Position numbers and translations under genes: made by a program. From Streptomyces megasporus (lineage in GTDB: Bacteria > Actinomycetota > Actinomycetes > Streptomycetales > Streptomycetaceae): a stretch of 64,000 nucleotides of DNA. Location of the stretch: positions 124,001 through 188,000 of the forward strand of contig NZ_JODL01000002.1 in assembly GCF_000718985.1 (NCBI RefSeq). Reading direction: 5' to 3'. The notes beneath the pieces were generated by a model. It had not been told where the DNA came from. It searched no databases and saw only the letters and a list, made by a program, of their open reading frames with translations. Every line of letters starts with the position of its first letter. Position 1 is the stretch's first letter. Positions 1 to 64,000 of this stretch are shown here, piece after piece.

Positions 1-445
1 GGCGGTTCTCCTTCACGCCGTGCGGGCAGGTCGGACAGGCGCAGCCCCCGCCGTGCCCGGCCCCCGCGGCGTCCCGAGGCACTCCGCCGGACCCCGTGGG
101 TCCGCCCGCCGACCCCGCGGGGCCGCCTGTCGGCGGCGTGCCCGCCGCACCGTCCCGTGCCGTGTCCACGGCCACTGATCGACCCACCTCTCCCCGGCTC
201 TCCCCGAGCCGCCAACACACCGGCAGTGGGAGGGAATTGTGCCCTACGGGGAAGGGGGCCGCGCGGCGGTTCCAAGGGGCGGGAATCGATCCCCGGTGGT
301 GGTGCGGCGGGTGCCGCCGCGGGCCCGTTACCCGGACGAGTGAACCGCGACGGCCGGCCTCCGGGGCCGGCCGCCCCGTGTCGAGCGTCGGGGTCGGTTG
401 CCGGGATTGGTCGCCGGGATCGGTCGCCGGGGTCAGTCGCCGGGG
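1..445. other. Noncoding GC-rich stretch at the window edge
   Basis: I see no convincing gene here. Open frames exist on both strands but their translations are low-complexity Arg/Pro/Gly sequences typical of shadow frames in high-GC DNA. The right end carries a short tandem repeat that runs into the stop codon of the next gene. A gene whose body lies left of the window cannot be excluded. Confidence 0.5.
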
Positions 446-448
446 TCA
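397..448. repeat. Four tandem 13-bp repeats
   Basis: Four consecutive 13-bp units of the form GTCGCCGGGRTCR: one degenerate unit at 397, one at 410 and two identical ones at 423 and 436. The last unit overlaps the stop codon of the minus-strand membrane protein gene ending at 446. Thirteen is not a multiple of three, so the repeat probably grew in noncoding DNA downstream of the gene. Confidence 0.7.
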
Positions 449-952
449 GTCGTCCTCGGCCGGGGCGTCCCGCGTGATCAGGACGGCGGACCACAGCGGC
501 AGTAGCCAGTGCGCCACCAGGAGGGCGGCGACCGTGCCGACCAGGACCCGGACGGAGACCTGCCCGTCCCCGCCGCCGTACGCGAGGAACACCCAGAGCA
601 GGGCGGCGAGCTGGAGGGCCAGGAACGTCCGGTGCGCGATGACGAAGGCCCGCCCGCGCTCGGCGAGCTGCCGCTCGTCCAGCACCCGGGCGCGCAGCTC
701 CAGCAGGCCCCGGGTGGCGAGGTTGAGCATCCCGGTGACCACGCACCACGCCAGGGTCACCACGGCGAGCGCGGCGAGCGCCGGCCAACCGTGGTCGGCG
801 AGGGTGAGCAGGACCGCCAACCAGGCGACCGTCAAGGCGACGTGCGCGGCGACGAGGCCGCGGCGCCGCGCACGGGTGGCGTGCGCGCGCTGCCGGCGCG
901 GGTCGTTCATCAGCCTCAGCATGTGCCGGTCGTATCGCGTCGTGGCCTTCAT
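446..952 (-). CDS. Small integral membrane protein paired with an XRE regulator
   Basis: A 168-residue protein with four likely transmembrane helices, roughly residues 31-52, 57-76, 108-128 and 134-155. The N-terminus is short and basic and the C-terminus acidic. It follows the XRE regulator at 949-1197 with a 4-base ATGA overlap, so the two are translationally coupled. Pairs of a small XRE repressor and a membrane protein of about this size are common in Gram-positive bacteria, and the regulator usually controls the pair. I do not recognise a specific family. The function is unknown; transport or stress sensing would be a guess. Confidence 0.75.
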   Translation of the reverse strand: MKATTRYDRHMLRLMNDPRRQRAHATRARRRGLVAAHVALTVAWLAVLLTLADHGWPALAALAVVTLAWCVVTGMLNLATRGLLELRARVLDERQLAERGRAFVIAHRTFLALQLAALLWVFLAYGGGDGQVSVRVLVGTVAALLVAHWLLPLWSAVLITRDAPAEDD

Positions 953-1197
953 GCCTTCTTCCTCCCGTAGACCTCGTCGGTGAGCGGGCTGAACGGCTCC
1001 AGGGAGAACAGCGCCTCCACCGGCAGGTCGAAGAAGGCGGCGATCCGCAGAGCCAGGTACAGGCTCGGGTTGTACTCGCCGCGCTCGATGTAGCCGATGG
1101 TCTGGTAGTGGGCGCCGACCGCGTCCGCGAGCTGCCGGCGGGAGACCTTCCGCTCCGCGCGCACCACGGACAACCTGTTGTGTACCTGCTCGCTCAT
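949..1197 (-). CDS. XRE-family helix-turn-helix transcriptional regulator
   Basis: An 82-residue protein made almost wholly of one Cro/CI-type HTH domain (about residues 8-65) with the typical pattern SRRQLADAVGAHYQTIGYIE followed by a Y-N-P-S segment and the usual end helix. It has no ligand-binding or dimerisation extension, as in the minimal YgzD/CLE-type regulators. It is the first gene of a two-gene minus-strand operon with the membrane protein at 446-952. A role as repressor of its own operon is inferred from this arrangement. Confidence 0.85.
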   Translation of the reverse strand: MSEQVHNRLSVVRAERKVSRRQLADAVGAHYQTIGYIERGEYNPSLYLALRIAAFFDLPVEALFSLEPFSPLTDEVYGRKKA

Positions 1198-1310
1198 GTA
1201 TAAGAAGTACTACATCCGAGAGCATGGTGACAACAGCGGGAGGGGAGGGGCAGTGGGAGGAGAGCCCTCCCTGTCAGGGCCGGACGCGGCCCCGACTACG
1301 CTCGCGTTCC

Positions 1311-1664
1311 ATGGAGGCACTCACCCACTTCTTCGTCGGCCTGCACATCGTCGGCATCGGCGCCCTGCTCGGCGGCTTCATGACCCAGATGAAGGCGATG
1401 GGCGCCGGCGAGGCCCGCATCGTCCCGGCCATGCTGCACGGCGCGCTCACCATGCTGGTGACGGGCGTGGCCCTGGTCGGACTGAACGAGGCCGACGGCC
1501 AGACGGTCAACCACATCAAGATCGGCGTGAAGCTGGCCATCCTGGTGGTGATCCTGGGTCTGGTCTACGTCAAGCGGGACGAGGCGAAGGTCCCCGCCCC
1601 GGTCTTCGGCACCGTCGGCCTGCTGACCATCGCCAACATCTTCATCGCGACCATGTGGACCTGA
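1311..1664 (+). CDS. Small hydrophobic membrane protein
   Basis: 117 residues with four predicted membrane segments (about 5-25, 43-60, 70-88 and 96-114) and short charged loops. The start at 1311 was chosen because the upstream in-frame extension is polar, low-complexity and unlike a membrane protein N-terminus. I do not recognise a family beyond integral membrane protein. It converges on the NlpC/P60 gene and is separated from it by a strong hairpin at 1752. Function unknown. Confidence 0.7.
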   Translation: MEALTHFFVGLHIVGIGALLGGFMTQMKAMGAGEARIVPAMLHGALTMLVTGVALVGLNEADGQTVNHIKIGVKLAILVVILGLVYVKRDEAKVPAPVFGTVGLLTIANIFIATMWT

Positions 1665-1751
1665 CCCCGGCGTGGACCTGAGCCGGGCCGCCGCGGACGA
1701 CACGGGCGGCGGGCCCGGCACTCGTGCCGTCCGCCGCTCGGGCCCGTCCAC

Positions 1752-1778
1752 GGTCCCGGGGTCCACGACCCCGGGACC
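1752..1778. terminator. Hairpin between convergent genes
   Basis: A perfect 12-bp inverted repeat, GGTCCCGGGGTC / GACCCCGGGACC, with a 3-base loop. It lies between the stop codons of two convergent genes (1664 and 1786) and probably serves both. No T-tract follows, which is usual for Streptomyces terminators. Confidence 0.7.
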
Positions 1779-1785
1779 ATACGGC

Positions 1786-3000
1786 TCAGGCCGGACGGAC
1801 CGCGCCGTGGAAGGGCATGTGGTCGATCGACTCGTACCGCACCCGGGCCCCCGGCTTGGGCGCGTGGATCATCTGGCCACCGCCGACGTAGATGCCCACA
1901 TGACTGATGTCGTCGTAGAAGAAGACCAGGTCACCGGGGTGCAACCGCGACTTGGCGACCCTGGTGCCCACCTCCGCCTGGTCGTAGGTGGTGCGGGGCA
2001 GGGAGACGCCCGCCTCGCGCCAGGCGGCCCGGGTGAGGCCGGAGCAGTCATAGGAGTTCGGGCCGCCGGCGCCCCAGACGTACGGCTTGCCGAGCTGCGC
2101 CTCGGCGAAGGCGACGACCTTCTCCGCCTTCGCGGCGTACGAGCCGTCCACTGCCGCCCCGTCGGTTCCGGTGTCGGCGCCCGTGCCGGTGGCCGTCCCG
2201 GTGTCCGTGCCCGTCCCGGCGTCCGGTGATCCGGCCTCCTCCCGCTGCCGCCGTTCGGCCTCGGCCCGCTGCCTCTCGCGTTCGGCAGCGGCGGCGGCGG
2301 CCTTGCGGCGGGCCTCCTCCTCGCGCTCGCGTTCCCGCTTCTCCAGCCGCGCCTTCTCCTCGGCGGTCAGCTTCGCCAGCAGCTTCCGCGCCTGGGCCAG
2401 TTTGTCCTGGACGGTCTTCTTGTCGGCGGCCAACCTCCGCTGCGACGCGGTGAGCTCGGCCAGTTCGGCGCCGGCCTCCGCCCGTTCCCGCCCCGCCTCG
2501 CGCTGTTCCCTCCGGTAGTCCTCGACGGCCCGCAGTTGGTGGTCGGTCAACCGGCCCATCAGGTGCTTGTGCCCGAAGAAGCTCTGCGGGTCGGGGGAGA
2601 GCAGCAACACCGCGGTCTCGGAGACCGCTCCGGCGCGGTACTGCGCGGCGGCGTAGGAGCCCAGTGTGCGCCGCGCGTCGTTGAGCTTGTCCGCGCGTTC
2701 GGCGATCCGGTCCAGCAGCCCGTCCACCTTCTTGCGTTGCCTGTCCGTCCGCTCCTTGGCCGCGTTGTACCTCTGGGTGGCGCTGCCCGCCTCGCGGTAC
2801 AGCGCGTCGACCCGCTTCCCGACCTCCTCGACCGAGGGTCTGTCCGACGGTCCGCCGTCCCCGGGCGAGGCATGGGCGGGGCTCTGGGAGAGCTGGGAGA
2901 ACAGGGTGACGGAGGCGAGGGCCACCGTGGTGATCCCGATCCCCCTGCGTCGGGCGGGGGACAGCGGCAGGGGAGCGCGCGGCCTGCGATGCGATGCCAA
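1786..3000 (-). CDS. Secreted NlpC/P60-family peptidoglycan endopeptidase
   Basis: About 404 residues. The order is a basic N-terminus and signal peptide ending near an AHA site (about residues 1-45), a long charged coiled coil rich in Lys, Glu and Arg, a low-complexity Asp/Gly/Thr linker, and a C-terminal NlpC/P60 domain. The catalytic set is visible: Cys319 in DCSG, His367 in SHVGIY and His379 in MIHAP. The enzyme should cut stem peptides in the cell wall, with the coiled coil controlling access, as in RipA-type hydrolases. The TTG start at 3000 is preferred because GGAAGGAG lies about 10 bases upstream and the longer in-frame ORF would run through a riboswitch. Confidence 0.9.
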   Translation of the reverse strand: MASHRRPRAPLPLSPARRRGIGITTVALASVTLFSQLSQSPAHASPGDGGPSDRPSVEEVGKRVDALYREAGSATQRYNAAKERTDRQRKKVDGLLDRIAERADKLNDARRTLGSYAAAQYRAGAVSETAVLLLSPDPQSFFGHKHLMGRLTDHQLRAVEDYRREQREAGRERAEAGAELAELTASQRRLAADKKTVQDKLAQARKLLAKLTAEEKARLEKREREREEEARRKAAAAAAERERQRAEAERRQREEAGSPDAGTGTDTGTATGTGADTGTDGAAVDGSYAAKAEKVVAFAEAQLGKPYVWGAGGPNSYDCSGLTRAAWREAGVSLPRTTYDQAEVGTRVAKSRLHPGDLVFFYDDISHVGIYVGGGQMIHAPKPGARVRYESIDHMPFHGAVRPA

Positions 3001-3023
3001 GGGAGGTGCTCCTTCCGTGCGCA

Positions 3024-3180
3024 CCGCCCACCGGACCGGCTGACGGGTTCGGGCGTCGGAAGGTCGCCTCGCGGGACGAGGCCCGAACCACCCCGGTGGC
3101 GGGTGGGACTCCGGCTCCGGCGCGGGGCCGGGCTCGGCGGTGACGGCCCGTGCCGACGCTGTCGCCGGCGAGTGGGGCGG
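3024..3180 (-). ncRNA. Probable c-di-AMP (ydaO/yuaA) riboswitch
   Basis: On the minus strand, just upstream of the NlpC/P60 start, the leader has blocks typical of the ydaO class: a GGGGTGGTTCGGGCC segment (matching GGGGTGAATC-GGGCC of the class) and a GCCCGAACCCGTCAGC block near the 3' end. CCGCCC at 3180-3175 can pair with GGGCGG at 3029-3024 to close the outer P1 stem. This riboswitch class is known to precede cell-wall hydrolase genes in actinobacteria and to respond to cyclic di-AMP. I matched conserved blocks from memory and did not fold the RNA. The promoter should lie in 3181-3386, where I see no gene. Confidence 0.75.
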
Positions 3181-3386
3181 GCCGCCCGACGCTGGACGGT
3201 AGGCCACTGCCGGGGCTCCTGTGAAGACCGGTGGTCGTTATGTCCCGAAACCGATTCGTTATCGGTCCGTTGTCGGATGGTTCGGGGACGTCGCGCCAGG
3301 CGCCGCACCGGGGGGAACGGAGACGAGGGACAGACGGGGGCAGACGGGGGCGGAGGGGGCAGACGGGGGACAGCCGAGGGACGGGG

Positions 3387-3989
3387 TCAGTCGCGGGAGC
3401 GGCGGCCGGGCCACCGGAAGGGGTGGCGCACCACGACCGTCCCGGCCGTGGAACTGCCGGTGATCCGCAGCACCGGCATGCCGGGCGCGGGCGGGGCGGA
3501 GGCCCGGTTCCGCACGGAGCCGAGCCCGACGCTCAGGTCGTGGGTGCGGGCCGACCAGCCCTCCGGCACGATGACCCTGATCTCGCCGATCCCCGCGTTG
3601 ACCTCCAGCAACACCTCGCGGTGCCGGCACTCCGCCTGTGTGAAGTCGATCCTGATGTGGCCCATGCCGCTCTTGGCGACGATCCGCCGCGGCACCACCC
3701 AGTGGCCGTCCTGCCGGATGTCCCCGGCGACCGTCTTGAGGACGAGCGTCTCCTCCGCCTCCGCCGGCGGAGCCGGCGCCTGGGAATCGGGCAGGTCCGC
3801 GGTCAGGACCGCCAGTTCGCCGTAGGTCCTGGCGGAGAGGGCCTTCTCGACCCGCTCCTCCAGTTCCTCCAGATCGAGGCGGCCGTCGCCGGCCGCCTCG
3901 CGCAGCCGCTCGACCACCGCGTCGCGGTCGGCGTGGCCGGCGCGCAGTTCGGAGCCGGGACGGGGACGGGGAGCGGGGGCGTCGGTCAT
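3387..3989 (-). CDS. DUF1707 domain protein with LiaF-like C-terminal part
   Basis: About 200 residues. An N-terminal DUF1707 (SHOCT-like) segment has the hallmark pattern RAGHADRDAVVERLREA, then DLEELEERVEKALSARTYGE. The C-terminal half is a beta-rich region with repeated gly-x-ile-arg-val strands, resembling the LiaF/cell-wall-active antibiotic response family. No membrane segment is obvious. The function is unknown; an envelope-stress role is inferred from the C-terminal similarity. The ATG at 3989 is preferred over the one at 3998 because a TAGGAT -10 hexamer (3997-4002, minus) puts the transcription start near 3990, giving a leaderless message. Confidence 0.8.
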   Translation of the reverse strand: MTDAPAPRPRPGSELRAGHADRDAVVERLREAAGDGRLDLEELEERVEKALSARTYGELAVLTADLPDSQAPAPPAEAEETLVLKTVAGDIRQDGHWVVPRRIVAKSGMGHIRIDFTQAECRHREVLLEVNAGIGEIRVIVPEGWSARTHDLSVGLGSVRNRASAPPAPGMPVLRITGSSTAGTVVVRHPFRWPGRRSRD

Positions 3990-3996
3990 GCCGGTC

Positions 3997-4002
3997 ATCC
4001 TA
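3997..4002 (-). promoter_or_regulatory. -10 box for leaderless DUF1707 gene
   Basis: TAGGAT on the minus strand, 7 bases before the ATG at 3989. This spacing places the transcription start at or next to the start codon. No -35 was clearly seen. Confidence 0.5.
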
Positions 4003-4035
4003 TGAGCGGGACGCCACTCGGTGGACCGGGCGGCC

Positions 4036-4041
4036 TAGACT
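4036..4041 (+). promoter_or_regulatory. -10 box for pcrA
   Basis: TAGACT, 9 bases before the pcrA ATG at 4051. No Shine-Dalgarno is visible between them, so pcrA is probably translated from a leaderless or near-leaderless mRNA. The divergent gene has the same layout. Confidence 0.55.
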
Positions 4042-4050
4042 CGTACGACG

Positions 4051-6543
4051 ATGAGCAGCCTCTTCGACGACAGTTTCCTGGCCGACCTCGAACCCTCCGG
4101 GGACGAGGAGCCGCCGCCTCCGCCGGACGACGAGTCCGTGCTCCCGGAAGAAGACGTTCCGGACGATCTCTTCGCGGGCGCCTTCGCCGGCGGCGGGACG
4201 CGCGACGCCCACTACCGGGACGGCGCGGCCCGGCCCGTCGTCGACCCCGCGACGCTGCTGGAGGGGCTGAACGAACAGCAGCGCGCGGCCGTGGTGCACA
4301 CCGGCTCGCCCCTGCTGATCGTCGCGGGCGCCGGATCGGGCAAGACCCGGGTGCTCACCCACCGCATCGCCCACCTGCTGGGCGCGCGCGGCGTACACCC
4401 CGGGCAGATCCTCGCGATCACCTTCACCAACAAGGCCGCGGGCGAGATGAAGGAGCGCGTGGCGGAGCTGGTCGGCCCCCGCGCGCAGTCGATGTGGGTC
4501 TCGACCTTCCACAGCGCGTGCGTGCGCATCCTGCGCCGGGAGAGCAAGAAGCTCGGCTTCACCTCCAGCTTCTCGATCTACGACGCCGCCGACTCCCGCC
4601 GGCTGATGGCGCTCGTCTGCCGCGACCTGGAACTGGACCCCAAGCGCTTCCCGCCCAAGTCGTTCAGCGCCAAGGTCTCGAACCTGAAGAACGAGCTGAT
4701 CGACGAGGAGGACTTCGCGGCCCAGGCCACCGACGGCTTCGAGAAGACCCTCGCCGAGGCGTACACGATGTACCAGGCGCGGCTGCGCGAGGCCAACGCC
4801 CTGGACTTCGACGACCTCATCATGACGACGGTGCACCTGTTCCAGGCGTTCCCGGACGTCGCCGAGCACTACCGCCGCCGCTTCCGCCACGTCCTGGTCG
4901 ACGAGTACCAGGACACCAACCACGCGCAGTACACCCTGATCAGGGAGCTGGTCGGGGTGGACGGCAGCGACGGGGGCGCGGCCGGTGACGGACGCGCCGA
5001 GCTGTGCGTGGTGGGCGACGCCGACCAGTCGATCTACGCGTTCCGCGGCGCCACCATCCGCAACATCCTCCAGTTCGAGGAGGACTACCCGGACGCCACC
5101 ACCGTCCTGCTGGAGCAGAACTACCGCTCCACGCAGACCATCCTCTCCGCCGCCAACGCCGTCATCGAGCGGAACGAGAACCGCCGCCCGAAGAACCTGT
5201 GGACCGAGGCCGGCGCCGGCGACCCCATCACCGGATACGTCGCCGACACCGAGCACGACGAGGCGCAGTTCGTCGCCGAGGAGATCGACCGGCTGACGGA
5301 CGAGGGGACGGCCAAGGCGGGCGACGTCGCCGTCTTCTACCGCACCAACGCGCAGTCCCGCGTCTTCGAGGAGGTCTTCATCCGCGTCGGGCTGCCGTAC
5401 CGGGTCGTGGGCGGCGTGCGCTTCTACGAGCGCAAGGAGGTCCGCGACGTCCTGGCGTACCTGCGGGTGCTGGCCAACCCCGAGGACTCCGTGCCGCTGC
5501 GCCGCATCCTCAACGTGCCCAAGCGCGGCATCGGCGAGCGGGCCGAGGCGATGATCGAGGCGCTGGCCCTGCGTGAGAAGATCACCTTCCCGCAGGCGCT
5601 GCGCCGCGTCGACGAGGCGTACGGCATGGCGGCCCGCTCGGTGAACGCCGTCAAGCGCTTCAACGCGCTGATGGAGGACCTGCGGACGGTCGTGGAGTCC
5701 GGGGCCGGACCGGCCACCGTCCTGGAGGCCGTCCTGGAACGCACCGGCTACCTGGCCGAGTTGCAGGCGTCCAGCGACCCGCAGGACGAGACCCGCGTGG
5801 AGAACCTCCAGGAACTCGCCGCCGTGGCGCTGGAGTTCGAGCAGGAGCGCGGGGACGACCCGGGCACGCTCGCCGAGTTCCTGGAGCAGGTCGCCCTCGT
5901 CGCCGACTCCGACCAGATCCCCGACGAGGACCCCGAGGGCACGGGCGTCGTCACGCTGATGACGCTGCACACGGCCAAGGGCCTGGAGTTCCCGGTCGTC
6001 TTCCTGACCGGCATGGAGGACGGCGTCTTCCCGCATCTGCGGACCCTCGGCAACGCCAAGGAGTTGGAGGAGGAGCGGCGGCTGGCGTACGTCGGCATCA
6101 CCCGGGCGCGCGAGCGGCTCTACCTCACGCGGGCGTCGATGCGCAGCGCCTGGGGCCAGCCCTCCTACAACCCGCCCTCCCGTTTCCTGGAGGAGATCCC
6201 GGAGCAGTACCTGCGGTGGCGGCGCACGGGAGGGACGGCCGGTGTCGGGGCGTCGGCCTCGTCGCGGGCGCTGTCGTCGGTCTCGGCGGTCTCCTCGGCG
6301 CTGTCGTCGTCCACGGCGGCGGCGGCACGGCGCGGCGGGCCGAGCGGATTCGCCACCCGCCGTGCGAAGGACCGTCCCGCGGTGTCGCTGGAGGTGGGGG
6401 ACCGGGTCACGCACGACACCTTCGGGCTCGGCAGGGTCCTGGCCGTGAAGGGCAGCGGGGACAACGCCGAGGCGACGATCGACTTCGGCGACGAGAGGCC
6501 GAAGCGGCTGCTGCTGCGGTACGCGCCGGTGGACAAACTCTGA
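4051..6543 (+). CDS. pcrA: UvrD/PcrA-type ATP-dependent 3'-5' DNA helicase
   Basis: 830 residues, superfamily 1A helicase acting in repair and in clearing RNA polymerase or replication roadblocks. All motifs are present: Walker A GAGSGKTRVL (about residue 93), Ia TFTNKAA, II DEYQDTN (about 284), III GDADQSIYAFRG, IV QNYRST, V TLHTAKGLEFPVV and VI YVGITRARERLYL (about 680). The acidic N-terminal extension of about 60 residues and the Ser/Ala-rich linker before the end are typical of Streptomyces. The last 50 residues (VGDRVTHDTFGLGRVLAV onward) form the Tudor-like RNA polymerase-binding domain. This start gives full length and follows a -10 box closely. Confidence 0.96.
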   Translation: MSSLFDDSFLADLEPSGDEEPPPPPDDESVLPEEDVPDDLFAGAFAGGGTRDAHYRDGAARPVVDPATLLEGLNEQQRAAVVHTGSPLLIVAGAGSGKTRVLTHRIAHLLGARGVHPGQILAITFTNKAAGEMKERVAELVGPRAQSMWVSTFHSACVRILRRESKKLGFTSSFSIYDAADSRRLMALVCRDLELDPKRFPPKSFSAKVSNLKNELIDEEDFAAQATDGFEKTLAEAYTMYQARLREANALDFDDLIMTTVHLFQAFPDVAEHYRRRFRHVLVDEYQDTNHAQYTLIRELVGVDGSDGGAAGDGRAELCVVGDADQSIYAFRGATIRNILQFEEDYPDATTVLLEQNYRSTQTILSAANAVIERNENRRPKNLWTEAGAGDPITGYVADTEHDEAQFVAEEIDRLTDEGTAKAGDVAVFYRTNAQSRVFEEVFIRVGLPYRVVGGVRFYERKEVRDVLAYLRVLANPEDSVPLRRILNVPKRGIGERAEAMIEALALREKITFPQALRRVDEAYGMAARSVNAVKRFNALMEDLRTVVESGAGPATVLEAVLERTGYLAELQASSDPQDETRVENLQELAAVALEFEQERGDDPGTLAEFLEQVALVADSDQIPDEDPEGTGVVTLMTLHTAKGLEFPVVFLTGMEDGVFPHLRTLGNAKELEEERRLAYVGITRARERLYLTRASMRSAWGQPSYNPPSRFLEEIPEQYLRWRRTGGTAGVGASASSRALSSVSAVSSALSSSTAAAARRGGPSGFATRRAKDRPAVSLEVGDRVTHDTFGLGRVLAVKGSGDNAEATIDFGDERPKRLLLRYAPVDKL

Positions 6544-6663
6544 TCCGGTGAACGGGCCCCGATCCGATGCCCGATCCGGTGGCCGGCCTCCGAGTGGCCT
6601 CGGGGGAGAGCCGGGACGGGGGTCCGGGCCCGTGCCCGGCCTCCGGGGCTCCCCCCGGATCGG

Positions 6664-8178
6664 TCAGGTCGGGTCCAGGCCCTTGGAGCGGAGCCAGGCC
6701 AGCGGATCGATGGGGGCCCCGCCGCCCGGCCGCACCTCGAAGTGCAGGTGCGGTCCGGTGGACTTGCCGGAGTTGCCGGCGTAGGCGATGACGTCGCCCG
6801 CCTTGACGGAGCCCGTGCGGATCCGGGTGCTGCTCAGGTGGCAGTACCAGGTCTCCGTGCCGTCGGGCGCGGTCACGATGGCCATGTTGCCGTAGGCGCT
6901 GTGCCACTGGGTCCGGACCGTTCCGTCGGTCGCGGCCATGACCGGGGTGCCGTAGCCGACGGGGAAGTCGATGCCCGTGTGGAGGGACACCCAGTTGATG
7001 CCGGCCTGACCGTAGTAGGCGCTGAGGCCGGGTTGGGACACCGGCAGCGCGAACTTGGGGCGCATCGCCTCCCTGCGCGCCGCCTCGGCCTGCTTGCGCT
7101 TGCGCTCGGCCTCCTGGCGCTCCTTGAGGTCGATGCGCTCCTGGGTGCGGCTGGCGCGGTCGGCGAAGCCCTCGGCCTCGCTGGAGAGGCCCGCGAGTTG
7201 GGTGTCGAGCTTGCGGTTGGCCGCGGTGGCCTTGATGGCGGAGGTGTCGGGGGCGGCCTGCGCGGTGGTCTCGCCCTCGTCGCCGACACCGCTGACGGAG
7301 GCGGCGGCCACGGCCGTGACACCCATGACGCAGACGGACGGCACGGCGACGGTGAGCAGCGCGGAGCGCTTGGGCCGGGCGGAGCGGCGGCGGCGCGATC
7401 CTCCGGGGCGGGCGGACGGCCCGGACCGCGTGGATCGATCGGGCGTCTCCGGTTCCTCGACTCCCTCGAGGGGGTGGTGGTCCTCCGGCTCCTCGGCGTG
7501 TTCCGAGGAGGGCTCGGTGTCGGCGGGGTCGGCGGTATCGGTGGTGTCGACGGTGTCGGGGCCGCCGTCGGGCCCGTCGGCGGGATCGGCGGGGTCCGGG
7601 GAGTACGCGCCGGTGTAGGCGTCGGCGTACGTGTCGGAGGGGGAGGCGGATTCGGGGTGGCCGAGGTGTTCGGCCTGGGTATCGGGCTCCGCCGCGGGGT
7701 AGGAACCGGAGTCGTCCCAGGCGGCGTACGCGCCGTAGACGGGGTTCTGCCCGGTGTCCGCGGTCCACTGGTCGCCCGGATAGGCGGCGGTGCCGTGGCC
7801 GGTGTCCGGGCCGCCGTGGTCGCTCTCCTCCGGGGAGCCGGCGGACTGGGCCGGGACGTGGGCCCAGGCGGCGGCGTAGCCGTCGTGGGCGGGGAGCTGT
7901 CCGGTGTCGCCCTCCCAGAACCCGTCCGGGGAGACCTCGGTCGCGGCCGGGGAGACGGTGCTCATCGTCGACGTGTCGCCCGGCAGCGGGCCGAAGAGGG
8001 GGTCGGCGGTTCCGTAGGGGGCGAAGGTGCCGGTGACGTACCCGTACGAGGTGTCCTGCTGCCCGTGGGGGTCGTACGAGGGCTGCTCGTAGGGAGAGCC
8101 GTAGGGACCGTACGAGGAGTTGGCAGTGGAATCGGCGGGGGTCGAGTCTCCCGACAGGTGACGGTCGTTCACCACCAA
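6664..8178 (-). CDS. M23-family metallopeptidase (LytM domain)
   Basis: About 504 residues. A long acidic, Tyr/Gly/Asp/Thr-rich N-terminal region (about 1-245) is followed by a basic patch RRRRSARPKR, one hydrophobic segment (about 270-290, signal anchor), a short coiled coil rich in Glu, Arg and Gln, and a C-terminal LytM domain. Zinc ligands and catalytic residues are intact: H400-x3-D404, H447 in YCHLS and HLHFE (H477/H479). It should cleave cross-links or act in wall remodelling outside the membrane. The cytoplasmic disordered N-terminus is unusually long for the family and common in Streptomyces. The start is TTG at 8178 or GTG at 8172 after GAAAGAGAAG; the exact codon is uncertain. Confidence 0.88.
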   Translation of the reverse strand: MVVNDRHLSGDSTPADSTANSSYGPYGSPYEQPSYDPHGQQDTSYGYVTGTFAPYGTADPLFGPLPGDTSTMSTVSPAATEVSPDGFWEGDTGQLPAHDGYAAAWAHVPAQSAGSPEESDHGGPDTGHGTAAYPGDQWTADTGQNPVYGAYAAWDDSGSYPAAEPDTQAEHLGHPESASPSDTYADAYTGAYSPDPADPADGPDGGPDTVDTTDTADPADTEPSSEHAEEPEDHHPLEGVEEPETPDRSTRSGPSARPGGSRRRRSARPKRSALLTVAVPSVCVMGVTAVAAASVSGVGDEGETTAQAAPDTSAIKATAANRKLDTQLAGLSSEAEGFADRASRTQERIDLKERQEAERKRKQAEAARREAMRPKFALPVSQPGLSAYYGQAGINWVSLHTGIDFPVGYGTPVMAATDGTVRTQWHSAYGNMAIVTAPDGTETWYCHLSSTRIRTGSVKAGDVIAYAGNSGKSTGPHLHFEVRPGGGAPIDPLAWLRSKGLDPT

Positions 8179-8470
8179 CTTCTCTTTCGCCTAGGCGACA
8201 GGGGCGGAGCAGTGCGGCGACTGTACCCGGCGGTACGCGACGGCGACAATCTTCGGTGGGTTTCGGACAACCGAGAAACGGGCATTCGGTCGTCTTTCGG
8301 AGGACTACGGACCGGTACTCGGCCCGATGTTCGAAGCGCGTTCGACCGTGGGGCCGTGGGTGGGGCGCTCCGCGCCGGGCCCCGCCGAGGCGCCACCGGC
8401 GCCGTCCCCGTCGCCCTCTCGTCCTGCCGCCCTGTCGGCGTCCCGTCTTTCGTCTGTCCGGCGCCGTCCC

Positions 8471-9376
8471 TCAGGAGGCTCCGGCGGCTCCTCCGTCCGG
8501 CCGTGTCGGGCGCGTACCGGCGGTCAGTTCGGCCCGTATGGCCGCGGCCACCTCCCAGTGCGCGGGGAGCGCGAGGTGTCCCAGGCCGCGGACCCGGATG
8601 TTGCAGGCGTCGAGGTCGGGGTGGTCGATCCGGGCGGTCTCGGCCGGGTCCATGAGCTGGTCCAGATCGCTCCAGAACGCCACGAAGCGGGTGCGGCAGC
8701 GCGGCGCGGGAGCGGCCAGTTCCCGGAGCACCTCGGACCCCGGACGGAGTTGACGCACGATCGGGTGCGCCGACATCAGGGGTGCCACGCGGGTGCCGGA
8801 ATGCGGGGTTCCGAGGGTCACCAGGGTGCGGACGCGGGTGTCGCCGCCCATGCGCTGGACGTAGTAGCGGGCGATCAGACCGCCCATGCTGTGCCCGACG
8901 ATGTCGATGCGGCGTCGGCCGGTGGCCTTGCGGATCTCGTCGACGCACTCCGCCAGCCGCTCGGCGGCACGGCGGATGTCGCAGGTCAGCGGGGAGTAGT
9001 TGAGGGCGTGGACGTCCCGCCAGCCGTTGCGCGTCAGAGAGCGGCGCAGCAGCGTGAACACCGAGCGGTTGTCGATGAAGCCGTGCAGCAACAGCACGGG
9101 CGGGCGTTCCCGCCCGTCCTCGCCGCCCCCGTCCGACGGTCGCCGGCAGTTCGTCCCCTCCCGCTCCCGTGTCACGGAGGTGGGCGGGTACCGCTCCTGT
9201 GAGATGCCGACGGGGTAGAGGAGGGTGCGTCCGGCCAGGAACGCGGCCTCCAGGGCGGCGGCCCGCAGCCCACGCGGTGTCAAGGGAATCAGGGACAGCG
9301 GGAGGACGCCGGGAAGGAAACCGAAGACGCCGGAGACAAGGCCGGATACGAAGGGTGGCATCCTCGTTACCCTCAT
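8471..9376 (-). CDS. Alpha/beta-hydrolase fold lipase or esterase
   Basis: 301 residues. After a hydrophobic N-terminal segment (about 10-33, signal anchor) comes the alpha/beta hydrolase core: oxyanion motif LLLHGF (about 95-100), nucleophile elbow GHSMGG with Ser163, and a late GLGHLALP segment that supplies the catalytic His. The closest known type is the EstA/lipase class 2 or PGAP1-like group; the substrate is unknown. The ATG at 9376 has GGGAGG 8 bases upstream, whereas the much longer in-frame extension upstream is low-complexity. Confidence 0.85.
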   Translation of the reverse strand: MRVTRMPPFVSGLVSGVFGFLPGVLPLSLIPLTPRGLRAAALEAAFLAGRTLLYPVGISQERYPPTSVTREREGTNCRRPSDGGGEDGRERPPVLLLHGFIDNRSVFTLLRRSLTRNGWRDVHALNYSPLTCDIRRAAERLAECVDEIRKATGRRRIDIVGHSMGGLIARYYVQRMGGDTRVRTLVTLGTPHSGTRVAPLMSAHPIVRQLRPGSEVLRELAAPAPRCRTRFVAFWSDLDQLMDPAETARIDHPDLDACNIRVRGLGHLALPAHWEVAAAIRAELTAGTRPTRPDGGAAGAS

Positions 9377-9809
9377 GACCGACGACCTCCCCTCGCGGTG
9401 CACCACGGGCACATCACTGCGTGTGCCCCCATGGGCGGCGGTGATGCGGACCGCGCTCCGATCGCTCCGGCGACGGCGGGCGACCGGGGGAGACGGGACG
9501 GACCGGGGTACGCCGCGCCACCGCGCCGCCCGGCAGGCGGCGCCGCGGCACGGTGTCCCGCCGCGGTTCCCCGACCGATCGGGAGGTACGCCGTGTCGCG
9601 TCGCGATGCCTGGACGTGACGCTCGACGGAACGGGCCCGACGGGAGGCGGACACGGGCACGCGTGGATGAACCATGTGTGATTTCCCCCTCCCTCCGTGT
9701 CGCGAAACTGCCGGGCGCGGGATGCTGGCGATAACGTGCGTTCACCGACAGCCGCTCGCTGGGAAGGCCAGACGGGCGGATTGGATCGCAGGTGTTGTGG
9801 GAGGCAGTG
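9377..9809. other. 433-bp divergent intergenic region
   Basis: This lies between the minus-strand hydrolase and plus-strand icmB and must hold both promoters. Open frames here translate to shadow-type Arg/Pro-rich sequence and I call no gene. No clear operator or RNA was recognised. Confidence 0.5.
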
Positions 9810-10226
9810 ATGGGTGTGTCGGGTCCGATCCGCGTAGTGATCGCCAAGCCGGGCCTCGACGGCCACGACCGCGGTGCGAAAGTGATCGCGCGGGCGCTGC
9901 GCGACGCCGGTATGGAGGTCATCTACACCGGCCTCCACCAGACGCCCGAGCAGATCGTGGACACCGCGATCCAGGAGGACGCCGACGCGATCGGCCTGTC
10001 CATCCTCTCCGGCGCGCACAACACGCTCTTCGCCAAGGTGCTGGAGCTGCTGCGCGAGCGTGACGCGGAGGACATCAAGGTCTTCGGCGGCGGCATCATC
10101 CCCGACGACGACATCCCCGCGCTCAAGGAGCAGGGCGTCGCCGCGATCTTCACCCCGGGGGCCCCCACCGGCGACGTGGTCGAGTGGGTGCGCTCGCACA
10201 TCGGCTCGGGCTCGGTGGCGGCCTGA
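9810..10226 (+). CDS. icmB: Cobalamin-binding small subunit of isobutyryl-CoA mutase
   Basis: 138 residues, a stand-alone B12-binding domain. It has the cobalamin signature D-x-H-x-x-G as DGHDRG (17-22, axial ligand His19), followed by GLSILSGAH and the glycine-rich GGGII loop. The length matches the small IcmB subunit (about 136 residues) of S. cinnamonensis, which pairs with a separately encoded IcmA to interconvert isobutyryl-CoA and n-butyryl-CoA, supplying polyketide precursors. The large subunit is not in this window. A nearby ATG at 9792 exists, but the one at 9810 follows GGGAGG at normal spacing. Confidence 0.85.
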
Positions 10227-10236
10227 GGCACCGGGA

Positions 10237-11835
10237 TCACCGCCCCGGCGCCGGGCCGCCCCGCGCCGGGTCCAGCTCCGCGAGCATCGTGGCGCGGAGG
10301 TGGAGCGTGGCCACCAGCCGCTGGAACGCCTCCGCCCAGTAGCCGCCGGCCCCCGGCGACCCGCCCTCCGGCTCGTCGGGCACGGCGGCCAGCGGGGCGA
10401 GGCGGTCGGCCTGGGCCGGGTCCAGACAGCGTTCGGCCAGGCCCATCACCCCGCTGAAGCTCCACGGGTAGCTGCCCGCGTCCCGTGCGATCTCCAGCGC
10501 GTCCACCACCGCGCGCCCCAGAGGCTCGGCCCAGGGGACCGCGCACACCCCCAGTACCCGGAACGCCTCGGACAGCCCGTGGGCCGCGATGAACTCCGCC
10601 GCCCACTCCGCCCGTTCCTCCGGGGGCAGCACGGTCAACAGCCGCGCCGGATCGCCGGGGACCGCCGTCACCGGGGCGGACGGCTTGCCCAGCAGGGCCC
10701 GCGCCCACGCCGTGTTCCGCTGGCGCACCGCCGCCTGCGCCCAGGCGGCGTGCACCTCCGACGCCCAGTCGTCGGCGACCGGAAGGGCCACGATCTGGGC
10801 GGGTGTGCGGCTGCCCAGGTGTTCCGACCAGCCGTCGAGCGGTGCGGCCTCCACCACCTGGGCCAGCCACCACGACCGCTCGCCGCGACCGGTGGGGGGC
10901 TTGGGCGACACACCGTCGCGCTGCATGCCCGCGTCGCACTCGTACGGCGCCTCGACCGCCAGCCGGACGGACCGGCTGGTGCGATCCAGGGCGACGCAGG
11001 CCCGGGCCCGGACCGCCATCCGCGCGGCCAGCGCGGAGCCGGGCAGCGCCGACAGCAGTTCGGCGGCGGTGGCCCGGACGGTGCGGCTGCGGTCGGTCAG
11101 CGCCTGTTCGAGGAACGCCTCGTCGTCCGGGGACAGGCCCTCGCGCAGCGAGTCGAGGAACATCAGCCGGTCCTCCGCCCGCTCCGCGGACCAGGTGCTC
11201 GCCAGCAGTTCGCGGGCCGCCGCGGGGTCGCGGCGCCGCAGCGACACCAACAGCGCGGACCGCTCGGCGAACAGGCCCTCCTCCCACAGCCGCCGGGCGG
11301 CGGCCTCGTCGGGCCCGGCCGTGTCGGCCGCCGCCGCGCCCGACGCGGGCTCCACACCGCGCCCCGTCCCGCCGCGCAGCGCGAACTTCCAGTCCGGGTT
11401 GAGCCGGGCCAGCCACAGGGCTCGGGGCCCGCCCAGGGTCAGGGCGCCCGCGCGCAGGTCGGTGCGGGCGCGGGCCGCGTCCAACAGGGCGGGCAGCGAC
11501 TCGGCCGGGGCACGGTAGCCGTGGGCGTTGGCGGCGGTCAGCCACTGGGGGAGCAACTCGGCGAGGTCGGGCGCGGCGCCCCGGCGTCCCCCTCCGGCGC
11601 CGGGGCGGTCGGTGAGCAGCAGCGCCAGCCGACGGGCGGCGGCCGGCGGCAACGGTGGACGCGAATCCTCGGGAGCGGGCTCGGGCCGCGGCGCCGCGGC
11701 GGCGGGACGCAGCCCGGCCCGCCGCCGCACCGTCTCCACCGCGGCGGCGTCCAGCAGCGCCGCGACCGACCCGCCGGGCGGGGTGCGTCGCTCGGCGCCC
11801 AACAGCGCGGCGCCCACCAGCTCGTTCCAGTTCAC
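10237..11835 (-). CDS. DUF5691 family protein
   Basis: About 532 residues, largely alpha-helical with HEAT-like repeats of charged and small residues (for example DRLMFLDSLREGLSPDDEAF then LEQALTDRSRTVRATAAELL). It starts NWNELVGAALLGAERR, which I associate with DUF5691. No catalytic motif is evident; a scaffold or adaptor role is inferred. The GTG start at 11835 overlaps the stop of the upstream SWIM gene by 4 bases, with GGAGGAGG about 8 bases before it, so the two proteins are translationally coupled. It belongs to the SWIM/MoxR/DUF5682/VWA neighbourhood. Confidence 0.8.
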   Translation of the reverse strand: MNWNELVGAALLGAERRTPPGGSVAALLDAAAVETVRRRAGLRPAAAAPRPEPAPEDSRPPLPPAAARRLALLLTDRPGAGGGRRGAAPDLAELLPQWLTAANAHGYRAPAESLPALLDAARARTDLRAGALTLGGPRALWLARLNPDWKFALRGGTGRGVEPASGAAAADTAGPDEAAARRLWEEGLFAERSALLVSLRRRDPAAARELLASTWSAERAEDRLMFLDSLREGLSPDDEAFLEQALTDRSRTVRATAAELLSALPGSALAARMAVRARACVALDRTSRSVRLAVEAPYECDAGMQRDGVSPKPPTGRGERSWWLAQVVEAAPLDGWSEHLGSRTPAQIVALPVADDWASEVHAAWAQAAVRQRNTAWARALLGKPSAPVTAVPGDPARLLTVLPPEERAEWAAEFIAAHGLSEAFRVLGVCAVPWAEPLGRAVVDALEIARDAGSYPWSFSGVMGLAERCLDPAQADRLAPLAAVPDEPEGGSPGAGGYWAEAFQRLVATLHLRATMLAELDPARGGPAPGR

Positions 11836-13235
11836 GCGGCACCTCCTCCGACGTCCGCAACGGTGAGCGGTATCGCCCTCTTCGACCAGACCGTGTACGG
11901 GGTGAAACCCCGGGGCCCGCACTCCCCGAACACCGTGACCGGCCCGCCGCCCGACACGGCGGCGAGCCGCCACATTCGGGAGCGCGTCGCCTCCGTCACG
12001 GCCACCGGCAGCGCCGAGTCGCCCTCGGCGTCCGCCAGTTGCCAGCCCTCGCCGACCGGCACGGGCACCACGTCGGCCAGGATCACCGGCCAGCCCTCCA
12101 ACCAGGGATCGCCGCACAGGGCGGCCCCGTACGCGGCCAGCGCGTCGTGGACGCCCACCCCCGGCGGCACACCGCCCGGCTCCGGCGCCGCGTGACGCTC
12201 CCCGAGGACGGCGCGCAGCGCCCGCGCGCCCGGGTGGTAGGCGAGATCGGCGTCCACCGAGGAGCCGATCGGCAGCGTCAACTCCGGAGCGCGTCCGGCC
12301 GCCCCGAAGGAGAGCAGCAGCGCCGGCCGCCCGGTGCGCAGCCCGTACAGCCAGACGCGGCGCGTCGTCAGCCTTCCGTCCTCGCCGTCGTGTTGCCCCA
12401 GCACCAGCCAGTCGTCGCGCACCACCGCGTCGCGGTCGGCGAGGACCTCGGCGCTCTCCACGGTGAGCCCCACCCGGGACCGCACGGTCGCGGCCAGCGG
12501 CTCCGGCAGTCCGTCGATGCCCAGGAACCCTCGGCCGAGCAGGTGCAGCAAGGCGCACTCCTCCACCATCCGGGACGGCCATCCGGCGCCGGAACCGGGG
12601 ATCGACCCCAACTCCCGCACCCGCGCGGCCAGCCCCGGCGCCTGGGCGTCCACCATGCGCTTGGCCGTCTCCTCCCAGACGGCGTACCCCGACTGCTCGA
12701 CGCCCGCCAACCCGCCGCGCAGCAGATCCTCCAGACGCCGCTCCAACTCGGTGGCGCCCGCCGCGATCCGCGCGGCCCGCTGCTCGGCCCGGCGGCGCGC
12801 GGCCCTCGGGTCGGCGGGGGCCGCCGCCCGCTCCCCGTCGCGGGCGGCGGCTGCCTTGCGGAGTTCCCTCCCCTCCCGCTCGCGGCGCCCGTCCAGCCAG
12901 GACTCGGCCCACTCCGGAACGGACCCCGGTGCGTCCGGCACCGCCTCGGCGCCCTCCGACCAGAGCAGGAGGAGCCCCAACGCGTGCTTGCAGGGGAACT
13001 TCCGACTGGGGCAGCTACACCGGTACCCCGGAGCGCTGCCGCCCGCGACGTCCACCACCGTCCGGTACGGCCTGCTTCCGCTGCCCTTGCACTGCCCCCA
13101 GACCGCGCCCCGTCCCGCCCCGGTATCGGACCAGGGGCCGGGCGCGGCCAGTTTCGCCCCGGCCTTCCGGGATGCCGCGTCAGGCGCCAGCGCCAGCACC
13201 TGCTCCGCAGACCAGCGGGATTCCCCCGTGCTCAT
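11832..13235 (-). CDS. SWIM zinc-finger protein
   Basis: 467 residues. Near the N-terminus is a SWIM zinc finger of the form CxCx6CxH: Cys73, Cys75, Cys82 and His84 in RCSCPSRKFPCKH. SWIM fingers bind nucleic acid or protein partners. The rest is a charged helical linker and a beta-rich C-terminal half without recognised motifs. It resembles E. coli YehQ by its role in a MoxR/VWA/DUF5682 cluster. The ATG at 13235 was chosen since GAAGGGC precedes it and upstream codons are unlikely coding. It is first in a two-gene operon driven by an apparent DNA-damage promoter at 13337-13359. Confidence 0.85.
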   Translation of the reverse strand: MSTGESRWSAEQVLALAPDAASRKAGAKLAAPGPWSDTGAGRGAVWGQCKGSGSRPYRTVVDVAGGSAPGYRCSCPSRKFPCKHALGLLLLWSEGAEAVPDAPGSVPEWAESWLDGRREREGRELRKAAAARDGERAAAPADPRAARRRAEQRAARIAAGATELERRLEDLLRGGLAGVEQSGYAVWEETAKRMVDAQAPGLAARVRELGSIPGSGAGWPSRMVEECALLHLLGRGFLGIDGLPEPLAATVRSRVGLTVESAEVLADRDAVVRDDWLVLGQHDGEDGRLTTRRVWLYGLRTGRPALLLSFGAAGRAPELTLPIGSSVDADLAYHPGARALRAVLGERHAAPEPGGVPPGVGVHDALAAYGAALCGDPWLEGWPVILADVVPVPVGEGWQLADAEGDSALPVAVTEATRSRMWRLAAVSGGGPVTVFGECGPRGFTPYTVWSKRAIPLTVADVGGGAA

Positions 13236-13336
13236 GTGCCCTTCGCTCTCCCCACACGGACGCGTGGCTGTCGTCGCCGTTGCTCTCACAGACCGGAATC
13301 GGAAGATCGCTCTCTGTGCGATGCAGCATGTGAAAG

Positions 13337-13359
13337 ACCGTATGAGCCACCACTGACAA
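13337..13359 (-). promoter_or_regulatory. PafBC/RecA-NDp-type DNA-damage promoter
   Basis: On the minus strand TTGTCAGTG, then exactly 8 bases, then TACGGT. This fits the published mycobacterial LexA-independent DNA-damage motif TTGTCRGTG-N8-TAnnnT, recognised through PafBC. It faces the SWIM gene with a leader of roughly 95 bases. Confidence 0.65.
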
Positions 13360-13406
13360 TCTTGTTCGCACCGCTGTGACCTGCGGAGACGTCGATCCGG
13401 GCCGGA

Positions 13407-13429
13407 ATGTCAGTGGTGACGTGCAAGGT
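13407..13429 (+). promoter_or_regulatory. Degenerate PafBC-type promoter facing the MoxR operon
   Basis: ATGTCAGTG, 8 bases, then CAAGGT: two mismatches to TTGTCRGTG-N8-TAnnnT. It is the inverted partner of the element at 13337-13359; 11 bases (TGTCAGTGGTG) match exactly. Its position also argues against starting the MoxR protein at 13407. Confidence 0.4.
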
Positions 13430-13469
13430 GATGGGCGAACCGGAACCAGCCGCCTGCGAGGGGGAGAAC

Positions 13470-14570
13470 GTGACCGCCACCACCAGCGCACCGGCCGCTC
13501 TGCGGCCCCACGCCGAGGACGCCTTCGCCGAGGAGTTGAAAGCCCTCGAAGCCGTGGACGACCGGCCGCGCCCGGAGCGGTGGAGGCTGTCGCCCTGGGC
13601 CGTCGCCACCTACCTGCTCGGCGGCACCCTGCCGGACGGCACGGTCGTCAGCCCCAAGTACGTCGGCCCGCGCCGGATCGTCGAGGTGGCCGTCACCACG
13701 CTGGCCACCGACCGGGCCCTGCTGCTCCTGGGGGTGCCCGGCACCGCCAAGACGTGGGTCTCCGAACACCTGGCGGCGGCCGTCAGCGGCGACTCCACCC
13801 TGCTGGTGCAGGGCACGGCCGGAACGGCCGAGGAGGCCGTCCGCTACGGCTGGAACTACGCGCAGCTTCTGGCCAAGGGCCCCAGTCGCGAGGCTTTGGT
13901 GCCCAGCCCCGTCATGCGGGCCATGGCCGACGGCATGATCGCCCGGGTCGAGGAGCTGACCCGCATCCCGGCCGACGTGCAGGACACCCTGATCACCATC
14001 CTGTCGGAGAAGACGCTGCCGATCCCGGAGCTGGGCGAGGAGGTCCAGGCGGTCCGCGGCTTCAACCTGATCGCCACGGCCAACGACCGTGACAAGGGCG
14101 TCAACGAACTCTCCAGCGCCCTGCGCCGCCGCTTCAACACGGTGGTGCTGCCGCTGCCCGAGACGCCCGAGGCCGAGGTGGACATCGTGGCGCGGCGCGT
14201 GGAGCAGATCGGCCGCTCGCTGGACCTGCCGGCCGTCCCCGACGGCATCGACGAGATCCGCCGCGTCGTCACGGTCTTCCGCGAGCTGCGGGACGGGGTC
14301 ACCACCGACGGCCGCACCAAGCTCAAGTCGCCCTCGGGCACCCTGTCGACGGCCGAGGCCATCTCGGTGGTCACCGGAGGGCTGGCCCTGGCCGCCCACT
14401 TCGGCGACGGGGTGCTGCGCGCGAGCGACGTGGCCGCGGGCATCCTCGGCGCCGTCGTCCGCGACCCGGCCGCCGACCGCGTGATCTGGCAGGAGTACCT
14501 GGAGGCGGTCGTCCGCGAGCGCGAGGGCTGGAAGGACTTCTACCGCGCCTGCCGCGAGGTGAGCGCATGA
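13470..14570 (+). CDS. MoxR-type AAA+ ATPase
   Basis: 366 residues. Walker A is GVPGTAKT (88-95), sensor 1 is in FNLIATANDRD and the arginine finger in ALRRRFN. The Walker B region reads RVEELTRIP where MoxR proteins usually have (F/I)DE(I/L)NR, so the first acidic residue is Glu. MoxR ATPases work with VWA proteins as chaperone-like remodellers of metal-containing or multi-subunit partners. It resembles E. coli YehL by context. The GTG start follows GAGGGGGAG. Its stop overlaps the start of the DUF5682 gene by 4 bases. Confidence 0.9.
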   Translation: MTATTSAPAALRPHAEDAFAEELKALEAVDDRPRPERWRLSPWAVATYLLGGTLPDGTVVSPKYVGPRRIVEVAVTTLATDRALLLLGVPGTAKTWVSEHLAAAVSGDSTLLVQGTAGTAEEAVRYGWNYAQLLAKGPSREALVPSPVMRAMADGMIARVEELTRIPADVQDTLITILSEKTLPIPELGEEVQAVRGFNLIATANDRDKGVNELSSALRRRFNTVVLPLPETPEAEVDIVARRVEQIGRSLDLPAVPDGIDEIRRVVTVFRELRDGVTTDGRTKLKSPSGTLSTAEAISVVTGGLALAAHFGDGVLRASDVAAGILGAVVRDPAADRVIWQEYLEAVVREREGWKDFYRACREVSA

Positions 14571-16954
14571 CGACCGTGCCCGGCGCGGGTCCGCTGCTGA
14601 TGGGCGTGCGCCACCACGGCCCCGGATCGGCGCGGGCGGTGTTGGCGGCGCTGACGGCCCGCGAACCGAAGGTGCTGCTGGTGGAGGGCCCGCCGGAGGC
14701 CGACGCGGTGGTGGAGGCGGCCGCGCACGAGGAGATGCGCCCGCCGGTCGCGCTGCTGGCCCACGTGGTGGACGAGCCGGGCCGGGCGGCGTTCTGGCCG
14801 CTGGCGGAGTTCTCCCCCGAATGGGTCGCCATCCGCTGGGCGCTGGCCCGTGGGGTGCCGGTGCGGTTCTTCGACCTGCCCGCCGCCCACTCGCTGATGT
14901 CGGAAGGTTCCGAGGAGAGCGCCGGCGAGGAGGAGCCGGAGGCCGAGGGGGTGCGCCTCGACCCGCTGCGGGTGCTCGCCGAGGCGGCCGGGCACGACGA
15001 TCCCGAGCGCTGGTGGGAGGACGTCGTGGAGCACCGCGGCGGGCTCTCCGCCGACCCCTGCGCGCCCTTCGCCGTCCTCGCCGACGCCATGGCCGCCCTG
15101 CGCGAGACGCGCGGCGGCCCCCTCGGCGACCCGGGCCACCGGCGCGACGCGGTGCGCGAGGCCCACATGCGGCTGCGGCTGCGGGAGGCGCGGAAGGAGT
15201 TCGGCGACGACGCCGTCGCCGTCGTCTGCGGCGCCTGGCACGTGCCCGCGCTCACCGCCCGGACGACCGTCACCGCCGATCGGCGACTCCTCAAGGGGCT
15301 GCCCAAGGCGAAGACGGAGATCACCTGGGTGCCGTGGACCCACGAGCGGCTGGCCCGACACAGCGGCTACGGCGCCGGCATCACCTCCCCCGGCTGGTAC
15401 GGGCACCTGTTCTCCTCGCCCGACCGGCCCGTGGAGCGGTGGATGACGAAGGTCGCCCGGCTGCTGCGCGAAGAGGACATCGCCGTGTCGTCGGCGCACG
15501 TCATCGAGGCGGTCCGGCTGGCGGACACCCTCGCCGCCCTGCGCGGACGACCGCTGCCCGGACTGGGCGAGACGGTCGACGCGGTGCGGGCCGTGATGTG
15601 CGAGGGATCGGACGTGCCGCTCGCCCTCGTCCACGACCGGCTGATCGTGGGCGACGCCCTGGGCGAGGTGCCCCGGGAGGTGCCGGCCGTGCCCCTCCAG
15701 CGCGATCTGGCCCGCACCCAGAGGTCGCTGCGCCTGAAACCCGAGGCGCGCGAGCGGGAATTGGACCTCGACCTGCGCGGGGAGAACGACACCGCCCGCA
15801 GCAGACTGCTGCACCGGCTGCGGCTGCTCGGCGTCGACTGGGGCGAACCGGCGCGCGGTCGCACGGGCACCACCGGCACCTTCCGGGAGACCTGGCGGCT
15901 GTGCTGGCGACCGGAGCTGTCGGTGCGGGTCGCCGAGGCCGGGGTGTGGGGCACCACCGTGGTCGGGGCGGCCACCGCCAAGGCCGAGGCGCTGGCCCGC
16001 GATGCCGAGGCGCTGGCCGAGGTCACCGAGCTGGCCGAGCGCTGCCTGCTCGCCGGGCTCGGCGACGCCCTGCCCGTGGTGATGCGCGCCCTGGCCGACC
16101 GCGCCGCCCTCGACGCCGACGTCGGCCACCTCGCCCAGGCCCTGCCCGCGCTGGTGCGCTCCGTCCGCTACGGAGACGTACGCGGCACGGACGCCGCCGC
16201 GCTGCGCGAGGTCGCCGAAGGGCTCGCCGAGCGGGTGTGCGTCGGGCTGCCGCCCGCCTGTGCGGGGCTCGACGCCGACGGCGCGGCCGAGATGCGCGGC
16301 CATGTGGACGCCGCGCACCGGGCGATCGTCCTGCTGGAGCGGGACGAGCTGCTCGCCCGCTGGCGGGCGGTGCTGCGCACCCTCGCCGAGCGCGACCGCG
16401 TCCCCGGAGTGGTCCGGGGCCGCTGCGCCCGGCTGCTGCTGGACGACGGGCGGCTCGAGGACGACGAGGCGGCCCGGCTGATGGGGCTCGCCCTCTCGCC
16501 GGGCACCGAACCTGGGGACGCGGCGGCCTGGATCGAGGGATTCCTGGCGGGCGGCGGCATGCTCCTCGCCCACGACGAACGGCTGCTGGGCCTGGTGGAC
16601 ACCTGGCTGACGGGGATACCGGGGGAGTCGTTCACGGACGTCCTGCCGCTGCTGCGCCGGACGTTCGCCGCGTACGAGCCGGGGGTGCGGCGCACGGTCG
16701 GCGAGCTGGTCCGGCGCGGCCCGACGGGGTCGGGCGGGCCGGGCGCGGCGGAGTGGGAGGCGGTGCCCGGCTTCGGGACGGGGCTCGACGGGGAGCGGGC
16801 CGACGCCGTCCTGCCGACCCTGCGGCTGCTGCTGGGGACGCGCCCGGCGGGCTCGGCTGCCCCGGCTGCTCCGGAGGACCGGAAGAACCAGAAGGACCGG
16901 AAGGACACGACGGAACCGGCCGGAACGGCACGGAAGGCGGTGACCGCACGATGA
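14567..16954 (+). CDS. DUF5682 family protein with TraB/TIKI-like N-terminal motifs
   Basis: 795 residues, the largest member of the cluster. The N-terminus reads MGVRHHGPGSAR then VLLVEGPPEAD, and about 200 residues on comes VVCGAWHVPAL. This order (G-x-H-x-G near a strand end, then E-G-P, then G-A-x-H) resembles the TraB/TIKI/ChaN/EreA superfamily of metal-dependent hydrolase-like domains. The remaining two thirds is helical and Leu/Ala/Arg-rich. I recall E. coli YehM as the same family. It is coupled to the MoxR gene before it and the VWA gene after it by ATGA overlaps, so the three products probably form one complex. Biochemical activity is unknown. Confidence 0.8.
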   Translation: MTTVPGAGPLLMGVRHHGPGSARAVLAALTAREPKVLLVEGPPEADAVVEAAAHEEMRPPVALLAHVVDEPGRAAFWPLAEFSPEWVAIRWALARGVPVRFFDLPAAHSLMSEGSEESAGEEEPEAEGVRLDPLRVLAEAAGHDDPERWWEDVVEHRGGLSADPCAPFAVLADAMAALRETRGGPLGDPGHRRDAVREAHMRLRLREARKEFGDDAVAVVCGAWHVPALTARTTVTADRRLLKGLPKAKTEITWVPWTHERLARHSGYGAGITSPGWYGHLFSSPDRPVERWMTKVARLLREEDIAVSSAHVIEAVRLADTLAALRGRPLPGLGETVDAVRAVMCEGSDVPLALVHDRLIVGDALGEVPREVPAVPLQRDLARTQRSLRLKPEARERELDLDLRGENDTARSRLLHRLRLLGVDWGEPARGRTGTTGTFRETWRLCWRPELSVRVAEAGVWGTTVVGAATAKAEALARDAEALAEVTELAERCLLAGLGDALPVVMRALADRAALDADVGHLAQALPALVRSVRYGDVRGTDAAALREVAEGLAERVCVGLPPACAGLDADGAAEMRGHVDAAHRAIVLLERDELLARWRAVLRTLAERDRVPGVVRGRCARLLLDDGRLEDDEAARLMGLALSPGTEPGDAAAWIEGFLAGGGMLLAHDERLLGLVDTWLTGIPGESFTDVLPLLRRTFAAYEPGVRRTVGELVRRGPTGSGGPGAAEWEAVPGFGTGLDGERADAVLPTLRLLLGTRPAGSAAPAAPEDRKNQKDRKDTTEPAGTARKAVTAR

Positions 16955-18141
16955 GCGACCCGACCACGATCGAGGACGCGCGGGCCGAGGCGGACGAGCG
17001 GCTGCGACGCTGGCGGCTGGTCCTCGGCGGCGGGGAGGCCGACGGCACGGGCTGTGAACCGACCGGACGGGACGCGGCCATGGACCGCACCCTGGCCGCC
17101 CTCTACGGGGGTGGGGGCGGCGGGGGCGACGGCCGGAACGCGCGCTCGGGCCGGCGGTCCGCCGGACTGGGCGCGTCCGCGCCGAGCGTGGCGCGCTGGC
17201 TGGGCGACATCCGCACCTACTTCCCCACCTCCGTCGTCCAGGTCATGCAGAAGGACGCCATCGACCGGCTGGGCCTGTCGGCGCTGCTGCTGGAGCCGGA
17301 GATGCTGGAGGCGGTGGAGCCGGACGTCCACCTGGTCGGGACGCTGCTCTCACTCAACAGGGTGATGCCCGAGACCAGCCGGGAGACGGCCCGCGCGGTC
17401 GTCCGCAAAGTGGTGGAGGAGCTGGAGCGCAGGCTTGCGACCAGGACACGGTCGACCCTGACGGGCGCCCTGGACCGGTCCGCGAGGGTCCACCGCCCCC
17501 GCCACCGGGACATCGACTGGAACCGCACCATTCGGGCCAACCTGAAGAACTACCTGCCCGAGTACCGGACGGTCGTGCCCGAGCGGCTCATCGGCTACGG
17601 CCGGGCATCCCAGGCGGTGAAGAAGGACGTCGTCCTCTGCATCGACCAGTCCGGCTCCATGGCCGCCTCGGTGGTCTACGCCTCCGTCTTCGGCGCCGTG
17701 CTGGCCTCGATGCGGTCGATCTCCACCCGGCTGGTCGTCTTCGACACCTCCGTCGTCGACCTCACCGACCAGCTCGACGATCCGGTGGACGTGCTGTTCG
17801 GCACCCAGCTCGGGGGCGGCACCGACATCAACCGGGCGCTCGCCTACTGCCAGTCGAGGATCACCCGGCCCGCCGAGACCGTCGTCGTCCTCATCAGCGA
17901 CCTCTACGAGGGCGGCATACGCGACGAGATGCTCAAGCGGGTCGCCGCGATGAAGAGTGCCGGGGTGCAGTTCGTCGCGCTGCTGGCCCTCTCCGACGAG
18001 GGCGCCCCCGCCTACGACCGCGAGCACGCCGCGGCCCTCGCCGCGCTGGGCGCGCCCGCCTTCGCCTGCACCCCCGACCACTTCCCGGAGGTGATGGCCG
18101 CCGCGATCGAGAAGCGGCCCCTGCCCGTCCCCGCGGAGTGA
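16951..18141 (+). CDS. VWA domain protein, MoxR partner
   Basis: 396 residues. The N-terminal part is charged with a Gly-rich stretch; the middle contains RRRHRDIDWNRT-like basic residues; the C-terminal von Willebrand A domain has a complete MIDAS metal site: DxSxS as DQSGSM, Thr in GGGTD and Asp in ISDLYEGG. Such proteins recruit or present substrates for MoxR ATPases. E. coli YehP is the likely counterpart. The ATG overlaps the stop of the DUF5682 gene. Both neighbours and the intact MIDAS argue for an active three-protein machine. Confidence 0.9.
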   Translation: MSDPTTIEDARAEADERLRRWRLVLGGGEADGTGCEPTGRDAAMDRTLAALYGGGGGGGDGRNARSGRRSAGLGASAPSVARWLGDIRTYFPTSVVQVMQKDAIDRLGLSALLLEPEMLEAVEPDVHLVGTLLSLNRVMPETSRETARAVVRKVVEELERRLATRTRSTLTGALDRSARVHRPRHRDIDWNRTIRANLKNYLPEYRTVVPERLIGYGRASQAVKKDVVLCIDQSGSMAASVVYASVFGAVLASMRSISTRLVVFDTSVVDLTDQLDDPVDVLFGTQLGGGTDINRALAYCQSRITRPAETVVVLISDLYEGGIRDEMLKRVAAMKSAGVQFVALLALSDEGAPAYDREHAAALAALGAPAFACTPDHFPEVMAAAIEKRPLPVPAE

Positions 18142-18150
18142 CCGTTCGGC

Positions 18151-18180
18151 GACCGATGCGGACCGATGCGGACCGATGTG
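18151..18180. repeat. Three tandem 10-bp repeats
   Basis: GACCGATGCG at 18151 and 18161, GACCGATGTG at 18171, then a partial GACCGA. It lies 10 bases after the stop of the VWA gene. Confidence 0.7.
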
Positions 18181-18326
18181 GACCGAGTGAACGGCCGGCG
18201 CGGCCATGGGCCTCGGCGCCATCCGCCGCGTGCCGCCCGGAGCCGGCCCGACGGCTCTCCGGGCGGCCTCTGCCACGAGTGCCGCGAATACCACGAGCCG
18301 GCCCGCAGGCGGCTTCGGTGATCCCG

Positions 18327-18340
18327 GTGACCGAGGTCAC
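18327..18340 (+). promoter_or_regulatory. Crp-type site GTG-N6-GTCAC
   Basis: GTGACCGAGGTCAC inside an 18-bp perfect palindrome (18325-18342, CGGTGACC-GA-GGTCACCG). It fits the reported S. coelicolor Crp motif GTG-N6-GNCAC. Confidence 0.5.
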
Positions 18341-18423
18341 CGTGCGTCCCGGACAACCATGACGATCAACCGAATTCCCACCTCACACGGGTTCGGCCCC
18401 CCGCGGCGAGGGGCCGCCCGTCT

Positions 18424-18437
18424 GTGACCGTTGTCAC
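18424..18437 (+). promoter_or_regulatory. Second Crp-type site GTG-N6-GTCAC
   Basis: GTGACCGTTGTCAC, again fitting GTG-N6-GNCAC, about 97 bases downstream of the first and 150 bases before the sucC start. Confidence 0.5.
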
Positions 18438-18588
18438 CGCTCAGGTGTGAGCCGGAATTTAGGCAGGGCACATTTACGGGGCTAACCTGCAAGGCGGACA
18501 TGCCGCGCGCCCCCGCAGACGCCGCGGCCACGCGGCACGCCCACACGCTCACAACGAACCGCGACACCACTAGTAGGGACGGACGCGC

Positions 18589-19761
18589 GTGGACCTGTTC
18601 GAGTACCAGGCGAGGGACCTCTTCGCCAAGCATGATGTGCCGGTTCTGGCCGGCGAAGTCATCGACGTGCCCGAAGCGGCGCGTGAGGTGACCGAGCGAC
18701 TCGGCGGTCGCGCGGTCGTCAAGGCCCAGGTCAAGACCGGCGGCCGTGGCAAGGCCGGCGGTGTGAAGCTGGCCTCCGACCCGGAGGACGCGGTCGAGAA
18801 GGCCCGGCAGATCCTGGGCATGGACATCAAGGGCCACACCGTCCACAAGGTGATGCTGGCCCAGACCGCGGACATCGCGGAGGAGTACTACGTCTCCTTC
18901 CTGCTGGACCGCGCCAACCGCACCTTCCTCGCCATGGCCTCCGTCGAGGGCGGCATGGACATCGAGGAGGTCGCGGCCACCAAGCCCGAGGCCCTGGCCA
19001 AGATCCCGGTGGACGCCTCCGAGGGTCTGACCGACGCCAAGGCCCGCGAGATCGTCGAGGCCGCGAAGTTCCCGGCCGAGGTCGCCGACCAGGTGACCGA
19101 CGTCCTGAAGAAGCTGTGGACGGTCTTCGTCAAGGAGGACGCCCTCCTTGTCGAGGTGAACCCGCTGGTCAAGACCTCCTCCGGCGACATCGTCGCGCTG
19201 GACGGCAAGGTGTCCCTGGACGCCAACGCCGAGTTCCGCCAGCCCGACCACGCCGCCCTGGAGGACAAGGCCGCGGCCAACCCGCTGGAGGCCGCCGCCA
19301 AGGCCAAGGGCCTGAACTACGTCAAGCTCGACGGTCAGGTCGGCATCATCGGCAACGGCGCGGGCCTCGTCATGAGCACCCTGGACGTCGTGGCCTACGC
19401 CGGTGAGAACCACGGCGGCGTCAAGCCCGCCAACTTCCTCGACATCGGCGGCGGCGCCTCCGCCGAGGTCATGGCCAACGGCCTGGAGATCATCCTCGGC
19501 GACCCGGACGTGAAGTCCGTCTTCGTCAACGTCTTTGGTGGCATCACCGCCTGCGACGCCGTCGCCAACGGCATCGTCCAGGCCCTGGAGCTGCTCAAGT
19601 CCAAGGGCGAGGACGTCAACAAGCCGCTGGTGGTCCGTCTCGACGGCAACAACGCGGAGCTGGGTCGCAAGATCCTGAACGACGCCGACCACCCGCTGGT
19701 GCAGCAGGTGGACACCATGGACGGCGCTGCCGAGCGCGCCGCCGAGCTGGCCGCGAAGTAA
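18589..19761 (+). CDS. sucC: Succinyl-CoA ligase (ADP-forming) beta subunit
   Basis: 390 residues, the full family length. The N-terminal ATP-grasp domain begins [18 protein letters not shown], with [17 protein letters not shown] for nucleotide binding, then EVNPLV for metal binding and a C-terminal CoA-ligase domain with NIFGGI-like VNVFGGIT. It makes succinate, CoA and ATP from succinyl-CoA in the TCA cycle together with SucD. The GTG start gives the conserved N-terminus; AGGGAC lies upstream. Gap to sucD is 25 bases, so the pair is one operon. Confidence 0.96.
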
Positions 19762-19786
19762 CGAAGGACGAGGACACCGACACACC

Positions 19787-20671
19787 ATGGCTATCTTCCT
19801 CACCAAGGAAAGCAAGGTCATCGTCCAGGGGATGACCGGCTCCGAGGGCCAGAAGCACACCCGGCGCATGCTGGCCTCCGGCACCAACGTCGTCGGCGGC
19901 GTGAACCCGCGCAAGGCGGGCACGACCGTGGATTTCGAAGGCACCGAGGTACCCGTCTTCGGCACGGTCAAGGAGGCCATCGAGGCCACCGGCGCCGACG
20001 TCACCGTCGTCTTCGTCCCGGAGAAGTTCACCAAGAGCGCGGTCGTCGAGGCCATCGACGCCGAGATCCCGCTCGCCGTGGTGATCACCGAGGGCATCGC
20101 CGTCCACGACACCGCCGAGTTCTGGGCGTACGCGTGCGCCAAGGGCAACAAGACCCGCATCATCGGCCCGAACTGCCCCGGCCTGATCACCCCCGGCCAG
20201 TCCAACGCGGGCATCATCCCGGCCGACATCACCAAGCCGGGCCGCATCGGCCTGGTCTCGAAGTCCGGCACGCTGACGTACCAGATGATGTACGAGCTGC
20301 GTGACATCGGCTTCTCCACCTGTGTCGGCATCGGCGGCGACCCGATCATCGGCACCACCCACATCGACGCCCTCAAGGCGTTCGAGGAGGACCCCGACAC
20401 CGACCTGATCGTGATGATCGGCGAGATCGGCGGCGACGCCGAGGAGCGTGCGGCCGAGTTCATCAAGGCCAACGTCACCAAGCCGGTCGTCGGCTACGTC
20501 GCGGGCTTCACCGCCCCGGAGGGCAAGACCATGGGCCACGCCGGCGCCATCGTCTCCGGCTCCTCCGGCACCGCCCAGGCGAAGAAGGAGGCCCTGGAGG
20601 CCGCGGGCGTGAAGGTCGGCAAGACCCCGTCCGAGACCGCCCGCCTGGCACGCGAGGTGCTCGCCGGCTGA
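19787..20671 (+). CDS. sucD: Succinyl-CoA ligase alpha subunit
   Basis: 294 residues. The N-terminal CoA-binding Rossmann domain has [13 protein letters not shown], then PGLITPGQ, and the phosphorylated active-site His is His251 in MGHAGAIV, followed by the SGSSGTA loop. It forms the alpha-beta unit with SucC and carries the phosphohistidine intermediate. AAGGACGAGG precedes the ATG. Confidence 0.96.
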
Positions 20672-20694
20672 CGGCTTCTCCCGCCGTGTGACGT

Positions 20695-20722
20695 GGGCCC
20701 GCGCCTGTCGGGGCGCGGGCCC
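20695..20722 (+). terminator. Terminator hairpin after sucD
   Basis: An 11-bp perfect stem GGGCCCGCGCC / GGCGCGGGCCC with a 6-base loop, 24 bases after the sucD stop and before the convergent gene ending at 20799. Confidence 0.7.
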
Positions 20723-20798
20723 GCGGCCGTCTCCGGTGCCCGGCCTCCGGTGTTCGGCCGCCGTCAGCCGTCAATCCCCGGTCGGCCGGCGTCGGTTG

Positions 20799-21719
20799 TC
20801 AGTCGTCCGCCCCCGCGTCCACGGCCTCCCGGCCCGGGGAGTGGACGGAGACGGTCGGCGTCCCCTCCCGCGGCGCGTGTCCCTCGGGGCCCGTGACCGC
20901 CGCGGCCACCGTCGCCGCCGCCACCAGCGCGGTCAGCCCGAGCGCCGCGCCCGTACGGCGCCGGGCCAGGTGCTCGCCGCCGTCGCGCACCGTGCGGGCG
21001 GGCGGGGCCTCGGGCACGGGACGGGCGGCCACCAGACCCTCCAGCAGCGAGCGGATCATCTCCCGCCGGGGCTTCGGCGCGACGCGGCTCAGCTCGGGCA
21101 CGTACTCGGCCAGAGCCTCGCGCGCGTGCATCAGCCGTCCGGCCGTGGCCGGGGTGCTCGCCTCGCTCTCGGCGGCCGTCTCCGGCAGGCCGAGTCCGAG
21201 CCCGTCGTGCAGGAGCAGCGTCCGGCGGTAGGAGGGCGGCAGGCTCAGCAGCGCCTCCAACAGTTCCCGGTCGTCGTCCCGCGCGCCCTCGGACGGCGGG
21301 CCGTGCTCCGGTGCGCCCCCGCCCTCGGGCATACGGCGGCGGGGGAGGAAGCGGTGCCAGGGCGCGAGCGCGTGATCGTGCGCCGCCGCCCGCACCCAGC
21401 CGCCCGGATCGCGGTCCACGGCGACCTCGGGCCACCGTTCCCATGCCCGTCGGAAGGCGTGCGTCACGGACCGCTCGGCGGCCCGCCAGTCGCCGGTGAG
21501 CAGGAACGTCTGTCGCAGCAGCGGTGTCACGTGCCGCTCGTACAGCAGGTCGAAGGCCCCGGCCGGGGTGCTCGCCGCCGTGGGCTCGGACGTGGGCGTG
21601 GGCTCGGGCGTGGGTTCGGAAGCGGACACGGGCTTGGGCGTGGGCTCGGGCTTGGCATCGGGCACGGCTACAGAGGCCGGTCCGCGGCCGGGAGCAGGGA
21701 GGGAAACCGTCTCGGTCAC
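20799..21719 (-). CDS. Sigma-70-like protein with C-terminal membrane segment
   Basis: About 306 residues. The first 60 residues are a Pro/Glu/Thr linker. A sigma region 2-like helix bundle follows (LYERHVTPLLRQTFLLTGDW then AFRRAWERWPEV) and a region 4-like segment (LLSLPPSYRRTLLLHDGLGL then LMHAREAL). A single hydrophobic helix lies near the C-terminus (ALGLTALVAAATVAAAV). This suggests an ECF-like or sigma-derived regulator that could be tethered to the membrane; DNA-recognition residues look weak, so activity as a true sigma factor is uncertain. The GTG at 21719 has GGAAGG about 10 bases upstream; an ATG at 21821 is an alternative. Confidence 0.65.
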   Translation of the reverse strand: MTETVSLPAPGRGPASVAVPDAKPEPTPKPVSASEPTPEPTPTSEPTAASTPAGAFDLLYERHVTPLLRQTFLLTGDWRAAERSVTHAFRRAWERWPEVAVDRDPGGWVRAAAHDHALAPWHRFLPRRRMPEGGGAPEHGPPSEGARDDDRELLEALLSLPPSYRRTLLLHDGLGLGLPETAAESEASTPATAGRLMHAREALAEYVPELSRVAPKPRREMIRSLLEGLVAARPVPEAPPARTVRDGGEHLARRRTGAALGLTALVAAATVAAAVTGPEGHAPREGTPTVSVHSPGREAVDAGADD

Positions 21720-21867
21720 GCCGCCCGCCTTCCATGGATCGCTCTGGACGTCTGTGCGAACTCGGTACGGATGCCCAGTGTGAAAAAGTCCATAACGTAT
21801 TGTGTGCGACACATCGATCATTTCCCCGCTACCGCCGTGAGCCGGGCGTTGTTGGCACCATGACGGC

Positions 21868-23187
21868 GTGCATCCCGCGACCCGCCACGGTGTGACGCCG
21901 CCCTCCCCTCCCGCACAGCCCCCGCCGCTCCTCGTCCCGGTCCGCCGTTCCCCTGTCTCCTCTCGGGAGCGCCTGCTCGACGGCGTGACGGCCGCCGGGC
22001 TGGGCCTGGCGGGGATCACGGTCGTCGTCCTGCTGCTGTGGACCACCTCGCCCTACCCCGACAGCGGGCCCGGCGGAGCCCTTCACATCGCCGCCGACCT
22101 GTGGCTGATGGCACACGGTGCCCCGCTGGTCCGCGTCGAAACCCTCAGCGGTGTCCCCGCGCCCGTCGGCCTGACCCCGCTGCTGCTGTGCGTCCTGCCG
22201 CTGTGGCTGCTGTACCGCACGGCCCGCGGCGCGGTCCGCGACGGGACGGACGGCGACCGGCCGTGGCGGCCCGCCTGGTGGATCGGCGCCGGATACCTGC
22301 TGGTCGCGGCGGCCGTCACCGGTTACGCCGGCTCCGGACCGATCCGGGTCGATCCGCTGGGGGCCGCGCTGCGCCTGCCTCTCGTGGTGGTCGCGACGGT
22401 CGTGGCCGGCGGCTGGACGGGACTCGGCCGGCCCGTCGTCCTGTCCGGCCGGGTGCGGCGTGCGCGGGCCCGCACACCGGCGGCCGTCCGGGCGGTGCTC
22501 ACCCGGACCGGGACGTCGGCCGCGCTGCGCGGCGCCGCCGCGTCGACCGCCACCTTGTGCGCCGGGGGCGCGCTGCTGACGGCGGGCGCCCTGCTCTGGC
22601 ACGTCGCCACCGGACAGCGGGCGGCCTTCCCGCCCCTCGCTCCGAGCTGGTCCGGGTACGCGGCGACCCTGCTGCTCTCCCTGGCGCTGGTGCCGAACGC
22701 CGCCGTCTGGGGCGCCGCCTGGTGCCTCGGCCCCGGCTTCACGCTCGGCGGGGACAGCGCGGTGACGCCGATGGCCGTGACCGACCTGCCGCGCCTGCCG
22801 GACTTCCCCCTGCTGGCCGCGCTCCCGGTGGAAGGACAGGGCACCCCCCTGACCTGGACCCTGGCGGGCTCCGTGCCGCTGGCGGCCGGGCTGGTCGCGG
22901 CGCGGTACGTGGCGGGCGCGGCCGTGCCGGAGCGGGGGGAGCCGGGACGGTGCGCGCTGGGCCGATGGCAGACCGCGGGCGCGGCCTGGCTGGCGGCCTG
23001 CGGCTGCGGGGCGGCCATGGCGGTGCTGGCCGGCTGGGCGGGCGGGCCGCTGGGCACCGGGGCGCTGGCCCACCTCGGCCCGGCCTGGTGGTGGACCGGG
23101 GCCGCCGCGCTGGCCTGGACCGCCGCCCTGGGGGTGCCGGGCTCCCTCGTCCTACGGGCCTGGCGGTTGCGGACGCCCCGCCGGTGA
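21868..23187 (+). CDS. DUF6350 (PerM-like) integral membrane protein
   Basis: 439 residues with about ten hydrophobic helices from residue 40 on, separated by short Arg-rich loops. The pattern, a first helix GLGLAGITVVVLLLWTTSPY followed by the GGALHIAADLWLMAHGAPL segment, is what I know from DUF6350, which is annotated in databases as cell division protein PerM-like. Function is unproven here. The gene is monocistronic and converges on the minus-strand gene at 23239, separated by a hairpin. Confidence 0.75.
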   Translation: MHPATRHGVTPPSPPAQPPPLLVPVRRSPVSSRERLLDGVTAAGLGLAGITVVVLLLWTTSPYPDSGPGGALHIAADLWLMAHGAPLVRVETLSGVPAPVGLTPLLLCVLPLWLLYRTARGAVRDGTDGDRPWRPAWWIGAGYLLVAAAVTGYAGSGPIRVDPLGAALRLPLVVVATVVAGGWTGLGRPVVLSGRVRRARARTPAAVRAVLTRTGTSAALRGAAASTATLCAGGALLTAGALLWHVATGQRAAFPPLAPSWSGYAATLLLSLALVPNAAVWGAAWCLGPGFTLGGDSAVTPMAVTDLPRLPDFPLLAALPVEGQGTPLTWTLAGSVPLAAGLVAARYVAGAAVPERGEPGRCALGRWQTAGAAWLAACGCGAAMAVLAGWAGGPLGTGALAHLGPAWWWTGAAALAWTAALGVPGSLVLRAWRLRTPRR

Positions 23188-23196
23188 CGGCGCCGG

Positions 23197-23224
23197 CCGT
23201 GACGCCCCGCGCGGAGCGTCACGG
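23197..23224. terminator. Hairpin between convergent genes
   Basis: Nine-base perfect arms CCGTGACGC / GCGTCACGG with a 10-base loop between stops at 23187 and 23239. Confidence 0.55.
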
Positions 23225-23238
23225 TCGGGACGGGCGCG

Positions 23239-24153
23239 TCACTCGGAGTCGGGCTCGCCGAAGATCGGGCGCAGCTCCTCGGGGAGGTGCCGCTCGCACG
23301 CGTCGCGCGAGGAGTTGGTGAGGGCGTCCTCCACACAGACGAAGTAGTCGCGGTAGACGATCTGCACCGAGAACTGCGCCCCGATGACCGCCAACGCGAC
23401 GAGGCCGGTGATCAGCCCGCTCACCGCCGCGGTCGTGGGCGGACGGTACCCGCGCCCGTCGGCCGGGGGCGGCGCGGCATCGGCGCCGGGCACGGCCGGA
23501 CGCTCCGTGCCCGCCACGTCCTCGGCCGTGGCCCGCGCGCCGTCCGACCGCTCGCCCGACTTGGCGCGCAGCGTGCCGATGGCCCAGTAGACGGCCAGGG
23601 CGCCCAGCGGGGTCGCGACCCAGGGGAAGCCGAAGAGTGCGAAGAAGAAGGCCCACATGCCCGCGAGCAGGGCGTACCGTGCCCGCCGCTGGACGGGGTC
23701 GGTCGGGTCCCAGCGCATGCCGTTCGGGCCGCCGCCCCGGGCGCCGGGCCCCTCGGGGCGGTCGTTCCCGCCGAATCCGCCGCTGTCGCGGCGCGGCTGG
23801 CGGCTGCTCCACCGGCCGCCCCACTCGGGGGAGGGGTTCTCCGGGCGGTCCCGGTCGCCGTCGCGCCCCTCGCCGGAGGCGGCGGAGTTGGAACCGCCCG
23901 GGAGACGGGGACGCCACGGCCGTTCCGGACGGTCCTCGGGCGGCGGAGCGAAGGGGTTGTCGTCCGCGGAGTCGCGGGAGTTTCGGGCCTCTCGTGCGAC
24001 CGGGCCGAAGGCGGCTCCGGGAGAGGCGTCGGAGGAGGACCACCGCCGCCGGATCAGGACCGAGGCAGTGCCGGTGGGGATGCCGGTGGGGATGCCGCCG
24101 GTGGGGGTGCCGGTCGAGGATGCGAGGGCCGCGCGGCGGCGTCGGTCCGTCAT
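23239..24153 (-). CDS. Hypothetical membrane protein with long disordered N-terminus
   Basis: 304 residues. Residues 1-150 are rich in Gly, Pro, Arg, Asp and Ser, including short GIPTG repeats, and are likely disordered and cytoplasmic. Two hydrophobic segments follow (ALLAGMWAFFFALFGFPW and PLGALAVYWAIG), then a linker and a third helix (AVSGLITGLVALAVIGAQF) before a C-terminal part with two Cys (VCVEDALTNSSRDACERH-like) that could form a disulfide outside the cell. I do not recognise a family. It stands divergent from purN. Confidence 0.7.
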   Translation of the reverse strand: MTDRRRRAALASSTGTPTGGIPTGIPTGTASVLIRRRWSSSDASPGAAFGPVAREARNSRDSADDNPFAPPPEDRPERPWRPRLPGGSNSAASGEGRDGDRDRPENPSPEWGGRWSSRQPRRDSGGFGGNDRPEGPGARGGGPNGMRWDPTDPVQRRARYALLAGMWAFFFALFGFPWVATPLGALAVYWAIGTLRAKSGERSDGARATAEDVAGTERPAVPGADAAPPPADGRGYRPPTTAAVSGLITGLVALAVIGAQFSVQIVYRDYFVCVEDALTNSSRDACERHLPEELRPIFGEPDSE

Positions 24154-24302
24154 GTGGTCTGTGTCTTCCCCTTGAGGTGTCGTCCCGGCGCGGTGCGGAC
24201 GCCCCGGCTCCGCCTCCCGCCGTGTCACGGATGCGTAAGCCCAGACGCTACCGGGCGGTCGTCGCCCCCGTCCCGAGGGGGGCGTCCGGTGTGCCGGTAT
24301 CG

Positions 24303-24330
24303 TTGCTGACGGTCGGCCGCTTCGTAGGGT
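24303..24330 (+). promoter_or_regulatory. Candidate purN promoter
   Basis: TTGCTG, 16 bases, TAGGGT. The hexamers fit the main vegetative sigma factor (HrdB) type and lie about 78 bases before the purN start. Confidence 0.4.
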
Positions 24331-24407
24331 TCCCCGGAAACCGCCGCCCCATGAACTCGTACGACCACACAAAGCCGCACCGCCCGCATTCGAGAAAGAG
24401 CCTCGTC

Positions 24408-25053
24408 GTGGCTTCCGCTTCCCACTCGTCCGCCGCTCACTCCCCGGCCCGTGTCGTGGTGCTCGTCTCGGGCTCCGGTACGAACCTCCAGGCCCTGTTG
24501 GACGCCGTCGCCGAGTGGGGAGCGGCCGGTTACGGCGCCGAGGTCGTCGCCGTGGGCGCCGACCGCGACGGCATCGCCGGGCTGGAGCGCGCCGAACGCG
24601 CCGGGCTGCCGACCTTCGTGTGCCGGGTGCGGGACCACGAGAGCCGGGACGCCTGGGACCGCGCGCTGGCCGAGGCCACCGCCGCCCACGAGCCCGACCT
24701 GGTGGTGTCCGCGGGCTTCATGAGGATCGTGGGCAAGGAGTTCCTGGCCCGGTTCGGCGGGCGCTTCGTCAACACCCACCCCGCCCTGCTCCCCAGTTTT
24801 CCCGGTGCCCACGGTGTGCGCGACGCGCTCGCGTACGGCGTGCGGGTCACCGGGTGCACCGTCCACTTCGTCGACGACGGCGTCGACACCGGCCCGATCA
24901 TCGCCCAGGGCGTGGTCGAGGTGCGGGACACGGACGACGAACCCACGCTCCACGAGCGCATCAAGGACGTCGAGCGACGGCTGCTCGTCGACACCGTGGG
25001 ACGGCTCGCCCGCCACGGCTACCGCATCGAGGGAAGAAAGGTCATTCTCGGTC

Positions 25054-25061
<8 letters not shown>
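24408..25061 (+). CDS. purN: Phosphoribosylglycinamide formyltransferase
   Basis: 217 residues. It transfers a formyl group from 10-formyl-THF to GAR in purine synthesis. Phosphate loop [10 protein letters not shown] (21-30), SAGFMRIV folate-side motif, and catalytic Asn122, His124 ([12 protein letters not shown]) and Asp160 ([10 protein letters not shown]) are present. The GTG start was chosen to give the expected short N-terminus. The last 8 bases overlap purH, so the two formyl-transfer enzymes are coupled. Confidence 0.95.
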
Positions 25062-26622
<1,561 letters not shown>

Positions 26623-26678
26623 GCCGCTTCCACCGGGCCGTTTCCAGGCGGCTTCCACCGAGCCGCGCCGAACCCGCC

Positions 26679-26721
26679 GAAGGCCGCGCTCCACCGGACG
26701 ATCCGGTGGAGCGCGGCCTTC
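26679..26721. terminator. Strong bidirectional terminator after purH
   Basis: A perfect 20-bp inverted repeat (arms 26679-26698 and 26702-26721, beginning GAAGGCCGCG) with a 3-base loop, between convergent stops at 26622 and 26767. Confidence 0.9.
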
Positions 26722-26766
26722 CGTCGGTGTGCGCCCGGTGTGTGGGGGACGGCTCCGCCGTCCGGC

Positions 26767-27414
26767 TCAGGCCCGCGCGCGGTCGAACCACGCCGTCGAC
26801 TCGGCGGAGGACAGCAGCACGATGCAGACGATGCCGAGGGCGATCCACAGCAGTCCGAGCGGGAGCGCGGCGAGGCCGACCAGGATGAGGAAGGCCGACC
26901 AGACGACGGCCCCGATCCGCAGGCCGTTGCCGCGCTGTGGGAACTTCACGGCCAGCACGATGCCGATGATCGCGTGGATCAGGAACACGGCGAACATCGT
27001 GTAGTAGACGCCGGTGCCGATGCCCAGGTCGCCGTAGACGTCCTCCAACTGGTTCTGCGCCGCGGCGAAGGCGACGATGGCCAGCAGGGAGAAGAGCGCC
27101 TGGAGCCCGCCGACGATGAAGAAGATCATCCGAGAGGTGTTGACCTTGCTCGGCATGGCTCCGGGCGGTCCGCCTCCCGGAGCGCCGTACGGGCCGGGCG
27201 GCGGGGCCTGCGGATGGCCGTAGGGCTGTCCGTAGGACTGGCCGTAGGCCTGGTCGTGGGGCGGCTGCTGCCCGTAGGGCCCGCCGGGGTGCTGTTGGGG
27301 TTGCCCCTGGGACGGCGGGGGCTCGGGCTGCCCGGGGGGCTGGGCGGGAGGCTCGCCGTACGGGTTCTTCCGGTACGGGTCGTCGGGATGGCTGTTCGGA
27401 TCGGAGCTGCTCAT
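26767..27414 (-). CDS. Gln/Pro/Gly-rich N-terminus, four-helix membrane protein
   Basis: 215 residues. Residues 1-90 are low-complexity with repeated YGQ and PYG units. Four hydrophobic helices follow: MIFFIVGGLQALFSLLAIVAF, YYTMFAVFLIHAIIGIVLAV, IGAVVWSAFLILVGLAALPL and LLWIALGIVCIVLL. Similar layouts occur next to RDD-domain genes in Streptomyces. GGAGGAAGCGC precedes the ATG. It sits 101 bases downstream of the RDD gene, same strand, and the N-termini share the same style of repeats, so the two may work together. No family function is known to me. Confidence 0.75.
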   Translation of the reverse strand: MSSSDPNSHPDDPYRKNPYGEPPAQPPGQPEPPPSQGQPQQHPGGPYGQQPPHDQAYGQSYGQPYGHPQAPPPGPYGAPGGGPPGAMPSKVNTSRMIFFIVGGLQALFSLLAIVAFAAAQNQLEDVYGDLGIGTGVYYTMFAVFLIHAIIGIVLAVKFPQRGNGLRIGAVVWSAFLILVGLAALPLGLLWIALGIVCIVLLSSAESTAWFDRARA

Positions 27415-27515
27415 GCGCTTCCTCCGGGCGGTCGTCGCGGTGGGCGCGACGCGAGGGGCCGCGCCGCGGCCCCTCGGTGCCCGCGCCCGAGCGCGGTTCC
27501 CGTCTGTGGGCCGCG

Positions 27516-28265
27516 CTACTTCTTGATGACCACAGTGCCCGCTGCCCGGTCGTGCCATCCCTGCAACTTGCCTGAATTGTCGAAGAACGGCGACAGGTAG
27601 ACCAGGAGCTGGCCGATGCCGCAGAGGAACGCGCCGACCACCGGGATGATGTAGCGGATGAAGCCGCCGCCGACACCCGGGACCTGGCCGTCGGTCTCCT
27701 TGACCACCTTCAGACCGAGCGCCATCTTGCCGAAGGTGGCGCCCTTGACGGCGATCATCAGCCACTCGTAGATCAGGGTCACCAGCGAGATCAGCAGGAT
27801 GGCCGTGAACATCGCCGTGAACATGGCGCCGACGCCGGAGGCCGCGTCCGCGATGTTCTGGTCGACGCACGCGTCGTAGCCCGGGTCCAGGTAGGTGCCG
27901 CAGTCCTCCAGGCTGGAGGAGGTGTCCGAGGTGAGGCCGATCGCGCCGCCCACACCGGCCACGATGATCACCGTGTAGATCGCGCCGATGATCGCGCCGT
28001 CGATGAGGCGGGCGAGGAAGCGGTGCCCCATCGTCGCGAGCTGGACGGTGCCCAGGTGGGCGATGTTGATGTAGCCGTTGTGGGCCTGGACCGTGCCGGG
28101 GGGCGGAGGATAGCCGCCGGGCTGCGGTGGCACGCCCTGCTGGGGGTACCCGTATCCGGGCTGCTGCGGCGGCACGCCCTGCTGGGGATATCCGTATCCG
28201 GGCTGCTGCGGCTGCTGGTCGTAGGGGTTCGAGGGCTGGCCGCCGGGCGGCGGTGGGTAACTCAT
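27516..28265 (-). CDS. RDD-family membrane protein
   Basis: 249 residues. The first 70 residues contain near-perfect repeats of [12 protein letters not shown], mirrored in the DNA around 28110-28220. An RDD domain follows: [19 protein letters not shown] with the Arg, Asp, Asp pattern, then a second helix with [31 protein letters not shown] sequence, and a third near [20 protein letters not shown] proteins are membrane proteins, some shown to be antiporters; the role here is unknown. CGGAGGAGACC lies before the ATG. Confidence 0.85.
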
Positions 28266-28604
28266 GCGGGGTCTCCTCCGAGCGGAAGATCCGGGGACGT
28301 TGCGGGCCGAGGTGGTGTCCCGGGGGACGTCCGGGGGCACCGCACCGTCTCCGCAGTGCCGCTGCGCGAGGATCGGATCGTGCGTGTGAGCGTGGTTCCC
28401 CCGATGGCCGTACCGTCGGCCTCACGGCGGGTACGGCAACGGCGACCCATGGTGGTGGCGGCCGGCCGGCGCTGTCCAGTCAAGGTCCGCGACTGTGGCG
28501 AATTCGCAACGTGCCGGTCACGTCCCGCGCACATCCGCCCACCGGTGCGGAAACGGCACGGAGGCGATTGGAGAGGAGCCGCCCGCATCCGGGAGGATGG
28601 GGCC
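28266..28604. other. 339-bp divergent intergenic region
   Basis: Between the RDD gene (minus) and folD (plus). No gene seen. An imperfect inverted repeat CCGTACC / GGGTACGG lies near 28410-28435. Promoters were not assigned. Confidence 0.5.
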
Positions 28605-29474
28605 ATGACCGCCCAGATTCTCGATGGCAAGGCCACCGCAGCCGCGATCAAGTCCGAACTCGCCACCCGTGTCGAGGCCCTCAAGGCCCGCGGCGTCCAG
28701 CCCGGCCTGGGCACGCTGCTGGTCGGGGACGACGTCGGCAGCCAGAAGTACGTGGCGGGCAAGCACCGCGACTGCGCCCAGGTCGGCATCGCCTCCATCC
28801 AGCGCGAGCTGCCCGGCACCGCGAGCCAGGAGGACATCGAGGCGGTCGTCCGCGAACTCAACGACGACCCGGCGTGCACCGGCTACATCGTGCAGCTCCC
28901 GCTGCCGCGCGGCGTGGACACCAACCGCGTCCTGGAGCTGATGGACCCGGCCAAGGACGCCGACGGGCTGCACCCGACCAATCTCGGCCGACTGGTGCTG
29001 AACGAGCCGGCGCCGCTGCCGTGCACCCCGAACGGCATCATCGAGCTGCTCCGCCGCCACAACGTGGAGATCAACGGGGCGAACGTGACCGTCGTCGGCC
29101 GGGGGATCACCGTCGGCCGCTCCATCGGCCTGCTGCTGACCCGCCGCACCGAGAACGCGACGGTGACCCTGTGCCACACCGGCACCCGTGACCTGGGCGC
29201 GCGGCTGCGCGAGGCGGACATCGTGGTGGCGGCGGCCGGTTCGCCGCACCTGATCCTGCCCGATCACGTCAAGCCGGGGGCCGCCGTGCTGGACGTGGGC
29301 GTCAGCCGGGACGCGACCGGGAAGATCGTCGGCGACGTGCACCCGGACGTCGCCGAGGTCGCCGGGTGGCTCTCCCCGAACCCGGGCGGCGTCGGTCCGA
29401 TGACGCGGGCGATGCTGCTGGCGAACGTCGTCCAGGCCGCCGAACGCGCCGTGGAGGCGGGCAGTGTCGGCTGA
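28605..29474 (+). CDS. folD: Bifunctional methylene-THF dehydrogenase/methenyl-THF cyclohydrolase
   Basis: 289 residues. FolD converts methylene-THF to 10-formyl-THF, the donor used by PurN and PurH upstream. Catalytic Tyr49 and Lys53 are in KYVAGKH; the folate-site motif is YIVQLPLP; the NADP loop is [11 protein letters not shown]; the C-terminal signature is [22 protein letters not shown] lies before the ATG. The last 11 bases overlap the next gene. Confidence 0.95.
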
Positions 29475-29913
29475 CACCGGGGAGACGGGGACGGTCAAGG
29501 GCGCCGCGGAGGCGGACGAGACCCCGCCGCGCCGCTCGCGCCGGTTCCCCACGTTCACGCGTGACACGGCCCGCCCCGAGGGCGGCGGGCGGGCGGCCTC
29601 CGGCGACGCCCCCGCCCCGGCGCGACAGTGGCCGATTCTGTGCGTGCTGGCCGGGGCGGCCGTCGGCCTGCTGGTGACGCTCGGCGACTTCCGCGCGGGC
29701 GTCCTGATCATCGGCGCGTCCCTGCTCGCCGGCGCCGTGCTCCGTTGGACGGTGCCGGCGGTGGGGATGCTGGCGGTGCGTTCCCGCTTCACGGACGTGG
29801 CGACGTACGGCGTGCTGGGCACCGCGATCGTGCTGCTGGGGATGATGGCGCAGCCGGAACCCTGGCTGGAGATCCCCTTCCTGGAGGAGATCGTCCACTT
29901 CACGATCCGCTAG
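29464..29913 (+). CDS. DUF3017 membrane protein
   Basis: 149 residues. After a 50-residue charged N-terminus come three hydrophobic helices ([36 protein letters not shown] and [16 protein letters not shown]). This is the DUF3017 layout found behind folD in Streptomyces. The GTG start overlaps the folD stop by 11 bases, indicating translational coupling. No function is established. Confidence 0.8.
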
Positions 29914-30146
29914 GCGTCCCGACCGCCGCCGTCGCCGTGGGCGAAAGGCGGTCCATCGCTCCCCGGGAGGGGTGGGTGGTTTTCGTATGGTGCGACAATG
30001 TCCCGCATTCGCTCCCGTGCGGCCGGCCGGGAACCGCCGCCCGATGTCCCGCATCCCCGTGGAGACGGCCGGCGTGTGGGTCGGGGCCGGCGAGGCACGG
30101 GACCGAAGGGCAAGCACGGGCGTACGAGGGCACGAGGGGGAGGCCA

Positions 30147-31214
30147 ATGCCTCGGTGGAAGGCGTTGCCGGAGGAGATGGACCCGTGGATCCGCGAGTTC
30201 ACCGATGAACTCCGGCGCCTGGTCGACCGCTCAGGGCTGAGCGTGGGCGTGATCGCCGACCGCACCGGCTACGGCGAGACGTCGTGGGAGCACTGCCTCG
30301 CCGGCCGACTGCTGCCCCCGCACAGTGCCGTCAGGACGCTCGCCGAGGCGACCGGCGCCGACGTTCGGCACTTGGAGGCGCGGTGGGAACAGGCCAAGCG
30401 GGCCTGGAGCCGGGCCGGGGCGCTGCACAGCGGAACGGTGGGAACGGTGGGAGAGGCCGGGACGGCCGGGGCGGTGGAGACGGTCGGGGCGCGCGCCGCC
30501 TTCGGCACGGAGGAGGCGCCGCCCGAGGAGGACGCGGAGCGGACCACGGTGCTGCGCGTGCCGCGGGACCTCCGCGCCGCGGAGCCCGAGCGGCCCGGCC
30601 CGGCCGTCCCCGACCGGCCCTCCCACGGTCACCCGCCCATCGGAGGACCGCCCGCCGGGGGCCCGTCCGACAAGCGGCGCCCGGTCGCGGCGCTCCTGGT
30701 GGGCGCCCTCAGCACGCTGGTGCTGGTGGCCAACGCCGCGTTCGTCCTCTCCCAGCGGGAGGACGGGGAGTACGTGGCCGATCCGCCCGCGTCGTCGCCC
30801 ACGCCGGAGTCCACCTCGGCGTCCACCCCGTCGTCCACTCCGTCGCCCGGGGAGGAGGGACGATCGGAGCCGCCCGCCGGAGTGGAGTGCCTCGGCGACG
30901 ACTGCACCGGGCAGGACCCGAAGATCATGGGGTGCGGCGGCGGGAACGTCACGACGGTCGCGGAGGCCGTGGTGGGCGAGGCGCGCGTCGAGGTCCGCTA
31001 CAGCGAGGTGTGCCGGGCGGCCTGGGCCCGGGTCACCGGCGCCGCCTCCGGGGACACGGTGCGGATCACCGCGGCGGGGGCGACGGAGCGCGACACGGTC
31101 GGCGAGTCCGGTGAGACGTTCACCCCGATGGTCGCCGTCGAGCCCTCCGAGGCCCCGTCGGCCTGCGTGACGACCGCGGCCGGTGTGGAGGGGTGCACGA
31201 CCGCCTCTCGGTGA
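30147..31214 (+). CDS. HTH protein with transmembrane helix and extracytoplasmic DUF2690
   Basis: 355 residues. The N-terminal 75 residues form an XRE-like HTH (DELRRLVDRSGLSVGVIADR and on). A linker and proline-rich stretch follow, then one transmembrane helix (about 200-222, VAALLVGALSTLVLVANAAF), a Ser/Pro/Thr linker, and a C-terminal domain with ECLGDDC, DPKIMGCGGG and VRYSEVCRAAWARV, which is the DUF2690 pattern with conserved Cys. The architecture suggests a membrane-tethered DNA-binding protein with an outside sensor domain. GGGGGAGG precedes the ATG. Confidence 0.8.
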   Translation: MPRWKALPEEMDPWIREFTDELRRLVDRSGLSVGVIADRTGYGETSWEHCLAGRLLPPHSAVRTLAEATGADVRHLEARWEQAKRAWSRAGALHSGTVGTVGEAGTAGAVETVGARAAFGTEEAPPEEDAERTTVLRVPRDLRAAEPERPGPAVPDRPSHGHPPIGGPPAGGPSDKRRPVAALLVGALSTLVLVANAAFVLSQREDGEYVADPPASSPTPESTSASTPSSTPSPGEEGRSEPPAGVECLGDDCTGQDPKIMGCGGGNVTTVAEAVVGEARVEVRYSEVCRAAWARVTGAASGDTVRITAAGATERDTVGESGETFTPMVAVEPSEAPSACVTTAAGVEGCTTASR

Positions 31215-31304
31215 CGCTCCGGAAATGTCCGATAACCGTCTGCATGGAGGAGGGGATACGGGGCAGACGCATTCTCATAACCCCCCACGGGTGCGGTACC
31301 CCCG

Positions 31305-31342
31305 GCAGCCGCCCGCGTCCCCCTCCTTGAGCGGGCGGCTGC
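31305..31342 (+). terminator. Hairpin between the DUF2690 gene and mdh
   Basis: A 12-bp perfect stem GCAGCCGCCCGC / GCGGGCGGCTGC with a 14-base loop, upstream of the mdh promoter region. Confidence 0.5.
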
Positions 31343-31378
31343 TTCCGCACGCGGGTTGTCGGATAGCCTGACGCCAGG

Positions 31379-32430
<1,052 letters not shown>

Positions 32431-32764
32431 CCGGAATTCGACTCCGCCCGAGAGATTTTCCACGAGTCCGCGCGACTCCGAGACGCCGAGACCCCCGGCT
32501 TTCCGCCGGGGGTCTCTTCCGTTTTTCCGCCGGACGCTCCGCGTGGGGAGCCGAGCACGCCGCGTTCCGTCCGATATGAATAGGTATTACCGGACATGGT
32601 ATTGAATTCCTTTACATGCCACCCCGGTGGATCATGCGTTCATTTGTGAGGAGCCCCACTTGTCGCGGGTTCCAGGCATGAATTCACGCCAGTGGGGCAG
32701 GGCTCGATCTCGTTCGGCTCCGGCCGGACATCGGAAACACCCTGCAAGGAAGGCAGTACGGAAC
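32431..32764 (+). other. Intergenic region, mdh terminator and betB promoter area
   Basis: 334 bases without a gene. The first part holds the mdh terminator. Around 32575-32625 is a short AT-rich island with a direct repeat GGTATT about 15 bases apart, which probably includes the promoter of the choline/betaine operon. Confidence 0.5.
32488..32528 (+). terminator. Rho-independent terminator after mdh
   Basis: A 12-bp perfect stem GAGACCCCCGGC / GCCGGGGGTCTC, loop TTTCC, followed by TTCCGTTTTTCC. One of few in the window with a T-tract. Confidence 0.92.
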
Positions 32765-34267
32765 GTGTCGGCAATCGAGACGATACACATCGACGGCCAC
32801 TGGCGCCCGGCCGCGTCAGGCGGCACCCGGGAGATCCTCGACCCGGCCGACGCGACGGTGCTCGCGGTCGTCTCCGAGGGCGGCGTCGAGGACACCGACG
32901 CCGCGGTCGAAGCCGCCCGCCGCGCCTTCGACACCGGAGACTGGCCACGCACCCCCACCGCCGAGCGGGCGGCCCTGCTCCGCCGCGTCGCGGACCTCCT
33001 CCAGCGGGACCGCGAGGAGATCGCGCTCATCGAGTCCCGCGACACCGGCAAGACCCTCGAGGAGGGCCGCGTCGACGTCGACGACGTCACGGCCGCCTTC
33101 CGCTACTTCGCCGACCTGGTGACGAACGAGTCGGGCGGGCGCGTGGTCGACGCGGGCAGCGCGGACGTGCACAGCGTCGTCGTCCACGAACCGGTCGGGG
33201 TCTGCGCGCTGATCACCCCCTGGAACTACCCCCTCCTCCAGGCGAGTTGGAAGATCGCCCCGGCGCTCGCCGCGGGCAACACCTTCGTCCTCAAGCCCAG
33301 CGAGGTCACCCCGCTCTCCACGGCCCACCTGATGCGGCTGCTGGCCGAGGCGGGACTCCCGGACGGCGTGGCCAACCTCGTCACCGGCCCCGGCGACCCG
33401 GTCGGCGCCAGAATGTCCTCCCACCCCGGCGTGGACCTCGTCTCCTTCACCGGCGGCCTGGTCAGCGGCACCAAGGTCGCCGCCGCCGCGGCGGCGACGG
33501 TGAAGAAGGTCGCCCTGGAGCTGGGCGGGAAGAACCCCAACATCGTCTTCGCCGACGCCTGCGCCGACGACGAGGGCTTCGACACCGCCGTCGACCAGGC
33601 TCTCAACGCCGCGTTCATCCACAGCGGCCAGGTCTGCTCGGCGGGCAGCCGCCTCATCCTGGAGGAGTCCCTCCACGACCGGTTCGTCACCGAACTGGCC
33701 CGCCGCGCCCGCCGCATCCGGCTGGGACGCGGCACCGAGCCCGGCGTCGAGTGCGGCCCGCTGGTCTCCCAGCAGCAGCTCGACAAGACCGAGGCGTACG
33801 TCGCGTCCGCGCTGGCCGAGGGCGCGGTGCTGCGGTGCGGCGGCAAGCGCCCCGAGCCGTCCGAGACGCGCCCGGCCACCGGCTACTTCTACGAGCCCAC
33901 CGTGCTCGACCGCTGCACCCGCGAGATGCGGGTGGTCCGCGAGGAGACCTTCGGCCCGATCCTCACCGTGGAGACCTTCCGCACCGAGGACGAGGCCGTG
34001 GCCCTGGCCAACGACACCGAGTACGGACTGGCGGGCGCCGTCTTCTCCGGCGACACCGCCCGTGCCCGCCGAGTGGCCGCCCGGCTGCGCCACGGAACCG
34101 TGTGGATCAACGACTACCACCCCTACCTTCCGCAGGCGGAGTGGGGAGGCTTCGGCAAGTCCGGCGTCGGACGGGAACTCGGCCCCACGGGACTCGACGA
34201 GTACCGCGAGGCCAAGCACGTCTACGAGAACCTGCGGCCCGCACCGGTCCGCTGGTTCGCCGGCTGA
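32765..34267 (+). CDS. betB: Betaine aldehyde dehydrogenase-type ALDH
   Basis: 500 residues, aldehyde dehydrogenase superfamily. Catalytic Cys291 in SGQVCSAGSR, general base Glu252 in LELGGKNPNI, and NAD contact TPWNYPLLQASWKIAPAL are visible. In an operon with a choline-oxidising flavoprotein and a betaine-type importer the substrate is most likely betaine aldehyde, giving glycine betaine. The GTG start follows AAGGAAGG. A 106-base gap separates it from the GMC gene. Confidence 0.85.
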   Translation: MSAIETIHIDGHWRPAASGGTREILDPADATVLAVVSEGGVEDTDAAVEAARRAFDTGDWPRTPTAERAALLRRVADLLQRDREEIALIESRDTGKTLEEGRVDVDDVTAAFRYFADLVTNESGGRVVDAGSADVHSVVVHEPVGVCALITPWNYPLLQASWKIAPALAAGNTFVLKPSEVTPLSTAHLMRLLAEAGLPDGVANLVTGPGDPVGARMSSHPGVDLVSFTGGLVSGTKVAAAAAATVKKVALELGGKNPNIVFADACADDEGFDTAVDQALNAAFIHSGQVCSAGSRLILEESLHDRFVTELARRARRIRLGRGTEPGVECGPLVSQQQLDKTEAYVASALAEGAVLRCGGKRPEPSETRPATGYFYEPTVLDRCTREMRVVREETFGPILTVETFRTEDEAVALANDTEYGLAGAVFSGDTARARRVAARLRHGTVWINDYHPYLPQAEWGGFGKSGVGRELGPTGLDEYREAKHVYENLRPAPVRWFAG

Positions 34268-34373
34268 CCCGGCCGACCGCGCCCGCGTCCCACCCCATCC
34301 CCGACACCGGGACGCGGACCGCTCGACGGCCCACCCCTCTCGCCCCATGAATCCCCTACAGGAGCAACACCCC

Positions 34374-35960
34374 ATGTCCAGCGATGTCCATACCTACGAC
34401 TACGTCGTGATCGGCGGCGGCACGGCCGGATCGGTGATCGCCTCCCGACTCGTGGAGGACCCCGACACCACCGTCGCCGTCATCGAGGGAGGCCCCTCCG
34501 ACATCGATCGGGAGGACGTGCTGACCCTGCGCCGCTGGCTCGGCCTGCTCGGCGGCGACCTCGACTACGACTACCCCACCACCGAACAGCCGCGCGGCAA
34601 CTCCCACATCCGGCACAGCCGCGCCCGCGTGCTCGGCGGCTGCTCCTCGCACAACACCCTGATCTCCTTCAAGCCGCTGCCCTCGGACTGGGAGGAGTGG
34701 GAGGCCGCCGGCGCGACGGGCTGGAACGCCATCGCGATGGAGCCCTACTACCACCGGCTGCGCAACAACATCGTCCCCGTCGACGAGAAGGACCGGAACG
34801 CCATCGCCCGCGACTTCGTCGAAACCGCCCAGGCCGCGCTCGGCGTGCCGCGGGTGGAGGGCTTCAACCGCGCCCCGTTCCACGAGGGCGTCGGCTTCTT
34901 CGACCTCGCCTACCACCCGGAGAACAACAAGCGCTCCTCGGCCTCCGTCGCCTACCTCCACCCCCACATGGAGGCCGGCGACCGCCCCAACCTCCACCTG
35001 TGGCTGGAGACCTGGGCGTACCGCCTGGAGTTCGCCGGCGACGACGGCAAGCGGGTCACCGGCGTCCACGTCCGCACCAAGGACGGCGAGGAGAAGCTGG
35101 TCCGCGCCGACCGCGAGGTGATCGTGTGCGCGGGCGCCGTGGACACCCCCCGGCTCCTGCTGCTCTCCGGCGTCGGCCCGGCCGACGACCTGGAGCGCCT
35201 GGGCATCCCCGTCGTCCACGACCTGCCGGGCGTCGGCGAGAACCTGCTCGACCACCCCGAGTCGGTCATCGTCTGGGAGACGAACGGGCCGATCCCCGAC
35301 AACTCCGCGATGGACTCCGACGCGGGCCTGTTCGTCCGCCGGGACCCGAACTCGCCCGGCCCGGACCTGATGTTCCACTTCTACCAGATCCCCTTCACCG
35401 ACAACCCCGAGCGACTGGGCTACGAGAAGCCCGCCCACGGCGTGTCGATGACCCCCAACATCCCCAAGCCCCGCAGCCGCGGTCGGCTCTACCTCACCAG
35501 CGCCGACCCGTCCGTCAAGCCGGCCCTGGACTTCCGGTACTTCACCGACGAGGAGGACTACGACGCCCGCACCCTCGTCGACGGCATCCGCATGGCCCGG
35601 AAGATCGCCGAGACCGCGCCGCTGAACTCCTGGCTCAAGCGCGAGGTCTGCCCCGGACCGGAGATCACCTCCGACGAGGAGCTGAGCGAGTACGCCCGCA
35701 AGGTCGCGCACACCGTCTACCACCCCGCCGGCACCTGCCGGATGGGCGCGGCCGACGACGAACTGGCCGTCGTCGACCCGAGCCTGCGCGTCCGCGGCCT
35801 GGACGGCATCCGCGTCGCCGACGCGTCCGTCTTCCCCACCATGACCGCCGTCAACCCCATGATCGGCGTGCTCATGGTCGGCGAGAAGGCCGCCGACCTG
35901 CTCCGCGACGACAAGCCGAGGCCCGAAGCCGCCGCCACCACCCCGGGAGGTGCCGCGTGA
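34374..35960 (+). CDS. Choline oxidase-like GMC flavoprotein
   Basis: 528 residues. GMC oxidoreductase that should oxidise choline via betaine aldehyde toward glycine betaine. The FAD loop is [16 protein letters not shown] (11-26). Compared from memory with Arthrobacter choline oxidase, the key residues are kept: the covalent FAD-linking His (H99) as His93 in GCSSHN, Glu312 as Glu296 in DHPES, His351 as His335, His466 as His450 in VYHPAG, and Asn510 as Asn494. The last four all show a constant offset of 16. E. coli BetA dehydrogenase lacks the flavin-linking His, so oxidase is the better call. CAGGAG precedes the ATG. The 3' end overlaps the next gene. Confidence 0.85.
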
Positions 35961-37084
35961 GCGCCGAGACGGTCACCGACACCACCGACACCGCCACCGA
36001 CCCCGACACCGCGGCCGACCAGGTGTTCTCCGTCCGCAACCTGTGGAAGGTCTTCGGTCCCAAGGCCGACCGCGTCCCCGGCGACGAGTCCCTGACCGGC
36101 CTGTCCGTCGCCGAGGTCCGCGAGCGGACCGGCTGCACCGCGGCCGTGCGCGACGTCTCCTTCGACGTCGCCCGGGGCGAGGTGTTCGTCGTCATGGGCC
36201 TGTCCGGCTCCGGCAAGTCCACCCTCGTGCGCTGCCTGACCCGACTGATCGAGCCCACCAGCGGCGCCCTCCACGTCCTCGGCGAGGACGTCCTCGCCAT
36301 GGACAGGAGCCGGTTGCGCGAACTGCGCCGCCGGCGTGCCGCCATGGTCTTCCAGCACTTCGGGCTGCTGCCCCACCGCACCGTCCTCGACAACGTCGCC
36401 TACGGACTGGAGATCCAGGGCGTGGGCAGAGCAGAACGCCGCGCTCGCGCCGCCGAGATGGTCGAGAAGGTCGGGCTGGCCGGGCTCGGCGACCGCCGCC
36501 CCGGCCAGCTCTCCGGCGGCCAGCAGCAGCGCGTCGGCCTGGCCCGCGCCCTGGCCGTCGACCCCGAGGTACTGCTGTTCGACGAGCCGTTCAGCGCCCT
36601 GGACCCGCTGATCCGCCGTGACATGCAGGAGGAGGTCATCCGCCTCCACCGTGAGGAGGGCCGCACGATGGTCTTCATCACCCACGACCTGAGCGAGGCG
36701 CTGCGCGTCGGCGACCGCATCGCGCTGATGCGCGACGGCGAGATCGTCCAGCTCGGCACCCCCGAGCAGATCGTCGCCGAACCGGCCGACGACTACGTCC
36801 GCGACTTCGTCCGCGACGTGCCGCGCGAGCAGGTCGTCTCCGTCCGTCGGGCCATGCGCCCGGCGCTGGAGGGCGAGGCCGACACCGGGGTGGCCATCGC
36901 CCCCGGCACGGTCGTCGCCGACGCCATCGAGGCCGTGGCGCGCAGCGGCGGGCACATCCGCGTCGTGGAGGACGGCCGCGTCCTGGGCATCGTCGACCAC
37001 GCGCGGCTGCTGGCCGTCGTCGCGGGACTGGACCCCGATGCCGGTGGCTCCCATACCGGCGGCCGGGAGGGGGTCGCCGCATGA
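35957..37084 (+). CDS. Glycine betaine/choline ABC transporter ATPase
   Basis: 375 residues, OpuAA/ProV type. Walker [10 protein letters not shown] (81-89), Q-loop [11 protein letters not shown], signature [15 protein letters not shown] (about 185), Walker [13 protein letters not shown] and the H-loop ITHD. The C-terminal 90 residues form a CBS-like pair, used in OpuA to sense ionic strength. The N-terminus has an insert between the first strand and the Walker A region typical of ProV. The GTG start follows GGGAGG and overlaps the GMC stop; the stop overlaps the permease start. Confidence 0.92.
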
Positions 37085-39177
37085 CGGCCGTCGCTCCGAC
37101 CCCCTCCGCGGCCTCGAAGGCCCAGGAGCCCCAGAGAACACAGAAGACCCCGAAGAAACAGGCCGGGTCCGTCGAGGCGGACCAACGCGGGAAACCCCCG
37201 TCGTCGCCGGGCGTCCTGCGCCGCCTCACCGACCGCGCCGACGGCGTGAGCATCGGGTGGAGACTCCTCGCCCTCGTCGCCGTCGCCGCCGTGGCCATCC
37301 CCGTGGCCGCCTCCCTGTGGGGCAGCGGAAGCTGGCCCTCCGCACTGACCTACGACGTACGCGCGCCGCTGGAGCGGCTGGACGCCTGGATCGTCGACAA
37401 CCGCGAGTCCCACTGGGTCTTCCTCTACTTCCTGCTGCACATCAGCAACAACACCCAGTACGCCGTGGACGGCGTGTTCGCCTTCCTCGACGGGCTCGGC
37501 TGGGTGGGCGTGACCGTCGCCGCCGTGGTCGTCGCCTGGTACGCGGGCGGCGCGAACCTCGGCCGCAGGGCCCTGCGCACCGCCGCCACCGCCCTGGGCA
37601 CCTTCGCGGTGATCGGGCTGCTCGGCATGTGGGAGCCCGCCATGGACACCCTGGCGCTGATGATCGTCGCGGTCGCCGCCTCCGCCGCCCTGGGCGCCGT
37701 GCTCGGCCTGCTCTCCGGGGTCTCGGACCGCTGCGAGAAGCTGCTGCGCCCGGTGTTCGACACCATGCAGGTGATGCCGGCGTTCGCCTACCTGCTGCCG
37801 TTCGTCCTCCTCTTCGGCGTCGGCGTGCCCTCGGCCCTGATCGCCACCGTCATCTACGCGGCCCCGCCCATGGCCCGCCTCACCGCGCTCGGGCTGCGCG
37901 AGGCCGATCCGGCCGTGCTGGAGGCGTCCGCCTCGCTGGGCTCGAACCCCTGGCAGCGGCTGTGGACGGCCCGACTGCCCCTGGCCCGCAAGCAGATGCT
38001 GCTGGGCCTCAACCAGACGATCATGATGAGCCTGTCGATGGTCGTCCTCGCCTCGGTGATCGGCGCGGGCGGTCTGGGCGACGCGGTCTTCAAGGCCCTG
38101 GCCCGGGTGGACGTCGGCCAGGCACTCGCCCCCGGCATCGCCATCGTGCTGATCGCGGTCTGGCTGGACCGCACGACCGCCGCCGCCGGAGCGCGGCTGG
38201 ACGACACCTCCTCGTCCGGCCCCGTGAGCCGGGCCCGCGCCTGGGCCGGCCGGGCCGGCGCCCTGGCCGCGGTCGCCGTCGCCGCGGCGGTCGGTTCCGT
38301 CGTCGGCAGGGACTGGCCGGTGAACTGGACCGTCAGCATCTCCGCCCCGATCAACACCGCCGTCACCTGGGTCACCGAGCGCATCGACGCCGGCCTCCCC
38401 CTCGTCGGCGGCACCCTCGTCTGGTCCGAGAACTTCGCCCGCTGGGTCCTCAACCCGCTGCGCGACGGACTCCAGGGCGCCCCCTGGTGGCTGCTGCTCC
38501 TGGCCGTCGCCGCCCTCGCGCTGCTGACCGGCACCTGGCGCACCGCCCTGACCGCCACCGCCGCCCTCGCGGCGATCGGCGTGATGGGCCTGTGGTCCGG
38601 CTCGCTCGACACCCTCTCCCAGGTGCTCGCCGCACTGGTGCTCACGCTCGCGCTGGGCTTCGCCGTCGGCGTCCTGGCCGCCCGCGTGGCCTGGGTGGAG
38701 CGGGCGATCCGCCCGGTGCTCGACGTGATGCAGACGATGCCGCAGTTCATCTACCTGATCCCGGTGGTGGCGCTGTTCAACGCCAGCCGCACCGCGGCGA
38801 TCATCGCGGCCGTCGTCTACGCGCTGCCCGCCGTCATCCGCATCACCACCCAGGGCGTCCGGCAGATCGACCCGGGAGCCCTGGAGTCGGCCCGTTCCAT
38901 GGGCGCCTCCCCGCTCCAGCAGTTGCGGCAGGTCCAGCTCCCGCTGGCCCGGCCCGCCCTGTTGCTGGCCGTCAACCAGGGTGTCGTCCTCGTCCTGGCC
39001 ATCGTCGTCATCGGCGGCATGGTGGGCGGCGGCGCGCTCGGCTACGACATCGTCTACGGCCTCCAGAAGAGCGAGCTCGACGTCGGCCTCACCGCCGGTG
39101 TGGCGATCGTCTGCCTCGGCGTCGTCCTGGACCGGATCACGCAGCCCGCCGCGGCGCGGCGGCCCGGCGGTCGGTGA
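37081..39177 (+). CDS. Tandem-fused glycine betaine ABC transporter permease
   Basis: 698 residues, about twice the usual ProW/OpuAB permease. Two complete permease modules are joined: each has an aromatic extracellular leader, a helix bundle, and an EAA loop (first [20 protein letters not shown], second [20 protein letters not shown]). The fusion would supply both membrane halves of the importer in one chain. It overlaps the ATPase gene by 4 bases. The Thr/Pro/Lys-rich N-terminus of about 45 residues is cytoplasmic. Confidence 0.92.
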
Positions 39178-39249
39178 CGGGCCCGTCCCGAACCCGACGC
39201 CTGCCGGAGCCGAACACCACAGACGACACCGCGGAAGGACACGTCCGAC

Positions 39250-40209
39250 ATGAACACCAGACGCATCCGCACCACCCTGGTCGCCGGGGCGAGCGCCCTC
39301 GGCATGACGGTGCTCAGCGCCTGCGGAGCCGCCGAGACCAACATCTCCGCGAGCGACGGCATCGTCACCATCGCCATCCCCTCCTGGGTGGGCGCCGAGG
39401 CGAACGCCGCCATCGCCAAGCACATCCTGGAGAAGGAACTCGACATCAGGACCAAGATCATCCAGATGGACGAGCCGGTCGCCTGGGACGCCCTCAGCAC
39501 CGGCAAGGTCGACGCCATCCTGGAGGACTGGGGCGGCGTCCCCAAGAAGGAGAAGCTCTACATAGAGGAGAAGAAGACCGTCGTCCCCGGCGGCGACCTC
39601 GGCGTGGTCGGCCACATCGGCTGGTTCGTCCCCAAGTACTTCGCGGACGAACACCCCGACGTCACCCACTGGAAGAACCTCAACAAGTACGCCGACGAGC
39701 TGAGGACCACCGAGAGTGACGGCAAGGGCCAGATCCTGGAGGGTTCGCCGTCGTACACCACCCACGACGACGCGATCATCAAGAACCTCGGCCTGAACCT
39801 GAAGACCGTCTACGCGGGCAGCGAGGCCGCCCAGATCACCCAGATCAGGAAGTACGTCAAGAACAAGGAACCGTTCCTGTCGTACTGGTGGACGCCGCAG
39901 TGGCTGAACGCCGAGGTCGAGATGGTCGAGGTCGAGCTGCCCCCGTACACCGAGGGCTGTGACGCCGACCCGGAGAAGGTCGCCTGCGCCTACCCCGAAC
40001 TGCCGTTGCAGAAGTTCCTCAACGCCGGCTTCGCCGAGAAGGGCGGCGAGGCGGCGGAGTTCATCAAGAACCTCCACTGGTCGACCGAGCAGCAGAACGA
40101 GGTCGCCAAGTGGATCGCCTCCGACGGCATGTCGTCGGAGCGGGCGGCGGAGAAGTGGGTGAAGGAGAACCGGGACACCTGGGAGAAGTGGCTCCCGAAG
40201 GGGGACTGA
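39250..40209 (+). CDS. Glycine betaine/choline-binding lipoprotein
   Basis: 319 residues, OpuAC/ProX family. A signal peptide ends in the lipobox LSAC with Cys25 to be lipidated. The body has VTIAIPSWVGAEAN, EDWGG and HIGWFVPKYF with Trp and Tyr residues of the kind that form the aromatic cage for quaternary amines. It feeds the fused permease and ATPase upstream. GGAAGGACACG precedes the ATG. A hairpin terminator follows at 40243. Confidence 0.9.
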   Translation: MNTRRIRTTLVAGASALGMTVLSACGAAETNISASDGIVTIAIPSWVGAEANAAIAKHILEKELDIRTKIIQMDEPVAWDALSTGKVDAILEDWGGVPKKEKLYIEEKKTVVPGGDLGVVGHIGWFVPKYFADEHPDVTHWKNLNKYADELRTTESDGKGQILEGSPSYTTHDDAIIKNLGLNLKTVYAGSEAAQITQIRKYVKNKEPFLSYWWTPQWLNAEVEMVEVELPPYTEGCDADPEKVACAYPELPLQKFLNAGFAEKGGEAAEFIKNLHWSTEQQNEVAKWIASDGMSSERAAEKWVKENRDTWEKWLPKGD

Positions 40210-40242
40210 CCCGGCCGACGACCGGCCCACCCCCACGGCCAC

Positions 40243-40282
40243 GGGCCCGGAACGCGCACGCGTTCCGGGCCCGCCGTTTTCC
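40243..40282. terminator. Terminator after the betaine operon
   Basis: A long inverted repeat GGGCCCGGAACG / CGTTCCGGGCCC, followed by GCCGTTTTCCC. It lies between convergent stops at 40209 and 40291. Confidence 0.85.
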
Positions 40283-40290
40283 CTGCGTGC

Positions 40291-40578
40291 CTACTTCTTC
40301 TCCGGCCGTTCGCCGGCTTCCTCGGGTTCGGCCACGAAGGAGCCGAGGCCCGGCACCGTATAGGTGACGCCCTCGGCACGCAGCCGGGAGAGCACCTTCT
40401 GCGCTGTCGCCTGGGCGATCCCGAACTCCGCCTGCAACTGGATCACCGAGGGCACGCGAGTGCGTGGTGGGTAGGTGCCGTCGGCGATCCGCTGCCGGAT
40501 CACATCGGCCACCTGCATCCATCTGGGCACGTCGGGGGCGAAATCGATCACGCAGCAACATTGGCACTCACTGCACAT
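40291..40578 (-). CDS. Minimal GntR-family regulator (HTH only)
   Basis: About 95 residues (86 if the GTG at 40551 is used). It contains only the GntR winged helix: WMQVADVIRQRIADGTYPPR, then PSVIQLQAEFGIAQATAQKV and the wing TYTVPGLGSFVA. There is no effector domain. The short Cys-rich start MCSECQCCC looks odd and favours the GTG at 40551. It faces three tiny genes across a gap holding a perfect palindrome at 40618, the likely operator. Confidence 0.8.
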   Translation of the reverse strand: MCSECQCCCVIDFAPDVPRWMQVADVIRQRIADGTYPPRTRVPSVIQLQAEFGIAQATAQKVLSRLRAEGVTYTVPGLGSFVAEPEEAGERPEKK

Positions 40579-40617
40579 CAGTGCGAGCCACGGTGTCCTG
40601 CACAATCCCCTAGTACC

Positions 40618-40633
40618 CCCTAGCATGCTAGGG
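40618..40633. promoter_or_regulatory. 16-bp perfect palindrome, candidate GntR operator
   Basis: CCCTAGCATGCTAGGG in the divergent gap, followed at once by TATGCT, a possible -10 for the plus-strand genes. A further half-site CCCCTAGTA lies at 40607. Confidence 0.55.
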
Positions 40634-40716
40634 ATATGCTCGATCGCACGAAGAACCCCCGCGACCGCTGCAACCGGCCCGGGGGCATGGCCACCAACTT
40701 CCAAGGAGTTGACGAC

Positions 40717-41073
40717 GTGCGAGACCTTATCGCGCGTGCCCTCGGACGGGCATGCCGTCCCATCCTCGCCCTGCTGCTCGCCCGACTGTTCCCGGCCACC
40801 GGCCGGCACCGCAAATCCCCGCCACTGACGAGCGACGTCCGGCCCGCACCGGCCGCTGCGGGGCCGATCGTTCGCCTTCCCGCGTGGCGGTCGTCGTACA
40901 GCGGTGAGCAGACCCGGCCGCTGAACGGGGAGGAGACGGCGCTGGTCCGGCCGTACTGGACCGCGCACGAGCGGGCCGTACGGCGGCACCGCCGCCGGGT
41001 GCTGTGGCTCGCCACGGTGGGACTGGACCTGGACACCCGCGACATCCACGCGATGGCGGGAGGCGTCCGATGA
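40717..41073 (+). CDS. Small basic hypothetical protein
   Basis: 118 residues, no recognised domain. The N-terminus is amphipathic and Arg/Ala/Leu-rich, the C-terminus contains RAVRRHRRRVLWLATVGLDL followed by DTRDIHAMAGG. The GTG start at 40717 follows AAGGAG; an upstream ATG at 40636 would add 27 residues. It is first of three short overlapping genes divergent from the mini GntR gene. Similar trios next to small GntR genes are familiar in Streptomyces, but their function is unknown. Confidence 0.6.
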   Translation: MRDLIARALGRACRPILALLLARLFPATGRHRKSPPLTSDVRPAPAAAGPIVRLPAWRSSYSGEQTRPLNGEETALVRPYWTAHERAVRRHRRRVLWLATVGLDLDTRDIHAMAGGVR

Positions 41074-41243
41074 CGAGCGAGCCGGAGTACTTCTCCCCGC
41101 GCTGCGCCATCGGCCTCCACACCGACTGCGCCGACGCCGAGCCCCGCGACAGCGGCGTCCCCGGCGTCCACCACCTGGTGTGCGCCTGCGCGTGCCACCC
41201 CACACCCCCGTCCCGGACCGGACAACCGGAGGAGCGGGAGTGA
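41070..41243 (+). CDS. 57-residue Cys/His-rich protein
   Basis: It has RCAIGLHTDCADAE and a C-terminal VCACACHP, giving five Cys and two or more His in a spacing that could hold zinc. The ATG overlaps the previous stop by 4 bases and the next gene begins at its own stop. Family not recognised. Confidence 0.6.
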   Translation: MTSEPEYFSPRCAIGLHTDCADAEPRDSGVPGVHHLVCACACHPTPPSRTGQPEERE

Positions 41244-41359
41244 TGTCCCTCGACCGGCGCCGCCGGCGCCTGGAGTCGTGCACCTGGAGCACCCTCCTGG
41301 TGGCCGCCTCCACCCTCGCCCTGGTCCTGCTCCTCCAGGCCGTCCACCACACCGGCTGA
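41243..41359 (+). CDS. 38-residue single-helix membrane peptide
   Basis: Starts MSLDRRRRRLESCTW and has one hydrophobic helix (STLLVAASTLALVLLLQAV), ending HHTG. The ATG at 41243 shares a base with the previous stop; GGAGCGGGAG lies upstream. This microprotein would be missed by length cut-offs but fits the coupled trio. Confidence 0.55.
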   Translation: MSLDRRRRRLESCTWSTLLVAASTLALVLLLQAVHHTG

Positions 41360-41369
41360 CGACCGCCCG

Positions 41370-41404
41370 CGTCCGGGCGGGAGGAACCGCCTCCCGCCCG
41401 GACG
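41370..41404. terminator. Strong hairpin between convergent genes
   Basis: A 15-bp perfect stem CGTCCGGGCGGGAGG / CCTCCCGCCCGGACG with loop AACCG, between stops at 41359 and 41421. Confidence 0.85.
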
Positions 41405-41420
41405 GATCGAGCACGGTGGT

Positions 41421-42608
41421 TCAGACCCGTTCCGTCTGTCCGGTGGCGTGGACGGGGGCGGGAGAGCCGGGGGAGGAGCGGCGGGTCAGGTCGGGCAGGA
41501 CGGTGGCCAGGCCGGCCAAGGCCATGCCGGCGCCGAGCCAGAGGGGCGCTCGCAGCCCCCAGGCGTCGATGGCGACGGCGCCGATGGAGGAGCCCAGGAT
41601 GATGCCGAGGGTGATGAAGGAGGAGTGGACGGTGTTGACCAGCGGGCCGGGGTTGCCGGTGCGCTGGACGCGGGTGACCATGGCCGGGTTCATGGTGACG
41701 CCCACCAGGCCGATGCCCAGCATGCAGACGACGGCCGGGACGGGCGCGTCGGCCAGGAGGGCGAAGCCGCCGAGGAACGCGGCGTTGAGCACCAGGCCGA
41801 CGGTGAGCACGGGCACGGTGTGGCGGTCGGCGAAGCGGCCGACGACGGTGTTGCCGATGACGGTGGCGGCACCGTAGCCGACCAGCAGGGCGGGGACGGT
41901 GCCGGTGGAGAAGCCGGTGACCTCGGTGAGGATGGGGTTGAAGTAGCTGAAGGCGGAGAAGGTGGCGCCGATGATCAGGGTGCTGGTGGACAGGGCCAGC
42001 CACAGCCCGGGGTTTCTGAAGACGCCGATCTCCTGGCGGAGGCCGCCGCCGCCCGCGGCGCGTTCGATGCGGGGCACCCCGAGCAGGGTGGCCGCCGCGG
42101 CGGCCAGGGTGATCGCGGAGATGGTCCAGAACGCGGCGCGCCAGCCGAACCGCTCGCCGACCAGGGTGGAGATGGGCAGGCCGAGCAGGGTGCCGAGCAT
42201 GAGGCCGTTCATGACCACCGCGATCGCCCGGCCCCGGATCTCGGGTCGGGTGAGCTGCGCGCAGAGCGAGACCGCGACGCCGAAGAAGGCCTGGGAGGCG
42301 ATGCCGGTGACGATTCGGGCGATCAGCATGGTGGTGTAGTCGGTCGCGGTGGCGGCCAGCACGTTGCCGGTCAGGAAGATGGCGAACAGCACCATGAGGG
42401 CCGTGCGCGGCGGAACCCTCAGCACCGCGACCGTCAGTAAGGGCCCGCCGACTGCCATGGCCACCGCGAAGGCGGTGATCAGGTACCCGATCTGCGGGAT
42501 GGTCGCATTCAAACCGTCGGCCATCTGCGGCATCAGTCCGGCGACCACGAACTCGCTGGTCACCATCGCGAAGATGCCGAGCGCCAGGACGTACACGGCA
42601 CGAGGCAC
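41421..42608 (-). CDS. MFS exporter, DHA1 type
   Basis: 395 residues with about 12 hydrophobic helices. The opening helix YVLALGIFAMVTSEFVVAGL and motif-A like loop are typical of DHA1 drug or sugar efflux proteins (AraJ/CmlR-like). The substrate cannot be told. It lies head-to-tail after the TetR gene at 42776, which probably represses it, with a tandem repeat in the gap. Confidence 0.88.
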   Translation of the reverse strand: MPRAVYVLALGIFAMVTSEFVVAGLMPQMADGLNATIPQIGYLITAFAVAMAVGGPLLTVAVLRVPPRTALMVLFAIFLTGNVLAATATDYTTMLIARIVTGIASQAFFGVAVSLCAQLTRPEIRGRAIAVVMNGLMLGTLLGLPISTLVGERFGWRAAFWTISAITLAAAAATLLGVPRIERAAGGGGLRQEIGVFRNPGLWLALSTSTLIIGATFSAFSYFNPILTEVTGFSTGTVPALLVGYGAATVIGNTVVGRFADRHTVPVLTVGLVLNAAFLGGFALLADAPVPAVVCMLGIGLVGVTMNPAMVTRVQRTGNPGPLVNTVHSSFITLGIILGSSIGAVAIDAWGLRAPLWLGAGMALAGLATVLPDLTRRSSPGSPAPVHATGQTERV

Positions 42609-42710
42609 GATGCGGTCTCCTTCGGACGAGACGCTCCCGAGAGCGTTATGGATTGGTCAGTTCAAAACTTGGGCATGTGGATGCGGACGTTCCGCGGCGA
42701 CCGCGTCCAC

Positions 42711-42782
42711 GTCGAGGGGTCGAGAGGTCAGGGGGTCGAGGGGTCGAGAGGTCAGGGGGTCGAGGGGCCGAGGTGTCAGGGA
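42711..42782. repeat. Three tandem 24-bp repeats
   Basis: Units GTCGAGGGGTCGAGAGGTCAGGGG at 42711 and 42735 are identical; the third at 42759 is diverged at a few bases and covers the stop codon of the TetR gene. Read on the minus strand each unit holds Pro/Leu/Thr codons, so the repeat could have extended the C-terminus in the past. Confidence 0.8.
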
Positions 42783-43375
42783 GGCGTCAGGGCATCCATG
42801 ACGACCTCGGCGATGGATTCCAGGGCGGCGCGGTCGGCGCCGCCCTGTCCGGAGACCCGCATGCCACCGATCGCCGCGTCGACGAAACGGGCCAGCGCCT
42901 CCGGGCCCCGTGGGGAAGTGATGCTCCCGTCGCGCCGGCCGGCCTCCATCACGGCGCGGAGGGCGGCCAGCCGGCGGGCGGTGTCGCGCTCCAGGATTCC
43001 GGCCACCCCGGCATCGCGGGCGGCCAGTTCGACGGTGGTGTTCACCGTCAGGCATCCCATGCTGCGGCCCCCGGTCCGATGGTCCGTCTCGTTCTCGATG
43101 ATCCTGGCGAGCAGGTCGCGGACACGGTCGGCCGCCGTTCGCCCGGGATTCTCCAGGATCGCCACCTGAGCGTTCGTCATGGTGTCGATGTAGTGGGCGA
43201 GGGCACGTTCGAACAGGTCGTGCTTGCTCTTGAACGTGTTGTAGATGCTGCTGCGACCCAGGCCGGTGGCGTCGCACAAGTCCTGGGTGGAAGTGGCCTC
43301 GTAGCCTTTCTCCCAGAAGGTGCGCATCGCCGCGTCCAGGGCCCGCTCCTCGTCGAAGGTCCTCGGCCGGGCCAT
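42776..43375 (-). CDS. TetR/AcrR-family regulator
   Basis: 199 residues. The N-terminal HTH (ARPRTFDEERALDAAMRTFW, TSTQDLCDATGLGRSSIYNT, FKSKHDLF) is followed by an all-helical ligand domain with ENETDHRTGGRSMGCLTVN, typical of the TetR_C_16/YdeS-like group. It likely represses the MFS gene downstream. The ATG at 43375 was preferred over the in-frame 43411 because the motif MARPRTFDEE is the usual start. Confidence 0.9.
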   Translation of the reverse strand: MARPRTFDEERALDAAMRTFWEKGYEATSTQDLCDATGLGRSSIYNTFKSKHDLFERALAHYIDTMTNAQVAILENPGRTAADRVRDLLARIIENETDHRTGGRSMGCLTVNTTVELAARDAGVAGILERDTARRLAALRAVMEAGRRDGSITSPRGPEALARFVDAAIGGMRVSGQGGADRAALESIAEVVMDALTPP

Positions 43376-43475
43376 GGCGCGACCGTAGCAGTTTTGCATC
43401 GATCGGTTCAATACCCGTCCGCCTCCGCCTCGTTGTGGGCGCCTTCCGGCCCCGGCATCCGCCTCTTGGCCGTCG

Positions 43476-43498
43476 TTGTCGGTGGCCGTCCCTAGAGT
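43476..43498 (+). promoter_or_regulatory. PafBC/RecA-NDp-type DNA-damage promoter
   Basis: TTGTCGGTG, exactly 8 bases, TAGAGT: a full match to TTGTCRGTG-N8-TAnnnT. It is 38 bases before the ATG of the tandem SUKH gene. Confidence 0.65.
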
Positions 43499-43536
43499 GG
43501 CGTCGGCCGAAGATCGACGACGAGCACGGGGGTGCC

Positions 43537-44775
43537 ATGGCGGACAGGCCGGTCACCGTTGGGGAGGACACGCTCCATCCGGCGATCACCCATGCGGCGA
43601 CACGCCGGGTGCTGACGCGGGAGGGGCTGCCGGCCGAGCACGGCCTGACGCGGTTCGCGCCGGTGGCCGAGGCACGGTTGGTGACCGTGCCGCACCTGGT
43701 CGCCGCGGAGGCGGACCCGACCGACCTCGACCCGTACATCGCGGAACTGGTGGTGATCGGTCACCTCGCGGTGCGGGAGGAGGAGACGCAGGAGGTCGTC
43801 CTCGACGGGGCCACCGGGCGGGTCTTCAGCCTGTACCTGTGGGACAAGTCCCCCGGCAACGCGGAGCTGTATCCGCTGGCGCCTTCCCTCGCGACGCTGA
43901 CGGATTTCCTGACGGCGGTGGACGACTTCGAGGCCCGGCGCGGCCCCTTCCGGCACCTGGCCGGCCGCACCGGCCCCGAAGCGGTCGCCGAGGCGTCCGA
44001 GCTGCTGCTGTCGGTCTTCGCCGGCGCGGACTGGGGGAGTGGAGACTGGGGGCCCGTCGGGGACCGGGCTGGCTGGGGGCATCCGGTGCCGGTCTTCTGG
44101 CGGATCGCCGCGCTGATACGGCCACTCGCCCTGATCGCCGGGCCCGGCGACGGCCTCCGGCTCGACCTGCCCCGGCAGGTGCTGGAGGAGGCGTTCGGCG
44201 CGGACCGGATCGTCCGCGTCGCCCCGGAGGAGCTGCCCGGGGAACTGGTGCACGAGCCCACCCGGCGCTTCCTGACCGAGGTGGGACTGCCGCGCGACGG
44301 CCTCATGTTCGGTCTCGACGGTGAGGAGGACGACCTGCTGCGGCCCCTGCCCGAGGTGGACGCGCGGTACCGGGCCATGCCGGAGTTGCGGCACCTGTTC
44401 CGCGACCCGGAGAGCGCCGACCACCTGCCCGCCGACGCCGACCACCTGCTGTCGATCGGCGGCCTGATCCACGACTTCGACGTGCTGCTCGACGGCCGTA
44501 CCGGGAAGGTCCTCTACGGCCAACTCGGCGACAGCGCCGTCACCCCGGTGAACGCCGACGTCTCCACCCTGGCCTTCACGGTGTGGACGCACCACCGCGA
44601 GCAGGTGCTGAACGAGGAGCACGACTTCACCCAGGACTTCTACCACGAGCTCGCCGACACCATGATCGGCGTCCTCGCCTCCCTCGATCCGGTCGCCTGC
44701 CTGCCACCGGAGGGGCCCGACGACTTCCGCTACTGGCCCGAGGTCTTCCACGACGAGGCGGGCGGCGTCCTCTGA
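43537..44775 (+). CDS. Tandem SUKH-4-type immunity protein
   Basis: 412 residues. Two SUKH-like units: first about 20-215 with TRFAPVAEARLV, AELVVIGHLA and VLDGATGRVFSLYLWD; second about 225-400 with RFLTEVGLPRDGLMFG, LLSIGGLIHDFDVLL, DGRTGKVLYGQLG and NADVSTLAFTVWTHH. SUKH proteins are immunity proteins against nuclease and deaminase toxins. It is the only plus-strand gene of the toxin island and has its own PafBC-type promoter. No linked toxin is obvious on its strand. The GGGGGTGCC before the ATG is a weak ribosome site. Confidence 0.8.
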   Translation: MADRPVTVGEDTLHPAITHAATRRVLTREGLPAEHGLTRFAPVAEARLVTVPHLVAAEADPTDLDPYIAELVVIGHLAVREEETQEVVLDGATGRVFSLYLWDKSPGNAELYPLAPSLATLTDFLTAVDDFEARRGPFRHLAGRTGPEAVAEASELLLSVFAGADWGSGDWGPVGDRAGWGHPVPVFWRIAALIRPLALIAGPGDGLRLDLPRQVLEEAFGADRIVRVAPEELPGELVHEPTRRFLTEVGLPRDGLMFGLDGEEDDLLRPLPEVDARYRAMPELRHLFRDPESADHLPADADHLLSIGGLIHDFDVLLDGRTGKVLYGQLGDSAVTPVNADVSTLAFTVWTHHREQVLNEEHDFTQDFYHELADTMIGVLASLDPVACLPPEGPDDFRYWPEVFHDEAGGVL

Positions 44776-44783
44776 CGGCCGTG

Positions 44784-44819
44784 CGGCTCCCCTCCGTGGA
44801 GGCGGGAGGGGAGGAGCCG
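44784..44819. terminator. Imperfect hairpin between SUKH genes
   Basis: CGGCTCCCCTCC pairing imperfectly with GGAGGGGAGGAGCCG, between convergent stops at 44775 and 44821. Confidence 0.45.
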
Positions 44820-44820
44820 G

Positions 44821-45396
44821 TCAGGTCCACATCCCCATGACGATCTCGTCGAAGGCGCCGTTCCACTCGCTGTCCTCATCGGCGAAGGGAAGCGGGTCGC
44901 GCTCGGCGATGAACCGCTGCAGTCCGTCGATGATCTCGTCGCGCTCTCCCTGGCCGGCTGCCACGGCGATTTCGGGGAGCGATCTCTTCACCGCATGGAT
45001 GGTGTAGGCCAGGGACGAGACGTCGGAGTGCAAGGGCATGTGCGTCTCGAAGTCGTCGTGGCTCCCGTGGACGACTCCGGTCACCGGGTCCAGGGCCAGG
45101 GTGGAGCCGGGCATGTTGCCCAAGACGACCCAGCCCCGTGTTTCCCCGTGCTGCTCCCGGCCGTTCTCCCGCGCCTCGTCCGGATCCCACAGCAGGCACT
45201 CCCCGCCGGGAGCGGCGACCTCCGCCTTCGGCATGGACGGCAGCCCCACCGTGCACAGGAACTCCAGGGTGGGGCCGGAGAACTCGAATTCCTCGGCCTC
45301 CCGCCGGTCGGACCGGGAGACGCACTCGGCGCCGAACACGGCGACGAGCTCGTCGTGCGTGATCGAGAATCTCAGCCCATTCACCTGACCTCGCAT
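44821..45396 (-). CDS. SUKH-4-type immunity protein
   Basis: 191 residues. FSITHDELVAVFGAECVSR, then FLCTVGLPSMP, GWVVLGNMPGSTLALDPVTG, HSDVSSLAYTIHAV and the C-terminal EWNGAFDEIVMGMWT. These follow the SUKH-4 order seen in three other copies in this island. It lies immediately downstream of a decayed copy (45401-45691). No toxin gene sits directly before it, so its partner is uncertain. Confidence 0.85.
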   Translation of the reverse strand: MRGQVNGLRFSITHDELVAVFGAECVSRSDRREAEEFEFSGPTLEFLCTVGLPSMPKAEVAAPGGECLLWDPDEARENGREQHGETRGWVVLGNMPGSTLALDPVTGVVHGSHDDFETHMPLHSDVSSLAYTIHAVKRSLPEIAVAAGQGERDEIIDGLQRFIAERDPLPFADEDSEWNGAFDEIVMGMWT

Positions 45397-45400
45397 ACTG

Positions 45401-45691
45401 TCATGCCCACATTCCTGCGGCGATCTCTTCGAACCCCTCGTGCCACTGGCACTCCGAGGTGGAGAATGGAAGAGGATCGTGGCTCTCGATTCGCCGCCGG
45501 ATGGCGCCCATGGCGGCCTGCCGTTCCTCGTACGCCGCATCCTCGTCCTCGACGTACTGTTTGAAGAGGGTTCAAGTCAGAGTCGGACAGGTCGAGTTCC
45601 TTGGACGTTCGGCAGTCGGCCGAGAGAACCGCTCGACACTGAACGCTGCGACTGACTCGCCATGCGCGATCGATTTTTCCGAGTCGCTCAC
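45401..45691 (-). pseudogene. Decayed SUKH immunity gene
   Basis: A minus-strand remnant with both ends of a SUKH gene and the middle lost. The start (GTG at 45691 after AAAGGT) gives SDSEKSIAHGESVAAFSVER, which aligns with ITHDELVAVFGAE of the intact neighbour, then hits a TGA near 45575. In another frame the tail continues YVEDEDAAYEERQAAMGAI, ESHDPLPFSTSECQWHEGFE and ends EEIAAGMWA at 45401, matching the C-terminus of the neighbour. A deletion plus frameshift explains it. Confidence 0.7.
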
Positions 45692-45694
45692 CTT

Positions 45695-46252
45695 TCACCA
45701 CATTTCATCGATCATTTCTTCGAGCATCAGGTTCCATACCGAATCCGGATCCTCGAACGGCGAAGGGTCGATTCGGTTCACTGTTTCCTTGAATCCCTCC
45801 ACGAGGGATTCAACATCAGGGGTGTCGGGGTAGGCTGCCCGATAAGTTTCATCCACCTTGTGGAACTCCGCCAGACAGTAAACGAAGGACCGGATGTCGC
45901 GGTGCAGTAGTTGGTATTCGGAGTCTCCCTCCGGGAACGCGTACACCTTGCCGGAAGAGGGGCCAATCGTCATCAAGGCGGTGGGCAGGTGGCCAAGGAC
46001 ATGCCATTCGCGACTCTCTTCGGGGTAGCCCCGATGGTAGAGGTCGGATCGAGGCCCCACTTCGGCCGGCAGACGTTCGGGGTCGTCGGCGTCAACTCGT
46101 GAGGAGAACACTCCGCCGTGCGGAAGCCCGACGGAGGCAAGGTGGTTGGCGGTCGCGTCGTCGTAGGGGCTACTGGGGTGGTGGGCGAAGAAGACGACCC
46201 CCTCGATGCCGTACAGGCGGACGAGATCTTCCAGTTTGGCGGGATATTCCAT
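45695..46252 (-). CDS. SUKH-type immunity protein of the truncated toxin
   Basis: 185 residues. KLEDLVRLYGIEGVVFFA, HLASVGLPHGGVF, REWHVLGHLPTALMTIGPSS, HRDIRSFVYCLAEFH and the C-terminal MLEEMIDEMW. It starts 14 bases after the stop of the orphan deaminase tip (46267), exactly as the intact SUKH gene at 48221 follows its toxin by 13 bases. This conserved spacing marks them as cognate toxin-immunity pairs. Codon use is noticeably less GC-rich than in the core genes, a sign of transfer. Confidence 0.85.
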   Translation of the reverse strand: MEYPAKLEDLVRLYGIEGVVFFAHHPSSPYDDATANHLASVGLPHGGVFSSRVDADDPERLPAEVGPRSDLYHRGYPEESREWHVLGHLPTALMTIGPSSGKVYAFPEGDSEYQLLHRDIRSFVYCLAEFHKVDETYRAAYPDTPDVESLVEGFKETVNRIDPSPFEDPDSVWNLMLEEMIDEMW

Positions 46253-46266
46253 AGGGGTATTCCAGT

Positions 46267-46536
46267 CTACTTTCCGTGTGCTTCCTTCAGGGCTTTCAGA
46301 TATTCTTTGTGCTCTTTGTTCTTCGTTGATGGATCATCTTGTCTGTAGTCGGCGGCGTGAGTGACGGTGGTGTCCGGGAATCGGCTGTCCAGCCATCGGT
46401 TGCACCTAGGATTCTTCTGACAGGGCTCGCGTTCCGTGAATATCTCCTTCAGTCCGGATTCATTTCCCGTGTGTATCAGTGGGTGTCCAATGATTCTCTC
46501 GGAGTGGAAATTTCCGTCGCTTCGACCGATCAGGAT
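46267..46536 (-). pseudogene. Orphan C-terminal deaminase toxin tip
   Basis: About 89 residues of a deaminase domain with no secretion part. It reads ILIGRSDGNFHSERIIG, EIFTEREPCQKNPRCNRWLD, TVTHAADYRQDD and ends KALKEAHGK. It aligns with the C-terminus of the intact toxin at 48235 at roughly half identity, keeping the HSE and PCx5C zinc motifs. It stops being similar at about 46536, where the ISAs1 remnant begins, so the upstream part was lost by insertion or rearrangement. Confidence 0.8.
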
Positions 46537-47133
46537 GGACGCACTGCACACCCAGCACGACACCGCGACCCTGATAACCGGGGCCGGGGGAGACTACGTC
46601 CTGACCGTGGAGGCGAACCAGAAATCCTTGTACGCACAGCTCAAGACGCTTCCCCGGACCTCGATACCCGCCGTCACCAGGACGGACCGAGGCCATGGAC
46701 GCCGCGCCACCCGCACCATCAAGGTCGTCGACGTGCCGGCCTGGGTCGAGTTCGCCGGGGCCCGCCAAGTCGCCCAACTGCGGCGCACCGTCACCCGCAA
46801 GGGCCGACGGACCGTCGAGATCGTCTACCTGATCACCAGCGCGGACGCCCGCACCGCGCCGCCCGCCGTCCTGGCCACATGGGTGCAGTCGCACTGGGAG
46901 GTCGAGAACCGCCTGCACCGGGTCCGCGACGTCACCTTCGACGAAGACCGCTCCCATATCCGCACCGGCAACGCACCCCGCGTCATGGCGGGCCTGCGCG
47001 ACACCGCGATCACCCTGCTGCGACTGCACGGACACGACAACATCGCCGCCGCCCTACGGCATCACGCACGCCACACCGACCGCCCCATCAACCTGCTCCT
47101 GATGGCGTGATCAACAACTTTGCCGGGACCCTG
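46535..47133 (+). mobile_element. ISAs1-family insertion sequence remnant
   Basis: The reading frame 46535-47110 gives the C-terminal two thirds of an ISAs1 transposase: DALHTQHDTATLITG, YVLTVEANQKSLYAQLKTLP, HWEVENRLHRVRDVTFDED and HRDT-like endings. The N-terminal third and the left end are missing. The right end, CAACTTTGCCGGGACCCTG (47115-47133), looks like the terminal inverted repeat of this family. The element is not able to move on its own. It splits the orphan toxin tip from SUKH remnants. Confidence 0.85.
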
Positions 47134-47142
47134 GGGAGAGGA

Positions 47143-47505
47143 TCAGGCCGATCTCTTGACCGTGAGTTCGTTGTGTCGCATCCCACCGTGGGGTTTCGGG
47201 GAAACGAACGAGTCCCTGCCGAACATGGTGAGCGTGAGGTAGCCCAGCCGGACCCAGCCGTCCACATCCTGTGGGAGTTTTCAGCCGAGCCCGGCGAGGT
47301 CTTCACCGCACAGGACCTGTCCCGGGGAGAAGCCGTCCAGGAAACCGAAGGCGAACTGCGCCGTCTCCGGAATCTCCACCGTGGTGAGGAACTCCAGTGC
47401 CTCACCGTGGAACTCGTACCGCTCGGCGTCCTCCCGGGACAGCACGTGCACGTTCTCCGCGCCCACGGCGGCGACCAGCTCCCGGTGCTCAACGGTGAAC
47501 GGCAA
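47143..47505 (-). pseudogene. Frameshifted SUKH immunity gene
   Basis: From the TTG at 47505 (GGAG upstream) the frame reads PFTVEHRELVAAVGAENVHV, then EALEFLTTVEIPETAQ, and stops near 47281. The next part continues in another frame: DGWVRLGYLTLTMFG, which matches the GWVVLG segment of intact copies, and ends 10 bases from the IS right end at 47143. The C-terminal half is missing. A frameshift and IS-linked loss broke this gene. Confidence 0.7.
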
Positions 47506-47509
47506 CGCT

Positions 47510-47614
47510 TCTCCACAGCAGCCGGCGGCAGAGTGAACTCGCCGAGGGGAACAGAAACCTACCCTGAAAGCCGAACCGACGGACAAGGTCGCCGGCGCTG
47601 ACGGCGTGGCTCAT
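47510..47614 (-). pseudogene. N-terminal SUKH remnant
   Basis: From an ATG at 47614: MSHAVSAGDLVRRFGFQGRF, resembling KLEDLVRLYGIEGVVFF of the intact SUKH gene. After about 20 residues the similarity moves to another frame (PLGEFTLPPAAVEK, like FPLEADAHLHADTA) and then fuses into the next remnant. It shows a further immunity copy once stood here. Confidence 0.55.
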
Positions 47615-47651
47615 GCGGAGGCCGGGTGCGGATGCGAGGCAAGGGCTGTGA

Positions 47652-48221
47652 CTAGCCCCACATCCCGAGAGAAATCTCTTCGAAAACTTTGCTCCACTCG
47701 CCGTCGGCGCTGGCGAACGGGGTTTCATCGACGGCCGTGATGCGCTGTCTCATATGCTCGACGACGTCGGCGTATCCCTGCATGTCGCGCGGCGGAAGTT
47801 TCGTGTACTGGCGTTTCCCCTCTTCGAGGACGGTCAGGGCGTGCACGAGCGAGGAGACATCGGTATGCATGGGGACGTAAAATTCCTCGCCTTCCGGGAA
47901 GGAATAGATTCTACCGTCCACTGGGTCGAGAGCCACGGTGGCATACACGAACTGGCCCAGCACCTCCCACCCTTCGGATTCAGGGGGACACTGTGCTCCG
48001 TCCTCCTCGAACGAGAGTTTCAGGCTCGGAACAGGCTCGAAATCCGCTGGATCTTCCGGGTCCACCATAGCCGTGAAGAAGGAGCTTGAAGGAATGCCCA
48101 CGGTGGACAGGAATCGGGCCGTATCAGCATGCAAGTGAGCGTCGGCCTCCAGCGGGAAGTATGCAACGTTGCAGATCCCGAAGGTCTGCAGGACGCCCTC
48201 GGCGCGAATAGTGGTCAACAC
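47652..48221 (-). CDS. SUKH-4-type immunity protein, partner of the deaminase toxin
   Basis: 189 residues. FGICNVAYFPLEADAHLHAD, RFLSTVGIPSSSFF, GWEVLGQFVYATVALDPVDG, HTDVSSLVHALTVLE and the C-terminal EWSKVFEEISLGMWG. It follows the toxin gene by 13 bases with GAGGAGGG before its GTG start, so toxin and immunity are made together. It should bind and block the deaminase domain in the cytoplasm of the producer. Confidence 0.88.
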   Translation of the reverse strand: MLTTIRAEGVLQTFGICNVAYFPLEADAHLHADTARFLSTVGIPSSSFFTAMVDPEDPADFEPVPSLKLSFEEDGAQCPPESEGWEVLGQFVYATVALDPVDGRIYSFPEGEEFYVPMHTDVSSLVHALTVLEEGKRQYTKLPPRDMQGYADVVEHMRQRITAVDETPFASADGEWSKVFEEISLGMWG

Positions 48222-48234
48222 CGATCATCCCTCC

Positions 48235-49806
48235 TCAGGGGCGCCCTTGTGCTTTGTGGCGCTTCTCCAGTTTTTCCATGTACTCGAGGTGCTCTTTGTC
48301 TCTTTTGGACGTCTTGTCTGACTGGTCATAAGAGTTCGCGTGTGTCACCTCAAGGTCCGGATTCCTGGATCTGAAGTACAGATCCAGCCACTGGTCGCAT
48401 TTTGGTGATAATTGACAAGGCTCCCGCTCGGTGTAAATTTCGCGGAGATTTTCTTCCCGGCCGTGTTTCAGTAGCGGGTACCCGATCGTTTTCTCCGAAT
48501 GGGGCCCCCTGCTGTCGCCGACAAGGATGATGGCCTTGCCGGTCTCTGGGGCCATGTAGCGCCCTGCCGCGAAGTTCGTGCCTCCGTAGTCGTCTTTCGC
48601 GAAGCGCGCGATCTCGGTGGCCCGCGACAGATCGGTGCTTCCAGGGGGAATCTTCCGTGAAGATACCTTGGGGCCTTGCCTCCCCGCCGGGACAGGGTAG
48701 GGGTTCCTGCCCTTCTTGCCCTTGCCTTTCGGGCGCCATACTGTTCCGTCTTTCTCTAGAATATTCCATATGCCTGACTTGTCGTCCTTCGGGACATCGC
48801 TCAGCCGGCCGTCGGGATGAAGAACCTTGACCGACCCGTCGGCGTTGAGGAGGTACATCGGGACGTCGTCGTCATCGTCGCTGTCGCGGCGGCACCTGTC
48901 GAAGTCGTCTTTGGTGTCCTTCTCGTTCCGGTCGTTGGACCGCTTCGTCTTGTCCAGGCCCTCGACGTTCTTCTCGAGCTCCTTCTGCATCCTGTGTGCG
49001 GACTGTTCGACTTTGTCCTCGGCCTTGTCGATGGCGGCGCCGAACTTGGCGAAGCGGTCGTCCTTCTTGGAAACCAGGCTGCGCTTCTGGCGCTTGCCGG
49101 TGAAACGATCCTTCTTGTCCGTGAAGCGCTCGTGTTCCTGGCCGAGTTCGGCGATGGCGTCCTCGAACTCCGCGAACTCGATCCACAGCTCCTGCCCCAG
49201 GGCGGCGGAGCCCTCGGGGAGCGGTTTGCCGTTCCTGCCGCGCCCGCCTGAGGTGGTGCTGCCATCGAAGAGCCCTTCGAGCAGCCCCATGACCTCGCCC
49301 TCGATCTTCTGGACGGCCAGGTCGACGAGTTTGGAGACGAGGAGGTCGATCGCCTCCTTGACGGCCTGTTTGAGCGCGGCCACGGCCGCGGCGCTCAGCA
49401 GGGCGGTGAGCCCCCCGGTGAAGAAGGCGCCGACGATGCCACCGGTGACGGTGGCAGCGGAGGCCGTGACGTTGCCGATGATCGCCAGTTTGCAGGTGGT
49501 GACGTAGGTCGCACCGGAGTCCATGGCGCCGGCCAGGACGTCGACGGCCTTGGCGAGGTTCTTCATGTCTTGGCCGGAGACCTTGCCCCAGCGCTGTTTG
49601 AAGGCATCGACGGCCTCGCCCTTGCTGCGGCCGGCGGTGATGTGACTGCAGGCCCGGTCGGCCTTCTGAATGGTGTCGCGCAGCTCGTCCGCGAAGTCGC
49701 GGTACTCCTTCGCGGTATCCCTGAGCTCGTCCTCGTCGATGTCCGGCCAGTCGATGCCGATGAACTCCAGAACGTCCCGCACTTCGTCAGGCAGTTGTAT
49801 GCCCAC
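48235..49806 (-). CDS. WXG100-like polymorphic toxin with C-terminal nucleic-acid deaminase domain
   Basis: 523 residues. The N-terminal 110 residues are a WXG100/LXG-type helical hairpin with a central W-G (RWGKVSG, Trp73), which would direct export by a type VII (Esx) secretion system. A Gly/Ala-rich hydrophobic region (110-180) and a long highly charged coiled coil (about 215-320, including DSDDDDD) follow. The C-terminal toxin has a zinc deaminase site: His436-Ser-Glu438 and PC464 with Cys470 (TEREPCQLSPKC). It resembles the XOO_2897-like group; the target (DNA, RNA or nucleotide) is unknown. GTG start. Confidence 0.85.
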   Translation of the reverse strand: MGIQLPDEVRDVLEFIGIDWPDIDEDELRDTAKEYRDFADELRDTIQKADRACSHITAGRSKGEAVDAFKQRWGKVSGQDMKNLAKAVDVLAGAMDSGATYVTTCKLAIIGNVTASAATVTGGIVGAFFTGGLTALLSAAAVAALKQAVKEAIDLLVSKLVDLAVQKIEGEVMGLLEGLFDGSTTSGGRGRNGKPLPEGSAALGQELWIEFAEFEDAIAELGQEHERFTDKKDRFTGKRQKRSLVSKKDDRFAKFGAAIDKAEDKVEQSAHRMQKELEKNVEGLDKTKRSNDRNEKDTKDDFDRCRRDSDDDDDVPMYLLNADGSVKVLHPDGRLSDVPKDDKSGIWNILEKDGTVWRPKGKGKKGRNPYPVPAGRQGPKVSSRKIPPGSTDLSRATEIARFAKDDYGGTNFAAGRYMAPETGKAIILVGDSRGPHSEKTIGYPLLKHGREENLREIYTEREPCQLSPKCDQWLDLYFRSRNPDLEVTHANSYDQSDKTSKRDKEHLEYMEKLEKRHKAQGRP

Positions 49807-49921
49807 CCGGCTGTCCCCCCGTTCCCCCCGTACCGTCGTCCCGTGGCGGGGCGCGGCGACTTACGTGAACACCTCAAACAGGTTATGCGGAAGGGGAGTT
49901 GGTGTTCGAGGGCAGTACGCG

Positions 49922-51670
49922 TCAACGAGTGGCGGTACGGGGGGCGAGGGTCATGACGGCCTCGTCCATGCCGATCGTCACCCGCGGGCCGCCGTCGCCC
50001 CCGCCGTGGCAGCACACCGCCCGCACCGGAGGACCGGGTCGGAAGGAGATCGCCGTACCGTCGTCCAGGGGCTCGTACTCCACCAGACCGTCCGCCCACG
50101 CCACCACCAAGGCATCGGGGCCGGCGGCCAACGCCGCGACGGGAACGGGACGTTCGCGAACCGGAACCGGCAGGGGTTCCGCACCCGCCCCCCACGCCCG
50201 TACGCGTCCGTCCAGGCCGCCCGAGTAGAGCAGCGCCGGGCCGTCCTCGCCCAGGGACAGTCCCGCCAGCGCTGTGACGCGGCCCCGGTGGAGGGGCCGG
50301 GAGAGCGGGCCGGAACGCGCGGTGTCCCGGGTGAGGACATGGACGCGCCCCCGCTCGTCGCCGAAGACGGCGCCGTCGGGGAGCGAGCACGTGGCGGTGA
50401 GAGGGGCGTCGACGGTTCCGGGGAGGGAGAAGACCGCGTCCCGCAGAGCCCTCCACGGGTCCGCGTCCGGGTCGACGAGGACCTTCAGGCGCAGGCCGGG
50501 GACGGGCTCCGCGATCTCCCCGGCCGGACGGACCCGTCCCCACTCGTCCAGCACGACCACCGTGCCCTCCGGCAGGCAGAGCACCGCACGGGCCGCGCCG
50601 GCCTCGTCGGTGGACAGCCTGCCGCGGGGGGTCCAGTGGTTCGCGTCCACCACCCGCACACTGCCGAGGTGGTCGGCGACGAGCAGCGCACCGTCGTGCC
50701 CGGCCCGCCCGGCGGCCAGGGCGGAGACGGGGCCAGGCCAGCCCCGACCGTTGTCGTCCCGGGTGAGGGAGCGGACCACCCGCCACGGCTCGGGCTCGGC
50801 GAGGGCGGTCAGTTCGCCGCGCACGCCCTCCTCCGCGCCGTCGCCGAGCGCCGCGAGCAGGGTGAACGCACGGGCGGACGGGGACCGGTCGCGGCAGAGT
50901 GACTGCCCGGCACGCAGCCAGGCACGGCCCAGGGCGCCGATGTGCTCCCCGTCCCGCTCGGCCTCCTCCAGCCACGCGGTGACCGCGTGCGGGTCGGCGC
51001 CGACCACCTCGGGCGGGGTGAGGGCACGCGGCCGGAACGCTTCCGGTTCCTCCGGGCGCCGGCCCAGAGCGCGTCCGGGGTCGGGGTACGCCTCCTCCGC
51101 GTCCGCCCCCGTGCCCAGGCCCGCCGCCCAGCGCGCGAAACCGGCGCGGTCCGTCCAGCGCTCCTCCGCCAGGTCCAGCACGGCCGGCACGGACGCGGCG
51201 TCGAGCAGTGCGGCGGTGCACGGCTCACCGGTACGGGACTCCACCAGCAGACGGACGTGGGGGATGCGCAGCAGCGGCAGCAGCACCCGCTCGACGACCG
51301 CCGCGGGGGAGCGCGCCGCGTGGAGGTCGGCGGCGATCATCACCGTGCGCCGGGTGTCGGCCGCCACCGCCTCGACCAGTTCGTCCGGCGCCCTGGCCAC
51401 CACCCGCAGATCGTCGGCGAACAACCACGCCGCGCCGCGCACGCTCACCCCGGACAGAGGCGCCACCGCGTGGACGCGCCGGTCGCCGTCCTCGTCCGAA
51501 CGAGCGCCGCCGTGCTGGACCAGCCACGCCAGCAGATGGGACTTCCCCGCCCCGGCCGGGCCCGTCACCACACACAGGCCGGGAGCGTGGGGGTCGGTCA
51601 GCCAACCCAGCAGGGCCGCGGCCGCCGGTTCGCGGCCGGCGCCCGGTCGTCGCAGACGTATGCCCGTCAC
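49922..51670 (-). CDS. P-loop ATPase with WD40-like repeats
   Basis: 582 residues. Walker A GPAGAGKSHLL (37-47) at the N-terminus, with an STAND/AAA-like segment up to about 220. From about residue 280 the protein shows repeated short strands of the WD40 or beta-propeller type (for example PVSALAAGRAGHDGALLVAD, VTALAGLSLGEDGPALLYSG). The Walker B region is less clear (TVMIAADLHA). It ends 7 bases after the SUKH-deaminase gene begins downstream reading order, so the two form one operon. Role in the toxin system is unknown; nucleotide-dependent sensing is a guess. Confidence 0.75.
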   Translation of the reverse strand: MTGIRLRRPGAGREPAAAALLGWLTDPHAPGLCVVTGPAGAGKSHLLAWLVQHGGARSDEDGDRRVHAVAPLSGVSVRGAAWLFADDLRVVARAPDELVEAVAADTRRTVMIAADLHAARSPAAVVERVLLPLLRIPHVRLLVESRTGEPCTAALLDAASVPAVLDLAEERWTDRAGFARWAAGLGTGADAEEAYPDPGRALGRRPEEPEAFRPRALTPPEVVGADPHAVTAWLEEAERDGEHIGALGRAWLRAGQSLCRDRSPSARAFTLLAALGDGAEEGVRGELTALAEPEPWRVVRSLTRDDNGRGWPGPVSALAAGRAGHDGALLVADHLGSVRVVDANHWTPRGRLSTDEAGAARAVLCLPEGTVVVLDEWGRVRPAGEIAEPVPGLRLKVLVDPDADPWRALRDAVFSLPGTVDAPLTATCSLPDGAVFGDERGRVHVLTRDTARSGPLSRPLHRGRVTALAGLSLGEDGPALLYSGGLDGRVRAWGAGAEPLPVPVRERPVPVAALAAGPDALVVAWADGLVEYEPLDDGTAISFRPGPPVRAVCCHGGGDGGPRVTIGMDEAVMTLAPRTATR

Positions 51671-51677
51671 GCCCTGC

Positions 51678-52553
51678 TCACCGCTGCCCGCGGGCTTGCT
51701 CGGCGGCGTGGAGGATCAACTGTTTGAAGCCCTCCTCGCGCGAGTGGGCCGTCTCCCCGTAGTCAAAGCTGTGGGTGAACTCCGCGTGTGGGAACAGCTC
51801 CCGCATCCAGACCGCGCAGTAGTGACCCGGCATCAGACACGGCTCCAGCTCGCAGTAGACGCGCGTGACGCGCTCGGGCGTGATGCCGGAGGAGGACAGA
51901 CGCCGCCAGATCCGCTCCTCCGGGTGGAGGCGGCCTGGTCCCGTCCGATCGGTGACGATCTCCTTCTGCCCGCTGTCCGCGATGAACTCGAAAGCCGAGG
52001 AGAAGGGGAAGTTGAGGGTGTGGCGCACGTCGTCCAGCACCCGCGGCCACCAACTCTCCCGCTCGGTGAAGGCCATCGGGTCCACCTCGCGCAGCTCGCC
52101 GTTCAACTCGCGGAAGACCGCGACCGCCCCCTCCATGCCGTCGGCCGCCGCGATGCGCGGCAGGGCGCGGTCGAGGGCGGTCAGGGAGCGGTTCAGTGCG
52201 TCCACGCTCGCGTTGACGAACATGTCCGGCACGACCTCGGAGAGGAACACCGCCTGCACGGCGCCGTCCGGCCGGACACACAGCTCGGCCCCCCGGTCAT
52301 CGCCCAGCCGGACCCAGCCCCCGAGCTCCGGCGGCGGCGCGTCCAGCCGGTGATGGGAGGCGTACACGCCGAGTCGTACGGCCTCGCCGATGCCCGAGGC
52401 GCGGAAGTACGGACCCACCGCCACCGGCACGCCGGTCTCCTCCAGCGTCCGCGTGGCGTCGTCGGGCACCGCCGAGCCGTAGAGCGCGGCGGAGGAGAAG
52501 CGGCGCATGCCATCGGCGCCGAAGTGCTCGCTGACCGGGTCACTCGCCGACAC
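51678..52553 (-). CDS. SUKH-deaminase fusion protein
   Basis: 291 residues. The N-terminal part is SUKH-4-like: FSSAALYGSAVPDDATRTLE, LGGWVRLGDDRGAELCVRPD and NASVDALNRSLTAL. The C-terminal third is a deaminase: His210-Pro-Glu-Glu (HPEE) and PC239 with Cys246 (ELEPCLMPGHYC), then FTHSFDYG. This joins an immunity-type fold to a toxin-type enzyme in one chain, without a secretion domain. It begins the operon with the P-loop/WD40 protein. The GTG follows GGGGAGAG. A cytoplasmic regulator or sensor is as likely as a toxin. Confidence 0.8.
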   Translation of the reverse strand: MSASDPVSEHFGADGMRRFSSAALYGSAVPDDATRTLEETGVPVAVGPYFRASGIGEAVRLGVYASHHRLDAPPPELGGWVRLGDDRGAELCVRPDGAVQAVFLSEVVPDMFVNASVDALNRSLTALDRALPRIAAADGMEGAVAVFRELNGELREVDPMAFTERESWWPRVLDDVRHTLNFPFSSAFEFIADSGQKEIVTDRTGPGRLHPEERIWRRLSSSGITPERVTRVYCELEPCLMPGHYCAVWMRELFPHAEFTHSFDYGETAHSREEGFKQLILHAAEQARGQR

Positions 52554-52634
52554 GTGCTCTCCCCAAGGCTGATCGTCGATGACGGGCCACCGAGACTAAC
52601 GCCCGACGCTCGCCTCGGCCGGCGGGCGTGGGGG

Positions 52635-53213
52635 TCACTCTCCGACGAAGACCGAGGTGTCGACCTCCAGGTCGAACGGCTCGGGAAGGGCGAGTTTCTC
52701 ACCGAACAGCACCCGGTGTTCCACCCGGTAGCGACCAGATCCGTCCGGCTCGGCGAACAGCGTCACGCTCCCGTCCCCGTCCAGCGGGTCCACCAGCAGG
52801 TAGAGCGGCACGAGTGACCGGCCGTACCCCTGCACCTTGTTCTTGCGGTCCCGCAGGACGGTGGACATCGAGGCGATCTCGCCGACGAGCAGCACGTCCT
52901 CGGCGGCGACCTGCCACTCCCGGGCGCTGCGCAGCACGGCCGACTCGCACACCAGGAGATCGGGGGTGTAGCGCTCGTCGGTGGCGGGGAGGGCGACGGT
53001 GGTGGTGTTGGTGACGGACCAGCCGCGTTTCCTGGAATGGTGAGCGAGGAGGTAGTGCAGTTCGCTGTAGATCCAGTTGTGGTGGTTCGTGGGCGTCGGT
53101 GAGATGACGATCTCCCCCCCGATGAGTTCGGCTCGCCGACCCTCGGGCAGATCGAGCTGCGCGTAGGTCCGGAGCATGTCGTGCGACTCCTGGTCGGGCA
53201 GCGGCGCCGTCAT
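52635..53213 (-). CDS. Uma2-family putative endonuclease
   Basis: 192 residues. Uma2 (DUF820) restriction-endonuclease-like fold. RRAELIGGEIVISPTP at the start; active-site residues TPDLLVCES, LVGEIASMST and DRKNKVQGYG supply the Asp, Glu and Lys of a PD-(D/E)xK site. Uma2 genes are abundant in Streptomyces and their job is unknown. The ATG follows GGGAGGTC. Confidence 0.88.
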   Translation of the reverse strand: MTAPLPDQESHDMLRTYAQLDLPEGRRAELIGGEIVISPTPTNHHNWIYSELHYLLAHHSRKRGWSVTNTTTVALPATDERYTPDLLVCESAVLRSAREWQVAAEDVLLVGEIASMSTVLRDRKNKVQGYGRSLVPLYLLVDPLDGDGSVTLFAEPDGSGRYRVEHRVLFGEKLALPEPFDLEVDTSVFVGE

Positions 53214-53396
53214 CACGAGACCTCCCATGGTGGGCCCCCTCTCTGTGGCTGTGCACGTCCGTGCCGTCCTGCCTGCCTCGTGGGGGCTGTCACCATCATG
53301 GGCCACACACGGGCACCGGTGACGGATTCCCCCGCGAGACAACGATCCGCGAGGCGGCAGGACACGGCCGTGCGGGTCGGGTGTGGGCCGGGGTGT

Positions 53397-53561
53397 GTGC
53401 TGGTTGAGGCCGCCGTCCACCGCGAGCTCCACCGCGAGGTTCCGCCGAGGGTCGAGTACTCCCCGACCGAGGCGGGGGCCTCGCTCGACAAGGCGCTGCT
53501 GCCGCTCGGCGACCGGGGCGAGGAACACGTGGACCACATCACGGCCGCCCGCGGACTGTGA
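53397..53561 (+). pseudogene. HxlR-family regulator remnant
   Basis: The translation HRELHREVPPRVEYSPTEAG then LGDRGEEHVDHI is the C-terminal wing of HxlR/MarR-like regulators (usual form REVPPRVEYSLTELGRSL). The HTH-containing N-terminal two thirds is absent; upstream sequence is low-complexity. It is a truncated gene with an intact stop at 53561. Confidence 0.65.
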
Positions 53562-53581
53562 GCACCCGCGTGAAGCGGTGA

Positions 53582-53610
53582 GGCCGCCACCGGGCGTCCC
53601 GGCGGCGGCC
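53582..53610. terminator. Hairpin between HxlR remnant and PEP-mutase-like gene
   Basis: A 13-base stem with one mismatch, GGCCGCCACCGGG / CCCGGCGGCGGCC, 3-base loop. Confidence 0.55.
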
Positions 53611-53629
53611 GTGTGCGGTGGAACGGCGA

Positions 53630-54373
53630 TCAGCCCGCGCGCAGTTCGGCGGCCGACTCCGCGATCCCGGCGGCGACGCGGGCGTGGAGCGAGCCGCCGA
53701 AGGTGACGCGAGAGGCGCCGAGAGCGCCCAGCTCGGCGGGCGTGGGCGAGGCGCCGGGCACACCGAGGGCGTTGATCGGGAGCCCGGTCTCCGACGCGAG
53801 CACGGCCAGGTGGTCCGGCGGCGCGAAGATGGGGTAGAGGCAGCCGGCGCCCGCCGCCGCGTACAGCCGCCCCCGCTCGACGGCCGCCGCCAAGGGGTCG
53901 GGCACACCGCGCACGTACGTGTCGATGCGGGCGTTGACCAGCAGCCTCCCGTCCGCCTCGGCGCACACCTCGGCCAGCCACTCCGCCTGCCGGCGCGGGT
54001 CCACCGGTTCCCGTGCGGCCGGGTCGGAGTCCTCCAGGTTGCAGCCGACCACCCCGGCGTCCAGCAGTCGCCGGACGATCTCCTTCGGGGGCAGTCCATA
54101 GCCCCGCTCGACGTCGGCCGTCACCGGCACGCCCACCGACCGCGCGATCCGGGCGACGGCCGCGAACATCTCGTCCGCCGGTGTGGCCTCGCCGTCGGCG
54201 TACCCCAGGACGGCGGCCACGGCGCTGCTGGACGTGGCGAGCGCGGGGAAGCCCGCGCCGGCGAAGGCGCGGGCGCTCACCGCGTCCCAGACGTTGGGCA
54301 GCACCAGGGGTTCCGGGCGGTGGTGGAGCGCCCGGAACGCCTCCACCGGGCCAGGGGTGGTGGAGGCGGTCAC
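53630..54373 (-). CDS. Isocitrate lyase/PEP mutase superfamily protein
   Basis: 247 residues. LVLPNVWDAVSARAFAGAGF, VPVTADVERGYG and NLEDSDP are the strand-end motifs of the PEP mutase-like TIM barrel with its metal-binding acids. The true substrate is unknown; such proteins are often annotated as carboxyvinyl-carboxyphosphonate phosphorylmutase-like. The GTG start overlaps the AhpD-like gene stop by 4 bases. Confidence 0.85.
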   Translation of the reverse strand: MTASTTPGPVEAFRALHHRPEPLVLPNVWDAVSARAFAGAGFPALATSSSAVAAVLGYADGEATPADEMFAAVARIARSVGVPVTADVERGYGLPPKEIVRRLLDAGVVGCNLEDSDPAAREPVDPRRQAEWLAEVCAEADGRLLVNARIDTYVRGVPDPLAAAVERGRLYAAAGAGCLYPIFAPPDHLAVLASETGLPINALGVPGASPTPAELGALGASRVTFGGSLHARVAAGIAESAAELRAG

Positions 54374-54891
54374 TCCTCGTCGGCGTTCTTCAGCGAGGCG
54401 GGGACCGCGCGGGTGGTCACCTGGAAGCGGTTCCAGGCGTTGATGGCGATGATCTGGGCGATCAGGTGGGCCAGTTCGGTCTCGTCGAAGTGCTCCGCGG
54501 CCCGCCGGTACACCTCGTCCGGGACGAAGCCGTCGGTCAGCAGTGTGATCGCCTCGGTGAGCGCGAGCGCCGCCTGCTCCTTCTCGGTGAAGAGGCCCGG
54601 GGACTCCTCCCAGGCGGCGATCAGATCCAGACGGAGCTGGGACTCGCCCATCTTCCGGGCGTCGGTGAGGTGCATGTCCAGGCAGAAGGCGCACTTGTTG
54701 ATCTGCGAGGCACGGATCTTGACCAACTCGCCGATGACCGGGTCGAGTTCCTTGGACGCGGCTCCCTGGAAGGCGGACATGCCCTGGTAGACCGCGGGCG
54801 CGAGCTTCCAGAGGTTCATACGGGGGCCGTGGGTGCTCCGGTTCTCCTGAGGGGTCGTCCGAGAAGTCGCCTGAGAGGTCGTCATACCCAT
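54370..54891 (-). CDS. Carboxymuconolactone decarboxylase/AhpD-like protein
   Basis: 173 residues. The redox motif C67AFC70 with His74 (NKCAFCLDMH) is that of AhpD-like peroxidase-reducing proteins; the helical body follows. It likely acts in peroxide or alkylhydroperoxide reduction. It is divergent from the MocR gene across 41 bases, so MocR is a plausible regulator. Start 54891 or 54885. Confidence 0.85.
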   Translation of the reverse strand: MGMTTSQATSRTTPQENRSTHGPRMNLWKLAPAVYQGMSAFQGAASKELDPVIGELVKIRASQINKCAFCLDMHLTDARKMGESQLRLDLIAAWEESPGLFTEKEQAALALTEAITLLTDGFVPDEVYRRAAEHFDETELAHLIAQIIAINAWNRFQVTTRAVPASLKNADEE

Positions 54892-54932
54892 GACCCTAGG
54901 GCGGCGGTAGCCCAGGAGTATGGTCCATTTCC

Positions 54933-56381
54933 GTGCGGGAATCCTGGGCCACTTCGGGCAGCGACCTCCACCTGGACCTGGACGGTCCGGGCGGGGTGCG
55001 GGCGTCGTTGACACGCGCCCTGCGCGAGGCGGTGCGCACCGGACGGCTGGCCCCCGGCGCCCGGCTGCCCTCCTCCCGTTCGCTCGCCGCCGACCTCGGC
55101 GTCGCCCGCAACACCGTGGCCGACGCGTACGCCGAACTCGTCGCCGAGGGGTGGCTCACCGCCCGGCAGGGTTCCGGCACCCGTGTCGCGCGGCGCGCCG
55201 AACCCACCGCGCGCCGGCTCGCGGCCGTGCGGCGCGCACCGTCGGAGACCGCCGCACGGCCCGCCCGCGTGCCGTCGCCTCCCCGTCACGACCTGCGCCC
55301 CGGGCGGCCGGACGTCTCCTCCTTCCCCCGGTCCGCCTGGCTCGCCGCCACCCGCCGGGCCCTGACCGCCGCGCCCCACGCCGCCTTCGGATACGACTAC
55401 GACGACCCGCGCGGACGCCCGGAACTCCGCCGTGTCCTGGCCGACTACCTCGCCCGGGCCAGGGGAGTGCGCGCCGAGGCGGACCGGGTCGTGGTCTGCG
55501 CGGGCTTCGTCCGCGCGCTGTCGCTGCTGGTCGGCCTGCTCGGCCGGACGGTGGCCGTGGAGTCCCACGGCCTGTGGGTCCACCGCGACCTGCTCACCCG
55601 CGCCGGGGCGCGGACGGTCCCGCTGCCGGTGGACGAGAAGGGCGCCGACGTGGCGGCCCTGCCCGGCACCGGGGCGCGGGCCGTCCTCCTCACCCCCGCC
55701 CACCAGTTCCCGACCGGCTTCCCCCTCCACCCCGACCGGCGCGCGGCCGTCGTCGACTGGGCGCGGTCCACCGGGGGGCTGGTGCTGGAGGACGACTACG
55801 ACGGGGAGTTCCGCCACGACCGTCGGGCCGTCGGCGCCCTCCAGGACCTCGATCCGGAGCGGGTGGTCTACCTCGGCACCGCCAGCAAGAGCCTCGCGCC
55901 GGGCCTGCGGCTGGCCTGGATGGTGGTGCCCGAACCGCTGATGGACGCGGTGCTGGCCGCGCGGCGGGAGGCGGCGGAGACCTGCGGCACCCTGGACCAG
56001 CTCGTCCTGGCCGACTTCGTCGAGTCCGGCGCGTACGACCGGCACGTGCGCGCCATGCGGCTGCGCTACCGGAACCGCCGCGACCGGCTCGTGGCCGCCC
56101 TCGCCGACCGCGTCCCCGGCGCACGGGTCACCGGCATCGCGGCCGGGCTGCACGTCGTGGTGGAGCTGCCGCCGGGCACGGAGGAGGCGGCGCTGCGGGC
56201 GGCACGGCGGGAGGGGGTGGCCGTGGAGGGCCTCGCCCGTTTCCGGCACCCGGAGAGCCCCGACACCGGACCCGACGGGCTCGTCGTCGGCTACGGCACC
56301 CCGCCGGAGCACGCCTTCACCGCGGCCGTGGACGCCCTGTGCCGGGCGCTGCGCGGCGCCCTCGGGCGGGCCGCGGCATAG
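54933..56381 (+). CDS. MocR-family (PdxR-like) regulator
   Basis: 482 residues. N-terminal GntR winged helix (LPSSRSLAADLGVARNTV, about 46-63) and a C-terminal class I aminotransferase-like domain with the PLP-binding Lys319 in TASKSLAPGL. MocR proteins use PLP as effector, or regulate amino acid genes. The GTG start has no strong ribosome site, so translation may be leaderless. It lies head-to-head with the AhpD-like gene and converges on rocD. Confidence 0.88.
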   Translation: MRESWATSGSDLHLDLDGPGGVRASLTRALREAVRTGRLAPGARLPSSRSLAADLGVARNTVADAYAELVAEGWLTARQGSGTRVARRAEPTARRLAAVRRAPSETAARPARVPSPPRHDLRPGRPDVSSFPRSAWLAATRRALTAAPHAAFGYDYDDPRGRPELRRVLADYLARARGVRAEADRVVVCAGFVRALSLLVGLLGRTVAVESHGLWVHRDLLTRAGARTVPLPVDEKGADVAALPGTGARAVLLTPAHQFPTGFPLHPDRRAAVVDWARSTGGLVLEDDYDGEFRHDRRAVGALQDLDPERVVYLGTASKSLAPGLRLAWMVVPEPLMDAVLAARREAAETCGTLDQLVLADFVESGAYDRHVRAMRLRYRNRRDRLVAALADRVPGARVTGIAAGLHVVVELPPGTEEAALRAARREGVAVEGLARFRHPESPDTGPDGLVVGYGTPPEHAFTAAVDALCRALRGALGRAAA

Positions 56382-56423
56382 GACACAAAGCGGCACAAGG
56401 CGCGAGAGGGAGCGCGGGAACGG

Positions 56424-56457
56424 CCGAGGGGCGCCCGGCGAGCCGGGCGCCCCTCGG
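56424..56457. terminator. Strong bidirectional terminator before rocD stop
   Basis: A 16-base perfect inverted repeat CCGAGGGGCGCCCGGC / GCCGGGCGCCCCTCGG with loop GA, between convergent stops 56381 and 56463. Confidence 0.85.
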
Positions 56458-56462
56458 TCTCC

Positions 56463-58916
<2,454 letters not shown>

Positions 58917-58972
58917 TCCGGACACCTGCCGACCTGGGGGACAGACAGACGACGGAGAGGAAGGAGACGCAC

Positions 58973-59557
58973 GTGGGGACCGTCACGCTCGGCGTATCGG
59001 TCGCGGTCCCGGAGCCCTACGGCAGCCTGCTCCAGGAGCGGCGTGCGGGCTTCGGAGACCCCGCGGCCCATGGCATCCCCACCCACGTGACCCTTCTGCC
59101 GCCGACCGAGGTGGACGCCGCACGCCGCCCCGAGATCGAGGAGCACCTCGCCGAGGTGGCCGCGGCCGGCCGGCCCTTCCCGATGCGGCTGTCGGGGACG
59201 GGCACCTTCCGTCCGCTGTCGCCGGTCGTCTTCGTGCAGGTCGTCGAGGGGTCGGCGGCCTGCGGCCGGCTCCAGGAGCGCGTCCGCGCGGCGGACGGGC
59301 CGCTGGCGCGCGACCTGCAGTTCCCGTACCACCCGCACGTCACGATCGCCCACGGCATCGCCGAGGAGGCGATGGACCGGGCGTACGCCGAACTGGCCGA
59401 CTTCGAGGCGTCCTGGACGGCGACGGGGTTCGCGCTCTACGAGCAGGGCGCGGACTGCGTGTGGCGCCTCCAGCGCGAGTTCGCCTTCGGCTCCTCACCG
59501 TCCCTGGAACTGCCGCAGCAGCCCACCTTCTCCCGTCCTCCGGCCCCCTCGCTCTGA
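58973..59557 (+). CDS. 2'-5' RNA ligase family (2H phosphoesterase)
   Basis: 194 residues. Two HxT motifs, His38-x-Thr40 (HVTLLPP) and His122-x-Thr124 (HPHVTIAHG), form the catalytic pair of the 2H superfamily (RNA ligase ThpR or cyclic phosphodiesterase). It starts GTG after AAGGAG. It is 56 bases behind trpS in the same direction, so they may be co-transcribed. Confidence 0.88.
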   Translation: MGTVTLGVSVAVPEPYGSLLQERRAGFGDPAAHGIPTHVTLLPPTEVDAARRPEIEEHLAEVAAAGRPFPMRLSGTGTFRPLSPVVFVQVVEGSAACGRLQERVRAADGPLARDLQFPYHPHVTIAHGIAEEAMDRAYAELADFEASWTATGFALYEQGADCVWRLQREFAFGSSPSLELPQQPTFSRPPAPSL

Positions 59558-59609
59558 CGCGCGACCGGCGCGTCGGTCCGGGGGCCGGTCCGGGAGGGCG
59601 GAGGGCCGC

Positions 59610-61046
59610 TCAGACCTTCTTGTCCGGCTCGCCCGGCTCGCTCGCGTCGCCGGTCCCCGCGCCGCCTTGCCGGCCGGGGGGTCCGGAACGCTCCGGCGGG
59701 CCCGGGTTCTCCGGGCTGCCGAGAACGGCCGCCTCCCGCCGCCCGCGACCCGGTCCGGCCGGCAGCGGCAGTGGCCTGCGGCGGTGGACGAACCAGGCGC
59801 CCGCGCCGATCACGGCCAGGGCCGAGGCCGCGACCATCAGGGCCGTACCGGCGCCGTCCGACGACCGCTGCGCGCCGGCGGCGGTGTGGCCGGAGGGCCG
59901 GGCGCCCGCGTCCGCCGGGTCAGCGGGCTTGTCGTCGCTGTTCTTGCCCTCGCCGGCCCGCGCCCCGCGCGGGGGGACCAGTTCGCCGACGGGCTCGACC
60001 TTGCCGGCGGCCTCGAAACCCCAGTCGAGGAGCTCGGCGGTCTCCTTGTAGACCCGCACGCCCCCCTCCTCGGGGTGCATGACGGTCACCAGCAGCACCC
60101 GGTCGCCGCGCTGGGCGACGCCGGTGAAGGTGAAGCCGGCCTCCGAGGTGTAGCCGTTCTTGATGCCGGCGATGCCGTCGTAGGGCTCCAGCCCCACGTC
60201 ACCGGTGAGCAGCCGGTTGGTGTTCTGGATCTCGAAGGTCTCCCGCTTCTCCTTGCCGTCCTTGCCCTTCTTCACCTCGCCGGGGAACTCGGCCCGGACG
60301 GTCGCCGCGTACTCGCGGAACTTCGGCTTCTGCATCCCGGAGCGGGCGATCAGGGTCAGGTCGTAGGCGGAGGAGACCTGCCCCTCGGCGTCGTAGCCGT
60401 CGGGGCTGACCACGTGCGTGTCGGTTGCGCCCAGCTCGCGGGCGTGCTCGTTCATCTCCCGCACGGTCTTGTCGACGCCGCCGTTCATGGCGGACAGCAC
60501 GTGCACCGCGTCGTTGCCGGAGCGGAGGAAGACGCCCAGCCACAGGTCGCGGACGGTGTAGGTGAGGCCCTCCTTGATGCCGACCATGCTGCTGCCGGGG
60601 CCGATGCCCTCCAGCTCCGCACGGTCGACCCGGTGGGTCTCGTCCTCGTCGAACCTCTCGATCAGCGTGTCGGCGAACAGCATCTTGAGGGTGCTGGCCG
60701 GGGCGAGGGGCCAGTGCGCGTTCTTCGCCCCCAGCACCTCGCCGGTCTCGGCGTCCGCGACGATCCACGAACGCGAGGTGATCGAATCCGGCGGCTCGGG
60801 GGCGTCCGCACCGGGCCTGGGGCGTATCCGGACACCGGGGAGACCGAGGAGTTCGCCGCCCACGGTGGACATGGTCGTCGGGGGTCTCGGCTCGACGGGG
60901 TCCTCGAGCACGGCACGGGCCGAGGCCGTGGCCGGGGCGGCGAGGAACAGGCACGGGCCGAGCAGGACGGTGGTGGTGGCGGCCACGAGGCCGCGGGCAC
61001 CGCGCACGCGGAGCGCGCGGGCGATTACGGAGTGGGTCTTCGACAC
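59610..61046 (-). CDS. D-alanyl-D-alanine carboxypeptidase
   Basis: 478 residues. Low-molecular-weight PBP. A signal peptide ends near SARA (about residue 45). The catalytic motifs are S118TLK121, S176GN and K296NG. A Ser/Ala/Gly linker and one transmembrane helix (LMVAASALAVIGAGAWFV) come near the C-terminus, then a basic and Pro/Gly-rich tail inside. It trims the fifth residue of the stem peptide. The GTG start at 61046 has no ribosome site but a TACGTT -10-like hexamer just upstream, so it may be leaderless. Confidence 0.9.
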   Translation of the reverse strand: MSKTHSVIARALRVRGARGLVAATTTVLLGPCLFLAAPATASARAVLEDPVEPRPPTTMSTVGGELLGLPGVRIRPRPGADAPEPPDSITSRSWIVADAETGEVLGAKNAHWPLAPASTLKMLFADTLIERFDEDETHRVDRAELEGIGPGSSMVGIKEGLTYTVRDLWLGVFLRSGNDAVHVLSAMNGGVDKTVREMNEHARELGATDTHVVSPDGYDAEGQVSSAYDLTLIARSGMQKPKFREYAATVRAEFPGEVKKGKDGKEKRETFEIQNTNRLLTGDVGLEPYDGIAGIKNGYTSEAGFTFTGVAQRGDRVLLVTVMHPEEGGVRVYKETAELLDWGFEAAGKVEPVGELVPPRGARAGEGKNSDDKPADPADAGARPSGHTAAGAQRSSDGAGTALMVAASALAVIGAGAWFVHRRRPLPLPAGPGRGRREAAVLGSPENPGPPERSGPPGRQGGAGTGDASEPGEPDKKV

Positions 61047-61157
61047 GCAGCGAACGTACCGGCCGGAGGAGCCGAACGAGGCACCGAGGGGACCATCGCG
61101 GTGCCTGCCACCGCCCCTGCCGGTGATTCCATTGGGCCGATGGACATACTGGGGGGT

Positions 61158-61409
61158 GTGAAACTCTCTCGTCCCGTTTCGTGGTTCCTGCTCGCCTTCG
61201 GGGTGTGGAGCTGGTTCGTCTGGACCACCTTCGTCAGAAACCTGTGGAAGGACAGCAGCGGCCTGGCGTTCGACGACGCGGGCGATCCCACCACGTACTT
61301 CTGGATCCACCTGCTGCTGGCCGGCACGTCGATCGTGCTGGGCACGGCGATCGGCGTCATCGGACTGCGCGGCCTGCGGGCCTTGCGCGGGAGCCGGGCC
61401 GAGGGCTGA
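61158..61409 (+). CDS. SCO4848-type small membrane protein
   Basis: 83 residues with two transmembrane helices: VSWFLLAFGVWSWFVWTTFV and FWIHLLLAGTSIVLGTAIGV. I recognise the family as SCO4848-type. It lies divergent from the D-Ala-D-Ala carboxypeptidase, as I recall from S. coelicolor. Start GTG 61158 or ATG 61140 in the same frame. Function unknown. Confidence 0.82.
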   Translation: MKLSRPVSWFLLAFGVWSWFVWTTFVRNLWKDSSGLAFDDAGDPTTYFWIHLLLAGTSIVLGTAIGVIGLRGLRALRGSRAEG

Positions 61410-61618
61410 CGCCCGCGGTCGGCCCCTCGGGGGCCGTGTGACCGCCGCCCCTGCCGCCGCTTTCGGCCCCGACCGACTCGCCCCCACCCGGGGCCCGCGC
61501 CTTCGCGGGCACGCCCGAGCGGCGAAAACCGTTGTCCCGAACACGGACCCGGGGTCCGCGGCGCTCCGCGGACAGGGAAGAATCGGGCCGAGGATCGGGT
61601 GGGAGAGTGGAACCGGGG

Positions 61619-63019
61619 ATGATCGTGCTCTACGCGGCCGTCGCGCTGCTGATGGTCTGCCTGCTGGTGGGTGCGCACTGGTACGTGTGGCGGCGTCTGG
61701 TACGCGACGTGTCGGCACCGGGCGGCTGGTACAGACGCCTGGGCACGGCACTGATCGTCCTCCTGCCGCTCACCACCGTCGCCGCGCAGGTCGTCCGGCG
61801 CACCGGGCTGCCCTTCGTCGCCGAACGGATCCTCGCCTGGCCGGGCTACCTCTGGCTCGCCCTGCTGCTCTACCTGTTCCTGGCCCTGTTGGTGGGCGAG
61901 GCCGTCCGGCCGCTGCTGCGCCGCTTCCTGGAGCGGCGGGACGCCGCCGGGGCGGCCTCCGCGGCCTCCGCGGCCTCCGCGACCTCCGGGGAGGGCGCAG
62001 CCAGCGCCGCCGAGGACGTGCCCGGCACCGCCCCGTCCGAGCCCGCGGGAACCCGTGTCGGGACGGACGGCGCCGGTGGGGCGACCGCCGCGCGGCCCGC
62101 GGCCACCGCGGTCGCGATACGCGACGACGGCGCGGGGGAAGGCACCGGGAGCGCGGGGAACGACGCCGGCGCCGGGACCGGCCCGACGACCGGCCCGTCC
62201 CGGCGACTGTTCGTGGCGCGCACCGTGGCCGTCGCCGCCGGTGTGGCCGGGGTGGGCACCGTCGGCCACGGCACGTACGGCGTGCTGAGGGGCCCGAAGC
62301 TCAAGCGCGTCACCGTGCCGCTCGCCAAGCTGCCCCGAGCCGCCCACGGCTACCGCATCGCCGTGGTCAGCGACGTCCACCTCGGCCCCATCCTGGGCCG
62401 CTCCCACACCCAGCGGATCGTGGACACCATCAACCGGGCGAACGCCGACATGGTCGCCATCGTCGGCGACCTGGTGGACGGCAGCGTCGCCGACCTCGGC
62501 CCGGCCGCCGAACCGCTGGCACAGCTTCGCTCGCGCGACGGCTCGTACTTCGTCACCGGCAACCACGAGTACTTCGGCGACGCCGGCGAGTGGGTCGACC
62601 ACGTCCGCGAACTGGGCGTGGAGCCCCTGGAGAACGCCCGCCGCGAACTGCGCCACTTCGACCTGGCCGGGGTCAACGACCCGGCGGGCGAGCAGGAGGG
62701 CGAGGGCCCGGACTTCGAGCGGGCGCTCGGCGACCGCGACCCCTCCCGGGCGGTGGTGCTCCTGGCCCACCAGCCGGTCCAGATCCACGAGGCCGCCGAC
62801 CGCGGCGTCGACCTCCAGCTCTCCGGGCACACCCACGGCGGCCAGATGTGGCCCGCCAACTACCTCGCCCAGGCCGCCAACCCCACCCTCGCGGGCCTGG
62901 AGCGCTACGGCGACACCCAGTTGTACGTCAGCCGGGGCGCGGGAGCCTGGGGCCCGCCCGTGCGGGTGGGCGCGGAGTCCGACATCACCGTGGTGGAGCT
63001 GGCGTCCCGGCAGGCCTGA
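61619..63019 (+). CDS. Membrane-bound metallophosphoesterase
   Basis: 466 residues. Two or three N-terminal helices (1-25, 45-66, 80-105), an Ala/Gly/Thr linker, a fourth helix before the enzyme, then the calcineurin-like domain: SDVHLG (about 250), GDLVDG, GNHEYF (about 315), LAHQPV and GHTHGGQ (about 403). All metal ligands are present. The active site likely faces outside or the cytoplasm depending on topology; substrate unknown. GTG at 61607 is an alternative start. Confidence 0.88.
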   Translation: MIVLYAAVALLMVCLLVGAHWYVWRRLVRDVSAPGGWYRRLGTALIVLLPLTTVAAQVVRRTGLPFVAERILAWPGYLWLALLLYLFLALLVGEAVRPLLRRFLERRDAAGAASAASAASATSGEGAASAAEDVPGTAPSEPAGTRVGTDGAGGATAARPAATAVAIRDDGAGEGTGSAGNDAGAGTGPTTGPSRRLFVARTVAVAAGVAGVGTVGHGTYGVLRGPKLKRVTVPLAKLPRAAHGYRIAVVSDVHLGPILGRSHTQRIVDTINRANADMVAIVGDLVDGSVADLGPAAEPLAQLRSRDGSYFVTGNHEYFGDAGEWVDHVRELGVEPLENARRELRHFDLAGVNDPAGEQEGEGPDFERALGDRDPSRAVVLLAHQPVQIHEAADRGVDLQLSGHTHGGQMWPANYLAQAANPTLAGLERYGDTQLYVSRGAGAWGPPVRVGAESDITVVELASRQA

Positions 63020-63081
63020 GCGCTGCGGACCCGAGCGGCGCGGAGACAAGGCCGAAACACGCCGTCCAAACCCCTTGACTG

Positions 63082-63105
63082 CCTGGTTATGCGACTGTTA
63101 CCAGG
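63082..63105 (+). promoter_or_regulatory. Inverted repeat overlapping a candidate promoter
   Basis: CCTGGT, 12 bases, ACCAGG, placed just after a TTGACT -35-like hexamer (63075-63080). It could be an operator for the substrate-binding protein gene. Confidence 0.35.
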
Positions 63106-63202
63106 AAACTTCTTCTATTCGGGTGCTTCCTCCTGATCTTCTATGGTCCGGGCGCGATCGATGATCGAGCCATTGGCCCGGCACGAAAGGGGGCGACCGC
63201 AC

Positions 63203-64000
63203 GTGAGCAGGTTCGGAGGCAGGAGAGCCATCTGGCTCGGGGTGGCGATGGGGGTGGTCGTCACAGCCGGAATCGGCGGGTGGAGCCTGGTGCGGCCGGA
63301 CCCCGAGGAGCGGACCATCACCCTGGGCACCACCGAAGGAGTCACCTCGCTCGACCCGGCCGGGGCGTACGACACGGGCTCCTGGCGTCTGTTCGGCAAC
63401 CTCTACCAGTCGCTGATGACCTTCACCCCCGGCAACGCCGAGCCGGTGCCCGACGCGGCGGACCAGTGCCGCTTCACGGACAGCGAGCTGACGGTGTACC
63501 GCTGCACCCTGCGCCCGGGCCTGAGATTCAGCGACGGCAGCGCGCTGACCGTGGAGGACGTCAAGCACTCCTTCGACCGCGTTCTGAAGATCGCCCATCC
63601 CCAGGGGCCGGTGGAGCTGTTCGACACCCTGAAGGAGGTGCGGGCCGACGGCAACGCGGTGGAGTTCCGGCTGAAGACCTCCGACGCCGCCTTCCCCTTC
63701 AAGATCGCCGGCGGCGCGGGGTCGATCGTGGACAGCGAGAAGTACCCGGCCGACCGGCTGCTCCAGGGCGGCGAGACGCTCGGCTCGGGCCCGTACGCGC
63801 TCGACGAGTACGAGCCCGGACGCAGGATGGCGCTGGTGCCCAACGAGGAGTACGTCGGCGTCCTGGAGGAGCGTCCCACCCACCACGTGGAGATCCGGTA
63901 CTACGAGGAGCCGGAGGACCTGTCCACGGCGTGGCGGGACCGGGAGATCGAGGTCAACGTCGGACACATGCCGGCCGCCGAGATGGCCGGGATCAGCCCG
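63203..64000 (+). CDS. Family 5 ABC substrate-binding protein (partial)
   Basis: 266 residues visible; the gene runs off the window end. Signal anchor MSRFGGRRAIWLGVAMGVVV without a lipobox Cys, then ITLGTTEGVTSLDPAGAYDT, RPGLRFSDGSALTVEDVKHS and LGSGPYALDEYEPGRRM, the usual oligopeptide/nickel-binding SBP_bac_5 pattern. Ligand unknown. The lack of a lipobox suggests N-terminal membrane anchoring. GTG after GAAAGGGGG. Confidence 0.88.
   Translation, partial: MSRFGGRRAIWLGVAMGVVVTAGIGGWSLVRPDPEERTITLGTTEGVTSLDPAGAYDTGSWRLFGNLYQSLMTFTPGNAEPVPDAADQCRFTDSELTVYRCTLRPGLRFSDGSALTVEDVKHSFDRVLKIAHPQGPVELFDTLKEVRADGNAVEFRLKTSDAAFPFKIAGGAGSIVDSEKYPADRLLQGGETLGSGPYALDEYEPGRRMALVPNEEYVGVLEERPTHHVEIRYYEEPEDLSTAWRDREIEVNVGHMPAAEMAGISP

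Follow-up and report, generated by a model that had tools for sequence, protein, structure and literature searches.

A near-invariant DNA-damage-type promoter precedes a fast-evolving tandem SUKH-4 gene, a candidate orphan immunity gene, in Streptomyces

Ties between toxin immunity and DNA damage have been described before. Colicin operons are toxin-immunity systems wired to the SOS response (PMC2994835), and in Streptomyces coelicolor the macrodomain protein SCO6735 is reported to have a RecA-NDp promoter, to be induced 5-fold by UV (PMC5087735) and to neutralise the DNA-modifying toxin DarT (PMC9411070); the statement in a sequence-only reading of the locus analysed here, that no link of this kind has been described, was therefore too strong. 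SUKH proteins are described as an immunity superfamily found mainly with polymorphic toxins, and the toxins listed with them comprise restriction-fold nucleases, deaminases of the YwqJ, XOO_2897 and BURPS668_1122 types, some proteases and others (PMC3482391). The dual-SUKH orphan immunity proteins of gut Bacteroidales are reported to be fast-evolving and protective, the C-terminal SUKH domain being sufficient (PMC12247911, a preprint); in the available text of that preprint on rAID proteins the phrase 'DNA damage' has 0 occurrences. PafBC is reported to act by sigma adaptation once loaded with single-stranded DNA (ssDNA; PMC11804915). In 2022, an initial search was reported to suggest that the PafBC motif of M. 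smegmatis is unconserved in S. venezuelae, and whether Streptomyces has a response of this kind was left undecided (PMC9380542). Among the matches listed in the open-licence PMC literature, none deals with a SUKH gene controlled by PafBC or by damage. Immunity proteins are usually regarded as constant or toxin-linked.

We analysed a stretch of 64,000 nucleotides from Streptomyces megasporus (the window; contig NZ_JODL01000002.1, positions 124,001 to 188,000), in which a PafBC-type site sits within the 161 nt that separate a divergent TetR-family gene from a tandem SUKH-4 gene on the plus strand. The features concerned are the following.

43476-43484, plus strand: -26 element of the predicted PafBC/RecA-NDp promoter, TTGTCGGTG; exact consensus match, kept 5' of orthologs
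43493-43498, plus strand: -10 element TAGAGT, 8 nt 3' of the -26 element; exact TANNNT at fixed spacing
43499-43536, plus strand: leader of 38 nt; sequence unconserved in relatives at scattered loci (flank identity near random)
43537-44775, plus strand: tandem SUKH-4 protein, 412 aa (translation, Pfam SUKH-4, AlphaFold model)
about 43543-44004, plus strand: N-domain match, SUKH-4
about 44170-44754, plus strand: C-domain match, SUKH-4
42776-43375, minus strand: divergent TetR-family regulator, context only (ORF with TetR_N; ATG start chosen by eye)
47652-48221, minus strand: SUKH-4 gene, likely the cognate immunity gene of the toxin, no PafBC site (ORF, Pfam)
48235-49806, minus strand: WXG100-type polymorphic toxin with C-terminal XOO_2897-like deaminase (PF14440; Pfam)

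The complete site, TTGTCGGTGGCCGTCCCTAGAGT, covers 43476-43498 on the plus strand, with the ATG at 43537 after 38 nt; the exact damage-type promoter TTGTCGGTG-N8-TAGAGT, proposed from the letters to lie 38 nt before the start codon of the tandem gene, is thus present as described. This string has a single exact occurrence in the window, and none of 100 shuffles contains it.

As the generic form of this motif we assumed TTGTCRGTG-N8-TANNNT, an extension of the one in the sequence-only reading, whose fit is supported because its matches precede repair genes. The 5.85-Mb genome contains 12 exact matches, compared with 0 for a reversed-pattern control and about 0.1 expected from the base composition of the window. 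The 11 sites other than the one studied here precede recA, uvrB, ruvC, ung, dnaX (DNA polymerase III gamma/tau subunit), an AlkZ-like glycosylase gene, a RecD2-like helicase gene, two SWIM-finger genes, a JetA gene and the gene of a small protein without confident family, and 7 of the 11 lie 6-7 nt from the assigned start. Furthermore, pafA and the genes of a WYL protein (PafB-like) and an HTH_PafC plus WYL protein (PafC) lie close together, the latter two downstream of pafA. Judged from sequence, the consensus marks a real regulon in this genome. In a second Streptomyces genome (G066) we found 40 exact sites and read the 39 non-SUKH ones, one of which has no ORF. The genes headed by these sites include, by eye, recA, uvrA, uvrB, ruvC, ung, dnaX and radA, and Pfam analysis of ten of the proteins returned a 6-O-methylguanine methyltransferase, YjbR, WGR, three other families and four proteins without family; behind many of the sites the gene has no evident repair link. 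Repair genes stand behind many sites in both Streptomyces genomes whose sites were read. Five Streptomyces genomes, S. venezuelae not among them, carry 12-43 exact sites each, which bears on the question of a Streptomyces response raised in PMC9380542.

Other members of this site class were observed alongside. The window has two exact matches to the consensus, the one at 43476-43498 (plus) and a second at 13337-13359 (minus), which precedes a minus-strand SWIM zinc-finger gene; a 2-mismatch site at 13407-13429 (plus) is directed the opposite way, at a plus-strand gene, and the two opposed sites may therefore form a divergent damage-responsive pair. In G066, two similar OrfB_IS605/Cas12f1-like (TnpB) genes each have an exact PafBC site before them (L293 and L294; the call is by Pfam for L294, and L293 is alike by eye). 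An exact site also stands 7 nt upstream of a JetA3 gene of the Wadjet type (L010, G000:C22:25400-25422), a gene matched in 98 of the 101 genomes of a genus sample. The JetA site is exact in 11 of 30 genomes and has one mismatch in 5 of 30 (own genome counted), and this variability indicates that near-invariance is not automatic among PafBC sites.

Conservation of the site was followed with a profile built from 17 orthologs and run against named genomes, which returned at least 237 encoding stretches; the best 80 were kept, 79 of them titled Streptomyces and one Actinobacteria bacterium OV320. Homologs also occur in Actinocorallia, Actinomadura and Microbispora, and S. viridochromogenes DSM 40736 (L118) is an example of a laboratory Streptomyces with the gene. 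Within 350 nt upstream of the gene, 76 of these best 80 of at least 237 loci carry the exact site, 2 carry it with one mismatch and 2 have none, while 1512 control stretches of equal length yielded 0 exact sites and 1 with one mismatch. Absence of the motif upstream of orthologs had been named as one outcome that would refute the damage-sensing proposal, and it did not occur. The two loci without the site are S. sparsogenes (L049, full-length) and one where the N-terminal part of the gene is missing (L052). In the genus sample, which shares species with the named set of 80 and is not independent of it, 50 of the 101 genomes gave hits; 46 were inspected, the weak-hit genomes G038, G047, G057 and G063 being left outside, and 41 of the 46 have the site at 0-1 mismatch. 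The five lacking it are an N-truncated copy (L017), L185, which is a tandem gene of full length, and L195, L198 and L199, which are weaker SUKH-4 relatives. In the N-truncated copy (L017/L052), a -26-like TTGTCAGTGG without a -10 element stands just 5' of the remaining coding part, as if the rest had been removed by deletion.

The site is maintained in differing surroundings. Alignment covered 79 sites, 11 in clade A and 68 in clade B (groupings by identity and position, not by tree), L049 and L052 being omitted for want of a site. Clade A genes occupy scattered loci, and their mean pairwise identity drops from 0.97 across the 12 specified motif bases to 0.35 and 0.34, near random, in the 60-nt flanks on the two sides; this reflects selection on the promoter and not regional shared descent. 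The leader measures 35-217 nt (median 90) in 77 of the 78 site-bearing relatives among the best 80 of at least 237 loci, and the site is also kept where a single SUKH domain is detected (L165, L166 with one mismatch, L167, L169, L170, L192 and L193). These observations support the view that the tandem SUKH-4 gene is driven by a genuine, selectively maintained PafBC/RecA-NDp promoter, and from them we strongly infer its control by PafBC and DNA damage. The same best 80 of at least 237 loci contain 46 other exact sites, of which 45 look like a single orthologous position on the opposite strand, 6-10 kb upstream; at the three loci opened (L054, L069 and L118) this site runs antisense within a coding region that is hexosaminidase-like by eye, and we therefore did not count these sites as promoters.

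The promoter appears specific to this gene. A search of other SUKH genes for the motif, as suggested in the sequence-only reading, came back empty: at 0-1 mismatch the site precedes 0 of the 6 other SUKH-4 matches in the S. megasporus genome and 0 of 23 SUKH-4 matches in relatives without the ortholog (19 of 20 relatives), with 1.5 kb upstream examined for most, 750 nt for L134 and only a contig end for L133.

The protein itself was correctly labelled a tandem SUKH protein, because PF14435 (SUKH-4) matches two stretches of its 412 residues (E 2.1e-50; 171.8 bits against a curated cut-off of 25.5). The AlphaFold model (pLDDT 89.5) has the SUKH fold, and its C-domain resembles YobK, Knr4 and Syd with fold matches of middling Z (best 6.8). 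SUKH-4 is the sole Pfam match, there is no macrodomain, and PADLOC gives no match for the protein. At 65 of the best 80 of at least 237 loci the gene occupies one stable place with a xanthine dehydrogenase (XDH) gene upstream and often MFS, Fic/DOC and helicase genes downstream (neighbours taken from a simple in-house gene caller, one representative of each of the three named by Pfam); at the remaining loci, the neighbours sampled are regulators, transporters, enzymes or unnamed. The slot between the SUKH gene and the helicase gene is variable and in 29 of the best 80 of at least 237 loci holds a Fic/DOC-type gene, in many cases preceded by a small ORF (e.g., L058, L059, L065 and L089; Pfam on one representative). 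Across the 65 loci where SUKH and XDH genes are both present, the SUKH protein is less identical than its XDH neighbour in 2080 of 2080 pairs, and its median dN/dS is 0.455 against 0.075-0.216 for four neighbours, a value that may partly express relaxed constraint and that spurious N-terminal extensions from the gene caller may inflate. The N-domain is less conserved than the C-domain and is sometimes missing among relatives. By these comparisons the tandem protein evolves fast, as orphan immunity proteins do.

The best 80 of at least 237 loci were scanned for a toxin partner. Profiles for SUKH-4 (broad) and the deaminase, which recover 4 of 4 other intact SUKH-4 genes and 3 of 3 deaminase stretches in a slice of the window, found another SUKH-4 ORF or a related deaminase in 0 of the 80; a narrower SUKH-4 profile, which finds 2 of the 4 other intact window genes, likewise found none. 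Of these loci 67 extend over at least 20 kb and 13 are shortened by contig ends, and toxins of other families were checked by Pfam in the sampled neighbours. Within the scanned families and loci, then, the gene has no linked toxin, and the usual SUKH-4 arrangement of a gene beside its toxin is seen at none of the 80.

We therefore favour, with a probability of roughly 0.55, a reading in which the gene belongs to the PafBC DNA-damage regulon and encodes an orphan SUKH-4 protein that stands alone and has a putative immunity function. The promoter-directing mechanism of PafBC is published for mycobacteria. On this model, DNA damage would generate ssDNA, and ssDNA-loaded PafBC would guide the housekeeping RNA polymerase onto the -26/-10 promoter. 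The SUKH protein would then build up, bind the incoming toxin or toxins and block them; the most plausible targets are toxins that damage nucleic acids, and their incomplete action would itself be the trigger. Damage makes sense as a trigger because the listed SUKH partners include nucleases and deaminases; as a signal of attack it would raise a general immunity factor. By extension, ssDNA sensing by PafBC might serve Streptomyces as an attack sensor, damage from competitors' toxins raising a fast-evolving, general-purpose SUKH immunity upon injury, in place of an immunity that is constant or tied to a toxin; this wider proposal is tentative, and we lean somewhat against it. Several points weigh against the orphan-immunity reading: the stable XDH position would also fit a general stress gene, the high dN/dS has the caveats given above, the fold matches are of middling Z, the site is missing at the full-length, N-truncated and weaker relatives already named, and immunity triggered by damage could come too late against a fast toxin.

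The chief alternative also places the gene in the PafBC regulon, making it a housekeeping adaptor or regulator of the damage response in the manner of Knr4 or Syd, and not a toxin neutraliser. The promoter shared with core repair genes, the XDH-adjacent position at 65 of the 80 loci, the want of a linked SUKH-4 gene or deaminase there and the presence of Knr4 and Syd among the fold matches are all consistent with it. However, the protein evolves fast, a site-bearing family gene is found in 41 of 101 genomes (the four weak-hit genomes lying outside the inspection), one of two domains is lost in some relatives and clade A positions are scattered, which together are unlike a core repair factor. 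As SUKH is, moreover, described as an immunity superfamily (PMC3482391), we consider such an adaptor rather unlikely.

The sequence-only reading had instead tied the gene to the deaminase toxin of the window, as cognate immunity induced by the DNA damage which that toxin inflicts. Proximity speaks for this: 46 nt separate the end of the tandem gene from a convergent SUKH-4 gene, the deaminase toxin is 3.5 kb away, and the surroundings form an array of deaminase and SUKH-4 genes. SUKH proteins are also listed alongside XOO_2897 deaminases (PMC3482391). However, the tandem gene lies on the opposite strand, convergent, and the toxin gene (48235-49806, minus) is already followed 13 nt downstream on its own strand by a SUKH-4 gene without a damage promoter. 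Related deaminases are, as noted, absent from the 80 scanned loci, whereas a PF14440/XOO_2897-like deaminase occurs in 97 of the 101 genus genomes and the tandem gene is patchy; DNA as target of the deaminase, which is recognised by its PF14440 domain, is itself putative. Because no such deaminase was found beside the gene at the 80 loci and the toxin has its own SUKH-4 gene, it seems incidental that the tandem gene lies near the array. At the relatives' loci scanned, the tandem gene is not partnered by a toxin like the window's deaminase; the proposed tie found no support, and we judge cognate immunity improbable. At 46267-47586 the array also includes the remnant of a deaminase gene and a disrupted SUKH-4 gene, beside a plus-strand ORF that is transposase-like by eye. 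In the four genomes compared by open frame (G000, G018, G031 and G046) the XOO_2897-like deaminase and a SUKH-4 domain are encoded in one long frame (e.g., G000:C16:22643-23596), and the common deaminase therefore may be a near-universal deaminase-SUKH fusion.

An immunity or inhibitor protein that targets a protein of a phage or mobile element, and whose expression rises upon DNA damage caused by infection or by the element, would likewise be in keeping with a damage promoter and fast evolution, and the PafBC site before JetA (Wadjet-type) implies that defence-like genes can belong to the regulon; against this, PADLOC does not match the tandem protein and SUKH is described mainly with polymorphic toxins (PMC3482391), making this reading improbable as well. 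That the motif is a chance match or functionless relic, as the two full-length relatives without it (L049 and L185) might hint, is scarcely credible given 12 matches in a genome where about 0.1 is expected and a motif kept amid diverged flanks.

The orphan-immunity reading, if true, would provide direct sequence evidence that bacteria treat DNA damage as an attack cue and respond with immunity in addition to repair. A switch conserved almost letter for letter before a fast-changing protein suggests that DNA damage is possibly read as a sign of attack, and the tandem SUKH-4 family, carried by dozens of named Streptomyces, makes the idea concretely testable. What appears novel is the combination of a near-invariant damage promoter with an orphan immunity family, each kind being already known.

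Compared with the PafBC regulon and the RecA-NDp promoters of Mycobacterium and other actinomycetes, the locus shares the -26/-10 layout that the repair-gene sites here also have, in a genome with pafBC, and differs in that the gene is a member of an immunity family and has leaders of 35-217 nt in its family, against mostly 6-7 nt. SCO6735 is likewise a stand-alone, antitoxin-like Streptomyces gene with the same promoter class and, as reported, a site in several species; it is, however, described as a lesion-reversing enzyme that also inhibits DarT and is highly conserved across Streptomyces, whereas the tandem gene product is a fast-evolving SUKH protein without a macrodomain, so that the two are compared only in how they might work. 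SOS-controlled colicin operons similarly tie toxin-immunity to DNA damage but are described as LexA-repressed and toxin-producing, with most cells expressing the immunity gene of colicin K, whereas the tandem gene would be under an activator (PafBC) and comes without a toxin gene. The dual-SUKH proteins of the rAID I2 family, as far as the preprint describes them, resemble the tandem protein in that they carry two SUKH domains, of which the N-terminal one is more variable, diverge fast and lack a linked toxin; they differ in lying in rAID arrays with a recombinase and in being distant in sequence and phylum.
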